From a virus: a DNA stretch of 35,852 nt. Numbering within the stretch: position 1 is the stretch's first letter; every line of letters begins with the position of its first letter. Shown here piece after piece: positions 1-35,852 of the stretch. The stretch is taken from the IMG/VR virus record IMGVR_UViG_3300032288_002261, positions 1 through 35,852 of that record; one strand, given 5' to 3'. The notes beneath the pieces are model-generated. The model was not told where the DNA came from, made no database searches, and saw only the letters and a program-made list of their open reading frames with translations. Both the position numbers and the translations under genes were made by a program.

Positions 1-123
1 TAAAAGACCAGGTAGGCACTACGTTTCCGATAATCATGTCGTTCATGTTCAATGAATCGCTGATTACCAGAGCGCGTAATGCGATGGCGCATCAATTTCT
101 GAAAACCGATGCAACTCACCTGA
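1..123. repeat. Left copy of 123-bp terminal direct repeat
   Basis: These 123 bases are identical to the last 123 bases of the window (35730-35852). A reading frame passes through both copies without a break. This is what a circular molecule or circularly permuted assembly looks like when it is linearised with an overlap. A true physical terminal repeat is possible, but the repeat lies inside a gene, which makes an assembly overlap more likely. Confidence 0.95.
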
Positions 124-659
124 TGTTCATTGATGCCGATATCCGCTTCAACCCTATGGATATACCGCCGATGATTGCCGCCAACAAGGACATTATCTGC
201 GGCATATACCCAAAGAAGGAAATCAACTGGCAGAGCGTTAAACGGGCTATGGATATGGGCATACCCGATGACCAGCTAAAACACCATACCGGCGCATGGG
301 TGGTGAACCTGGCTGGATACAAGGGAGAGGCTACGGTGCGCGTCGATCAGCCGGTAGAAATCTGGAACGGTGGTACTGGCTTCATGCTTATCAAGCGCGA
401 GGTATTCACAAAGCTGGCAAAGCACGTTCCAAGCTATACCAATGACGTTAATGACCTGTCCGGCAATATCAAAAAAGACATTATCAAGGAGTTTTTTACC
501 ACAAGCATAGAGGAAAGCACTAATCGCCTGTTGTCAGAGGACTATCACTTTTGCAATATCTGGCGACAGATCGGCGGCAAGGTATGGGCTGCACCGTGGT
601 GCAACCTGGCCCATGTCGGATCGTATGTGTTTGAAGGTCAACTGCTCAGGCATCAGTAA
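1..659 (+). CDS. Phage glycosyltransferase-like protein, 3' part (5' end lies at 35615)
   Basis: This is the body of a GT-A-like glycosyltransferase of a kind often found in phage genomes. The frame is open at base 1. Its real start is the ATG at 35615 on the other side of the circular junction, giving a protein of about 257 residues. The first methionine inside the window, at base 36, is internal. A DADIRF segment follows a stretch typical of GT-A nucleotide-sugar enzymes and is the likely metal-binding DXD site. An NGGTGFMLIKREVF segment resembles the acceptor-side region of these proteins. The stop codon touches the start of the next gene at 660. The sugar donor and the target (host surface, phage DNA or virion) cannot be told from sequence. 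A second, unrelated-looking glycosyltransferase lies at 25669-26400. Confidence 0.8.
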   Translation, partial: KDQVGTTFPIIMSFMFNESLITRARNAMAHQFLKTDATHLMFIDADIRFNPMDIPPMIAANKDIICGIYPKKEINWQSVKRAMDMGIPDDQLKHHTGAWVVNLAGYKGEATVRVDQPVEIWNGGTGFMLIKREVFTKLAKHVPSYTNDVNDLSGNIKKDIIKEFFTTSIEESTNRLLSEDYHFCNIWRQIGGKVWAAPWCNLAHVGSYVFEGQLLRHQ

Positions 660-1001
660 ATGAGTACCGCATCCAGCCGAGGCAAGCGCAACCGGCAAAG
701 AGGCCAAGAGGGAGAAAGGGAGGTATCCCAAATGCTCACAGAAGCCCTTGGAATCCCCGTTAAACGACTGCTAGGACAGGAACGCGATATGGGCGCGGAT
801 ATCCATACACCCCCCTACCGATGGGAGATAAAGCGCAGGAAACGCATAGGCTTGATTTATGACTGGCTGGATGAGGCTCAAAATAGCCTCCAGAACGCAT
901 CAGAACGGCCGCTGGTGGCATTTAGGGCAGATGGTAAGGGTTGGGTAGTGGCAATGCCCCTTGAAGAAGCTATACGGCTTATTAGGGACGAAATCAAATA
1001 A
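660..1001 (+). CDS. D14-like PD-(D/E)XK endonuclease / Holliday-junction-resolvase-like protein
   Basis: This 113-residue basic protein carries a compact PD-(D/E)XK nuclease signature. Asp47 lies in GADI and Glu56 and Lys58 form the E-x-K pair in a WEIKRRK segment. Acidic residues near 18-20 fit the N-terminal helix of this fold. The layout matches small phage nucleases of the T5 D14 type and Hjc-like resolvases, which cut branched DNA. The start codon follows the previous stop with no gap, so the two genes are probably translated together. Its place downstream of the YqaJ/RecT recombination genes across the junction suggests resolution of recombination or replication intermediates. The exact substrate is inferred. 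Confidence 0.75.
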   Translation: MSTASSRGKRNRQRGQEGEREVSQMLTEALGIPVKRLLGQERDMGADIHTPPYRWEIKRRKRIGLIYDWLDEAQNSLQNASERPLVAFRADGKGWVVAMPLEEAIRLIRDEIK

Positions 1002-1011
1002 GGAGAAAGTA

Positions 1012-1197
1012 ATGTATAAATCTATGAATGAAGTTAATGATTATAGCGATAGCCTGATAACGATACATAAAAACAGAAAAAAAGCACATGAAGCGATATT
1101 AAGAAAAGATTGGACGACTGCCTGCGATTGCTTTGATGTGATTATCCTCGCCGCCGATTTGGGGAAACTGTACTGCCTTCAGGAGTCAGCCAAATGA
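1012..1197 (+). CDS. Small phage protein of unknown function (61 aa)
   Basis: I chose the ATG at 1012 because AGGAG lies about six bases upstream. The frame could be extended to a TTG at 961, but that would overlap the preceding nuclease gene heavily. The product is Lys- and Asp-rich with a central helix and no recognisable domain. It ends in an ATGA overlap with the DUF3310 gene, so it belongs to the same translationally coupled block. Confidence 0.7.
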   Translation: MYKSMNEVNDYSDSLITIHKNRKKAHEAILRKDWTTACDCFDVIILAADLGKLYCLQESAK

Positions 1198-1448
1198 CCG
1201 CCAATCTCAAGCAGGTCGGCGGCACTCATTACATGGACCATCCCATCCAGCCGTGGGACGCGATCATCGCGTGGGATTGCGGATTTCTTGATGGCAACGT
1301 CATCAAGTACGTCGTCCGGTTCAGGGACAAAGGCGGCATTCAAGATCTGAAAAAAGCCCGGCACTATCTCGATAAATTGATCGAGGTATATGAGCAGCGC
1401 GAGGCCGATTACGAGCGTTACGAAGCCGTTAAACGGGAGGAGACATGA
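1194..1448 (+). CDS. DUF3310 protein (T7 gp1.7-like nucleotide kinase family)
   Basis: The 84-residue product has the DUF3310 pattern: a GGTHY segment near the N terminus, then HPIQPWD, then YVVRFRDKGG, and a helical tail beginning DLKKARHYLDKLIE. T7 gp1.7, which carries this domain, is a nucleotide kinase, so a role in phosphorylating deoxynucleotides for phage replication is plausible. The short length equals a single-domain version of the family. The start overlaps the previous stop in ATGA, and the next gene begins the same way at 1445. Confidence 0.85.
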   Translation: MTANLKQVGGTHYMDHPIQPWDAIIAWDCGFLDGNVIKYVVRFRDKGGIQDLKKARHYLDKLIEVYEQREADYERYEAVKREET

Positions 1449-1618
1449 AACGCCCTAAATTTACGGATGAGGCAAGGTGGCCGGTGGCTTATATCCCGAG
1501 TTCCGCGACGGACATTACAAAAACATTCGCCCGTATTAGGAAACAACTGGCAGAGCAGGCCGAGCAGGAAAAAGCTGTAGTGGCAGAGGCGCAGGTAAAG
1601 GTGAGGAGGATGAAATGA
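1445..1618 (+). CDS. Small coiled-coil phage protein (57 aa)
   Basis: The start forms an ATGA overlap with the DUF3310 stop, and a GGAGG-type ribosome-binding sequence (around 1436-1442) lies just upstream. The protein begins MKRPKFTDEARWPVAY and then has a strongly helical Glu/Gln/Ala/Lys-rich second half, probably a short coiled coil. Its stop overlaps the start of the Ala/Trp-repeat gene at 1615. No family is recognised. Confidence 0.7.
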   Translation: MKRPKFTDEARWPVAYIPSSATDITKTFARIRKQLAEQAEQEKAVVAEAQVKVRRMK

Positions 1619-2184
1619 TTACCACAACCCTGAACAAAATCCGTGAGCACGAGCCGTGTATTAATGGCTGGAAGAAACTGCTCGTCCATCTTGGCAAGAC
1701 AGAGGCCGATGATGAACCGCTGCCGTTCGCAATCATCCTTGAGTCTAATGGACTGGACGACGCGCTGTGGTGCTGTCGTGCTGCACCAGAGTATGACAAA
1801 GAGTGGCGACTATTTGCTGTGTGCTGTGCGAGGCAGGTGCAGCATCTTATGAAGGACAGCAGAAGCCTGAACGCGCTTGATGTAGTAGAGAGATTTGCAA
1901 ATGGACTTGCCACGGAAGATGAATTAAAAGCTGCGGGGGATGCTGCGGGGGATGCTGCGTGGGATGCTTCGTGGGATGCTGCGTGGGCTGCTGCGTGGTC
2001 TGCTACGAAAGCTGCGTGGGCTGCTGCGGGGGATGCTGCGTGGGCTGCTGCGTGGGATGCTGCGGATGCTGCTGCGTGGTCTGCTGCGAGGACTGCTGCG
2101 AGGACTGCTGCGTGGGATGCTGCGTGGGATGCTGCTAAAGAAAAGCAGAGTCGGGAATTTTTACGAATTGTAGAAGGGAAATGA
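1615..2184 (+). CDS. Ala/Trp-repeat protein, putative immunity-like (Imm-5-like) family
   Basis: The 189-residue product has an N-terminal domain of about 105 residues that matches a widespread phage and bacterial family. Its markers are a SNGLDDALWC segment, then LFAVCCARQV, then a FANGLATEDELKAA end. A low-complexity helical segment follows, about 70 residues of AAWDAAWAAA-type tetrapeptides encoded by a 12-bp DNA repeat. Proteins of this type are often labelled putative immunity proteins, which I recall only loosely. No activity is known to me. It lies in a run of coupled small genes four genes upstream of a secreted Rap1a-like protein. The tandem DNA repeat makes its length likely to vary between strains. 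Confidence 0.7.
   Translation: MITTTLNKIREHEPCINGWKKLLVHLGKTEADDEPLPFAIILESNGLDDALWCCRAAPEYDKEWRLFAVCCARQVQHLMKDSRSLNALDVVERFANGLATEDELKAAGDAAGDAAWDASWDAAWAAAWSATKAAWAAAGDAAWAAAWDAADAAAWSAARTAARTAAWDAAWDAAKEKQSREFLRIVEGK
1930..2136 (+). repeat. Tandem 12-bp coding repeat (GCTGCGTGGGAT-like)
   Basis: About 17 imperfect units of 12 bp with consensus GCTGCGTGGGAT encode Ala-Ala-Trp-Asp-like tetrapeptides inside the 1615-2184 gene. Variation is mainly TGG/GGG and GAT/GCT/TCT. Unit loss or gain keeps the frame. This is a coding minisatellite, not a CRISPR array, because there are no spacers. Confidence 0.9.
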
Positions 2185-2185
2185 A

Positions 2186-2410
2186 ATGATGTTAAAAGAA
2201 GCTTGGACTTTTGGGATAGGCGCATTGATAGTGTTTGCGGCGGCTGCAATAGGCTACTGGATTGGATTAACAGCCGGTATAAATGGGACGGTTGAGGTTT
2301 CGCAACGCGCTGCCATATTAGCGGGGGCCGCGAAGTGGACAAGCAATAAAGAGACAGGCGCGCCTGAGTTCGCGTGGGCGCAATGTAATGCTTTGGGGGT
2401 TACGCGATGA
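2186..2410 (+). CDS. Small single-pass membrane protein (74 aa)
   Basis: Two adjacent ATG codons at 2186 and 2189 follow a GAAGGGA ribosome-binding sequence at 2173-2179. The protein has one strong hydrophobic segment at about residues 8-30 and a short hydrophilic tail. It is the first of several tiny membrane proteins in this block. The stop overlaps the next start in ATGA. No family is recognised. Confidence 0.65.
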   Translation: MMLKEAWTFGIGALIVFAAAAIGYWIGLTAGINGTVEVSQRAAILAGAAKWTSNKETGAPEFAWAQCNALGVTR

Positions 2411-2565
2411 ATTTCAACTACACCGAAAAACAATACCAATCCGCGCTAGCCAGGAACCGTCAGGCATCCCAAGACAGACTTGTCATTGCGCTTGCTGTTG
2501 CCGCCCTGTTCGGTGTGGCTTGCGGGATGGGATTGCTGGCGCTGATGCAATGGGTGATGGGATGA
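2407..2565 (+). CDS. Small membrane protein (52 aa)
   Basis: The start overlaps the previous stop (ATGA at 2407). The product has about 24 polar, basic residues followed by one strong hydrophobic stretch (residues about 25-48) rich in Ala, Leu and Gly. An N-in, C-out single span is likely. It ends in an ATGA overlap with the following gene, which supports it as a real member of the operon. Function is unknown. Confidence 0.65.
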   Translation: MNFNYTEKQYQSALARNRQASQDRLVIALAVAALFGVACGMGLLALMQWVMG

Positions 2566-2771
2566 CAAAAGACGAAGCCCTAAAGCTGGCGCTTGAGGCG
2601 CTGACGAGGAATGATTATCTTGGCTACCAGACAAACCTCAATGTCATCGCCGCTATCAAGGAAGCGTTAGAAGAACCACAGACCACGCACAGCGAGGGTT
2701 GTTACAAGTGGCATCATCAATGCGCGATTGCGGAGATTGAGAGAGTGAAACTACGTGAGAAAAACACATGA
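2562..2771 (+). CDS. Small conserved phage protein (MTKDEALKLALEALE-type), 69 aa
   Basis: Phage genomes commonly carry small proteins that begin MTKDEALKLALEAL and continue with an AIKEAL helix, as this one does. The second half contains a short Cys and His-rich segment (Cys, His, His, Cys around residues 47-53) that could bind metal. The ATG at 2562 overlaps the upstream stop, and the stop overlaps the Rap1a-like start at 2768. Function is unknown. Confidence 0.7.
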   Translation: MTKDEALKLALEALTRNDYLGYQTNLNVIAAIKEALEEPQTTHSEGCYKWHHQCAIAEIERVKLREKNT

Positions 2772-3094
2772 AACTCATAGCGGTTGCATTGTTTGTTTTC
2801 TGTTCATCGGTTAATGCGGCGTCGTTTTATACGGGCAATGACTTGCTACGCTTCATGCAATCGGGGGTCGAAATTAACCGCGTGATAGCCTTATCTTATG
2901 TGATGGGCGCGGTTGATATGGGTAATAAGGTGCATTTTTGCCCGTCTACGCAGGTCACAGGTGGTCAGGTACAAGATATCGTCAAGCAGTACTTGGAGCA
3001 GAACCCGAGTATCCGGCATGAAGTTGCGGATATTATTTTAATAGGTTTGTTTAAACAACTCTGGCCCTGCCCTGCTCGCGGAACCGCAATGTGA
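2768..3094 (+). CDS. Secreted Rap1a/Tai-family immunity-like protein
   Basis: The 108-residue product starts with a typical signal peptide: Lys2, a hydrophobic core to residue 12, and a likely cleavage after VNA at about residue 17. The mature part matches the Rap1a/Tai fold. It has GNDLL, then a helix with YVMGAVD, Cys58 in a FCP segment, a Gln-rich helix leading to VKQYLEQNP, and Cys101 in WPCP. The two cysteines could form the family's disulphide. Rap1a and Tai proteins sit in the periplasm and neutralise type VI secretion peptidoglycan amidases. In a phage this may shield the infected cell, or modulate its own lysis or superinfection, which is inference. It is coupled on both sides (ATGA at 2768, GTGA at 3091). 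Confidence 0.8.
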   Translation: MKLIAVALFVFCSSVNAASFYTGNDLLRFMQSGVEINRVIALSYVMGAVDMGNKVHFCPSTQVTGGQVQDIVKQYLEQNPSIRHEVADIILIGLFKQLWPCPARGTAM

Positions 3095-3324
3095 AGCACA
3101 ACATAGACTATAAAAAGCAATGGGCAAACGTCGGTGATCTGGTGGCGATATACCCATATAGCGGCGAGCCATTTATTGACGAGGTTAAAAAAGTGGTGAA
3201 AAACAAGTACAAGCGCATTAGCTACATAGTGCAGGGACGGGGGAAACAAGTTATGGCAGAGGAATTATTCCCCGGCCCATTGCAGGATAAATTGAAGATA
3301 CCTTATAGGAAAAAAAGAAAATGA
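3091..3324 (+). CDS. Small basic protein of unknown function (77 aa, GTG start)
   Basis: The start is GTG, overlapping the Rap1a-like stop in GTGA at 3091. The product is Lys-rich (a KKVVKNKYKR core and an RKKRK tail) and looks like a small beta-rich domain near residues 15-60. The basic tail would suit nucleic-acid or membrane contact. It is coupled to the next gene by ATGA at 3321. No family is recognised. Confidence 0.6.
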   Translation: MKHNIDYKKQWANVGDLVAIYPYSGEPFIDEVKKVVKNKYKRISYIVQGRGKQVMAEELFPGPLQDKLKIPYRKKRK

Positions 3325-3425
3325 CACTAGAAGAATCCGCGTGGGTATTTCTTGCCGTGGTGCTTGCCGTTGTAATACTGACCGCAGTACTCTGCATAAA
3401 AGAGGAGGGGAGGAAACATGGATGA
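3321..3425 (+). CDS. Micro-membrane protein (34 aa)
   Basis: The start overlaps the previous stop (ATGA). A short acidic N terminus precedes one hydrophobic span (residues about 8-26), followed by a charged tail KEEGRKHG. Although only 34 codons long, it is tightly coupled on both sides, so I keep it as a gene. It carries the ribosome-binding sequence of the next gene (AGGAGGGGAGG, 3401-3413). Confidence 0.5.
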   Translation: MTLEESAWVFLAVVLAVVILTAVLCIKEEGRKHG

Positions 3426-3552
3426 CGAAACGTGGGAGATGGTGAAGCGGCACAAAGACGCGGCGCATTCTGAAGGGTACTTAACCGGAGTTATTCATAC
3501 CGTACTTGCCACCCTTGTCGTTGGATTTATTTTTTACAAAGCATTTTGGTAA
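3418..3552 (+). CDS. Small C-terminally anchored membrane protein (44 aa)
   Basis: The ATG at 3418 follows a very strong purine-rich ribosome-binding sequence. The first 22 residues are polar and charged. Residues about 23-42 form a hydrophobic span (a VIHTVLATLVVGFIFY segment). The stop overlaps the next start (TAATG at 3550-3554). Function is unknown. Confidence 0.6.
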   Translation: MDDETWEMVKRHKDAAHSEGYLTGVIHTVLATLVVGFIFYKAFW

Positions 3553-3695
3553 TGGGTAGACCAGTCAATAACAACCCGCTATGCAATACCTGCCAGATGC
3601 GAAAAGCCATAAAACGGGTACGCACTATCAAGGGTTTTATCCGCTGGAAATGTCAACATTGCATTGATGTAATTAAAAACAGGAGCAAGACATGA
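3552..3695 (+). CDS. Small zinc-ribbon-like protein (47 aa)
   Basis: The product is very basic and contains two CxxC pairs: Cys11 and Cys14, then Cys34 and Cys37. Together these suit a single zinc ribbon or treble clef. A basic linker (MRKAIKRVRTIKG) lies between the pairs, consistent with nucleic-acid binding. The start overlaps the preceding stop and the stop overlaps the next ATG at 3692. The function is inferred only from the cysteine pattern. Confidence 0.65.
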   Translation: MGRPVNNNPLCNTCQMRKAIKRVRTIKGFIRWKCQHCIDVIKNRSKT

Positions 3696-3934
3696 AAATA
3701 GAACACGATCAACTAACTAATAAACATGAAATAGCCGTATTTGATGACCCTAGAAACATAACAATAGGATTCGGCAGAGTTATTTGGGCAGAAGCAACCA
3801 TGCCTCGACACAAAGCAGAACTTCCCGCCGGATGGGTGTTGCCTGGTGGGGATCGCACTAACGATCATAGCGAGGCAATGCGGGTTGCCGAATGGATTTC
3901 AGAACAAGAAAAACTCAGCAGGAGGAAATTTTGA
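3692..3934 (+). CDS. Phage protein of unknown function (80 aa)
   Basis: The start is set by an ATGA overlap with the zinc-ribbon gene and an AGGAGC sequence upstream. The protein has a short beta-rich N-terminal half, a GWVLPGGDRT segment and a helical C terminus. I do not recognise a family. The stop overlaps the TTG start of the next gene. Confidence 0.6.
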   Translation: MKIEHDQLTNKHEIAVFDDPRNITIGFGRVIWAEATMPRHKAELPAGWVLPGGDRTNDHSEAMRVAEWISEQEKLSRRKF

Positions 3935-4104
3935 GTTCCAGTAAAAAAAACAAGTTGCAATACAACAAACCAAAAAACCCAATTCCAAGTGAGTGGAGTT
4001 ATAGGTCGAAAGATACGTTTAAACCGATAACCTATAAAATGATTTCACCAGAAATTCAAGCGAGAATTGACGAAATCAGGTCAATTCCAAGCCTAAGAAA
4101 ATAA
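3931..4104 (+). CDS. Small basic protein (57 aa, TTG start), last gene of the rightward arm
   Basis: I chose the TTG at 3931 because GGAGG lies six bases upstream (3921-3925) and the codon overlaps the previous stop (TTGA), the same coupling used throughout this block. The product is basic in its first half and has a helix near its end (a SPEIQARIDEIRSIPSL segment). It is the last gene before the convergent leftward arm. No family is recognised. Confidence 0.55.
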   Translation: MSSSKKNKLQYNKPKNPIPSEWSYRSKDTFKPITYKMISPEIQARIDEIRSIPSLRK

Positions 4105-4143
4105 TCGCACTTAATTTGTCATTGCATAAATTGTTGACACTTT
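4105..4143. other. Convergent intergenic junction of the two arms
   Basis: Only 39 bp separate the end of the rightward arm from the end of the leftward arm. A weak inverted repeat (TGTCA at 4117-4121, TGACA at 4135-4139) is followed by a short T run at 4141-4145 on the plus strand. It could help to terminate rightward transcription, but it is too weak to call a terminator with confidence. Confidence 0.3.
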
Positions 4144-4377
4144 TTAACGGCAACCCCATCGCCTACGGGCAGCTTTACCTCTAGGCCCATTCCAGCTTTT
4201 TGATCTGGCACAAAATGATTTATGCCTGGGGTTTTTAGTATCTTTTGTTGGCGCTTGAAGGTTGCTTCCGGCAGCATTGGCTTTACGCCTTCCCTTTGCT
4301 GTCAGGCCAGCCCCTTGACTTACGGGCAATTTTTCACCCCTACCAACAGAAAGGTTGGGGAATTTTTTTCTAGCCAC
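4144..4377 (-). CDS. Conserved small phage protein, KSFCAR...RRRWGC type (DUF6321-like)
   Basis: The 77-residue, very basic product has the sequence features of a small phage family I associate with DUF6321: AKGR, then APTKDTKNPRHKSFCAR, then a C-terminal RRRWGC with paired cysteines. I start it at the GTG at 4377, where the codon overlaps the stop of the upstream gene (GTGGCTAG). An upstream TTG in the same frame would add residues encoded out of frame by the neighbouring gene, so I reject it. The role is unknown. It is the last gene of the leftward arm, directly downstream of the lysis genes. Confidence 0.7.
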   Translation of the reverse strand: MARKKFPNLSVGRGEKLPVSQGAGLTAKGRRKANAAGSNLQAPTKDTKNPRHKSFCARSKSWNGPRGKAARRRWGCR

Positions 4378-4519
4378 GGCTAACTGTCCTTGCCTTTGCG
4401 GTCTTTGCCGATTTACGGAATGCCGCAGCAGTCGGATAGCCTTTTTGCCCAGGCTTCTTGGCAGGTAGTCCAAGTTCCCTGCGCCGGTTGATGTTGTAGT
4501 ACAACCCTTTTTTATCCAT
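4370..4519 (-). CDS. Small conserved basic phage protein (MDKKGLYYNI type), 49 aa
   Basis: The ATG at 4519 lies inside the end of the endolysin gene. The product begins MDKKGLYYNINRRREL and continues with a KPGQKGYPTAAAF segment and a Lys/Ala-rich tail. This pattern is found in small phage proteins that often sit next to the KSFCAR-type protein, as here. The stop overlaps the next gene by eight bases. Function is unknown. Confidence 0.7.
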   Translation of the reverse strand: MDKKGLYYNINRRRELGLPAKKPGQKGYPTAAAFRKSAKTAKARTVSRG

Positions 4520-4940
4520 ACGCTCTAGCCCCTTTTTTATCAATTATCAATGCTTGGCGGCGGGGAATCGCACCCGCAATATTCGGTATTGAAATGTGCG
4601 TCCATGCGTCAAACTCTCGGATGATCTGGTCAAATTTCAGATCGGTTGCAACAATGGTTCTCACTACTTCATCCGGAGTCACCCCCGGAACTCTAAAGTC
4701 AGCCGCACAACCTACACGATGCTGGCTTGTATCCTTGCTTCCAACAGCGTCATTCACGGCTTTTGACCGGAATGCGCTGTTTACCATGATTGGCCTACCC
4801 TTGAGGACAGTTTTAACTTCCTCAAGAAACGATGCAAGGCGTTTAAGATTTTCAAGCTCTTTGTCATTAGGGACATTTTCCAGATTTCGATGATCGGTAT
4901 GGGTCAGTTCTGCAAGCGTGAAATGCTCTGTAAGGTTCAT
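4512..4940 (-). CDS. Endolysin, peptidase M15 (D-Ala-D-Ala carboxypeptidase-like)
   Basis: The 142-residue enzyme matches the M15 metallopeptidase domain used by many phages to cut peptide cross-links in peptidoglycan. The zinc ligands are His74 and Asp81 in SQHRVGCAADF and His115 in WTHIS. Glu109, six residues before His115, is the likely catalytic acid. Arg58 in SAFRSK is the conserved substrate-contacting residue. There is no signal peptide, so release needs a holin, and a 3TM holin gene lies directly upstream with an ATGA overlap. Confidence 0.92.
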   Translation of the reverse strand: MNLTEHFTLAELTHTDHRNLENVPNDKELENLKRLASFLEEVKTVLKGRPIMVNSAFRSKAVNDAVGSKDTSQHRVGCAADFRVPGVTPDEVVRTIVATDLKFDQIIREFDAWTHISIPNIAGAIPRRQALIIDKKGARAYG

Positions 4941-5335
4941 GGCTTTTTTCTCATATCCATGATTTTTTCAAGGGTTCTGCCGCCAAAATAAAACGACATT
5001 ATTAGCATCCCCCATTGACCAAGCAATTCCACATAATTGTTGTTCACTTCAAGATTCCACGCCGACATTAGGCCAAATGCCGTATAGGTGAAAAGTATAA
5101 AAACAAGCGCCAAAGGACGAATATTTTTTGACAACCAAGAGTCACTGCCCATGTCGGCTTTATGCCGCTCTGTCAGTTCATGCTGTTCTGCAACATCCGC
5201 ATTCAACTTTGCCAGTTCACCAGTTTGTTGCATCTCCAGCAGCTTAAGTTTGGCCTGTTCCGCCTGTGCCGGGTCAGGAAAGAACTTGTCAATCAACTTC
5301 CCGCCAATATCAAGAATCGCGCCTAGTGGAAACAT
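4937..5335 (-). CDS. Holin of the GTA-type 3TM family
   Basis: The 132-residue protein begins with an amphipathic segment (ILDIGGKLIDKFFPDP) and has a charged helical middle. Two hydrophobic spans follow, at about residues 72-92 and 105-122, with a basic end. The order, length and the SWLSKNIRPLALVFI segment match the family called holin of 3TMs for gene-transfer release. It would form the inner-membrane lesion that lets the M15 endolysin out. The start overlaps the upstream stop by one base (TAATG). Confidence 0.85.
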   Translation of the reverse strand: MFPLGAILDIGGKLIDKFFPDPAQAEQAKLKLLEMQQTGELAKLNADVAEQHELTERHKADMGSDSWLSKNIRPLALVFILFTYTAFGLMSAWNLEVNNNYVELLGQWGMLIMSFYFGGRTLEKIMDMRKKP

Positions 5336-5778
5336 TATTCAATCCTGAATTGTAGATTTTCATGTTTGGGATACTGCACTATGCGTTCCCCTTCAGGGCA
5401 CTTGTACTTGATTGTTGCAATAAGCGTTGCCATTCCCTTTTTTACCTTTTCGGGAACCGCTAGTTGATAGGTGAAAGTATCTATCTCGTGACTAGCGGGG
5501 CCGGAGAATTTGGTTGCGCTTGGAACTGCCTCATACACCATTCCAGAAGAATCACGAATAGCCGGAGTAAAACCCTCCACCGAACAATCGTCACGTTTCT
5601 TGATTCTTGCAACCATCACCGTAATGGGTTCACCTTTATGAGCAACGATCTTGAAATGCTCCGGTGTCCATTTGATAATTTCATGGTCAATCCAGCCAAA
5701 CTTATCCACCAGCGTATAAAGACCACCACTAGCCGCTACAGCCGCTGCAACGCTGGCTATGATCTTTCCTGCATCCAT
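5335..5778 (-). CDS. Membrane-anchored lysis-cassette protein of unknown function (147 aa)
   Basis: I place the start at the ATG at 5778, eight bases after the stop of the upstream gene. A longer frame from a TTG at 5829 would run through that gene. Residues about 5-25 form an N-terminal signal-anchor (IIASVAAAVAASGGLY), followed by a roughly 120-residue soluble domain rich in beta strands with two cysteines. It may be periplasmic. Position suggests a lysis accessory role, but it does not look like a known spanin, as no lipobox or long coiled coil is visible. Confidence 0.65.
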   Translation of the reverse strand: MDAGKIIASVAAAVAASGGLYTLVDKFGWIDHEIIKWTPEHFKIVAHKGEPITVMVARIKKRDDCSVEGFTPAIRDSSGMVYEAVPSATKFSGPASHEIDTFTYQLAVPEKVKKGMATLIATIKYKCPEGERIVQYPKHENLQFRIE

Positions 5779-5785
5779 CTTTAAT

Positions 5786-5956
5786 CTACTTGCTCCCAGG
5801 ATCAGCGCGTCCGGCAGCACCAAGACCAAGAGCAGCAGCTACACCTTGAGCAAGCTGTTGGTATTGCGGAGGAATCATGGGAGAAACCACCATAAAGACA
5901 ATTCCAAGCCCCGCCAGCGTTGAGGGTTCGCCAAAGCGTTTTCTAAGCCATCCCAT
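5786..5956 (-). CDS. Small holin-like membrane protein (56 aa)
   Basis: The ATG at 5956 follows a near-perfect AAAGGAGG ribosome-binding sequence. The protein has a basic start (MGWLRKRFGEPST), a hydrophobic span at about residues 14-28, and a second Ala/Gly-rich hydrophobic segment at residues 36-50. Proteins with this exact plan are common next to phage lysis genes and are often annotated as holin-like. It lies in the lysis cassette. Confidence 0.7.
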   Translation of the reverse strand: MGWLRKRFGEPSTLAGLGIVFMVVSPMIPPQYQQLAQGVAAALGLGAAGRADPGSK

Positions 5957-5976
5957 GATTGCCTCCTTTGTAATGA

Positions 5977-6162
5977 TTACGTTTTCAAAACAAGGTTTAA
6001 CAGCAGCAAGATAATCGCACCAGCAACAGCCAAGCCAATCTGCTCTAGCCTTTTAAGCCTTGCGTGTACGCCGCAGAGTTCCTTTTCAAGAGCCGCATAA
6101 CGAATTGAACAAATATCAATATGCGAATCAATTTTTAGCCCTACCTCTCCAATAGAAACCAT
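5977..6162 (-). CDS. Small XhlA-like protein: helical N terminus plus C-terminal membrane span (61 aa)
   Basis: Residues 1-40 are polar and helical, with a heptad-like stretch (ALEKELCGVHARLKRLEQ). Residues about 42-59 form a strong hydrophobic span (a GLAVAGAIILLLLNLVL segment). This plan resembles haemolysin XhlA-type and other lysis accessory proteins. It heads the lysis cassette. The exact family is not certain. Confidence 0.6.
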   Translation of the reverse strand: MVSIGEVGLKIDSHIDICSIRYAALEKELCGVHARLKRLEQIGLAVAGAIILLLLNLVLKT

Positions 6163-6167
6163 TTTTA

Positions 6168-6641
6168 TTATCTTTCTTGAACGATTGTCAATATTACTGA
6201 TGGAATACCAGGAACCACTCCATTAGGAGGAAACGCCTCAATATGGCAGTTTATGTCATCCGTTGACCACATTAACTCGATATAGTCTTTTGCCTGAAGC
6301 GTAATGACATAATTCCATGCAGCTATGGTTTCAGCGGTAGAACCTTGCAGCGCGACTTTTCCGGCAGAATCAGCAACATTAGTGCCGTTTACCCGCAGCC
6401 AGATATAGACATTTCCAACCGAAGCGGTTGTTTTATCCAGTTGTGCCGAAAATTGAATGTTATAAACATCGGCATTGTCTACAACTATGCGCGATGTTGG
6501 AGTTCCTATAGATATGCAGTTAGATTCGGCAGTTGTATTAAACTTCATGCCGTAAGCAGTATCTATAACAGCGGCAGATTGCGTAGTCGTGTCATAAAAC
6601 GACCCATAGCAATTAGTTCTGCCACAAGCGCGGAGCGCCAT
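6168..6641 (-). CDS. Virion structural protein with jelly-roll-like domain (157 aa)
   Basis: The product contains a pattern found in many phage structural proteins: GSFYDTTTQ near the N terminus, then YGMKFNTTAESN, VDNADVYNIQFSAQL, YIWLRVNGTNV and a YIELMWST segment. The repeated short beta strands suggest a C1q/TNF-like jelly roll, as in capsid- or tail-exposed trimeric proteins. Location is inferred. It follows a small paralogue pair member (6644-6970) with only two bases between them. Confidence 0.7.
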   Translation of the reverse strand: MALRACGRTNCYGSFYDTTTQSAAVIDTAYGMKFNTTAESNCISIGTPTSRIVVDNADVYNIQFSAQLDKTTASVGNVYIWLRVNGTNVADSAGKVALQGSTAETIAAWNYVITLQAKDYIELMWSTDDINCHIEAFPPNGVVPGIPSVILTIVQER

Positions 6642-6643
6642 GA

Positions 6644-6970
6644 TTACAGACCGTCCCCCGGCGTGATATTCACAACAGAAGTTCCGCTAGACGTTGCAGC
6701 CGTAAAATACTGGTTGGCATTCAAAGTGAATACTTCAACAGAATTTCCCATCATTGAAAGCGTCGTGCCAACAATAGATACATTTGCCATCGTTAAGGCA
6801 GTATCCGCACTATCGCCAAATCCTATATATACGGCGTTGGAACCGACATTGTGGATTCTGTATTGTGTACCACCAATGGTTCGGGATACGGCTCTAACAG
6901 CCGTTGGCGGAGCCACATTTGCCGTAAATGACACCGTATTACCCATAGGGGTAAAAGCCATAATTCCCAT
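6644..6970 (-). CDS. Small virion protein, paralogue of 15153-15482 (108 aa)
   Basis: This protein and the one at 15153-15482 share their whole plan: an N-terminal MGNTVxFTANVA segment, a QYxxxNxG segment, and an end of the form xxITPGDGL / VTPGEGL. They are clearly paralogues about 8.5 kb apart in the same arm. The beta-rich composition fits a virion decoration or fibre-associated protein. The start is uncertain between 6970 and the ATG at 6961. I keep 6970. Confidence 0.7.
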   Translation of the reverse strand: MGIMAFTPMGNTVSFTANVAPPTAVRAVSRTIGGTQYRIHNVGSNAVYIGFGDSADTALTMANVSIVGTTLSMMGNSVEVFTLNANQYFTAATSSGTSVVNITPGDGL

Positions 6971-6972
6971 GA

Positions 6973-7215
6973 TTAATAGACCTTTCGCCCAGGTTTATCA
7001 GTATTGCTGATTTTGGTATTGGTATCGCCATCAAAGCGAAATACCGACCTAAAACCACCTTTGGGCATTGTCCCTACAGGCCAGCAAGGTTCTCCCATTT
7101 GCGTAGTATCGCTAGGGACTTGTTGCCTCATGGGATAAGCCTCTTTTTGACTAACATTAAGCTGTCTTGCACCTTTCACGGTGCTTTTTGCTTCAAGTAT
7201 TTTCGGGTTGTGCAT
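6973..7215 (-). CDS. Small phage protein of unknown function (80 aa)
   Basis: I start at the ATG at 7215 because AAAGGA lies about six bases upstream. A TTG five codons earlier is less likely. The product is polar with many Pro and Gly residues in its middle (an MGEPCWPVGTMPKGG segment) and probably lacks a large folded core. It overlaps the preceding membrane-protein gene by 23 bases. No family is recognised. Confidence 0.6.
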   Translation of the reverse strand: MHNPKILEAKSTVKGARQLNVSQKEAYPMRQQVPSDTTQMGEPCWPVGTMPKGGFRSVFRFDGDTNTKISNTDKPGRKVY

Positions 7216-7414
7216 CTTGTTTCCTTTCAATTTTTACAATCATATAAGCAAATAAAGCAAAAAAGGCACTCATACCCAATCGCTCTATTGTTGGCTCAGT
7301 CATTGTCCAACAGGCCAATATGAACGACATGGTTAAACCTAAAATAGTCAATAGCCTGTCCGAAATTACCTCAAGCGCAAGACGTACAAACTTCATCAAA
7401 GTTACTGCATCCAT
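7193..7414 (-). CDS. Small two-span membrane protein (73 aa)
   Basis: The product has two hydrophobic spans at about residues 20-36 and 46-62, with a short polar N terminus and a charged tail (KIERKQDAQ). The ATG follows a GGGGATAAAT leader, a form of ribosome-binding sequence seen in front of several genes in this genome. It may be a second holin-like or antiholin-like protein, which is inference from size and topology alone. Confidence 0.65.
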   Translation of the reverse strand: MDAVTLMKFVRLALEVISDRLLTILGLTMSFILACWTMTEPTIERLGMSAFFALFAYMIVKIERKQDAQPENT

Positions 7415-7438
7415 ATTTATCCCCTGTGTAATACATGA

Positions 7439-7642
7439 TTAAATATCTTCATCCGGTGAAGCAAAACCGCTTCCCCATTCGTCATCGCTTATTTTTTGCT
7501 TGATTTTTTCTATATTTATAACCCTGTCTATTACCTTGCATTTGTCTGTCAATGATGCCGTTGGATCAGCCATAACCGACTTCAATAAATCGTTTAAGGC
7601 TTTTTCAAGATCGGCATTTATCCCCTTTTGCTTTTTACTCAC
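7439..7642 (-). CDS. Conserved small phage protein (MSKKxKGINADLEKAL type), 67 aa
   Basis: The start is GTG at 7642, overlapping the stop of the upstream gene (GTGA). The all-helical product has the pattern INADLEKALNDLLK, then DPTASLTDKCKVIDR, then ISDDEWGSGF, which I recognise as a recurring uncharacterised phage protein. It sits between structural genes in the late arm, so a head or packaging accessory role is possible but unproven. Confidence 0.75.
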   Translation of the reverse strand: MSKKQKGINADLEKALNDLLKSVMADPTASLTDKCKVIDRVINIEKIKQKISDDEWGSGFASPDEDI

Positions 7643-7803
7643 CGTCGGGCAGCTTTCCTTTGTGCTGGCCTGGAAGTTTTTTGCAGATTCCGAAGGTTTT
7701 TTGCTGCTTCCATAGAACCCTGCGCCTCACGCTCTCCACCATGAGCTGCTTCACGGCTTTCTTCCCTCATTTGTTTTTGCGTCATTTTCATTGCTTGTTC
7801 CAT
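7639..7803 (-). CDS. Small charged helical phage protein (54 aa)
   Basis: The ATG at 7803 overlaps the stop of the upstream gene by one base (TAATG). GGAGCC lies upstream. The product is rich in Lys, Arg, Glu and Gln and is predicted to be helical throughout, ending in a basic tail (QRKAARR). Coupling on both sides supports it as real. Function is unknown. Confidence 0.65.
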   Translation of the reverse strand: MEQAMKMTQKQMREESREAAHGGEREAQGSMEAAKNLRNLQKTSRPAQRKAARR

Positions 7804-7943
7804 TACCGGCTCCTTTTCCTTGTTGACTTACGGGCTGACGACAACGATGCCGCTATCGCCTGTTTTTGCGGATAACCTTCCCGCATCATTTTACGGATGT
7901 TTTGACTTACAGTTTTTTTGCTACTACCTTTTGCAAGTGGCAT
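7803..7943 (-). CDS. DUF6496-like small basic phage protein (46 aa)
   Basis: The product begins MPLAKGSSKKTVSQNIRKMM and contains a YPQKQAIAASLSSARKS segment. This matches a family of tiny basic proteins common in phages (DUF6496-like), which pair a KGxSKKTxSxNIxxMM motif with a PxKQAxAxALxxA helix. A near-perfect AGGAGG sits just before the ATG at 7943. The role is unknown. Confidence 0.75.
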   Translation of the reverse strand: MPLAKGSSKKTVSQNIRKMMREGYPQKQAIAASLSSARKSTRKRSR

Positions 7944-7966
7944 ACTCACCTCCTGATTTTAAAAAA

Positions 7967-10429
7967 TTATTTATTTATATCTTTAATGGCAGTAAAAGTA
8001 CCTTCAGTACCTTCAATTCCCGCTTGTCCTATAGGCGAGGTTTTTTGCCCAATCTCGCCAGAAATTGCGGTTCCGATAATCCACCTTGCCGCTTCTGCTA
8101 CCTTACTTGGGTTCATGGTCAACTGGACAACCCTTATTTGTCTTTCAAGTTCTTTAGCTTTTTGTGCAGAAATCAAACCAGTATTCTCTAATGCTGGACG
8201 AATATATCTAGTGAATTGGTCATAAACCTCAGCAGGTTTCATTCTAGACAATGAAATATCTACAGCTTTGCTGAAATTTTGCATAAGATCAGAATCGGCT
8301 TTGATATATGGTGCAATTTTCGCCAGTTTTTCAGTTTGCCCACCAAGTATCAATCCTTCAATTTGCTTAACGGGATCGCCAGGGCCAAGCAATTGACGGG
8401 CCTTGCCAGCAGCGCCAGTAATTTCTTTAGCCTCTTTTTCTGCTGTTTTTATCGTTTGCTTGGCTTTTGCTTGCGATTCCTTAATAACCCTTTGGGATTC
8501 TTTCCCTGCTTCTGCCCTTGCTTTAACCGATGCGGCCTCTGCTTCAATTGGGAGAGTTTTTATTTCGGTTTTTAATGCTTTAGACAAGGCTTCAGTACGC
8601 GGCCCTACTCGCTCAGATCGAGCCAATGAACTTATATAATTATTAACGCGAGAAGAAAGGGATGGGAACTCCTGCATCCATTCCTTATTGTCAAATACAA
8701 ATTTCTTTATTGCGTCCTGATTTTTCCCTTGCAATTGGCGAGCAACATAATCAGAAGCAGATTTCTCAACAAGCGCCCTATCTCCACCAGTAAGTTCAAT
8801 CAAGTCTTTAACCGATTGTCTTGTATTGAAATATGTTCCTGGGAGAGTAGAGGCATCTGTTTTATAAATTTCATCGCCAAATCGCTCAACTGCCGATGCT
8901 TTCTTGCCAGCACCAGTCTTAAATGGGTCGAGCGTTCTCGATGCTTCTTCATAATTAGTAATAAGGTTTTTCTTCGCAGGTGCGAATTCGGCCTGCAATG
9001 CGGATAATTTTGAGTACAAAGACTTAGCATTATCTGCGCCGATAGCCTCATATCCTTCGGCTTCCTTGCCAAACGCTGCCTGCCCTAATTTACGACGAAG
9101 CTCGTCGATGGCATTGAAGGAAACAGGGAATTTCTTTGTCTTTGTAACTCGATTCCCGTCCGTATCTACACTAACTTGTCTAATCTGCGGCTTTAACGCA
9201 TCCAATACTCGATTAAGTTGCGTAAGAATACCTTGCTCAGTTGTTTCTGCCGTAATCTGCTCTGCGCCAACTTTCCCTTTCAATAGGGTTTTATTAAGTC
9301 CGTCAATTATTTCTTTATATGCTGGCAAGTCCTCTACAAAATTACCGGCAGATTCTTTTGCGCTAACTTCATCTAAAACAATTTTATTATCAGCATCAAA
9401 TTGTTTTTGACGATTAGCTATTCTGTCGCCTTGAACAGAAACAATCTTCTCTCGCAAAGATGTTCCAGTATCAGCATTAGTACGATTTACATCCCCTATC
9501 TGTTGAGCAGATGATACGGCTTGTGCCTCTGCCTTTCTTCCGGCAGACTCGGCGCGGCGACGAATGCCAATTTTTTGAGCAACGCTATCCATTGCGTCTT
9601 TAACCAGTTTTTGCGCCTGTATCTCGCCATCAACAATTATTTTATCTGCTGCCGCTTTATCAGTTTTTATAATAGATAACGCTTTCAATCTAGCAGAAGC
9701 CATAATCTCATCTGCTTTCATTCCGGCTGAAACAATCGCTCCGCTTGCCTCGCCCCTTGTCTTTTCATCAACCTTCTGCAAACTGTCGAAAATATCCCTG
9801 TAATAACTTGTTTCTGTAGCATCTTCCTTCCCGCGAATACGCGACAAAGCACCACCGGCAGCTTCCTCTTGCAATGCTTTGCCACCAACCCCGGAATATT
9901 TTTCCAACGCCGCCATCGCTTGTCTTGCCATAGGCATACCGCGAATTAGCTTTGCCCCTATAGCTGGAATAGCAGGAGCGCCAAATTCACCAGCAGTCCT
10001 TGCTATGTCCTCTCTAGTTATCCGCACACCCGGAAGGTTTAATACTGACTGATCCGGTTTCCCAAATCTGCGTTCTGCCTGCCCCGCGAGTTCGCCGCCG
10101 CCGCCAGCCAAAGCGCCTGTTAGCGCACCTGCGGCTCTGCCGCCTCTAGCCAGCAAGCTACCAGCAGCAAGAAAAGGAGATTGAGGACCAGGTATTAAAG
10201 ACGCTATTCCAAGCGCCTCTGGAAGCAATGCGCCAGCCGCCCCGCCCATTAAAGCAGCGCCACCAATGCGAGATGGACTAATTTTTTCTCGTTCTGGTGT
10301 TGGTTTAATTTCTGATACAGAAAGTTTTGGAACAGAAGAAGAAGAAAGTCCCAATTCTTCCGGCGTAAATTCTTTTTTGCCAGAACTAAGCCCTAATTCT
10401 TCTGCGGTATATTCGCGGCTAGGTTCCAT
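7967..10429 (-). CDS. Large internal virion protein (820 aa)
   Basis: The largest product in the window is an 820-residue, mostly helical protein. Residues 1-35 repeat an EYTAEELGLSS / EFTPEELGLSS motif twice. A Gly/Ala-rich hydrophobic region spans about residues 56-160. Long Ala/Glu/Lys coiled-coil stretches fill the rest. This plan (membrane-active Gly-rich region plus long helices) is typical of podovirus internal core or ejection proteins that leave the capsid with the DNA. It is one-base coupled to the upstream gene (TAATG at 10429). No enzymatic motif is visible. Confidence 0.7.
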   Translation of the reverse strand: MEPSREYTAEELGLSSGKKEFTPEELGLSSSSVPKLSVSEIKPTPEREKISPSRIGGAALMGGAAGALLPEALGIASLIPGPQSPFLAAGSLLARGGRAAGALTGALAGGGGELAGQAERRFGKPDQSVLNLPGVRITREDIARTAGEFGAPAIPAIGAKLIRGMPMARQAMAALEKYSGVGGKALQEEAAGGALSRIRGKEDATETSYYRDIFDSLQKVDEKTRGEASGAIVSAGMKADEIMASARLKALSIIKTDKAAADKIIVDGEIQAQKLVKDAMDSVAQKIGIRRRAESAGRKAEAQAVSSAQQIGDVNRTNADTGTSLREKIVSVQGDRIANRQKQFDADNKIVLDEVSAKESAGNFVEDLPAYKEIIDGLNKTLLKGKVGAEQITAETTEQGILTQLNRVLDALKPQIRQVSVDTDGNRVTKTKKFPVSFNAIDELRRKLGQAAFGKEAEGYEAIGADNAKSLYSKLSALQAEFAPAKKNLITNYEEASRTLDPFKTGAGKKASAVERFGDEIYKTDASTLPGTYFNTRQSVKDLIELTGGDRALVEKSASDYVARQLQGKNQDAIKKFVFDNKEWMQEFPSLSSRVNNYISSLARSERVGPRTEALSKALKTEIKTLPIEAEAASVKARAEAGKESQRVIKESQAKAKQTIKTAEKEAKEITGAAGKARQLLGPGDPVKQIEGLILGGQTEKLAKIAPYIKADSDLMQNFSKAVDISLSRMKPAEVYDQFTRYIRPALENTGLISAQKAKELERQIRVVQLTMNPSKVAEAARWIIGTAISGEIGQKTSPIGQAGIEGTEGTFTAIKDINK

Positions 10430-11865
10430 TAATCAACCTTTTCAAAATTTCCGTTAGGCAATTTTTTGAATTTTCCTTTGCCTGGAACGTCAATTATGTT
10501 TTCTTGCTGATCTTCAATAGGGAGTTTGCGAACATCAAAAGACCCATCTTCACCAATTTTTAACTGTTGGCTAATTGATTTTGCATCAATGGCAGGAAAA
10601 CCATAAAAAACACGATATTGATTGATTTTCTTATTTGCTTGAAAAATCATCGCATCTACTTTGTCAGACATGGTGTCGGCGTTATCCCCTGGCTGTGGGA
10701 CAACACCATAGTTTCTTAATGCCTCACCACCTGTTACCGCTTTACCAGAAATCGTCAAATAATAATTATTTCGTATGTTCCTAACTTTGACGAGAAATTG
10801 ACGAAGTTCAGAAGGCAATTGAGTGTTAGCAATTTGAGCGCCAATTTTGCCTAGTTCTTCAGAAGCAAAACCTTCTAATTGGTAATCGTCAATCATTTTT
10901 TTTATTTTTTTGTCTTTTAAACTAGAAGCAATATCTTTCATATCTTCCAGTAAAATATTTGTACCTAAATAGTTTTTCTTATCTTCTGCGCCAGGTTTCA
11001 ATACGCCAGTTCCGGCCTTTTCTTTAACTGCTTCTGCCCTTATTCTTGCTGCTTCCAATGTAGCTTGCCGTTGCCGTTCAGCCGCAGCCAATTGCGCCTC
11101 ATGCTGAGTTTGCCTGGTAGCCATATCCAGTATTTTGTTATCTGTTTCTTTGGCTAAATTGGCTGATTTCTTTGCAAGTTCCAGCGCATCAACAGCCCGT
11201 CCAGTAGCTATCATGCTGGCAAGTACACTACCTGAACCCAATTGATGAGCCGCAGCCTCCAATCTAGCCCTAGATTCAGCCCTGTTAGTGCTCGCTAACT
11301 TTAATCCGGTTTCAAGGTCTTTTGTGATGGAATCTCGTATCATTTTGATACGATTAACTTCTTTCTCAAAGTTCTTAGCTTCTTTTTCCCATAAGTCTCT
11401 ACGACCTTGTTTCCAGCCGTTCATCATGCCGGTCATGGAGCCAATAGCGGCCTTTGCAGAAGCTTTCCCGCCAGCACCAAGCATTACCCCTAACGTGGCT
11501 ATCATGCTCCCCAGTTGCCCATAACTCATGGCATCTTCTTGTGTCGGTGAAAACGTCGGGAACGGGTTTTTCTCCTTTTCCTGCTTGGCAACGTCTACAA
11601 GTCCTTTTTCTTCTTCTGCCGCCAATCTCAATGACTCTGCGCCAGCCTCGCGCACCTTCTGCGCCAATGATTCTTTGGCTCTGGCTTCTTCCCCTTTAGC
11701 AAAAGACACTCCCTCGCCAAGCAATGCCTGTTCTGCCATAGCCTCCGTAGCCCTGGCCCTGCTTGGGGCATACATTTCCTCTGCTTTTGCGACATTTTCA
11801 GTCGAGGCAATAGGAAGCGCACTAAGACCCGTTCTCAATCCCCTGCCAAGTGCTTGAGTAGCCAT
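10429..11865 (-). CDS. Internal virion protein (478 aa)
   Basis: The product is almost entirely helical with long charged coiled-coil segments (about residues 60-100 and 150-290). A short Gly-rich hydrophobic stretch lies at about residues 115-145 (a MIATLGVMLGAGGKASA segment). It lies between two other long virion proteins and is coupled at both ends, matching the block of ejection proteins in podoviruses. The C-terminal 130 residues look globular. No catalytic motif is seen. Confidence 0.65.
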   Translation of the reverse strand: MATQALGRGLRTGLSALPIASTENVAKAEEMYAPSRARATEAMAEQALLGEGVSFAKGEEARAKESLAQKVREAGAESLRLAAEEEKGLVDVAKQEKEKNPFPTFSPTQEDAMSYGQLGSMIATLGVMLGAGGKASAKAAIGSMTGMMNGWKQGRRDLWEKEAKNFEKEVNRIKMIRDSITKDLETGLKLASTNRAESRARLEAAAHQLGSGSVLASMIATGRAVDALELAKKSANLAKETDNKILDMATRQTQHEAQLAAAERQRQATLEAARIRAEAVKEKAGTGVLKPGAEDKKNYLGTNILLEDMKDIASSLKDKKIKKMIDDYQLEGFASEELGKIGAQIANTQLPSELRQFLVKVRNIRNNYYLTISGKAVTGGEALRNYGVVPQPGDNADTMSDKVDAMIFQANKKINQYRVFYGFPAIDAKSISQQLKIGEDGSFDVRKLPIEDQQENIIDVPGKGKFKKLPNGNFEKVD

Positions 11866-11867
11866 AA

Positions 11868-12893
11868 TTAAACCGCCGTAGTGGTTATGGTTGTATTTGC
11901 TGGTTTAGCTGTAGGAATGCTGCCAAACAAATTGCCTATTGCACTCGTCAATCCAGCCATTAATTGCGTCATTTCCCTATCACCTGTCAAACCTTGTGAA
12001 ATAGCCCTGGAAACATACTGATCCCCAATTTGGGCAATTTTCAAGCCATAGGTAAATTGCTGATCTAGCAGGTTTTGTCGCAAATTAGCCAACTGTACTG
12101 CGGCTTGTTGTGAACTAACAACGCTTCGCCCTCTAGCACCCGCTTGTGCCATTTGCGCTCTGGCAGCTTCTATAGATCGTTGACCGGCAGGGGTAAGTTC
12201 GCCACGCAAAGCAGAAGCCTGCAATTGCTTGCCAAGTTCGCTATATGGTTTTCCGACTTCTTTTGTAGCCTGTGCTGCTTCTCTAGCTTGTTTTATGCCT
12301 TTTTGACCAACAAGCGCAGCCAATCCAGAAGTTCCAAGGCCAAGACCAAGTTTGATCTTGTCTTGAGTGCTAAGTTTTTCATACCAATTTTTATCTTCTT
12401 CTGGCGTTGGTTCTGGAAGAACACCGCCGCCAGCGCCAGGGGGCGCGAAAGCTGTTCCGGTTCCAGCATAATCAATACCTTGATAAACGGTGCTTGGTAT
12501 CTCTTGAGCAGGCGCGGCAACAGGCGCAACTGCGGGAGATATTTTAGTAACATCAAATTGTGGTATTTGCTCCCCATCTGACACGGCAAATGGTTGCGTT
12601 ACCTCAGTAGTTTCTACACCACCAGAAGGAACATATGCACCTTCTTCATAAGTATCTTCTACAAGACTTGGGCCAAAATCATAGCTATCCTCCTGAAACT
12701 CAAGCAGGCCGGTAACTGGATTGCGAGTACCGGAACCTCCACGACGTTTAAGTAGCGCAGCTTCTTCCTTATTGATATGGGCAAGAACCTTATCCTTGCC
12801 CCTGCCCATGCCTTGCAGGAATTGAGCCAAAGCAGGCACATTAATATCTGCCATCATGTTAGTTTTGAGAATTCTTGCTATTTGCTTTGCCAC
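11868..12893 (-). CDS. Virion-associated protein with HINKEEAALLKRRGGSGTxNPxTGLxEF motif (341 aa)
   Basis: The first 70 residues carry a motif I recognise from many podovirus internal proteins: HINKEEAALLKRRGGSG, followed closely by NPVTGLLEF. A Pro/acid-rich, probably disordered segment follows (residues about 75-170). The C-terminal half is helical, with an LGLGLGTSGLAALVG hydrophobic stretch at about 186-200. It belongs to the internal virion protein block. The start is supported by a TAGGAG sequence upstream of the ATG at 12893. Confidence 0.7.
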   Translation of the reverse strand: MAKQIARILKTNMMADINVPALAQFLQGMGRGKDKVLAHINKEEAALLKRRGGSGTRNPVTGLLEFQEDSYDFGPSLVEDTYEEGAYVPSGGVETTEVTQPFAVSDGEQIPQFDVTKISPAVAPVAAPAQEIPSTVYQGIDYAGTGTAFAPPGAGGGVLPEPTPEEDKNWYEKLSTQDKIKLGLGLGTSGLAALVGQKGIKQAREAAQATKEVGKPYSELGKQLQASALRGELTPAGQRSIEAARAQMAQAGARGRSVVSSQQAAVQLANLRQNLLDQQFTYGLKIAQIGDQYVSRAISQGLTGDREMTQLMAGLTSAIGNLFGSIPTAKPANTTITTTAV

Positions 12894-12894
12894 A

Positions 12895-14484
12895 TTACAC
12901 TCCTAGCGCATCTTGCAGATTTTTCAATGATGCCCGATTCCATACGTTTTCACGCTTTTTACCGGTTTTGGTAGATTCTAATTCACCTGGAGGCGCAGAA
13001 GCCTGCCCTAAATTGCTCAATAATTGTGATATTCCAAAAGTTAGTGGTTGCCCACCACCAATGGGATAGGTTCTTGCCCCGCCACTACCGGAATCAGGAA
13101 ATCCTGGGAAACCGGGAAATTTGCCCATTTTTTCCGGTTTTTCCTCGGTTTTTTCTGGTTCGCCTTCTTCCGGCATTTCTTCTGGCGCTTCTTCCGGCAT
13201 TTCTTCCGGCGCTTCTTCCGGCGCTTCTTCAGGCGCTTCTTCTGGTTGCTCTGGTTTTTCTACAGGAAAGTCTATCCCACCATAATCCTCTGGTTCAATG
13301 AATGGCGAGCCTCCAAACGTAGTTTTAGGCTCCTCTGGCGCTTCTTCTGGTTGCTCTGGCGTGACCTCAAGGGCATAGTCATATCCAGTTATATTCCCCT
13401 CTGCGTCATATATTGGTATTCTTTTGACTCCGGGGGGAAGTTCCTCGGCATCTGTAGAAACACCGCCATCCAAAGCAGCGTATTGCTGACCTTCTTCTAT
13501 TTGTTGCGCCGCAGCAGAAACATCCGGTGCGGGGGTTGTTTTATCAAGTACGTCCTTAGCCGCAGCCGTTCCTGCGCCTATAAGGGCTTTTGTTGCAATA
13601 TCCTCACCAGTTAATGCAGCTTTGGTTGCACCGCCTACTGCGCCGCCAACTATTCCGCCCCCGGCAACTTGTCCCGCCAAAGCAGAAACAGCATTAATTC
13701 CGGCTGATTCCAGCACATTTTCCAGCGGTTGACCTGAAACTAGCGCATTTGCTCCCCCCATAGCGGCAGCACCTACGGCAGACTCAAATCCAGCCGCAGC
13801 CCCTAGCGCCTTCCCAAGCGCAAAAGGACTAACTCCCATATTGATTGCCAAAACGACAAAATTACCAAGATCGCCCAATCCAAGAGCATTACCCCCGCCT
13901 CCAAACAACCCCCCATGCGGTTCTGCTCTAGCCTGTCCCTCTGGACTTGCGGCCTCTGCTGCCAATCTATACCGTTCTGAGGTGGCTTGGTCGTATCCGC
14001 TTGTATCGGCTCCTAGTTTTTGGGTTACTTCCCAGGCAGCGTTATATGGGTTACTTCCGCTACCCAATTTCCCCCACCAATTACTAGCCTTTGCTGCATC
14101 CAGTATTTGAGCCTCAGAATACTGACCGGCAGGCAAATGATCTTTTAAGACGCTCAGAAATGTAGGCAAAAACGCTTTATCAGTTTTATTTGTAGCGCCA
14201 GCCCATCGGTCATAAAACGCGACTTCTGTAGGTGATTGATAAGGCGTAAAAGACACGCCTCCTTCATCATCGTAACGTGCATATACCCATTGTTCAGGAC
14301 TGGTTTGAATATACCGGCCTTCGTCATCATAAGTTGGCGTTGGCGGGATATACCTAACTTCCCGTCCTTGCTGATCTACATAATTTATCGTTTCAGGGAT
14401 TACGCGAGTATTTCCATCCTCATCATAAACTTCCGTTCTTTGAGGGGTAATACTGCCAATTAAAATGCCTTCTGGAATAGCCAT
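12895..14484 (-). CDS. Virion structural protein with Gly/Ala core and PEEAPEE repeats (529 aa)
   Basis: The N-terminal 150 residues are globular. A Gly/Ala-rich hydrophobic region spans about residues 195-310, like those of ejection proteins. Then comes an acidic Pro/Glu-rich linker with repeated EEAPEE / EEMPEE units (about residues 375-455), and a short Gly/Pro-rich tail. The acidic repeat is probably an extended spacer. It is first in the block of four large virion proteins. Function is inferred from position and composition. Confidence 0.6.
   Translation of the reverse strand: MAIPEGILIGSITPQRTEVYDEDGNTRVIPETINYVDQQGREVRYIPPTPTYDDEGRYIQTSPEQWVYARYDDEGGVSFTPYQSPTEVAFYDRWAGATNKTDKAFLPTFLSVLKDHLPAGQYSEAQILDAAKASNWWGKLGSGSNPYNAAWEVTQKLGADTSGYDQATSERYRLAAEAASPEGQARAEPHGGLFGGGGNALGLGDLGNFVVLAINMGVSPFALGKALGAAAGFESAVGAAAMGGANALVSGQPLENVLESAGINAVSALAGQVAGGGIVGGAVGGATKAALTGEDIATKALIGAGTAAAKDVLDKTTPAPDVSAAAQQIEEGQQYAALDGGVSTDAEELPPGVKRIPIYDAEGNITGYDYALEVTPEQPEEAPEEPKTTFGGSPFIEPEDYGGIDFPVEKPEQPEEAPEEAPEEAPEEMPEEAPEEMPEEGEPEKTEEKPEKMGKFPGFPGFPDSGSGGARTYPIGGGQPLTFGISQLLSNLGQASAPPGELESTKTGKKRENVWNRASLKNLQDALGV
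13162..13249 (-). repeat. Imperfect 12-bp coding repeat (Glu-Glu-Ala-Pro units)
   Basis: Tandem units close to GGCGCTTCTTCC on the plus strand encode E-E-A-P or E-E-M-P tetrapeptides inside the 529-residue virion protein. About seven units are visible. As with the Ala/Trp repeat near 2 kb, the 12-bp period keeps the frame. Confidence 0.85.
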
Positions 14485-14826
14485 TTAAGTTAATCCCAAT
14501 GAATTGGCAATTTGCAAATGCACGTTGTAATGCTGATTCAGCCAATCATAGAAGTCATCCCTGACGTTCCAATCGGTATCAAGCATATTGAACGGATTAT
14601 CAAGATTCAGAGCATTAGCAAATGCCTGATGTTCAACTTGATGAATCAGCAACCAATCATCAAGATTGTCTATGTCGGCATCCATTATTGGGAAAGATGG
14701 AACAATTACATTCTGATCTGTTAGGGTATCTATAAATAGCCTATGTTGTAGACCGTTTTCCCATAGAAATTCACCAAGAGAATCCCTGTCTCCAAACTTT
14801 ACAATAGATAAGGTATCAAAGTTCAT
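14485..14826 (-). CDS. Acidic phage protein of unknown function (113 aa)
   Basis: The product is acidic and rich in Asp, Asn, Leu and Trp. It has two similar stretches built around DW and FxNALNL (residues about 56-82) and DFYDWLNQHYN (about 90-101). These suggest a small helical domain. It lies between fibre-region proteins and the internal virion proteins. The ATG at 14826 overlaps the upstream stop (ATGA). I do not recognise a family beyond its general phage-structural context. Confidence 0.6.
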   Translation of the reverse strand: MNFDTLSIVKFGDRDSLGEFLWENGLQHRLFIDTLTDQNVIVPSFPIMDADIDNLDDWLLIHQVEHQAFANALNLDNPFNMLDTDWNVRDDFYDWLNQHYNVHLQIANSLGLT

Positions 14827-15143
14827 ACTGCGTAATAAGGAATCTTTTTATTTGTTCCGTTAATCAATATTGTTATATATCCCTCTGGAACGAGCAAAAG
14901 ACTACTTGTCGCAAATGTAGCATTAGCAGTTGATGTTGCCGATATATTCGCACCAGCAAGCGTCAAATTCCCAACCGTAGAAGTAGTGTTACCAAGGCTA
15001 ATAGTTGCATTACCCAAGGTTGCAGAGGTTGTAATCATGCTGATAGTGCCGGATGATGTAATCGGCCCACCAGTCAAGCCAGTACCAGTATCAATCTGAG
15101 TTATGGTTCCGCTTGTAACGTCTGCTCTGACAACCTTTAACAT
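14823..15143 (-). CDS. Small fibre-like virion protein with GNTT-type repeats (106 aa)
   Basis: The sequence contains GLTGGPITSSGTIS, a motif of phage tail-fibre shafts, followed by repeated LGNxTxxxGNxTLxGA units. The same unit occurs at the N terminus of the S74-tipped fibre at 15714-16817. The shared module suggests that the two proteins assemble together or arose by partial duplication. The product is beta-rich, Ser/Thr/Asn-rich and lacks long helices. An adhesin-related role is inference. Confidence 0.65.
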   Translation of the reverse strand: MLKVVRADVTSGTITQIDTGTGLTGGPITSSGTISMITTSATLGNATISLGNTTSTVGNLTLAGANISATSTANATFATSSLLLVPEGYITILINGTNKKIPYYAV

Positions 15144-15152
15144 GATTGCTCC

Positions 15153-15482
15153 TTACAAGCCTTCACCCGGAGTTACATAAATAGTCGCCGTACCGCTTGC
15201 AGTAATGCCAGTAAAGTAAGCATTCGGAGGCGCTGAAACTATCTTATCTGTCCCTGGAAGCAATGGATAACCGGGGCCAGTCGTAGTCACTACGGTTGCT
15301 TGACTATTAGCAACGGTGGCATTTGCTCCATATCCTAGAAACACGGTTACGTTTCCAGCATTAAAAACTTCATACTGATTACATCCAAGACCAGCAGATA
15401 TAGCCTGTACGGTTGCAGGAGCCGCAACATTGGCAGTAAATGCAACCGTATTTCCCATCGGTACAAATGCGTTTATGCTCAT
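15153..15482 (-). CDS. Small virion protein, paralogue of 6644-6970 (109 aa)
   Basis: The protein starts MSINAFVPMGNTVAFTANVA and ends in a TIYVTPGEGL segment. It parallels the 6644-6970 product along its entire length. The AAAGGATAAATA leader gives a good ribosome-binding site for the ATG at 15482. It is probably a small beta-rich virion or fibre-associated protein. Confidence 0.7.
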   Translation of the reverse strand: MSINAFVPMGNTVAFTANVAAPATVQAISAGLGCNQYEVFNAGNVTVFLGYGANATVANSQATVVTTTGPGYPLLPGTDKIVSAPPNAYFTGITASGTATIYVTPGEGL

Positions 15483-15537
15483 TTATTTATCCTTTGGAAC
15501 GGCGTTGAATACTGTCTGCATTTCCATTTTCTTCTTT

Positions 15538-15717
15538 CTATTTTTGACTGAGAACACGAGCCACGACGATTACGATCATTAAAGCAGAATAAATGAATGG
15601 GGGAAGATGCAATTGAGGCAACAGGCTTTCGGCAACTGGCAGTAATGCAACGAGAATGGCAGCACGAACTGACCACGCTTTTAAGAGAGTTTCGCGCCAG
15701 TCAGATATAAGAGTCAT
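15538..15717 (-). CDS. Small conserved phage membrane protein (DWRxxLxxAWSVR type), 59 aa
   Basis: The start overlaps the fibre gene stop (ATGA at 15717). The product begins MTLISDWRETLLKAWSVRAA and has two hydrophobic segments at about residues 19-33 and 41-55, ending VARVLSQK. The DWR...L..AWSVR signature is one I recognise in short phage membrane proteins often labelled holin-like. It is separated from the main lysis cassette by 9 kb. A longer alternative frame over this region has a Cys/Arg/Ser-rich composition that does not look like protein. Confidence 0.75.
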   Translation of the reverse strand: MTLISDWRETLLKAWSVRAAILVALLPVAESLLPQLHLPPFIYSALMIVIVVARVLSQK

Positions 15718-16817
15718 TTAGTTTCCAATGCTTCGATTCGTGCTGTGAGTTCTGCTATTGCATCTTGTTGAGATTTGTTTTGTGCGGAGAGTTCTTGGAT
15801 TGCTGCGGTTAGTGTGGCGACTAAGAACGAAACATCCACGCCTTGATAGGATGGTTTCCCATCTTTATCAATAGCATCTTTCTCGCCTGATACACAATTT
15901 GGCATAACTTCAGCCAACTCATGTGCGATAAACCCCTGACCCTCTGACCCGTCAACTCGCCATTTAAAAGTAACGGGTTTTAGCGCAGCGACAACAGATA
16001 GCGCATCAGTCATCGGCGCGACGTCTGTTTTCAGCCTGTAATCGGATGAGGTGTTAAACGCTGTTGCAGAGCCGCTGGTGGATATGCTACCGACAGTTCC
16101 ATTACTGTTACTAAATATAAATTGGTTGTAGTTGCTTGTAGTTGTCGCAGAACTAGACCAGAAATTTTGTCCAAAAGTCCCACATATCCGAACACCCGAG
16201 ACGCTAGCGTTTGGGTCTGAAGTGGTGTTAAACAGTGTATAGCCATTACTATCAAACCGCACTCTTTCCACTTGTGGCAGACCCGTCCCTGCTGTTGCCA
16301 CAGTAGAGATCGCCATGCTTATACCAGCGCCATCATAAAATCCAGAGATGGCAGCAGTCTTTCCGCTGTCATCGTCGAAGCCTAACCACAAACTGCTTCC
16401 TGTGCCAGAACCACTACCAGCATTTGTGCCAATGAACGATTTTGTCACTGAGCCACCAGTAGCTGCTCCAGAAGCACGTAGTGTGCTGCTAAGTGTAGTA
16501 GCCCCACTAGCACTAAAAGTCCCAGTAACCGCAGCGCCAGCGGAAGTGACGGCAACTACCGTGGAGCCGTTCGACTGGATGTTAAGATTTCCTGTCGCGT
16601 CGGAATTAATTGTTGTAAATTTACCAGCAGCGGGAGTCGTGGCCCCAACCGTCCCATTAACAGCAGCGCCAGTTAGCGTTACATTCCCAAATGAAGTGGT
16701 CGTATTTCCAAGATATACAGTCGTATTCCCTAGCGTAATTCCAGTATTAAAGTTCTGGTCTAGCTGAACTAGTGGAATAGAGGTTGTTGCATTGGCAAAA
16801 ACATTAGGTACTGACAT
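15714..16817 (-). CDS. Tail fibre / tailspike with C-terminal S74 intramolecular chaperone
   Basis: The 367-residue protein has a short N terminus, a Ser/Thr/Asn/Gly-rich beta shaft with GNTT units and a GATTPAAGKFTTI segment, and a C-terminal peptidase S74 domain from about residue 257. S74 hallmarks visible are SSDYRLKTDV at 257-266, a KPVTFKW strand, GFIAHELAEVMP, and a terminal coiled coil. In this family the chaperone trimerises the shaft and then cuts itself off at the serine at the domain border. It is the most probable receptor-binding protein. Its N terminus lacks a long virion-anchoring domain, so another protein may attach it. Confidence 0.85.
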   Translation of the reverse strand: MSVPNVFANATTSIPLVQLDQNFNTGITLGNTTVYLGNTTTSFGNVTLTGAAVNGTVGATTPAAGKFTTINSDATGNLNIQSNGSTVVAVTSAGAAVTGTFSASGATTLSSTLRASGAATGGSVTKSFIGTNAGSGSGTGSSLWLGFDDDSGKTAAISGFYDGAGISMAISTVATAGTGLPQVERVRFDSNGYTLFNTTSDPNASVSGVRICGTFGQNFWSSSATTTSNYNQFIFSNSNGTVGSISTSGSATAFNTSSDYRLKTDVAPMTDALSVVAALKPVTFKWRVDGSEGQGFIAHELAEVMPNCVSGEKDAIDKDGKPSYQGVDVSFLVATLTAAIQELSAQNKSQQDAIAELTARIEALETK

Positions 16818-16818
16818 A

Positions 16819-18798
16819 TTAAAACCTCGCTCTCAGTTCATGCTCATATTCAAAACCGCTAACGGTAAAATTTGGATAAGTGCTTGTAACAGTCATTCCA
16901 AGATATTTGCCCCATTGTTGGGCATCTGTTTTATAAACCTGGAAAGCCGCACTTGGTAGCCATTCAATAACGGAAGATGAATTATTTATCCATGAAATAG
17001 TGCTGCCATTCAAATTTGTCCATGTAATGATATTACTCAACGAATATTGCGGAGATGAATTATTTTCGCTATCAACAGTTACATTAATAATCGCAGAATT
17101 ATTAATTGTTGCCTCAATCGCAATTTTTAACGCCTGTTTATCCCTTATCGGATCACCCATTGGATTCAATGAGGTTTGAATTACGCTATTAGTATTGGCA
17201 GATGCATTTGAGTGCAATTTATACAGAACATTATTATCTGTGCCGTACATATTGATAACACCGCCAACGGGAACTGAAGTCACATATTTAAGTTCATTTC
17301 CCTGGCTTGTAAAAAACCATTTTTTCTCAAAAAATACGGCTTGAACGTATCTTGAACCACCGTAATAGTTTTGCTTGAAATTAAAAGCCGCGCAAAGAAT
17401 ATTATTTATCAATACTTGGCCTGCGCTAACCGGAAATGAAAAATCTATAGTTGGGAAAACACCATCTAGCGCATCAGAAATCTTGCTAGTGGTTGAGCCG
17501 ACCAAAGCATATATTCCATAATCGTTCATAAACAATATTGAACGAAAATATGGAAACATTGCGTTTTTACGCTTGCTTCCAACAGATGCGCTTACGTTTG
17601 TATTTGTAAATAGCGTAAATCCGGCAGAATTTACCCGCACATCAGAAAATACGTTAATGCTATCTTCGCCAAAAACATACAAATAATTATTTGCAGACAA
17701 TATTTGTTGAATATTATTGTGCAATGTCGAATCTGTAATCAATAATGTACCGGCAGAGTCGCTGGTAAAGTCGCTATAACTTCCAGCAGCGGAATACGAT
17801 ACAGAACGACCAAAAGCAATCCATGCTCGTCCTGAAAACGACGAAATTCCTACATTTTGATTTGTATTAATGATTGCTGTAGCGTTGGCATTTGAGCCGC
17901 CACCGCCAGTTATGGTTACGCTAATATTGGCTGTATTGGTATATCCAGAGCCATAATTGTTCATTATGACCTGTTGAACCTGTCCTCCACTAAGAACCGC
18001 CGTTCCATTTGCCCCACTACCGCCGCCACCAGAAATGGTAACAACAGTATTTGCTGCATTCGTATAACCAGTCCCGCCATTATTAATAACAACCTGGACA
18101 GTTCCTGTGGCAAAGGTTATATAACTCGCAATAGCTGTAGCATTTGAACCGCCGCCGCCAGACAGGGTAATAGTCGGAGCCGTGTTATAGCCGGTTCCAG
18201 CCTCAGTTAAAGTTATTGAGGTAACGGTGTTTGCTGTAATAGAAGCAACTGCTTGCGCCTGTACGCCATTTGCATTATTTGGCGCACTAATTGTTACTGT
18301 TGGGGCACTCGTATATCCACTTCCACCATCAGTAATCGCAATAACACCAACAGAACCTATAGATATTAGGTTTGTTCCATCCCAAGTATAATAACCTTTG
18401 TTTGGATCAACAATTAAAACGCGGTCATCTTTCCATTGAGAAATTTGTATGCCAGAACTGGAAAACGTACCCGCAACAGCAACATTTCCTAGCGTTGCAT
18501 TAGTCAAATTAAAATACTGTACGCTCCCGTCATCCTGACAGGCAATAATATAGTCAGCAGCATTGATATTAAAAGAATCAAGATGATTAACATTATTGCT
18601 GAAAGTGACAGCGGCATTTCCAGAGGTATAAACGGAATTGCGATAATTCGTTACTTTGATATTTGCAAAGCCTACTGGCATGGCATTTTCCAGCCATGAA
18701 AATTCGTTCTGCTGTATAGCAGTACGATTAGCTTTGGTATTTACGCCCTGAAACTCCTTGACGACTAGATACGATTTTTTTTGTTCTGTCGCAGCCAT
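16819..18798 (-). CDS. P22 gp10-like tail stabilisation protein with inserted GGSGYT repeats
   Basis: The first 50 residues (LVVKEFQGVNTKANRTAI, then FSWLENAMPVGFANIK) and the C-terminal half match the stabilisation protein that closes the portal-tail channel in podoviruses of the P22 gp10 type. Residues about 151-312 are an insertion of four beta repeats, each with a GGSGYT / GTGYN / GSGYT core near residues 158, 200, 241 and 283 and three of them followed by a GGGGS linker. Such repeats occur in adhesive parts of phage tails. The gene follows the adaptor gene, as in related neck modules. Confidence 0.75.
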   Translation of the reverse strand: MAATEQKKSYLVVKEFQGVNTKANRTAIQQNEFSWLENAMPVGFANIKVTNYRNSVYTSGNAAVTFSNNVNHLDSFNINAADYIIACQDDGSVQYFNLTNATLGNVAVAGTFSSSGIQISQWKDDRVLIVDPNKGYYTWDGTNLISIGSVGVIAITDGGSGYTSAPTVTISAPNNANGVQAQAVASITANTVTSITLTEAGTGYNTAPTITLSGGGGSNATAIASYITFATGTVQVVINNGGTGYTNAANTVVTISGGGGSGANGTAVLSGGQVQQVIMNNYGSGYTNTANISVTITGGGGSNANATAIINTNQNVGISSFSGRAWIAFGRSVSYSAAGSYSDFTSDSAGTLLITDSTLHNNIQQILSANNYLYVFGEDSINVFSDVRVNSAGFTLFTNTNVSASVGSKRKNAMFPYFRSILFMNDYGIYALVGSTTSKISDALDGVFPTIDFSFPVSAGQVLINNILCAAFNFKQNYYGGSRYVQAVFFEKKWFFTSQGNELKYVTSVPVGGVINMYGTDNNVLYKLHSNASANTNSVIQTSLNPMGDPIRDKQALKIAIEATINNSAIINVTVDSENNSSPQYSLSNIITWTNLNGSTISWINNSSSVIEWLPSAAFQVYKTDAQQWGKYLGMTVTSTYPNFTVSGFEYEHELRARF

Positions 18799-18799
18799 G

Positions 18800-19438
18800 T
18801 CAGTAAGGAGTGCTGTAAGGGTTAGGCATCCTTCTCGTAAATGTCGTGCTGATCACTGATTGTGCTTGTTTCTGATATTCCTGCTTGAATATCTCTGCCT
18901 CGCCATAGGATTGCTCTTTGTACTTGGCTTTATAACAAGCATAAAAAGCCACCGGAGTAGTCCACGGTTCGGGAATTTCATCTATTTGGCTATTGGAAAC
19001 CAGCGCAGTCGGCATGATGACTGTATCCAATTCCATTGCATAAACTTGGTCAGGATATGGAGCAAGATAAAAACTTGTCGGGCCATACATGGAAAATGCA
19101 ATCGGTCTACCGCTGTAATTTTGCCAAAATCTTAGTTCAGCATTGAATTGAGTCCAGGGGAGGTATCGCAATGGAATACGGGTATTTCCCCATATCAAAT
19201 TGATATTCAGGATATCCATAGTCAATGCCGCTTGCGGCAATGAACTAAAATTGTAGACTTCCTGATTGGTAATTGTGGCAGAGGTCTGATAATTACGCAG
19301 ACAGCCAGTATCCCTGACTAAACGCTGACGAGCGTTATTAATGTAGTCAGTTAGCTCGGAATCTGAATAAAAGTTAGCGTTCGCATCGTGCAATAAACGC
19401 CTACATTCCGTTATGTATTCGGAAAGTGTGACCGACAT
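18800..19438 (-). CDS. Head-tail adaptor (SU10 adaptor-like)
   Basis: The 212-residue protein opens with TLSEYITECRRLLHDANANFYSDSELTDYINNARQRL. This helical start is characteristic of the adaptor that binds under the portal in SU10-like and related podoviruses. The remaining beta-rich region includes LPWTQFNAELRF and FYLAPYPDQ. The position between decoration-like proteins and the gp10-like protein is as expected for a neck component. Confidence 0.8.
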   Translation of the reverse strand: MSVTLSEYITECRRLLHDANANFYSDSELTDYINNARQRLVRDTGCLRNYQTSATITNQEVYNFSSLPQAALTMDILNINLIWGNTRIPLRYLPWTQFNAELRFWQNYSGRPIAFSMYGPTSFYLAPYPDQVYAMELDTVIMPTALVSNSQIDEIPEPWTTPVAFYACYKAKYKEQSYGEAEIFKQEYQKQAQSVISTTFTRRMPNPYSTPY

Positions 19439-19448
19439 TCATGCTCCG

Positions 19449-19787
19449 TTACGCTGTAATCGGATAAAATTTCCCCCCGCCCCGTTTCTGGGGAAGGGGT
19501 ACTTTTTCAACCACCGGGGATAACGAGTGGTCCTCTTTTGGCAAATCTTTGCTAATTTCAAACTTTGACAACAATTCCAGCCCGGCGGGAATATCGTTTG
19601 TTGTTTTTATAAAGCCAAGACTTGCCATGAATGGCTCTTTATTTTCATGCCCATAACCGAATATGTGACGCGCAGCAATTATAGATATTTGGACAGGTTC
19701 TCCGCATGAGAACTTGATATCCTGACACCCATAATCCACCACTAGCGGTTTATCCGTCTTATTTGTCACATATACGGTATCTGTCAT
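19449..19787 (-). CDS. Small neck/virion protein of unknown function (112 aa)
   Basis: The product starts MTDTVYVTNKTDKPLVVDY and has a central IIAARHIFGYGHENKEP segment, which recurs in phage proteins located next to capsid and adaptor genes. The N-terminal 75 residues look like a small beta domain, and the tail is Lys/Pro-rich and probably flexible. The stop of the upstream gene overlaps this start by one base. Confidence 0.65.
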   Translation of the reverse strand: MTDTVYVTNKTDKPLVVDYGCQDIKFSCGEPVQISIIAARHIFGYGHENKEPFMASLGFIKTTNDIPAGLELLSKFEISKDLPKEDHSLSPVVEKVPLPQKRGGGKFYPITA

Positions 19788-20239
19788 CAGAATGTTACTA
19801 CATCACCAAATACGCTGATATTAACCGCTGCATTTGCAACGGCAGTCCCAACTTTGACAAACAAGGCATTTGCGGTATAGGCCGTACTTGCCGCACCAGA
19901 AACCAACGTCAAATCTTGCCACGTATTTGCAGCAGTTACATTACCCAAAGTCTGACCGGCAGCAGTAGTAACGGCATTTGAAGTATTGCCATCGTTGCTG
20001 GTCAAAATCGTGATATTTGCCGCTGCAATATTCATTACCGATCCACCCGCGATATTGGATGGATTGGATATGGTAATACGCCGAAGGATAAACGAACCTC
20101 CCTGGATACCACCGTCCAAGAGAGGCAAGGCAACTACGGCATTGCCGGTTGCCGCAAGCGTTTGGCCTGCGACAACAGCTATCCGATAACTGCCGAAGTT
20201 ATTTTGCGTTTTCCGACCAACGGCATTGATATTGGACAT
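19787..20239 (-). CDS. Putative capsid decoration-type virion protein (150 aa)
   Basis: The sequence is rich in Ala, Thr, Asn, Gly and Val with alternating hydrophobic residues and no charged helices, typical of a beta-sandwich virion protein. It lies two genes after the capsid gene in transcription order. No specific family motif is recognised. A decoration role is inferred from place and composition only. Confidence 0.6.
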   Translation of the reverse strand: MSNINAVGRKTQNNFGSYRIAVVAGQTLAATGNAVVALPLLDGGIQGGSFILRRITISNPSNIAGGSVMNIAAANITILTSNDGNTSNAVTTAAGQTLGNVTAANTWQDLTLVSGAASTAYTANALFVKVGTAVANAAVNISVFGDVVTF

Positions 20240-20248
20240 TTTGCTTCC

Positions 20249-20575
20249 TTACGTATTGTAAGTGCCAGATACAGCTTGACCACCGTTGATAGTCACAAGA
20301 GTTGCCGTGGTATTGGCATTAACAGCTTTTGCCGCCACGTTGTAACCGTCAGAAACGAAATACCCGCCCGTATTATTACCAATAAGCTGAGTCCAGTTAG
20401 ACCCATCGTACTGGATAATAGTTACGTTAGCGGTTGCAGACATTTGATATGCACCAGCAGTAATCACCGTCCCGTTACCGGAAGTAACCGCCGCCACAGT
20501 CGTAGTCTGAAAGTAAGCCGATGCCGCGTTAGTAGCAACATTGCTTACAATGATTTTGTTAAGGGCTAGTGCCAT
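20249..20575 (-). CDS. Putative capsid decoration / head protein (108 aa)
   Basis: The product is 108 residues, beta-rich and Ala/Thr/Asn/Val-rich, and follows the major capsid gene directly (13 bp gap with a GGAGAAA ribosome-binding sequence). Small beta-sandwich proteins in this position commonly decorate the capsid. A segment IIQYDGSNWTQLIG is the only notable motif. The call is by context. Confidence 0.6.
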   Translation of the reverse strand: MALALNKIIVSNVATNAASAYFQTTTVAAVTSGNGTVITAGAYQMSATANVTIIQYDGSNWTQLIGNNTGGYFVSDGYNVAAKAVNANTTATLVTINGGQAVSGTYNT

Positions 20576-20587
20576 GACTATTTCTCC

Positions 20588-21601
20588 TTAGATTGAGAGT
20601 GAGTTATAGCCGGTCACTTTGGTCATCGACTTGGGCTTGGTGCTTACCATTTCGGCAATCATCAGAACCGCGCCAACGTAACCAATCTGCCAGTTCGGGA
20701 GAGTAGACTCAAACCCAGTAAATACAAACGAACCTTGGTCGTGGATATACAGCGACAGGTAGTTGGTATTCAACAGATACAGAGTCCCTTCCGGGCAGTA
20801 AGGATCGGGATAAATCGGAACACCCGCAACCATCAAAGCGCGGAATGCTGCTTGTGGACCATTACCGTCGGCATCAAATCCAGAGCCGGGGGTAATAACA
20901 TATTGCTCTTGACCAACATAGTCTTGGGCAAGCAGCGTCCACGTACCAAATCCGCAAACGCCAAACGAAGGCACTTCCGCGCCATTTTTGACGGTTCCAG
21001 AAATGTACTGGAGTACGTTTTGACGGGTCGGATTAACCGAGCCAGCCGCGTACTGTTTGGATTGCCACCAGGTATAGGTGCTGCGGCTGATATTGCCGTA
21101 GTTACCGGCAGCGGGGTCGCTGGATGATACAGCAGCAGGCAGGCCGATAAACTGTTGCGTATTCGTGGTGTTGTTATACAAGGCAGTAGCCATTGCATCC
21201 ATCATCACGTTCGTCGCATCGTTCATCCGAGCCTCAATCAGCGGGATAACCGCATGATCTTGCTGAACTGCACCTTCCATTCCAAGGAACGGAACCGGCG
21301 CGATCATCAGTTTCAGGTTAAATTCAGCGTTAAACGCGCCTTGTTGAACCGATGGCTGATTGAAAGAACCGCTGTAATCCGACCATTGCGCGTTCACAAA
21401 CTGAGCGCCCTGAACCGGAACAGTTACCTGAGAAACCCCGCCAGAAGCCGATTGACTGTTAGCAATCAAAGCCGCCATCAAAGGGGTGCTGTTGTAGAGT
21501 TGTACGACCAGCTTCGGAATAAATGCCCTACGGGTAACGTAGGTCAATTCATTGTATTGCGTTGAACCCGAAGCCGGAAGAATCCCGCCGCCGATAGGCA
21601 T
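20588..21601 (-). CDS. Major capsid protein
   Basis: The 337-residue protein has the features of a phage major capsid protein. It has a Pro/Gly-rich start, a YVTRRAFIPKLVVQLYNSTPLMAAL helix region, VTVPVQGAQF, a long spine-like helix with DAMATALYNNT, and a C-terminal region with GYVGAVLMIAEM. It lies directly after the helical scaffold-like gene, the usual order. The fold is probably HK97-like, but no structural motif proves this. It will be the most abundant virion protein if correct. Confidence 0.8.
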   Translation of the reverse strand: MPIGGGILPASGSTQYNELTYVTRRAFIPKLVVQLYNSTPLMAALIANSQSASGGVSQVTVPVQGAQFVNAQWSDYSGSFNQPSVQQGAFNAEFNLKLMIAPVPFLGMEGAVQQDHAVIPLIEARMNDATNVMMDAMATALYNNTTNTQQFIGLPAAVSSSDPAAGNYGNISRSTYTWWQSKQYAAGSVNPTRQNVLQYISGTVKNGAEVPSFGVCGFGTWTLLAQDYVGQEQYVITPGSGFDADGNGPQAAFRALMVAGVPIYPDPYCPEGTLYLLNTNYLSLYIHDQGSFVFTGFESTLPNWQIGYVGAVLMIAEMVSTKPKSMTKVTGYNSLSI

Positions 21602-21632
21602 AGTTAATCTCCGAAGTTAAAAATCCCCTGTA

Positions 21633-22163
21633 TTACAAACCAATGGGCCGAGGGTTTTTCCTCAACTCATTAAGTGCTTTTGCCGCCTCATCCCTGGCCC
21701 CCATTTGAGGGTTTTTCCAGTATTTAGACAAATCAAACTTTCCTATTGCGCTAGGGCTGTATCCGGTTGGAGTCGGAGCAGCGGATTGCTTCATCCATTG
21801 CCAATACTCCGCAGCCGCTTCATGCTTGGTAATACCTTTATCCAGCATTACCTTCTCGACTTCATCAATATCAGATTCGTCATTAACCAGACCCTTTTTA
21901 ATAAGGTTCTGGCGACGTTTATTCAATTCATCCATTGCGAGACGCTGCTGTTCACGCGCTTCCATAGCCTGCACCCGCTTTTCTGCCTTTTCAAGTGCGC
22001 TATTGGTCGATTCTTCGATTTCCAGTTCCGGCATAACCATGTTCGGATTCTGTTTTTTAGTCAGTCGAAGAAAGTCTTTTCTTGTGGCGGGATTTTCTGC
22101 CAAATTACGGGCAAGCAATGCCAGTTCATCCCGCGCTTCCATGCTCAAATCTTCTAGGCTCAT
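21633..22163 (-). CDS. Scaffolding protein
   Basis: The product is 176 residues, highly charged and mostly helical. A long coiled coil runs at about residues 45-100 (an EKAEKRVQAMEAREQQRL segment), and a basic, Pro-containing C terminus (LNELRKNPRPIGL) may bind the capsid inner face. It sits immediately before the capsid gene in transcription order. These are the classical features of a capsid scaffold. The AGGGGATAAATA leader is a good ribosome-binding site. Confidence 0.75.
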   Translation of the reverse strand: MSLEDLSMEARDELALLARNLAENPATRKDFLRLTKKQNPNMVMPELEIEESTNSALEKAEKRVQAMEAREQQRLAMDELNKRRQNLIKKGLVNDESDIDEVEKVMLDKGITKHEAAAEYWQWMKQSAAPTPTGYSPSAIGKFDLSKYWKNPQMGARDEAAKALNELRKNPRPIGL

Positions 22164-22182
22164 TATTTATCCCCTTTTTTAA

Positions 22183-22365
22183 TCAAATGACCTTACGACC
22201 CTTCATCTGCTTTTCAAGGTCCATGCTGTTTTTGCTGACCTTGTTAGCAGCCGACAGACCGCCCATCGGGGCATAACGGGGAGTATTCACAATTTGCCCG
22301 TTGTTTTGGTTGTTATCAGTCGGACGACGGGGGGAAGCTGCACCGCGAGGTTTGAAAAGTTCCAA
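22183..22365 (-). CDS. Small phage protein of unknown function (60 aa, TTG start)
   Basis: The start is TTG at 22365. It is supported by AAGGAG six bases upstream, and no ATG fits. The product is Pro/Asn/Lys-rich and likely disordered, with a short ELFKPRGAA motif at its start and a basic end (KQMKGRKVI). It lies between two scaffold-region genes. No family is known to me. Confidence 0.6.
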   Translation of the reverse strand: MELFKPRGAASPRRPTDNNQNNGQIVNTPRYAPMGGLSAANKVSKNSMDLEKQMKGRKVI

Positions 22366-22379
22366 GATATTCTCCTTAA

Positions 22380-22877
22380 TTACATTACGGAAGGTTGTGG
22401 TGGATTGACCGGCGGGACACCCGCTGGCAAACCGCCACCTGGTGCCATACCGGGAATTGCTGGCGCTGCCGCCATAGCCTTTCCTTCCGGCGTGGCTGCA
22501 CCTGCCTGTGGCAGGTTTTGAAGCATTTGCATGATTTCGCTATTTTGCAGTTCTTTGGCCTTGTCTTTACGTGGGCCAAGAATGCTGGACATTTGCTTGA
22601 GAACCTCCCGGGCTTTGAGTCCTTCGGCAGATTCAAAACCAAAGGCAGGAAGCGCCTGTTCAATCAAATCCATAGCCATAGACAAATTAATCATCGCCCC
22701 TTCTTTGGAACCCATTTTAGGTTCTGGAGTAGACATGGGCGCAGCCATCGGAGGCGTTTCAACATCTGAAATAGTTTGAGAATCGCTGGATTCAGCGGCA
22801 GGAGTAGCGTTACGATCAGGTTTTGGGCCACCTTGATCTTTAATCATTGCCATCAATTCTTCGGATGGTACGCTCAT
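22380..22877 (-). CDS. Head-assembly-region protein with disordered ends (165 aa)
   Basis: Residues 1-60 are Pro/Ser/Met-rich and probably disordered. Residues about 63-118 form a helical domain (MAMDLIEQALPAF, then AREVLKQMSSILG). The last 45 residues are Ala/Gly/Pro-rich. It lies between portal and scaffold genes, and proteins of this type often accompany the portal in these phages. It could be a scaffold partner. The AAGGAC sequence just upstream of the ATG at 22877 supports the start. Confidence 0.6.
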   Translation of the reverse strand: MSVPSEELMAMIKDQGGPKPDRNATPAAESSDSQTISDVETPPMAAPMSTPEPKMGSKEGAMINLSMAMDLIEQALPAFGFESAEGLKAREVLKQMSSILGPRKDKAKELQNSEIMQMLQNLPQAGAATPEGKAMAAAPAIPGMAPGGGLPAGVPPVNPPQPSVM

Positions 22878-22923
22878 AATGTCCTTAGCTTAATAAGCAC
22901 TAACTTTTTTGTCAAAAAAATTT

Positions 22924-22965
22924 TTACCTACGAGTTTTTCTGCCGCGTTTGCACGTTTTGTACAT
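22924..22965 (-). CDS. Possible 13-residue basic micro-ORF
   Basis: An ATG at 22965 preceded by AAAAAGGAAAAG could encode a 13-residue Lys/Arg-rich peptide with one cysteine. It fills the gap between two small genes. Nothing apart from the ribosome-binding sequence supports it, so I list it only as a possibility. Confidence 0.2.
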   Translation of the reverse strand: MYKTCKRGRKTRR

Positions 22966-22978
22966 GACTTTTCCTTTT

Positions 22979-23134
22979 TTAAGACCGTGTTTTCCTTGAA
23001 CTTGTCTTGCTTTCTATCCTGCTACCATAGTTTTTAGCACCTTGCGTTCTATATTGCAAAGCGGGATAGCCCTTTGTCAAGTCTTTTTTAAGGAATCGAG
23101 GCTGATCAGCCCTTGGATTCATGCCTTGTTTCAT
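22979..23134 (-). CDS. Small basic phage protein (51 aa)
   Basis: The ATG at 23134 overlaps the portal stop (ATGA), and GGTGGAG lies upstream. The product begins MKQGMNPRADQPRFLKKDLTKG, continues with a YPALQYRTQGAKNYGSR segment and ends in a Ser/Lys/Arg tail. It is short, basic and coupled to portal translation, so it probably has a head-related role. No named family is recognised. Confidence 0.65.
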   Translation of the reverse strand: MKQGMNPRADQPRFLKKDLTKGYPALQYRTQGAKNYGSRIESKTSSRKTRS

Positions 23135-24789
23135 TCTCCACCTACCGCTTTTAACTCTGGTTTTGACGGTTTTTGCTGACTTGCCTGTATTGCCTGCTGC
23201 ATTTGAGCCAACATTTGCTCATCTTCTCGTTGTTTTTCCATGACTTTTAGCCGATCTTTCAATTGCTGTTTCATGGGAGGTTCCAACAGATCAAGCAGAG
23301 ATTCCTTATCAATAGCTTGGGCCTTGAACAGACTAAAGGCCAAATCACGCAAATCTTCGGTAAATATCGGGCTATTAGAATGCGCGTCTACTTTTACCGT
23401 AAAGTTTTTAGTAAATTGATCGGCAATAAATGGTACGCCTTCAGAATCTAAATAATGAGAATTATCATAGACTTGCATCAACTTCAAATACAAGGTAGCT
23501 ATTTTTTCAATAGCATCTTCCACAATCAAGGCGCGTTTTTTGGCCCGACTGGAACCCAATCTAGCCAGTTGGCTTGCATGACCAGCAGAGCGCACACCAG
23601 ACTCACCCTTGCCTTGCAGGACGTTTCCTATACCGGATGCCTCCTCAAACATCATATCTATCTCGCGGATAGATTGATAAAGGTCTTGCGGAATAGTAGG
23701 CGCTAACTTCTCTACCTTGGCATTAGGCATATCGGTGGAGAGAAGGCCGCCAGCACGATTCAGAGAAAAGTTCTTCTCATCCAAAATTCCACTAAAGCCC
23801 ATCAGCGCGGTAGGCGGGGAAACTTGTTTGGATAACAAATCGAGAATCTCGGTCATTCTCCGATTTCTCATTTGTTGCAGGAATATCAGTTTTTGGACCT
23901 CGGATGCGCCCCAATAATAATCATAGAGGGGATTAGGGCAAATTTGAATAAATGGCAATTCGCCTTGCAGGAATACGGATTCGCCAGGACGGTCATAAAT
24001 GACAATATCCGGGTCAGCTATGGTCACAACCTGATAATCAGCGGTATCGTCATTCCAAATCCACAATTCCCGCATTTCAATCGTATCTTCAGCCACTCTA
24101 GCCTTGTACCGATTCATGCCGTACAAATCCAGATTAACCGTTCCGTACATGGTTGGATTGGTCTGCGACATGACGATCCGATCTACGCCCTCTGGAATAT
24201 CAGATTGCGGAGGATGATATCCGGCAGTAATACGTTTAAGGATGGATTCCCGCTTTGGATGGGAATATAGCCTAGACATTAACTCAGAGCGAGTAATGTA
24301 ATAAGTATGTACTAACGCTTCTTGTCTGTCTGTATATGGCGAATCTTCACGCAATACGCCAATTGCAGCGGGTTCCACCATATACGGATGGACACCATTT
24401 TTATAAATCAATTTGATAAATGTTGAATTGTAAGCAAGCGCCCACGTTAGCGCGGTACTAACTACCTGGTCACAATTGCTATTGAGCCATTCGTCATTAA
24501 GAGCTTGCGCCAGCTTGGGTATTTTTCGGTGTTGTTCGGTACTAACATCAGCACCGATATTGATTGAAAACCTTGTAGTTTCAGCAGAATACAAAAACGA
24601 CGTTAATTGGTCTATGTGGGGATTGATTTTATTAAAAGCTGCGGGACTTTCTTCCGGCCCCGCCCCGAATAAATACCATGAGCGAAGGCTTGAATAGTCT
24701 CCTTTTCGCTCATCCTTCGATACCATACACTTTTCGATTACTTCGATATAGAAGTTCTCGCGTTCGGCATTGTCCGAAGGAATTTTCAC
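23131..24789 (-). CDS. Portal protein
   Basis: The 552-residue protein fits a podovirus portal. It lies between terminase-side genes and the scaffold/capsid genes, has the right size, and contains conserved stretches such as NKINPHIDQLTSFLYSAE, WALAYNSTFIKLIY, the region around YDYYWGASEVQKLIFLQQMR, and IREIDMMFEEASGIG followed by an SGVRSAGHASQLARLGS segment. The C terminus (about 505-545) is a charged Gln-rich coiled coil that may form a barrel extension. It would form the dodecameric DNA gate and docking site for the terminase. Confidence 0.88.
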   Translation of the reverse strand: MKIPSDNAERENFYIEVIEKCMVSKDERKGDYSSLRSWYLFGAGPEESPAAFNKINPHIDQLTSFLYSAETTRFSINIGADVSTEQHRKIPKLAQALNDEWLNSNCDQVVSTALTWALAYNSTFIKLIYKNGVHPYMVEPAAIGVLREDSPYTDRQEALVHTYYITRSELMSRLYSHPKRESILKRITAGYHPPQSDIPEGVDRIVMSQTNPTMYGTVNLDLYGMNRYKARVAEDTIEMRELWIWNDDTADYQVVTIADPDIVIYDRPGESVFLQGELPFIQICPNPLYDYYWGASEVQKLIFLQQMRNRRMTEILDLLSKQVSPPTALMGFSGILDEKNFSLNRAGGLLSTDMPNAKVEKLAPTIPQDLYQSIREIDMMFEEASGIGNVLQGKGESGVRSAGHASQLARLGSSRAKKRALIVEDAIEKIATLYLKLMQVYDNSHYLDSEGVPFIADQFTKNFTVKVDAHSNSPIFTEDLRDLAFSLFKAQAIDKESLLDLLEPPMKQQLKDRLKVMEKQREDEQMLAQMQQAIQASQQKPSKPELKAVGGE

Positions 24790-24790
24790 G

Positions 24791-25276
24791 TTATTTCTTT
24801 ACAGAAAGGTTCTCGTGGTCAGCAACATAACTCGCGGCGCGTGGTCCTGTCAAATTTGTATTGCTTTTGGGGTTAAATCCTACGGGTTCATCCCGTATTG
24901 GCTTTATTGCGCCCCCCTTCAAAAGAGAAGGAATTGTAAGATTATTTAACCCCCCACCCCAAATGGCAGAATCTCCCGGTCTGGCATCCCTGACTTGCTG
25001 TGCCTCGGCAACTTCCTTGGGAACTTCCGCATTTTGTCTTGTGTAGTACCCGGATTGGCTTTCACCCTCTCTGGTGGACTTAATATCGCTCATTTTGTAA
25101 TCTTCAGCCAATTTTCGGACAGTTTTATCGTTTTTCCGGGTTTTGGCGCTTACTATTCCAGGCGCTTGCAGGAATACCGTCATAACGGTTTTTTCGCATC
25201 CTTCCGGGCAAATTGGGGCATAAGCCTCAAAATAACCGTGTTCAGAGCATTTATAGTCCCTAATTATTCTACCCAT
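24791..25276 (-). CDS. Zinc-ribbon-containing phage protein upstream of portal (161 aa)
   Basis: The N terminus contains YKCSEHGYFEAYAPICPEGC, a Cys/His cluster (Cys10, His13, Cys23, Cys27) that can form one zinc site. The rest is polar and Gly/Pro-rich with a GDSAIWGGGLNNL segment. Proteins with this start are common in phages near the portal or terminase. The function is not known. The AGGGGATAAATC leader supports the ATG at 25276. Confidence 0.65.
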   Translation of the reverse strand: MGRIIRDYKCSEHGYFEAYAPICPEGCEKTVMTVFLQAPGIVSAKTRKNDKTVRKLAEDYKMSDIKSTREGESQSGYYTRQNAEVPKEVAEAQQVRDARPGDSAIWGGGLNNLTIPSLLKGGAIKPIRDEPVGFNPKSNTNLTGPRAASYVADHENLSVKK

Positions 25277-25279
25277 GAT

Positions 25280-25672
25280 TTATCCCCTAAGTTGTTCATC
25301 AATATCACGTTCTTCATAATCCACGCGATTTTTAACGCCAATCCGCAGTTTTATTGCTCCATTTTGCACTTCCAGGCCCATAGATCGGGTCATTCTCGGC
25401 TTTGGTTGCCGCCGATACTCCAAAAACTTGGTTCTATCTTTATTTTGCATTATGGCTACCTCGCCATCGCGGAAATGCTCATACGCCCTGCTCACCCGGC
25501 GTTGCACCCTCTCGCTTAATGGATAAACGCCACGAATAAATACATCCAGCAAATGCTCCTTGCTCATTCCCGCCAATTCCGCAAACAATTCCTGGGATAT
25601 CCCCCGATTTTTGTCCTCAAGGAACTTTTTGATAATCCTGAGTAATTCAATACGGGATATGACTTCTTTCAT
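25280..25672 (-). CDS. Putative HTH protein near terminase (130 aa)
   Basis: The start at 25672 gives an ATGA overlap with the glycosyltransferase stop. A GTG three codons upstream is the alternative. The N-terminal 65 residues look like a lambda-repressor-type helix-turn-helix (ISQELFAELAGMSKEHLLDVF, then VQRRVSRAYEHF). The remainder is basic and beta-rich. In this position it could be a small terminase-like DNA-recognition protein or a regulator of the late arm. Neither role is proven. Confidence 0.55.
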   Translation of the reverse strand: MKEVISRIELLRIIKKFLEDKNRGISQELFAELAGMSKEHLLDVFIRGVYPLSERVQRRVSRAYEHFRDGEVAIMQNKDRTKFLEYRRQPKPRMTRSMGLEVQNGAIKLRIGVKNRVDYEERDIDEQLRG

Positions 25673-26400
25673 TTGTTCCACATGAAACCATCGGGATAGC
25701 GTTGTTTCATTACCGCATTCCCGCGTTCAAAAAATTCCCTACCAACGGAATTGGGATTGCCGCCCAACCTGAAGCAGTTGGTATGCAACCCGCTGCCAGC
25801 AAAATGGGGGTTATTCTGTTTCAGGAATTTGTAAGCAAGTCGGTCAGCCCCATAGCCCATATAGTTGTAAGCATTTGCCGCATTGCAATAAACCTGTGTT
25901 TTTGCAGCTATTGAGCCGGTTTCTGCAAATCCTTCTCCGCCATCCCAAATCGGATGCTCACCCAAAGATTCACAATTGTCGTCAAACAGGAAGTTTCCTT
26001 CCTTGTCATAAATGCTTCTAAGGGAATATGCCCAATCAAGATCGTCTTTAACCATGAGATTAACAAGGGATTCAACATGGTTAGGCTTGAACCAATCATC
26101 GTCAGCGGTCATTAGCAGGATATCTTCGGTAATGAAATGCGGAGCCGCAGCAAATAGCTTCTGCCCCCCGCTGCCGCCAGTCGGCGATTTCATGGATACT
26201 TTCTTGGGCCAGTAGGCAACATCCCTGTTTGGACCGCGATACCTGTCTACCATAGCCTGATAATCCTTATAACTGACAATGCCATCAGTCAAAAGGTAAT
26301 GATGTACCGGATAGGTTTGGGCATTGATAGAGGCAACAGACTGAGAAAGTTCTGGCCTGTTTGCGGTAATCGTAACCACTGCCACGGTTGGATTGGTCAT
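25669..26400 (-). CDS. GT-A glycosyltransferase (family 2-like)
   Basis: The 243-residue protein has a GT-A start (AVVTITANRPELSQSVASIN), a TDGIVSYKDYQ segment, and a DXD-type metal site in LLMTADDDWF at about residues 97-104. A GYGADRLAYKFL segment lies near the acceptor side. It would transfer a sugar from a nucleotide donor. The gene sits inside the packaging module, between large terminase and portal, where such a gene is unexpected. It overlaps the terminase stop by four bases. Target and donor are unknown. Confidence 0.75.
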   Translation of the reverse strand: MTNPTVAVVTITANRPELSQSVASINAQTYPVHHYLLTDGIVSYKDYQAMVDRYRGPNRDVAYWPKKVSMKSPTGGSGGQKLFAAAPHFITEDILLMTADDDWFKPNHVESLVNLMVKDDLDWAYSLRSIYDKEGNFLFDDNCESLGEHPIWDGGEGFAETGSIAAKTQVYCNAANAYNYMGYGADRLAYKFLKQNNPHFAGSGLHTNCFRLGGNPNSVGREFFERGNAVMKQRYPDGFMWNK

Positions 26401-28160
26401 TGGAAGCCTATTGCTTTCAGGTAAGAACTGACCTTCTTTTGTGCAATATCATTTACTGCACCATTTTCTGAATTGGCTTCCTGCTTACGAGATAGATCGC
26501 GGGTAATGCGTTGCTGGATAAGTCTTGGTTGTAACTGTTCAGCGTAGGCTGCACAAGCAAGGGCGCTGGCAATAACCCTGTCATCTTTGTTTCTCCCGGA
26601 AGCCTGGATCGTCCCCGCATCCCTCACAATGGTTTTCATTTCCTCCAAGGTATCTTCGCTATAAATATCCATCATGCCGCGCTCAAAGTAATCTTTCATG
26701 TAAGACAGCATCCGTTCCTTGGTGGCGGCATTGGTCATCCAGCCGATGCTATTGGATGGACCATTCATATTGTCATTTCTGCGCCAGATATAGTTCTGCA
26801 TATGAGATAGAACGTCCATCAAATCAGAACCCATCTTGTTATTCATGGCGATAGCCTGACGTTTCAGGTTACGCAATTCATTGATTACAGCCTGTCCCGG
26901 ACCATTAATCTCAAGATTCAGGGTGGAATTTTTGTATGCACCGGCAAGGTGGGAGATTGCCCATGCAAACTGGTAGGTGTTCATCTCCGAGGTAGCAAAT
27001 TCGCATACTTGCTCCAAACCGTCAGCATAGGCTCTGTAGACCTGTATGCAAAACCTGTCTGCCCAATCAGACGAGCCATAGGCCGGATCAGCTCCTATGA
27101 CGTAATAAGCGGTATCTATGGGTTCTTCCCAAACCTTCAAGGTTGCCAGTTTTTCGGTGGATTTCAGGCATTGGGTATCATGGAAATTTGCCCCCATCGA
27201 ATAGCGGTAATAATCACATGACAGCTTTTTGGCAATCTTCATGGCATCGGTACATCTGGCAGATGAAAAGAAGGATGAGCCGGTCATTACAAAAGCGTAA
27301 TCTTCCGTAGGTGGAAACTCCTGCATCATCAGGGATTCATCTTTAATCCCCTCAAACAGTTTCCAGCGCCACCAAGCCATTTGTCGAGAATTAATCTCTA
27401 CGTTATAGAGTTTCTTGATATCCCGCGTCCATTCCTTTTCTTCATTGGTCAGTTTCCCATCCCAATAAACCTTATACACATCACTATTGCCATCAACCGA
27501 GTAATACTCATTTCGCCACCAGCCACAAAAGATAGCCCTCTGAGTCCTTGCTCTCTTAGCGGTTACATACATATCGTGGAACATATTGAACCCGCGAGCC
27601 GTACTCTCAAAGATATACATACGGTTGGGATTGGTTTCAGCCAAAGACGCAAGCAGGGAGGCCAATCCTTCCTCATCACCCCATGAAGATGTTTCCGTAC
27701 CATGCAGGTACGTAATCGCCTTACCCCTTCCCAAACCGCCTTTAGCCCGTATCCCCGCCACCTGGTAAAACAACCTCGACCTATTCTTCAACGACATATG
27801 GTTACGGTTATGCGCCACCAGAGGAATGCGGTATTCCTTGGGCAAACTCTCCATGTACATCCCCAAAGTAGACCGGAACATATCCCGGTTCTCCTCCGTA
27901 TCCGTAGTCAATGTCGCCTGCAACCCCGGATGCGTAAAAGTCCAGTACAAATCCAAAGCCAGCGATATCGTCGTAATCCCCAATTGCCTACCCTTGAGAA
28001 TTACAAAGAAATGAATATCCTCTGCCAATCCCTTTGCAAACTCATCCATCACATAAGTCTGCGTTCCCAAAGGCTTATCCAGCTTCTTTAATCCCTCCTC
28101 CTTTGTCTCAATCTGCAACTGAGAACAAAACTGGTAAAACTGCGGCAGGTTAAATTTCAT
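26397..28160 (-). CDS. terL: Terminase large subunit
   Basis: The 587-residue ATPase-nuclease pumps DNA into the prohead. The N-terminal ATPase has a Walker A-like KGRQLGITT at residues 56-64. A Walker B-like stretch is followed by Glu156 (ITYLHGTETSSW). The C-terminal RNase H-like nuclease shows Asp358 in IGADPAYG, Glu418 in LNLEING, and Asp526/Asp527 in NKDDRVIA. The Walker A variant (K/R-x-R-Q-x-G-x-T) is common in phage terminases. The AGGGGAT ribosome-binding sequence supports the ATG at 28160. No clear small terminase is adjacent. Confidence 0.95.
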   Translation of the reverse strand: MKFNLPQFYQFCSQLQIETKEEGLKKLDKPLGTQTYVMDEFAKGLAEDIHFFVILKGRQLGITTISLALDLYWTFTHPGLQATLTTDTEENRDMFRSTLGMYMESLPKEYRIPLVAHNRNHMSLKNRSRLFYQVAGIRAKGGLGRGKAITYLHGTETSSWGDEEGLASLLASLAETNPNRMYIFESTARGFNMFHDMYVTAKRARTQRAIFCGWWRNEYYSVDGNSDVYKVYWDGKLTNEEKEWTRDIKKLYNVEINSRQMAWWRWKLFEGIKDESLMMQEFPPTEDYAFVMTGSSFFSSARCTDAMKIAKKLSCDYYRYSMGANFHDTQCLKSTEKLATLKVWEEPIDTAYYVIGADPAYGSSDWADRFCIQVYRAYADGLEQVCEFATSEMNTYQFAWAISHLAGAYKNSTLNLEINGPGQAVINELRNLKRQAIAMNNKMGSDLMDVLSHMQNYIWRRNDNMNGPSNSIGWMTNAATKERMLSYMKDYFERGMMDIYSEDTLEEMKTIVRDAGTIQASGRNKDDRVIASALACAAYAEQLQPRLIQQRITRDLSRKQEANSENGAVNDIAQKKVSSYLKAIGFQ

Positions 28161-28389
28161 ATCCCCTCATCTTCAACATAACCTTCCTCAACTCCCCAAC
28201 ATCACCCCTACCCGCATTACGCCTCGCCTGCAACGCATCCCGAATCTTCTTGTCCCCCTTCAACGTCCTCAACAAATACCTCGCCTCACACTCCATCCTC
28301 CAATCGGGACACTCATTACATACCACCCTGCCATCCATCAACTCCACCGGCCTCTCACTAATCCCCTCACACCCTAAGCAGCCCTCCAT
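28150..28389 (-). CDS. Small Cys-rich (zinc-binding) protein upstream of terminase (79 aa)
   Basis: The product has Cys4 and Cys7 (CLGC), Cys24 and Cys27 (CNEC), and Cys34, a pattern suited to one zinc site. A helical segment EARYLLRTLKG and a basic C terminus follow. It overlaps terL and the upstream gene. Proteins of this type sit at this position in related phages, and I cannot exclude that it helps DNA recognition in packaging. Confidence 0.65.
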   Translation of the reverse strand: MEGCLGCEGISERPVELMDGRVVCNECPDWRMECEARYLLRTLKGDKKIRDALQARRNAGRGDVGELRKVMLKMRGYEI

Positions 28390-28625
28390 ATCCTCACCCC
28401 ATCATCTACCCGCCTTGCAACAAACTTCTTCCCCAACCGTTCCCCTTCCCGTTTATTCTTCGTACACATCTGGCTCATCAAAGACTTGCTTCCACCATTC
28501 ACCAAAAAACTATCACCCACTTCCATCTTTTCATACGGATAACTATTCTTAACCTTTCTCCCACCATTACCCATCGGCATTTCAACAGACTTCTCAACAG
28601 CAATCATAGTATCCATTTCCATCAT
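28374..28625 (-). CDS. Small conserved phage protein (YPYEKMEVGDSF type, 83 aa), first gene of the late arm
   Basis: A GGAGGGATGA ribosome-binding sequence precedes tandem ATG codons at 28625 and 28622. The second half has the recurrent phage pattern YPYEKMEVGDSFLV, then GKKFVARRVDDGVRIWR, in which a small beta domain follows an EVGDSF turn. The function is unknown to me. It is the first gene of the leftward arm, so it is read directly from the control region. Confidence 0.7.
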   Translation of the reverse strand: MMEMDTMIAVEKSVEMPMGNGGRKVKNSYPYEKMEVGDSFLVNGGSKSLMSQMCTKNKREGERLGKKFVARRVDDGVRIWRAA

Positions 28626-28783
28626 TCATCCCTCCATTCATAATTAACATTCACACAGAATACACGATTTTCTTTTGCTGGGAAATAAACCCTGTTTTTT
28701 TTGGGGGGGAAAACGGAGAAGTGCCTACGCACATGACACCCCCGATCCCCATTCATGTCGCCGATTCGATGCCGAGCCGATCG

Positions 28784-28812
28784 ATGCCCAGTCCATGCCC
28801 AGCCCATGCCCG
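28784..28812. repeat. Short tandem repeat, 11-bp units
   Basis: Two full units (ATGCCCAGTCC, ATGCCCAGCCC) and a partial third unit lie in the GC-rich half of the control region. Related GATGCC copies lie just upstream. Purpose unknown. Confidence 0.6.
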
Positions 28813-29011
28813 ATTAATCAATGGCGAGCCTGTAACACGGTCCTGGCAGTATCGGTAACTGCCCCATTGCGCCCCGGCCCCATGTAAAAATCCCCCTACT
28901 AGTAGAATGGAGATAGTGGGTGAACCTTTCGCCAACCTTTCAAATTATGTTAGCGCATACTTATTTACTAATACACAAACCATACATATATATATATGTA
29001 ATATCTACACG

Positions 29012-29022
29012 TATATACGTAT
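29012..29022. repeat. TATATACGTAT repeat, copy 1
   Basis: The 11-base sequence TATATACGTAT recurs exactly at 29187-29197. Here it is part of a 12-bp palindrome (ACGTATATACGT, 29009-29020) and overlaps the -10-like element of a candidate leftward promoter. Confidence 0.6.
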
Positions 29023-29046
29023 ACCGTCACGATGTCGAATTCTCAA
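29018..29046 (-). promoter_or_regulatory. Candidate leftward sigma70-like promoter
   Basis: Read on the minus strand, TTGAGA (29046-29041), a 17-base spacer and TATACG (29023-29018) give a moderate match to sigma70 elements. It points towards the late arm with a leader of about 390 bases before the first gene at 28625. The evidence is sequence match and position only. Confidence 0.3.
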
Positions 29047-29050
29047 CACG

Positions 29051-29106
29051 TGTCAAATTATCATCAGTTTTGTTGAATATTTGACATAACTGTCAATTTA
29101 TCAACA
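29051..29106. repeat. Three alternating 16-bp iteron-like repeats with 20-bp period
   Basis: Three 16-bp units lie at 29051-29066 (+), 29086-29071 (-) and 29091-29106 (+): TGTCAAATTATCATCA, TGTCAAATATTCAACA and TGTCAATTTATCAACA. They agree at 13 to 14 of 16 positions in pairwise comparison. Their left ends are exactly 20 bp apart, so they fall on the same face of the helix in alternating orientation. The last two form a 36-bp dyad (29071-29106). The arrangement fits an initiator or repressor binding array. A TTATCAACA inside unit 3 is one base from a DnaA box. Confidence 0.65.
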
Positions 29107-29163
29107 GTTAATGCACAGCGTATGCCAATAAATTATCAATGAAAACAATGCTATATTAATTAA

Positions 29164-29192
29164 TTGATTATGGCACGATGATTGCATATATA
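29164..29192 (+). promoter_or_regulatory. Candidate rightward sigma70-like promoter for the early arm
   Basis: TTGATT at 29164-29169, a 17-base spacer and TATATA at 29187-29192 lie upstream of the first early gene. The predicted start would be near 29199, giving a 35-base leader with the AGGGG ribosome-binding sequence at 29221. The -10 overlaps the second TATATACGTAT copy (29187-29197). Confidence 0.45.
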
Positions 29193-29233
29193 CGTATGCA
29201 GTATCAATTTATCAATTTATAGGGGTAAAATTT

Positions 29234-29899
29234 ATGTCGGAAAATAGAATTGTTCAAATAATCCCAAAAAAAACAGCTTCAATAATTATCGGGGGTTTAA
29301 CTCAAACTTCCAAAATGCCATGCAAAAGTTACAGTTTACCGACTGTAGCCTGTCAAACAGGGTACCATATGGCAAAAATACCCGGTAGTGTGTGCGAAAG
29401 CTGCTATGCAAATAGGGGTTTTTATGCCATGTATCAGGCAACCATAGAACCAGCACAACACGCGCGCCTAGAATCGATCAACGATCCACTCTGGGTTAGT
29501 TCAATTGTCAGTTTAATAGGGCAGGATCAATATTTTCGCTGGCACGATTCGGGGGATATTCAAAGTTTGGAACACCTAGAGAAAATTATTGCGGTATGCA
29601 ATGCAACACCTAAAACACGCCATTGGTTGCCAACGCGAGAGTATGGAATTGTAAAAAATTACATTGCAAAGTATGGCAAACTCCCGGATAACCTGGTAAT
29701 TAGATTGTCGGCCATGTACCCCGATATTCCAGTTAAAATCCCAGCCAGTTTAATTGGGATTCCCGGCATTGCGGCTAGCAACGTACATACCGTAAATCCC
29801 ATTGGCACGGATTGTAATGCTAGCAAACAAAATGGGAAATGTTTAGATTGTCGGGCCTGTTGGAATCGCAATAAAACAGTATCGTACAAAATGCACTAA
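29234..29899 (+). CDS. GP88-family protein (mycobacteriophage gene product 88-like)
   Basis: The 221-residue product matches the GP88 family found in many phages. It has SKMPCKSYSLPTVACQTG at the start, then GSVCESCYANRGFY, a FRWHDSGDIQS core at about 101-111, HWLPTRE at 130-136, LVIRLSA and a C-terminal CLDCRACW. Nine cysteines are present (30, 40, 54, 57, 122, 194, 203, 206, 209). The clusters could bind zinc or an iron-sulphur centre. The biochemical role of the family is not known to me. It is the first gene of the rightward arm, stands alone with its own leader, and shares flanking sequences with the clamp gene downstream. Confidence 0.88.
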   Translation: MSENRIVQIIPKKTASIIIGGLTQTSKMPCKSYSLPTVACQTGYHMAKIPGSVCESCYANRGFYAMYQATIEPAQHARLESINDPLWVSSIVSLIGQDQYFRWHDSGDIQSLEHLEKIIAVCNATPKTRHWLPTREYGIVKNYIAKYGKLPDNLVIRLSAMYPDIPVKIPASLIGIPGIAASNVHTVNPIGTDCNASKQNGKCLDCRACWNRNKTVSYKMH

Positions 29900-29918
29900 T
29901 GTTACCTGCTAACAGTTT
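29897..29918 (+). repeat. Post-stop direct repeat, copy 1
   Basis: A 22-bp element starting with the TAA stop codon of the GP88 gene and ending TACCTGCTAACAGTTT recurs, with one substitution, at the same position after the clamp gene (30653-30674). Confidence 0.75.
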
Positions 29919-29948
29919 GCAAGCCTGGCGGTAGCCGCTTAATGCATT

Positions 29949-29979
29949 CTGCAAATACTCTATTTTGCAGAGTATTTGC
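29949..29979 (+). promoter_or_regulatory. Two mutually exclusive hairpins between GP88 and clamp genes
   Basis: GCAAATACTC (29951-29960) and GAGTATTTGC (29970-29979) form a perfect 10-bp stem. A competing stem pairs CTGCAAA (29949-29955) with TTTGCAG (29964-29970). No T run follows, so it is not a standard intrinsic terminator. The two folds cannot coexist. Confidence 0.55.
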
Positions 29980-30025
29980 GGATTGTCATTCGGTAATCAT
30001 TTATTAATCATTTATAGGGGCAATT

Positions 30026-30655
30026 ATGAAAGTTACTATTTATCGCAATGCATTAAAAGCCGCTAGTCGTTTCCAGGCTGTAAAAGATATTCGATTCTAT
30101 TTGAACGGGATTTTCATAGAATCTTCGCCCATAGAATCTCGCCTGGTGGCGACTGATGGCCATATTTTAATTGTCACAAAATGCGACGCAAAAGATGAAA
30201 ATGAAGGTATGTTTTCGGGAATTATCCCGTCTGACGTAGTAAAAACAATACTTTCCTGGAAAGCGCCAAAGTATGCAAAGGAATCGCTTATTGTGATATC
30301 GGGCGACGGTCCAGAGTATCGGGCCGAATGGCGCGGTAATGTCGCGCTGTTCAAGCTGGTGGACGGGAAGTTTCCCGATTACCGGCGCGTTATTCCCGAA
30401 AAAACGAATGGGGAATTGGCATTTTATGATCCAGACCTGCTGGTGCGCGTGAAACGTGCCAGTGAGGATCTAGGAAACAATAATGGCCAATTTTCTCTTA
30501 ATTACAATGGAAATAGTGGCGCATTGGCGCAAATAAATACCGAAACCATTGCGGTAATTATGCCAATGCGAACCGATATTAATATCTCAATTGATGCGAC
30601 ATGGGCCAGGGGCGCATTGGCTGGCATTGATACCGTAATCTCACTGGCGGCATAA
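30026..30655 (+). CDS. Two-domain beta sliding clamp (DnaN-like)
   Basis: The product carries hallmarks of the bacterial DNA polymerase III beta clamp: RLVATDGHIL at 39-48, VDGKFPDYRRVIP at 112-124, and IAVIMPMR at 175-182. The last corresponds to the far C terminus of bacterial DnaN. At 209 residues it is clearly shorter than the usual about 366 and fits only the second and third clamp domains. A ring would then need three subunits, as in PCNA, which is inference. No phage polymerase is visible, so it may load with, or compete for, the host polymerase. A TTATAGGGG leader precedes the ATG, like that of the GP88 gene. Confidence 0.8.
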   Translation: MKVTIYRNALKAASRFQAVKDIRFYLNGIFIESSPIESRLVATDGHILIVTKCDAKDENEGMFSGIIPSDVVKTILSWKAPKYAKESLIVISGDGPEYRAEWRGNVALFKLVDGKFPDYRRVIPEKTNGELAFYDPDLLVRVKRASEDLGNNNGQFSLNYNGNSGALAQINTETIAVIMPMRTDINISIDATWARGALAGIDTVISLAA

Positions 30656-30674
30656 TGCTACCTGCTAACAGTTT
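30653..30674 (+). repeat. Post-stop direct repeat, copy 2
   Basis: This second copy overlaps the TAA stop of the clamp gene and ends TACCTGCTAACAGTTT. Here its CTGCTAACAGT part is also the left arm of a hairpin. Confidence 0.75.
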
Positions 30675-30711
30675 AGATAATAGACTGTTGGCGGATTAGC
30701 ACTAGCTAATC
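30662..30711 (+). terminator. Tandem stem-loops after the clamp gene
   Basis: The first stem pairs 30662-30672 (CTGCTAACAGT) with 30684-30694 (ACTGTTGGCGG), 11 pairs including G-T wobbles. The second pairs GATTAGC (30694-30700) with GCTAATC (30705-30711) around a four-base loop. No strong T run follows. They may protect the 3' end, attenuate transcription, or bind a protein. Confidence 0.4.
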
Positions 30712-30735
30712 ACAATTTATCAATGAAAGGTATAT

Positions 30736-31020
30736 ATGAAAACCTATAAAGCAAGAAACGGAAATATTCAATATAAACAAAGCATTGATACGCTTATGGA
30801 AGGTACTGAAAATAGTATCGGGTATTGCCTGGCGTGCGGCGAAGAAAATGAAAATATTGAACCGGATGCGCGTAAGTACAATTGCCAATGCTGCAATGCG
30901 CCCAAAGTGTACGGATGCGAGGAATTAATGCTGATGGGATTGTATTATTCAACTCAGGGGGTGCCTGATAACCGCACCAGCCACGATTATGGCAACCCTC
31001 GCACCCAGGTTTCAGAATAG
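30736..31020 (+). CDS. Phage zinc-ribbon protein (94 aa)
   Basis: The product has the recurrent phage zinc-ribbon pattern GYCLACGEE, then IEPDARKYNCQCC, then a GCEELMLMG segment. Cys31 and Cys34, with Cys50 and Cys53 as the second pair, would hold zinc. Proteins of this type usually stand alone in early regions, and their partner is unknown. The GAAAGG leader supports the ATG at 30736. The gene stands in its own intergenic setting, like its two upstream neighbours. Confidence 0.8.
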   Translation: MKTYKARNGNIQYKQSIDTLMEGTENSIGYCLACGEENENIEPDARKYNCQCCNAPKVYGCEELMLMGLYYSTQGVPDNRTSHDYGNPRTQVSE

Positions 31021-31040
31021 CAGTTTCAGGGATAAAAACA

Positions 31041-31226
31041 ATGGATAACGCCCCGAAAAGCAAACGCCTATATCCCTCTTATACCCTGCCAGAGCTTTAT
31101 CTGGCAGTTAAGCAAACGCACCTGTCCAATGCCGAAAGGGATAGGCTTAACCTAGCAATTGCCCAACGTGACAGGTTATCAGCGGATTATGTACCTGTCG
31201 CTGTAACGCCCCAGGTTGCCCCATAG
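31041..31226 (+). CDS. Small helical phage protein (61 aa)
   Basis: CAGGGATAAA upstream supports the ATG at 31041. The product has a basic start, a YTLPELYLAVKQTHLSNAERDRLNLAIAQR helix pair and a Pro/Val-rich end. It may be a DNA-binding or adaptor peptide, but no family is identified. Its stop is followed at once by hairpins. Confidence 0.6.
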   Translation: MDNAPKSKRLYPSYTLPELYLAVKQTHLSNAERDRLNLAIAQRDRLSADYVPVAVTPQVAP

Positions 31227-31246
31227 GCGATTTTTCTAATAATCGC
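31227..31246 (+). promoter_or_regulatory. Small hairpin after the 31041-31226 gene
   Basis: GCGATT (31227-31232) pairs with AATCGC (31241-31246) around an eight-base T-rich loop, directly after the TAG stop codon. It lies just upstream of the larger hairpin at 31253. Confidence 0.4.
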
Positions 31247-31252
31247 ACTCAG

Positions 31253-31284
31253 GCATAGGGGCGAGCATGAAAATGCCCCTATGC
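31253..31284 (+). terminator. Bulged hairpin with GAAA tetraloop, terminator-like
   Basis: GCATAGGG (31253-31260) pairs with CCCTATGC (31277-31284). A GCGA bulge (31261-31264) on the 5' side is followed by an inner stem GCAT (31265-31268) / ATGC (31273-31276) closed by a GAAA loop. Alternatively a simple 10-bp stem GCATAGGGGC / GCCCCTATGC forms. A short T run follows about 11 bases later (31295-31299), too far for a textbook terminator. Confidence 0.5.
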
Positions 31285-31318
31285 GCCTAAAATCGCTTTT
31301 TATAAGCATTGGATAATT

Positions 31319-31399
31319 ATGGAACCATCCCACCAACAAATAGCTGCTTTGTGGCTGGCCCTGGCAATCTTGGGGTTAGTTCTGATTTTAACAAATTAA
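31319..31399 (+). CDS. Micro-membrane protein (26 aa)
   Basis: An ATG at 31319 opens a 26-codon frame encoding a short polar start (MEPSHQQIAA) and one hydrophobic span (LWLALAILGLVLIL). GGAT lies a few bases upstream. It resembles other very short phage membrane proteins. The evidence is the composition and the next similar frame. Confidence 0.45.
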   Translation: MEPSHQQIAALWLALAILGLVLILTN

Positions 31400-31436
31400 T
31401 TTATCAACTATTTATTTATCCGTCATAAGGCGCATT

Positions 31437-31508
31437 ATGGATAAGGATTTTGCTGTATTTATCGGAACCATTTTGATTTTCCTGGCAATGGTGGCGGGTG
31501 GATATTGA
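31437..31508 (+). CDS. Micro-membrane protein (23 aa)
   Basis: AAGGCG precedes the ATG at 31437. The 23-residue product is almost wholly one membrane span (a FAVFIGTILIFLAMVAGGY segment). It ends shortly before the promoter-like element of the structured RNA candidate. Confidence 0.45.
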   Translation: MDKDFAVFIGTILIFLAMVAGGY

Positions 31509-31551
31509 CGCCATCCGTCATCCGGGCGCGAGGCCCAATTGGAAAAAGGCA

Positions 31552-31581
31552 TTGACAATTCAAAAAGAAAGGGGTTAGGAT
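31552..31581 (+). promoter_or_regulatory. Candidate sigma70 promoter for the structured RNA
   Basis: A perfect TTGACA -35 (31552-31557), an 18-base spacer and TAGGAT -10 (31576-31581, four of six consensus bases) predict a start near 31588. That position is a G and is exactly the first base of the 14-bp outer stem of the candidate RNA. Confidence 0.5.
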
Positions 31582-31587
31582 TCGCCT

Positions 31588-31900
31588 GTCCGAGAAAAAG
31601 ATCGGATCGTGCCGGGAAGCACGTCGAAGGTACAAGAACCCTTAACAGGGGTAGGCAACCGTCCTTCGCGGCTTCCCACCGCCGATCCCCTGTTAAGGGT
31701 TTTTCTTTTTCTCAGACACAGTACAACGGGGGCATAACCCACCCCTCGCAACGGTTTGACGACCAATGCGGATAAACGCAAAGCACCGGCCAGGAATGGC
31801 TGCCCTTTCGCAAGATGGATAGGGAACGGTGGTGCAGCAGAGCAACGCTGCATTGAGCGCGATAAACGAGAGTCAGATGTACCCCCGCTTATAACGGGTG
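31588..31900 (+). ncRNA. Candidate large structured non-coding RNA
   Basis: This stretch of about 310 bases has no convincing gene and is full of helices. Outer stem A pairs 31588-31601 with 31704-31717 (13 of 14 pairs). Stem B is perfect over 15 bp (31637-31651 with 31687-31701). A side hairpin has CGTGC (31608-31612) / GCACG (31619-31623), and a GCGG/CCGC hairpin lies in the loop of B. The 3' half has a long-range helix CGGGGG (31727-31732) / CCCCCG (31882-31887). It encloses TGCG-GATAAA-CGCA (31767-31780), a GGAA-tetraloop stem CGGCCA/TGGCTG (31787-31802), CACCG/CGGTG (31784-31788 with 31827-31831) and TGCAGC/GCTGCA (31833-31838 with 31847-31852). A promoter-like element ends seven bases upstream. 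The exact 3' end is unknown. Confidence 0.65.
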
Positions 31901-31955
31901 AGGTTTAATTGTGCCGACGCAGTTATGATTAATTAATTTATCAGGAGATATGAAA

Positions 31956-32198
31956 ATGAATTACTGCAAAGATTGTATTCACCATCAAGTAAAAGAAAAG
32001 CACCCTCGATTGGGGCAATGTACCCGTCGCATTCGTTATCACCCTGTTGATGGGTCCATGTACTTTTATGATGCCTGGGACGAACGTATGGCCCTCGGAA
32101 CTTGTGGCCCAGATGGGATTCACTTCGTACCAATCCCGCACGTTTCACATTCAGACATTGCTGCCGAGCAGATGCAAGCGAAGCAGGCAGAAGCATGA
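31956..32198 (+). CDS. Small Cys-containing phage protein (80 aa)
   Basis: I start at the ATG at 31956, seven bases after AGGAGA. The ATG at 31950 is too close to it. The product begins MNYCKDCIHH with further cysteines in GQCTRR and LGTCGPDG, a likely zinc site of four cysteines. Such CKDC-type proteins recur in phages. The stop overlaps the next start in ATGA. Function is unknown. Confidence 0.7.
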   Translation: MNYCKDCIHHQVKEKHPRLGQCTRRIRYHPVDGSMYFYDAWDERMALGTCGPDGIHFVPIPHVSHSDIAAEQMQAKQAEA

Positions 32199-32389
32199 AG
32201 TATCGAGACAACATGAGCGTAAAGGAATTAGCGAAATTCAAAAAAGAATTGCAAGCCCTAGAAGATGCATACTCCAGCGCATCTGAGCATGACGCGAAGA
32301 TGCAAGAACAGAACCCACTTCCAGAAGAATGGGAAAACCAAAGCGATTATGTCGGAATGGGTTGGATTGACAGTAGGGGGCGACCATGA
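32195..32389 (+). CDS. Small phage protein (64 aa)
   Basis: The start overlaps the upstream stop (ATGA at 32195). The product has a helical N-terminal half (VKELAKFKKELQALEDAYSS) and an acidic, Gln-rich second half ending in a GWIDSRGRP segment. It is coupled to the next gene in the same way (32386). No family is recognised. Confidence 0.6.
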   Translation: MKYRDNMSVKELAKFKKELQALEDAYSSASEHDAKMQEQNPLPEEWENQSDYVGMGWIDSRGRP

Positions 32390-32682
32390 ATCATATTGAC
32401 CAAGAGACTTCAACAACAATTCATGGTGAATTACTGGTTTGGAAACGCGGAGATGGTGGTCAATGGGTTTGGAATACCGGCGACGAAGGTGCTGTTCGCT
32501 TTTTTGAAAAAAACGGTATCTGGAAAGGTCAACGTCCACGCGCTCTTGAACCATTGGCAATTTCCAAAAGTCTGCAAGATTGCGTTTTACAGGTCAAAAA
32601 GCATTACATAATAAAACGCGCTCAAGCCCACGAACGGATGGCGGCAAGGTTGCGCCGAGAAGCAGAAGGCATCATAAAATAA
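32386..32682 (+). CDS. Phage protein of unknown function (98 aa)
   Basis: ATGA coupling at 32386 fixes the start. The first 50 residues look like a small beta domain (LLVWKRGDGGQWVWNTG, then FFEKNGIW). The last 35 residues are a basic helix (KRAQAHERMAARLRREAEG). It precedes the recombination genes. Function is unknown. Confidence 0.6.
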   Translation: MNHIDQETSTTIHGELLVWKRGDGGQWVWNTGDEGAVRFFEKNGIWKGQRPRALEPLAISKSLQDCVLQVKKHYIIKRAQAHERMAARLRREAEGIIK

Positions 32683-32706
32683 ATTATTAATATATTGGAG
32701 AAAGAA

Positions 32707-32913
32707 ATGAAATTAGACTTGTATGTGAATGACGCAAAAATTGAACAGGGCATTACAGGAAAAAACCGCCCTAAAATCAATCTCACGGTTGATGTAAGCA
32801 TTGAGGATATTTATGGTTTTGCAGAGCAGTTTGCCAAGCTCAAAAAAAGTGAGTTTGAAAACCTGAAAGAATTTATCAACGCGCTCGAAAATGAGGAAAT
32901 TAATCATGGCTGA
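32707..32913 (+). CDS. Small acidic phage protein before the exonuclease (68 aa)
   Basis: The ATG at 32707 lies six bases after GGAG. A TTG at 32695 would destroy this spacing. The product is a small alpha/beta protein with a LTVDVSIEDIYGFAEQFAKL segment and an acidic end. Its stop lies within the exonuclease gene start, so the two are coupled. No family is recognised. Confidence 0.6.
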   Translation: MKLDLYVNDAKIEQGITGKNRPKINLTVDVSIEDIYGFAEQFAKLKKSEFENLKEFINALENEEINHG

Positions 32914-33802
32914 TTTCAGTCCAGAGAATCGCAATTCTGCAATATGGTCCGGGGATGCCCGTCGCATTGCTAATCACCGCATTGGCGAAGTATGGCTCGA
33001 GAAAACAGGCCAGAAACCCATCGACGAAACCATTGGGGATAAGGAGAACGTCCAATGGGGACTGCGCTTGCAAGAGCCGATTGCTAGAGCAGTAGGCGAC
33101 AGGCTCAATATCCGCTTGAAGGAACTGGACATTGAAGGAACGCACCATAAGCACTCATGGATGCGGTCACACTTCGATTATGTGAGCGAGGACGGGAAAA
33201 CCCTGTACGAAATCAAGAATTATTCGGCATTCAGCAGGGACCATTATGGCGATGATGGTTCTATCCTGATTCCCGATGGCGACCTTGCCCAATGTATCCA
33301 TGAAGCAGCAGTGTTCAACGTGGATATGGTCAACCTTTGTGTGCTGTTCGGAGGACAGGAGTTATGTATCTATCCTATCCACGTAGAACAGGCCCATAAG
33401 GATGTTCTGATCCAGCAGGAAGCCGCGCTATGGGCTTGCATCCAGACACGCACCCCCCCGGAGTCAGACCATCCAGACGACCTTCGCGCAATCATGCCCA
33501 AGGATGACGGTCGAAGCATAGAGGCTACCGGGTCAATCGAGCAGGACGCTATCCAGCTTCGCAAGGTCAAGGATGCCATAGCAGCGTTGGAAAAGGATGA
33601 AGTAACCCTGTCCACGCGCATCATGCGACACATGGGACAGGCGGCAGTACTTGTCGGCAGTCAGAACCGGACGCTGGTCACATGGAAAACCGCTAAAGCA
33701 TCAACAAAATTTGACGCAAAAGCAATGGAACAGGCATTGCCCGACACTTATAAAATGTATGTCAAGGAGGTTCCTGGCAGCAGAAGGTTTCTGGTGAAAT
33801 GA
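32906..33802 (+). CDS. YqaJ-type phage exonuclease (recombination nuclease)
   Basis: The 298-residue protein has the N-terminal YqaJ recombinase-nuclease domain. RIANHRIGEVWLEKTG is followed by Glu57 in GLRLQEPIARAV, Asp91 in MRSHFDYV, and Glu102 and Lys104 in YEIKNY, which together form the PD-(D/E)XK centre. Such enzymes resect double-stranded ends to give single strands for an annealing protein, and a RecT-like gene follows one gene later. I start at the ATG at 32906 with GAGG upstream. The in-frame ATG at 32891 would give 303 residues. The C-terminal 90 residues are helical and Lys-rich. Confidence 0.88.
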   Translation: MADFSPENRNSAIWSGDARRIANHRIGEVWLEKTGQKPIDETIGDKENVQWGLRLQEPIARAVGDRLNIRLKELDIEGTHHKHSWMRSHFDYVSEDGKTLYEIKNYSAFSRDHYGDDGSILIPDGDLAQCIHEAAVFNVDMVNLCVLFGGQELCIYPIHVEQAHKDVLIQQEAALWACIQTRTPPESDHPDDLRAIMPKDDGRSIEATGSIEQDAIQLRKVKDAIAALEKDEVTLSTRIMRHMGQAAVLVGSQNRTLVTWKTAKASTKFDAKAMEQALPDTYKMYVKEVPGSRRFLVK

Positions 33803-34026
33803 TGATAAAAGACACATATCAGGCGACAGAAGATTCAGCAGTACATAAACTGTACGAATTGTGCAGGGAAGTTACCGATAATGTTGTCGCTGAACTGGAA
33901 CGGCTAGGAAAAACCGACCCGCAGATAGAACTGCCGATTATTTTCAGCGATGATATGGTTCTGACAATATCCAGAGGACCGGATACTAAAAAAGCAATTG
34001 CTGATTTCAAATCCAAAGCCAATTAA
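33799..34026 (+). CDS. Small protein between exonuclease and RecT genes (75 aa)
   Basis: The start overlaps the exonuclease stop (ATGA at 33799), followed by a second ATG. The product is mainly helical with a central VHKLYELCREVTDNVVAELERL helix and a short beta part. It might be a partner of the recombination pair because of its place, but this is inference. Confidence 0.6.
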   Translation: MMIKDTYQATEDSAVHKLYELCREVTDNVVAELERLGKTDPQIELPIIFSDDMVLTISRGPDTKKAIADFKSKAN

Positions 34027-34050
34027 TCAATTAACCTATAGGATAATAAA

Positions 34051-34956
34051 ATGAATGAATTAGTGCCAATGTCGGATATCGAGAAGATGGGCAGCGCCAT
34101 TGCCAAATCCGGGTTGTTCGGCATGAAAACACCGGAACAGGCCATTGCATTGATGCTGATTGCCCAGGCAGAGGGGATGCACCCCGCTATTGCAGCTCGT
34201 GATTATCACGTTATACAAGGGAGGCCAGCACTCAAGGCAGATGCAATGCTTGCCCGGTTTCAATCCGCTGGTGGAAAGGTCCAATGGGAGGTTTATACCG
34301 ATGAAGAAGTCAAGGCTACATTCAGCCACCCTGCCGGCGGGACAATTACGCTTAGTTGGACACTCGCTCAAGCGAAGAAGATCGGGCTTGCAACCAAGGA
34401 TAGCTGGAAGAACTATCCCCGCGCCATGCTTCGCGCCCGTGTCATTAGCGAAGGCATACGAACGGTCTATCCTGGCTGCGTCGTTGGCGTTTACACGCCT
34501 GAAGAAGTCGGAGACTTTGAACCGCGACCTGCAAACACAGTTAGAAATATGGGAAACGTGGAAGTCGTCGATGATGCTGCTCCAAATTCCCCCATACTCA
34601 GCACTAACCCAATAGCTGACATGGTGGATGACATACCACCAGCACCGCTAGAACAATGGACCCTGCAAATACCCGGAAAGAAAGAGCAGGTATATCACTC
34701 CAAGACAGAATGGATAGATTCCATCCTTGCGCTGGTTGACAAGGTACTGGCATCCAAAGCGTTGTCAGTTGCAGAGCAGGATGAAAAAGTGGAATCGTTG
34801 AAAAAGTCCAATATTGCAACCTTCCAGCGTATCGGGTTGGTCGAGTCGGCAGAGGTTTATAAGCAGATCAAGGCCCGTTTCCCAAGGGAGGCGACAGATT
34901 CCGAAAAAAAGCTGGTAGCGGAGTTCGCAGCGGAATTCGAAGCCAAAACGATTTAG
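34051..34956 (+). CDS. recT: RecT-family single-strand annealing protein
   Basis: The 301-residue protein carries the RecT pattern: MSDIEKMGSAIAKSGLFGMKTPEQA, then an EGMHPAIAARDYHVIQGRPALKADAMLARFQSAGG-type core. A W-x-LAQA segment and PRAMLRARVISEGIRTVYPG follow in the C-terminal part of the domain. RecT proteins anneal complementary single strands during phage replication and repair. The upstream YqaJ nuclease completes the pair. The last 100 residues are variable and helical. Confidence 0.88.
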   Translation: MNELVPMSDIEKMGSAIAKSGLFGMKTPEQAIALMLIAQAEGMHPAIAARDYHVIQGRPALKADAMLARFQSAGGKVQWEVYTDEEVKATFSHPAGGTITLSWTLAQAKKIGLATKDSWKNYPRAMLRARVISEGIRTVYPGCVVGVYTPEEVGDFEPRPANTVRNMGNVEVVDDAAPNSPILSTNPIADMVDDIPPAPLEQWTLQIPGKKEQVYHSKTEWIDSILALVDKVLASKALSVAEQDEKVESLKKSNIATFQRIGLVESAEVYKQIKARFPREATDSEKKLVAEFAAEFEAKTI

Positions 34957-35129
34957 TGCTAGACCTGTTGCGGCGCGGTCCATTAACTCCAATCGAGGCG
35001 CTGCACAAGGTCAATTGCATGAGGCTTGCATCCAGAATCGACGAACTCAAAAAGATAGGACACAACATAACTACTGAAATCGTGGTCAACGGGAAGGCGC
35101 GTTATGCGAGATATCATTTAACAGGATGA
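34956..35129 (+). CDS. Winged-helix DNA-binding protein (HTH_39-like, 57 aa, GTG start)
   Basis: The start is a GTG at 34956 that overlaps the RecT stop (TAGTG). The product has the common phage winged-helix pattern RRGPLTPIEALHKVNCMRLASRIDELKKIGHNI, then a beta wing (TEIVVNGKARYARYHL). Such proteins probably bind DNA as small regulators or recombination accessories. The gene is short, but its sequence pattern is clear. Confidence 0.8.
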   Translation: MLDLLRRGPLTPIEALHKVNCMRLASRIDELKKIGHNITTEIVVNGKARYARYHLTG

Positions 35130-35341
35130 CAAACATGGAATATCCAGACTACAAAGCCAGAAGGGTTATCGAGGGTAAAGGCGTCCTATTCACCAACCTT
35201 GATAAGAAAGATGAAGGCTCACCAGATATGAAAGGAGAACTGCTCTACAAGGGAGAACTGCTGAAAATCGGTGGGTGGATAGTGGAAACTGAATATGGAA
35301 TGCTTATTTCAATCGGTATAGATAAACGAAGGAGTTATTAA
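35126..35341 (+). CDS. Small beta-rich protein, tandem paralogue of 35343-35591 (71 aa)
   Basis: ATGA overlap at 35126 fixes the start. The core pattern, EGKGVLFTN then a PDMKGELLYKGELLKIGGW segment, parallels EGKGVLWTN then PDLKGAIMLNGVEIRLSGW in the next gene. Small phage proteins with a G(K)GxLFxN....PDxxG.....G....I.GW pattern are common near recombination genes and look like small OB-like or beta-barrel proteins. This copy lacks the acidic C-terminal tip of its neighbour. Confidence 0.65.
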   Translation: MTNMEYPDYKARRVIEGKGVLFTNLDKKDEGSPDMKGELLYKGELLKIGGWIVETEYGMLISIGIDKRRSY

Positions 35342-35342
35342 G

Positions 35343-35591
35343 ATGGCGTGGACACCGGAAGAAGGTAAAGGCGTACTTTGGACTAATGACAAAAAAGGCA
35401 ATCCCAAAGCACCAGACCTTAAAGGGGCAATCATGCTCAATGGAGTAGAAATAAGATTGTCAGGATGGTCACGACAGGCCAGCACCGGCCCATGCGTTAG
35501 CCTTTTGTATAACGCACCCTATAACAATGGCAATCAGCAAGCGTATCCTCGAGAGGTTGGCGGGAAAGACGATCAAGACATTCCGTTCTAA
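35343..35591 (+). CDS. SSB-like small protein with a DDQDIPF C-terminal tip (82 aa)
   Basis: The core parallels the preceding gene. The protein ends in GGKDDQDIPF, very close to the MDFDDDIPF tip of bacterial SSB proteins. In SSB this tip recruits host partners such as RecG, PriA and the polymerase III chi subunit. With its place next to RecT and YqaJ, a single-strand DNA-binding role is reasonable, but the core is too short (about 60 residues) to prove an SSB-type OB fold. The AAGGAGTTATTAAG leader supports the ATG at 35343. Confidence 0.6.
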   Translation: MAWTPEEGKGVLWTNDKKGNPKAPDLKGAIMLNGVEIRLSGWSRQASTGPCVSLLYNAPYNNGNQQAYPREVGGKDDQDIPF

Positions 35592-35614
35592 CATTAACTA
35601 TCTATGAGGACAAT

Positions 35615-35852
35615 ATGAAAAAAACAAAGTTAGCAAACCCGATAAAGCAAAAGATACCAAAGCTATTTATAGCCACCCCTATGTATGGTGGACTATGCAG
35701 CGGGTTCTATGCCCAATCCATGTTGCAACTAAAAGACCAGGTAGGCACTACGTTTCCGATAATCATGTCGTTCATGTTCAATGAATCGCTGATTACCAGA
35801 GCGCGTAATGCGATGGCGCATCAATTTCTGAAAACCGATGCAACTCACCTGA
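35615..35852 (+). CDS. Phage glycosyltransferase-like protein, 5' part (continues at 1-659)
   Basis: The ATG at 35615 follows GAGGA. The frame runs through the terminal repeat into base 1 of the window and ends at 659. The first 50 residues unique to this end include KLFIATPMYGGLCSGFY, a typical start for this phage glycosyltransferase group. The gene is cut only by the linearisation of the circular sequence. Confidence 0.8.
   Translation, partial: MKKTKLANPIKQKIPKLFIATPMYGGLCSGFYAQSMLQLKDQVGTTFPIIMSFMFNESLITRARNAMAHQFLKTDATHL
35730..35852. repeat. Right copy of 123-bp terminal direct repeat
   Basis: These bases are identical to 1-123. See the left copy: circular or circularly permuted sequence with an overlap at the cut point. 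Confidence 0.95.

Follow-up and report, generated by a model that had tools for sequence, protein, structure and literature searches.

Organization of the control region

The window, which is the whole 35,852-base contig of an IMG/VR virus record, is arranged as two divergent arms around a control region (Table 1). The + strand arm carries early genes and, provided that the contig is circular, presumably extends over the segment between base 36 and about 4.1 kb. The leftward arm runs from 28625 through small ORFs and the terminase large subunit (TerL) gene into the structural genes. An earlier note on this DNA had placed a control element where the arms diverge, and this was right: an array of repeated boxes lies between the leftward TerL arm and the rightward early arm. 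Other features of the layout include a small protein (30026-30655) with the central domain of the DNA polymerase III clamp (PF02767), for which the best PHROG names a RusA-like protein; a Rap1a immunity-like protein (2768-3094; PF18602, E value of 2e-14) within the early arm; and a T8G8 tract (28692-28711), possibly a cos/pac site or a leader structure, that separates the left arm from the AT-rich region and has T/G counterparts in most of the relatives examined.

Table 1. Boxes, predicted promoter, and flanking genes of the control region
Feature	Position	Strand	Remarks
Start of leftward late arm	26397..28625	-	Small ORFs 28374-28625 and 28150-28389; terminase large subunit 26397-28160
Box 0 TGTCGAATTCTCAACA	29033..29048	+	UAS-like dyad TGT-N10-ACA; missed by the earlier note; L295 counterpart TGTCGAAATCTCGACA
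Box 1 TGTCAAATTATCATCA	29051..29066	+	L295 counterpart TGTTGAATAATCGTCA, promoter gap 104 in both
Box 2 TGTTGAATATTTGACA	29071..29086	+	Dyad; L295 counterpart TGTTGAATATCTGACA from alignment
Box 3 TGTCAATTTATCAACA	29091..29106	+	Promoter proximal, 64 to TGGCA; L295 TGTCAATATATCAACA and MW202825 TGTCGTAATATCGTCA, gap 64 in both
Box 3-promoter linker	29107..29170	+	75% identity to L295; one IHF consensus match inside
Predicted sigma-54 (-24/-12) promoter TGGCACGATGATTGCA	29171..29186	+	Only zero-mismatch match in the contig; start inferred near 29197
GP88 family protein	29234..29899	+	First gene downstream; PF17338, E value of 3e-21
Rest of rightward early arm	30026..35591	+	Clamp-like protein, RecE-like exonuclease, RecT, HTH_39 protein, SSB-like proteins

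The array consists of four 16-bp quasi-palindromes, for which the dyad TGWYRA-N4-TYRWCA was the best common description. This pattern had exactly four zero-mismatch matches in the window, all of them in the array, against an expectation of 0.14, and four matches were reached in 0 of 100 shuffles. The earlier note had reported three copies, read in +, -, + orientation on a 20-bp period with 4-bp spacers. These three (Boxes 1 to 3) were located as claimed and are not random, with 40 of 48 pairwise identities compared with 32 in the best of 1,000 dinucleotide shuffles of 28811-29233, but the count was one short, as a fourth box (Box 0) starts 18 bp upstream of Box 1. The alternating orientation is present as well but carries little weight because each box is itself a quasi-palindrome, with 10, 6, 12, and 10 of its 16 positions being self-complementary in Boxes 0 to 3, respectively. 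Similarly, the abutting palindrome ACACGTGT that had been pointed out at 29046-29053 does exist but results from the meeting of Boxes 0 and 1, where a CG joins the last three letters of the former (ACA) to the first three of the latter (TGT); in L295, a close relative of the phage, ACACTTGT stands at this junction.

A predicted sigma-54 promoter at fixed distance from the boxes

Downstream of the array, the pattern TGGCACGN4TTGCW was matched at 16 of 16 positions, including the GG at -24 and the GC at -12; matches with up to one mismatch were expected 0.41 times in the contig. The predicted sigma-54 promoter lies 64 bp 3' of Box 3, is aimed at the rightward early genes, and is 48 bases away from the start codon of GP88. 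The gaps from Boxes 0 to 3 to TGGCA are 122, 104, 84, and 64, and the box centers lie approximately 156, 138, 118, and 98 bp upstream of the inferred transcription start, spaced near whole numbers of helical turns. A helical preference in the steps between neighboring boxes gave a P value of 0.0004 but was given no weight, since the search patterns preset part of the spacings. With gaps of 64 to 122, the four boxes have the arrangement by which an upstream activating sequence (UAS) is recognized, namely, several inverted-repeat boxes some 80 to 250 bp upstream. The linker contains an IHF consensus match on the - strand (29157-29169), which may be due to chance; the whole genome is rich in this consensus (8 matches versus 2.7 expected). 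Sigma-70-like sites occurred at chance level in the control region (5 versus 3.8 expected), with none on the + strand from 28645 to the first gene and a weak one on the - strand overlapping Boxes 2 and 3.

The relative L295 (TerL, 93% over 138 residues; RecT, 87%; RecE, 83%) was found by the box/promoter pattern and not by the TerL listing, and was the third carrier of the boxes. The earlier note had proposed looking for conserved spacing in homologous control regions, and L295 provided it: all four boxes and the promoter aligned, with gaps of 122, 104, 84, and 64 as in the contig, although the box at gap 84 departed from the dyad pattern at one position and was identified from the alignment. 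Identity between the two was concentrated in the half-sites of the boxes (43/48, 90%) compared with the spacers between boxes (3/10, 30%; Fisher P = 0.0002), and amounted to 13/16 in the box centers, 48/64 in the linker, 10/12 at the fixed sigma-54 positions, 1/4 in the sigma-54 N4, and 37/74 downstream. No GP88 match was present in L295 and the gene after the promoter differs; thus, the control cassette was kept while its first cargo changed. In MW202825, a relative with a complete circular genome, a homologous promoter, TGGCACACGTATTGCA, was present together with boxes of the same type, one of them at gap 64.

The remaining relatives differed in this region. Upstream regions of at least 1,300 bases were available for 59 TerL relatives (57 loci, MW202825, and MW202753), one source list being the best 80 matches; control regions beyond the stretches examined would be missed. 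Within that scope, MW202825 alone (1/59) had the box pair, and it alone had a sigma-54 match with up to one mismatch. MW202753 (TerL, 78%) had neither boxes nor the sigma-54 promoter. The system is therefore not essential to the phage family, as most relatives are without boxes and promoter. That relatives use sigma-70 instead was true for three of the five examined: L006, L048, and L162 had sites with 10 to 12 of 12 matches, L064 reached 9 of 12, and L008 had none. Some relatives carried repeats of other kinds. L181 has four TAACNGTTACTTA repeats where the contig has its array, and in L048 and L058 GTTTAAAC octamers are repeated several times in the control region and the adjacent gene, also directly upstream of GP88. 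In L162, the canonical bacterial parS 16-mer, TGTTTCACGTGAAACA, occurs in the control region (locus coordinates of approximately 4.6 to 4.9 kb) on the upstream side of a GP88 homologue; capture of the host ParB by this site is possible.

The same comparisons bear on the proposal of the earlier note that the array is a likely replication origin. In that case, the boxes would be iterons, or sites resembling DnaA boxes, recognized by an initiator of the phage or of the host. The surroundings are AT rich, the array is at the divergence point, and the cumulative GC skew has a turn near 29 kb, as the earlier note had predicted for an origin. However, the other turn is at about 4 kb, where the arms converge, so the skew follows gene direction and gives an origin no support. 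In the 700-bp region of the contig that was scanned, TTATCCACA boxes had no exact match and a single one-mismatch match, inside Box 3. This near-DnaA box (TTATCAACA, the right half of Box 3) reads ATATCAACA in L295, and its DnaA likeness is not kept. Exact or one-mismatch DnaA boxes had a density of 0.36 per kb in the control regions of relatives versus 0.32 elsewhere and clustered in L172 only, where six lie in the corresponding region. Moreover, the same divergence without the repeats was found in 57 of 57 TerL-relative loci with at least 1,300 bp upstream and in MW202753 (again with one source list limited to the best 80), a finding that the earlier note itself had named as refuting its proposal, and the same class of boxes occurs beside genes for sigma-54 activators (bacterial enhancer-binding proteins [bEBPs]) in bacteria. 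Taken together, an origin at the array is extremely unlikely. The L172 boxes, four of the TGTGGATAA type at 11-bp steps and two more, are approximately 960 to 1050 bp upstream of TerL and adjoin three palindromic ACCTTCGAAGGT boxes; judged by its sequence, this cluster is plausibly a DnaA-dependent origin in that relative.

Boxes and sigma-54 sites in other viruses and in bacteria

In public virus contigs, the combination box-N{45,75}-sigma54 was present in 27 stretches, compared with 1 for a control with the promoter reversed. Many of the 27 are related; they form nine tblastx groups, and nine groups versus one corresponds to a P value of approximately 0.01. A version with two boxes and a sigma-54 site returned 14 stretches, among them L301, in which terminase genes lie on the far side of the array and no similarity to the contig was detectable. 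The box pair with a fixed 4-base spacer was found in three virus contigs, all with multicopy arrays and one of them L183, and the wider box pattern was found in 86 stretches. We then combined the loci from both virus patterns, the bacterial pair search described below, and the contig, counting homologues separately. At least three boxes (up to one mismatch, within 300 bp) were present in 55 loci, with TerL within 3 kb in 25, a GP88-like gene in 13, and both in 11; the corresponding numbers for the 45 two-box loci were 7, 7, and 1. Terminase and GP88-like genes were common neighbors of the clusters. Sigma-54 matches with up to two mismatches pointed outward from 9 of the 55 larger clusters and inward in none when 200 bp were searched (about 1 expected), and from 10 and 1, respectively, within 300 bp (1.6 expected). 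The two-box loci had 13/45 outward and 10/45 inward matches within 300 bp (2.8 expected), a near balance that is partly due to one group with divergent promoters. The other 46 of the 55 clusters had no outward match at this stringency within 200 bp, and thus the box class alone is no proof of a sigma-54 enhancer.

Many TGTCAA-N4-TTGACA clusters in TerL control regions indeed have no evident sigma-54 promoter (for example, L183, L224, and L202), the L183 array being upstream of terminase genes and divergent from rightward genes. Such clusters would fit operators of the lambda type, at which a phage repressor or Cro-like protein blocks divergent sigma-70 promoters, the sigma-54 match of the contig then being incidental. 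The lambda operators OR and OL are imperfect dyads in tandem, also where a control region is divergent. The contig boxes likewise are quasi-palindromes, with a better and a poorer half; they recur about every 20 bp in the intergenic region from which the arms diverge, with the weak - strand sigma-70-like site lying over Boxes 2 and 3. In contrast to lambda, the contig is without a known repressor and its array stands in a fixed relation to a sigma-54 promoter, with the gaps to a conserved -24/-12 element kept in L295 and MW202825. The chance-level number of sigma-70-like sites, the 27-to-1 association of boxes with sigma-54 sites, and the bEBP genes beside bacterial copies also argue against a repressor, and no shared HTH gene family was seen within 3 kb of the clusters among the largest neighbor groups inspected. 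We therefore regard lambda-like operators as unlikely in the contig, while a repressor-operator role is possible for related clusters without sigma-54 promoters. The term master operator, used in the earlier note, holds insofar as this is a control region, but the enhancer positions of the boxes suggest activation rather than repression. Dense TGTTAA-N4-TTAACA arrays of five to seven boxes, with no sigma-54 matches nearby, were observed in L182, L184, and L274.

When the box pair alone was searched in GTDB with one genome per species, 11 loci were obtained. A bEBP gene adjoins the pair in three of them (L276, L277, and L278, the first two being near identical), and no bEBP neighbor was detected at the remaining eight. 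In L278 (Lewinellaceae), the pair has a sigma-54 match on one side and, on the other, a divergently oriented gene whose product is a PAS-AAA+-Fis-HTH activator (Sigma54_activat, E value of 4e-60). In L276 and L277 (Clostridiaceae), it directly follows a gene for an AAA+ activator with a GAFTGA motif, which is PrdR-like in L276, and it precedes a sigma-54 candidate with three mismatches, TTGGCATAAAATATGCT, as well as prdC-like and prdA-like genes, named from our reading of the sequences.

The boxes resemble several known activator sites. NifA UASs have the length TGT-N10-ACA, and GlrR/QseF sites read TGTC-N10-GACA, three of them at a sigma-54 promoter; the contig boxes share the TGTC/GACA half-sites of the latter, with a spacing of N8 instead of N10. 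In NtrC-controlled promoters of the glnA type, the -24/-12 element is likewise preceded by several sites in tandem at intervals of about 20 bp, but the box sequence is unlike that of the contig. A survey of clostridial sigma-54 regulons describes the UASs of 15 EBP groups, including PrdR, as TGT/ACA inverted repeats 10 to 12 bp apart, often several per operon and mostly 100 to 250 bp upstream; it predicts the prd genes to be under PrdR control and likens these UASs to NifA and FhlA sites (PMC6615313). The contig boxes share the TGT-N10-ACA spacing, which this survey gives in general terms for NifA and FhlA UASs (PMC6615313), whereas the inner half-site letters of those UASs differ from the TGWYRA of the contig. 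Similar to the contig, the PrdR-type locus L276 has TGT/ACA inverted repeats in two boxes 20 bp apart (TGTCAATAATTTAACA and TGTTAAATTATTGACA) upstream of a sigma-54 promoter (TTGGCAT type). The two differ in that L276 is a bacterial catabolic operon with its activator gene adjacent, while no activator was found in the phage, and in the gap from box to promoter, which is 184 in L276 versus 64 in the contig.

A host regulator, of the bEBP family or another, might instead use the same array mainly to repress or together with sigma-70, with NtrX as an example. The NtrX sites reported are CAA-N2-5-TTG (PMC9223101), and CAA-N4-TTG is contained in many boxes of the class, some clusters of which are free of sigma-54 sites. 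However, none of the four contig boxes has the exact CAA-N4-TTG core, their halves being CAA with TCA or TTG with TGA, and the array of the contig is followed, as far away as is usual for an enhancer, by an excellent predicted sigma-54 promoter. We consider this use of the array very improbable here.

A candidate enhancer for the early operon

A phage-encoded regulator of the array was not apparent. The protein encoded at 25280-25681 was absent from the first three box-bearing records found, and both it and the protein at 34956-35129, the two that the earlier note had suggested for gel shifts, are poor candidates for binding because relatives without the array also carry homologues. Array-free relatives also have homologues of the HTH_39 protein and, overall, of both HTH-like proteins in the contig. 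No bEBP ATPase domain scored above the cutoff in 23 phage records, which points to a host-encoded activator, and no Fis-type HTH was present in 6 phage records.

We therefore favor, with a probability of roughly 0.75, the reading that the four boxes are a multisite enhancer for a host sigma-54 activator driving the phage early operon, because the sole zero-mismatch sigma-54 site sits 64 bp from Box 3 and faces the early arm and because L295 and MW202825 keep this geometry and boxes elsewhere associate with sigma-54 promoters and bEBP genes. Dimers of a host bEBP would bind the tandem TGT-N10-ACA-type boxes, assemble into an ATPase ring, and contact, by looping, the RNA polymerase-sigma54 that is kept closed at the predicted promoter; ATP use by the ring would then open the complex and switch on the GP88/RecE/RecT arm. 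What the sequences show of this scheme are the boxes, the promoter match, the conserved geometry, and the association with sigma-54 promoters and bEBP genes elsewhere; the DNA-protein contacts, the activation and its timing, the presence of sigma-54 in the host, and the choice of bEBP are inferred. Consensus matches found by a program do not equal function.

Sigma-54 promoters are silent until an ATP-driven activator opens them, and that activator is often tied to the sensing of nitrogen, carbon, or stress. An early operon on such a promoter would run only, or differently, in hosts of a given physiological state, and the control region would be a cis-encoded sensor of host state with no need for a phage regulator. 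It would account as well for the entirely different arrays that related phages have at this position. In the open-access literature on sigma-54 with phage promoters, we found no description of such a phage control region; the effect of a prophage on a host bEBP (PMC9879122) is a separate matter.

Sigma-54 matches with NtrC-like sites upstream were found in three other GP88 phage lineages, selected as standouts in a scan of 81 GP88 loci, so they do not represent a rate. The gaps, similar to those of the contig, were 106/85/65 in L016, 105/84/53 in L051/L052, and 95/74/63/43 in L053, and all three had at least two NtrC-like sites in the 150 bp upstream, more than expected from simulated sequence, in which 0 to 0.15% of 2,000 runs reached as many. 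L050 has a sigma-54 match with no NtrC-like sites in its 150 bp upstream. It is an even bet that the arrangement is widespread among uncultured phages, with the early operon (GP88 and recombination genes), which faces away from the terminase arm, under host sigma-54 promoters and with interchangeable enhancer cassettes at fixed positions about 64, 84, and 104 bp upstream: TGT-N10-ACA boxes in the contig lineage, NtrC-like sites in others, and plain sigma-70 promoters in close relatives. If so, host nutritional or stress regulators would gate the phage program, and lineages would swap the sensor. Finally, five sigma-54-like sites, distributed over both strands, are crowded into about 110 bp of L053 (4990-5100).

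What the first reader, a model, noticed from the sequence alone, without database searches (positions are those of the whole stretch)
31588..31900. Undescribed-looking large structured RNA with its own promoter
About 310 bases without a convincing gene contain a perfect 15-bp stem (31637-31651/31687-31701), a 13-of-14 outer stem (31588-31601/31704-31717), a side hairpin, a long-range CGGGGG/CCCCCG helix and at least four further hairpins, one with a GNRA (GGAA) loop. A TTGACA-18-TAGGAT promoter predicts a start exactly at the first base of the outer stem. A phage of this size spending 310 bases on RNA implies a real role such as replication control, host-RNA mimicry or superinfection control.
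Basis: partly seen in the sequence, partly recalled or inferred. Interest (0 to 1): 0.87.

Follow-up and report, generated by a model that had tools for sequence, protein, structure and literature searches.

The report
New modular phage noncoding RNA family
The stretch encodes a real, previously uncatalogued structured RNA found in well over a hundred uncultured phages, and in part of them it sits behind a second, reusable RNA module that other phages put in front of different RNAs, which hints at an interchangeable RNA toolkit in viruses.

Summary
In detail: promoter, stems and lack of a gene are as described, and no Rfam family matches. Comparative data redraw the anatomy. The 310 bases are two RNA modules behind one sigma-70-type promoter. 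The CORE (31726-~31906) belongs to an RNA family absent from Rfam 15. Pairs in the 5' domain covary strongly (99% paired, 67 two-sided changes, 0/500 shuffles), and P1 passed a predictive test. The LEADER (31588-~31712) is a pseudoknotted, terminator-shaped RNA with its own covarying kissing helix (0/1000). It is portable: other phages place it before this core, before Rfam's Betaproteobacteria-1 RNA (RF02932), or before other sequences. The core was not found in about 85,000 bacterial genomes by pattern, is patchy among close phage relatives, and often has an opposite-strand gene downstream, which favours a stand-alone, trans-acting accessory RNA. Its target is unknown; my best guess is an early-infection RNA that binds a host factor, with the leader gating read-through.

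The parts
31552..31581 (+). sigma-70-type promoter TTGACA-18-TAGGAT; predicted start near 31588
   Evidence: 30 distinct leaders score 5.12 on average against 2.06 for shuffles, maximum 2.51
31589..31606 (+). leader hairpin P0: TCCGA/TCGGA with A-rich loop GAAAAAGA
   Evidence: read directly; equivalents with changed stems and A-rich loops in group-B leaders L124, L216, L225, L237-L261
31608..31623 (+). leader hairpin P0b: CGTGC/GCACG; its loop region carries one half of kissing helix K (GGGAAGC, 31614-31620)
   Evidence: K pairing across 16 leaders: own mean 7.4 against 5.0 swapped, 0 of 1000 as high
31626..31667 (+). leader helix X: GAAGG 31626-31630 with CCTTC 31663-31667
   Evidence: X helix in 16 group-B leaders: own mean 9.1 against 5.5 swapped, maximum 6.9
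31637..31701 (+). leader helix P2, perfect 15 bp (31637-31651/31687-31701), containing the other half of K (GCTTCCC, 31671-31677)
   Evidence: same topology in groups A and B
31700..31712 (+). U-rich tract after P2; terminator-shaped, about 14 bases before the core
   Evidence: U5-U9 after P2 in the related leaders
31726..31747 (+). core motif A, ACGGGGnnAUrACCCAnCCCUC: hairpin P1 31728-31732/31742-31746, conserved loop 31733-31741
   Evidence: columns 5, 6 and 7 covary with 19, 18 and 17
31747..31770 (+). core helix P2 (31747-31750/31767-31770) with inner P2a (31753-31755/31762-31764)
   Evidence: 98.3% of cells paired, 6 of 7 pairs with two-sided changes
31771..31777 (+). first GAUAAAC, single-stranded and nearly invariant
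31777..31861 (+). core domain P3, length-variable; closing helix CGC 31777-31779 / GCG 31859-31861
   Evidence: closing helix covaries, 0 of 2000 shuffles
31861..31872 (+). second GAUAAACGAGAG
   Evidence: ATAAACGA-type motif present in 115 of 117 motif-A loci although not part of the search pattern
31884..31904 (+). 3' hairpin CCCG/CGGG (31884-31887/31895-31898) with invariant GGGU (31896-31899) and GAGGU; GGGU may pair with ACCC of the P1 loop
   Evidence: GGGT ends all 36 representatives, though the end point was picked by looking for such a G-run; the pseudoknot is inferred, both sides never vary

Best explanation
An accessory phage RNA gene in two modules. From the promoter at 31552-31581 the polymerase first makes a ~125-nt leader that folds into a kissing pseudoknot around a long hairpin ending in a U-tract; part of the transcripts stop there and part read through. 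Read-through adds the ~180-nt core, a new RNA family, ending near the 31884-31898 hairpin. The core works in trans, early in infection, by binding a conserved partner, most likely a host macromolecule, through its invariant segments (P1 loop AUrACCCA, the two GAUAAAC linkers, 3' GGGU). Shown here: family, structure of the 5' domain, kissing helix, promoter, modularity, patchy distribution. Inferred: trans action, partial termination. Guess: host-factor target and early timing.
For: RNA family. Covariation: 0/500 shuffles, and slid controls at most 62% paired against 99%; P1 predictive test; P3. Leader; promoter. Portable leader: 33 contigs by one leader pattern; this core in 7 of 30 loci fetched there and in L124, L216, L225; RF02932 over cut-off in 5. 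Stand-alone: in L109, L114, L120, L139, L143 the first well-supported gene after the core lies on the other strand; some cores have a promoter directly upstream and no leader (L116, L135, L139). Accessory: one copy in each of 11 records, none in 10 records of 28-36 kb from close terminase relatives, no leader pattern there either. Not cellular: no hit in 84,980 genomes by pattern.
Against: No transcript data. The next gene in the window (31950-32198) is on the same strand, as are the next genes in related loci L097, L099, L124, L164, so a cis role is open there. In L247 the leader stands directly before an apparent protein ORF with no core, which fits a cis-regulatory leader. A strong terminator shape between promoter and core is odd for a gene whose product is the core. 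The neighbourhood gives no direct hint of a target. Model R1 could miss very diverged cores in the 'lacking' relatives.
Confidence: 0.5

Rival explanations
1. Cis-acting element: leader and core together form the 5' untranslated region of the early operon and control its transcription (attenuator, or RNA-based antitermination like HK022 put).
For: In the window and its nearest kin the RNA precedes a same-strand operon (zinc-ribbon-like protein, RecE, RecT). Leader is terminator-shaped. In L247 the leader directly precedes an ORF.
Against: In L109, L114, L120, L139 and L143 the next well-supported gene is on the opposite strand. No common downstream gene across groups.
Confidence: 0.22
2. RNA-based superinfection or incompatibility control: the terminated leader RNA kisses the nascent leader of an incoming phage with the same K sequence and stops its transcription, in the manner of satellite phage P4 immunity RNA (recalled, not tested).
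For: K is hypervariable but always self-complementary; in the 96%-identical pair L283/L289 the changes before the core are concentrated in the two K halves and compensate; a few K sequences recur in otherwise different leaders (GTGGTGC, GTGACGC, GTGAGAGC).
Against: Ordinary structural drift of a pseudoknot gives the same pattern. Many phages have the core without this leader. Does not explain the core.
Confidence: 0.12
3. Replication or packaging RNA (primer RNA like ColE1 RNA II, or phi29-type pRNA).
For: In many contigs the core lies directly upstream of and divergent from terminase genes (clusters 1 and 0; protein sequences), in others near RecE, RecT and RusA.
Against: Absent from whole records of close terminase relatives; orientation and neighbours vary; no Rfam hit to known packaging RNAs.
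Confidence: 0.08
4. Two unrelated RNA genes that happen to be neighbours: a terminated small RNA (leader) and a core transcribed by chance read-through.
For: The leader ends in a terminator-like U-tract and each module occurs without the other.
Against: A leader-core pairing with a short gap recurs in diverse contigs (groups A and B, L087/L283/L289), with no promoter visible between them in the window.
Confidence: 0.08

Closest known systems
Betaproteobacteria-1 RNA (Rfam RF02932, function unknown)
   Same: Follows the same leader type, at a similar short distance, in other phage contigs (L246, L251, L256, L258, L263), so it fills the same slot.
   Different: The window core does not match RF02932 and shares no evident motif with it; RF02932 also occurs in a few bacterial genomes, where the copies inspected show no such leader.
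GOLLD and ROOL RNAs (large structured RNAs of phages and mobile elements; PMC12286853)
   Same: Structured RNA of unknown function carried by phages and known from lake metagenomes.
   Different: No Rfam match; much smaller; the portable leader has no counterpart there that I know of (from memory).
Phage RNA attenuation and antitermination elements (P4 immunity leader, lambda nut boxB, HK022 put)
   Same: Structured RNA right at the transcription start, before a terminator-shaped hairpin; P0 has an A-rich loop reminiscent of boxB.
   Different: Resemblance is from memory, not tested; group-A leaders lack the A-rich hairpin; usually a structured RNA, not a protein gene, follows.

Membership tests
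Rfam RF02932 Betaproteobacteria-1 | covariance-model match above 49.4 bits | tested here: not met
   no match in the window, none up to E=10 in 31380-31980
any of 4227 Rfam 15 families | match at gathering score | tested here: not met
   also none up to E=0.5 in six related loci
the core RNA family defined here | motif A with P1, P2 and P2a as in model R1 | tested here: met
   the window sequence is row 1 of A2 and pairs throughout; it also contributed to the model
the core RNA family defined here | second GAUAAACGA and 3' GGGU downstream | tested here: met
   31861-31872 and 31896-31899
the leader family defined here | promoter, kissing helix K, long P2 hairpin, U-tract | tested here: met
intrinsic terminator (leader) | G+C-rich stem followed by a U-run that ends transcripts | tested here: inconclusive
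   shape present by eye; the scan found none because its loop limit is 3-8; transcript ends not testable here
cis-acting riboswitch or leader | consistent same-strand gene downstream | tested here: not met
   opposite-strand next gene in L109, L114, L120, L139, L143, for the core
phage P4-type immunity RNA | RNA acting in trans on a complementary leader | not testable with these tools
   needs experiment

The most novel reading that the evidence does not exclude
Phages carry a modular RNA slot: one conserved promoter-plus-pseudoknot leader drives interchangeable, unrelated structured RNAs (this core, RF02932 and others), an RNA counterpart of exchangeable anti-defence gene cassettes, with the kissing sequence setting specificity.
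Probability: 0.3. Interest if true: 0.9.

Novelty: new variant of a known kind. Interest (0 to 1): 0.72.

Why it matters
It adds a common, strongly conserved RNA family to the short list of large phage noncoding RNAs and links it, through a shared leader, to an Rfam RNA of unknown function. Phage RNAs are far less explored than phage proteins. An RNA cassette slot would make the question 'what do phage structured RNAs do to the host?' testable by comparing interchangeable modules in one position.

Tried and rejected
blastn of the region in INPHARED found one relative, MW202825; other cores and an L096 leader found no further annotated phage. The exact 16-mer of the 15-bp stem in IMG/VR gave only unrelated hairpins. 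Two scans of GTDB genomes: core pattern none; leader pattern one hit, in a Novosphingobium stretch that looks like chance. R1 in 399 genomes of the same phylum gave one weak hit, 23.9 bits, E 6e-4, taken as chance. Family scans of neighbours gave no RNA-binding partner. Long-range CGGGGG/CCCCCG helix rejected: those G's covary with local partners. Outer stem rejected: not seen in related leaders. HDV-like or other ribozyme considered because of pseudoknot topology; no Rfam support. A first version of the energy script timed out. Literature searches found no paper on this RNA; the 2017 paper describing RF02932 is not held.

Full report
Observation. The bases at 31588-31900 are as described: a TTGACA-18-TAGGAT promoter at 31552-31581, a perfect 15-bp stem, a 13-of-14 outer complementarity and further hairpins. 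No Rfam family matches, no tRNA. The 313 nt fold better than 100 of 100 shuffles, but so does the opposite strand. The signal is in the first 130 nt (z -5.7); the rest is ordinary by energy (z -0.9).

Finding relatives. blastn found one annotated phage with part of the region, MW202825 from a Florida spring; RecE relatives gave two more. Their alignment showed that conservation begins near 31726, after the long stem. A pattern for the first conserved block, motif A, hit 119 stretches in IMG/VR, where the scan stopped at its limit. The flanks are diverse. Of 117 loci with enough downstream sequence, 115 also carry an ATAAACGA-type motif that was not part of the pattern.

Structure of the core. 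In 26 diverse sequences the helices P1, P2 and P2a pair in 99.0% of cells with 67 two-sided changes; no shuffle of 500 comes near, and slid versions drop to 62% or less. RNAalifold returns the same structure unaided. P1 was nearly fixed by the search pattern, so I tested it by prediction: scans that forbid G at position 6 with C at 18, or G at 5 with C at 19. Among the matches that look like family members downstream, all four of the first kind carry A6-U18 and all five of the second A5-U19; the remaining matches look like chance. Family membership there was judged by eye from the P2/GGATAAA context. The P3 closing helix also covaries, 0 of 2000 shuffles, with some loci out of register. A 3' GGGU is invariant and could pair with ACCC of the P1 loop; since neither side varies this is inference.

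Structure of the leader. Upstream of the core, part of the phages have a second structured element. Its constant features are a promoter (30 leaders, mean score 5.12 against 2.06 shuffled, maximum 2.51), a 5' hairpin whose loop pairs with a segment inside a long hairpin (kissing helix K: 7.4 against 5.0 when partners are swapped, 0 of 1000), and a U-tract. Helix X is likewise supported. Two leaders that are 96% identical, L283 and L289, differ mostly in the two K halves, in a compensating way. The outer stem would need the strands of P0 and the U-tract and is not seen in relatives.

Modularity. A leader pattern found 33 IMG/VR contigs. Behind the leader stand different sequences: this core (seven of 30 loci by R1, and L124, L216, L225), RF02932 in five loci above its cut-off, and others with no Rfam match in the loci scanned; these last have no energy signal and their being structured RNAs is unproven. 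In L247 an ORF follows. The core also occurs without leader, in part with a promoter directly upstream (L116, L135, L139; for others no clear promoter was found).

Distribution. One copy in each of 11 whole records; none in 10 records of 28-36 kb whose terminase is about 77-82% identical to the window's, nor in L096 whose RecE is 78% identical but which has the leader. No cellular genome hit by pattern. So the core is accessory and phage-borne. Hosts are unknown; RF02932 hints at betaproteobacteria, only weakly.

Mechanism. For at least five loci the next well-supported gene is on the other strand, so a stand-alone RNA acting in trans is the better reading, while the window itself would also fit a leader of its early operon. 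Given invariant unpaired segments in otherwise diverged phages, binding of a conserved, probably host, partner is my choice. The leader probably sets how much core is made by partial termination. Neither is shown. The hypervariable K leaves room for an RNA-based specificity between phages.

Verdict. Observation confirmed; interpretation as an undescribed structured RNA supported, details redrawn; function open. New RNA family and a portable leader: new variant of a known kind.

Noticed in passing
L246, L251, L256, L258, L263: Rfam RF02932 (Betaproteobacteria-1 RNA) sits in phage contigs right behind the leader described here; its phage association may not have been noted before.
   Followed up: partly
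L095/L096 (after 1065), L237, L242/L244, L243, L245, L249, L261: Other sequences follow the leader with no obvious ORF; L095/L096 and L245 share the block GTCAGGGCGCGTTAGCTTCAT. They may be further RNA families.
   Followed up: partly
L247, 8322 onward: Leader directly followed by an ATG ORF (MPERIDVNFYPFHIGDYL..., resembling DUF1376 by memory), start codon just after the U-tract.
   Followed up: no
L292, L294, L324: A recurring block ATGGAGTCATAACCCAATGCTCACGCC... (with small variations) resembling motif A in part but outside the family.
   Followed up: no
window 31950-32198 and next genes in L097, L099, L108, L124, L164: Small cysteine-rich, zinc-ribbon-like proteins follow the RNA in the window's kin; the window's own copy has no Pfam or PHROG match.
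   Followed up: partly
G360 (L274, L278, L279): One bacterial genome holds three RF02932-like copies (two above cut-off) at separate places, without the leader.
   Followed up: partly
leaders L013, L105 / L102, L107, L164 / L097, L103: The same few kissing sequences (GTGAGAGC, GTGGTGC, GTGACGC) recur in otherwise different leaders.
   Followed up: partly
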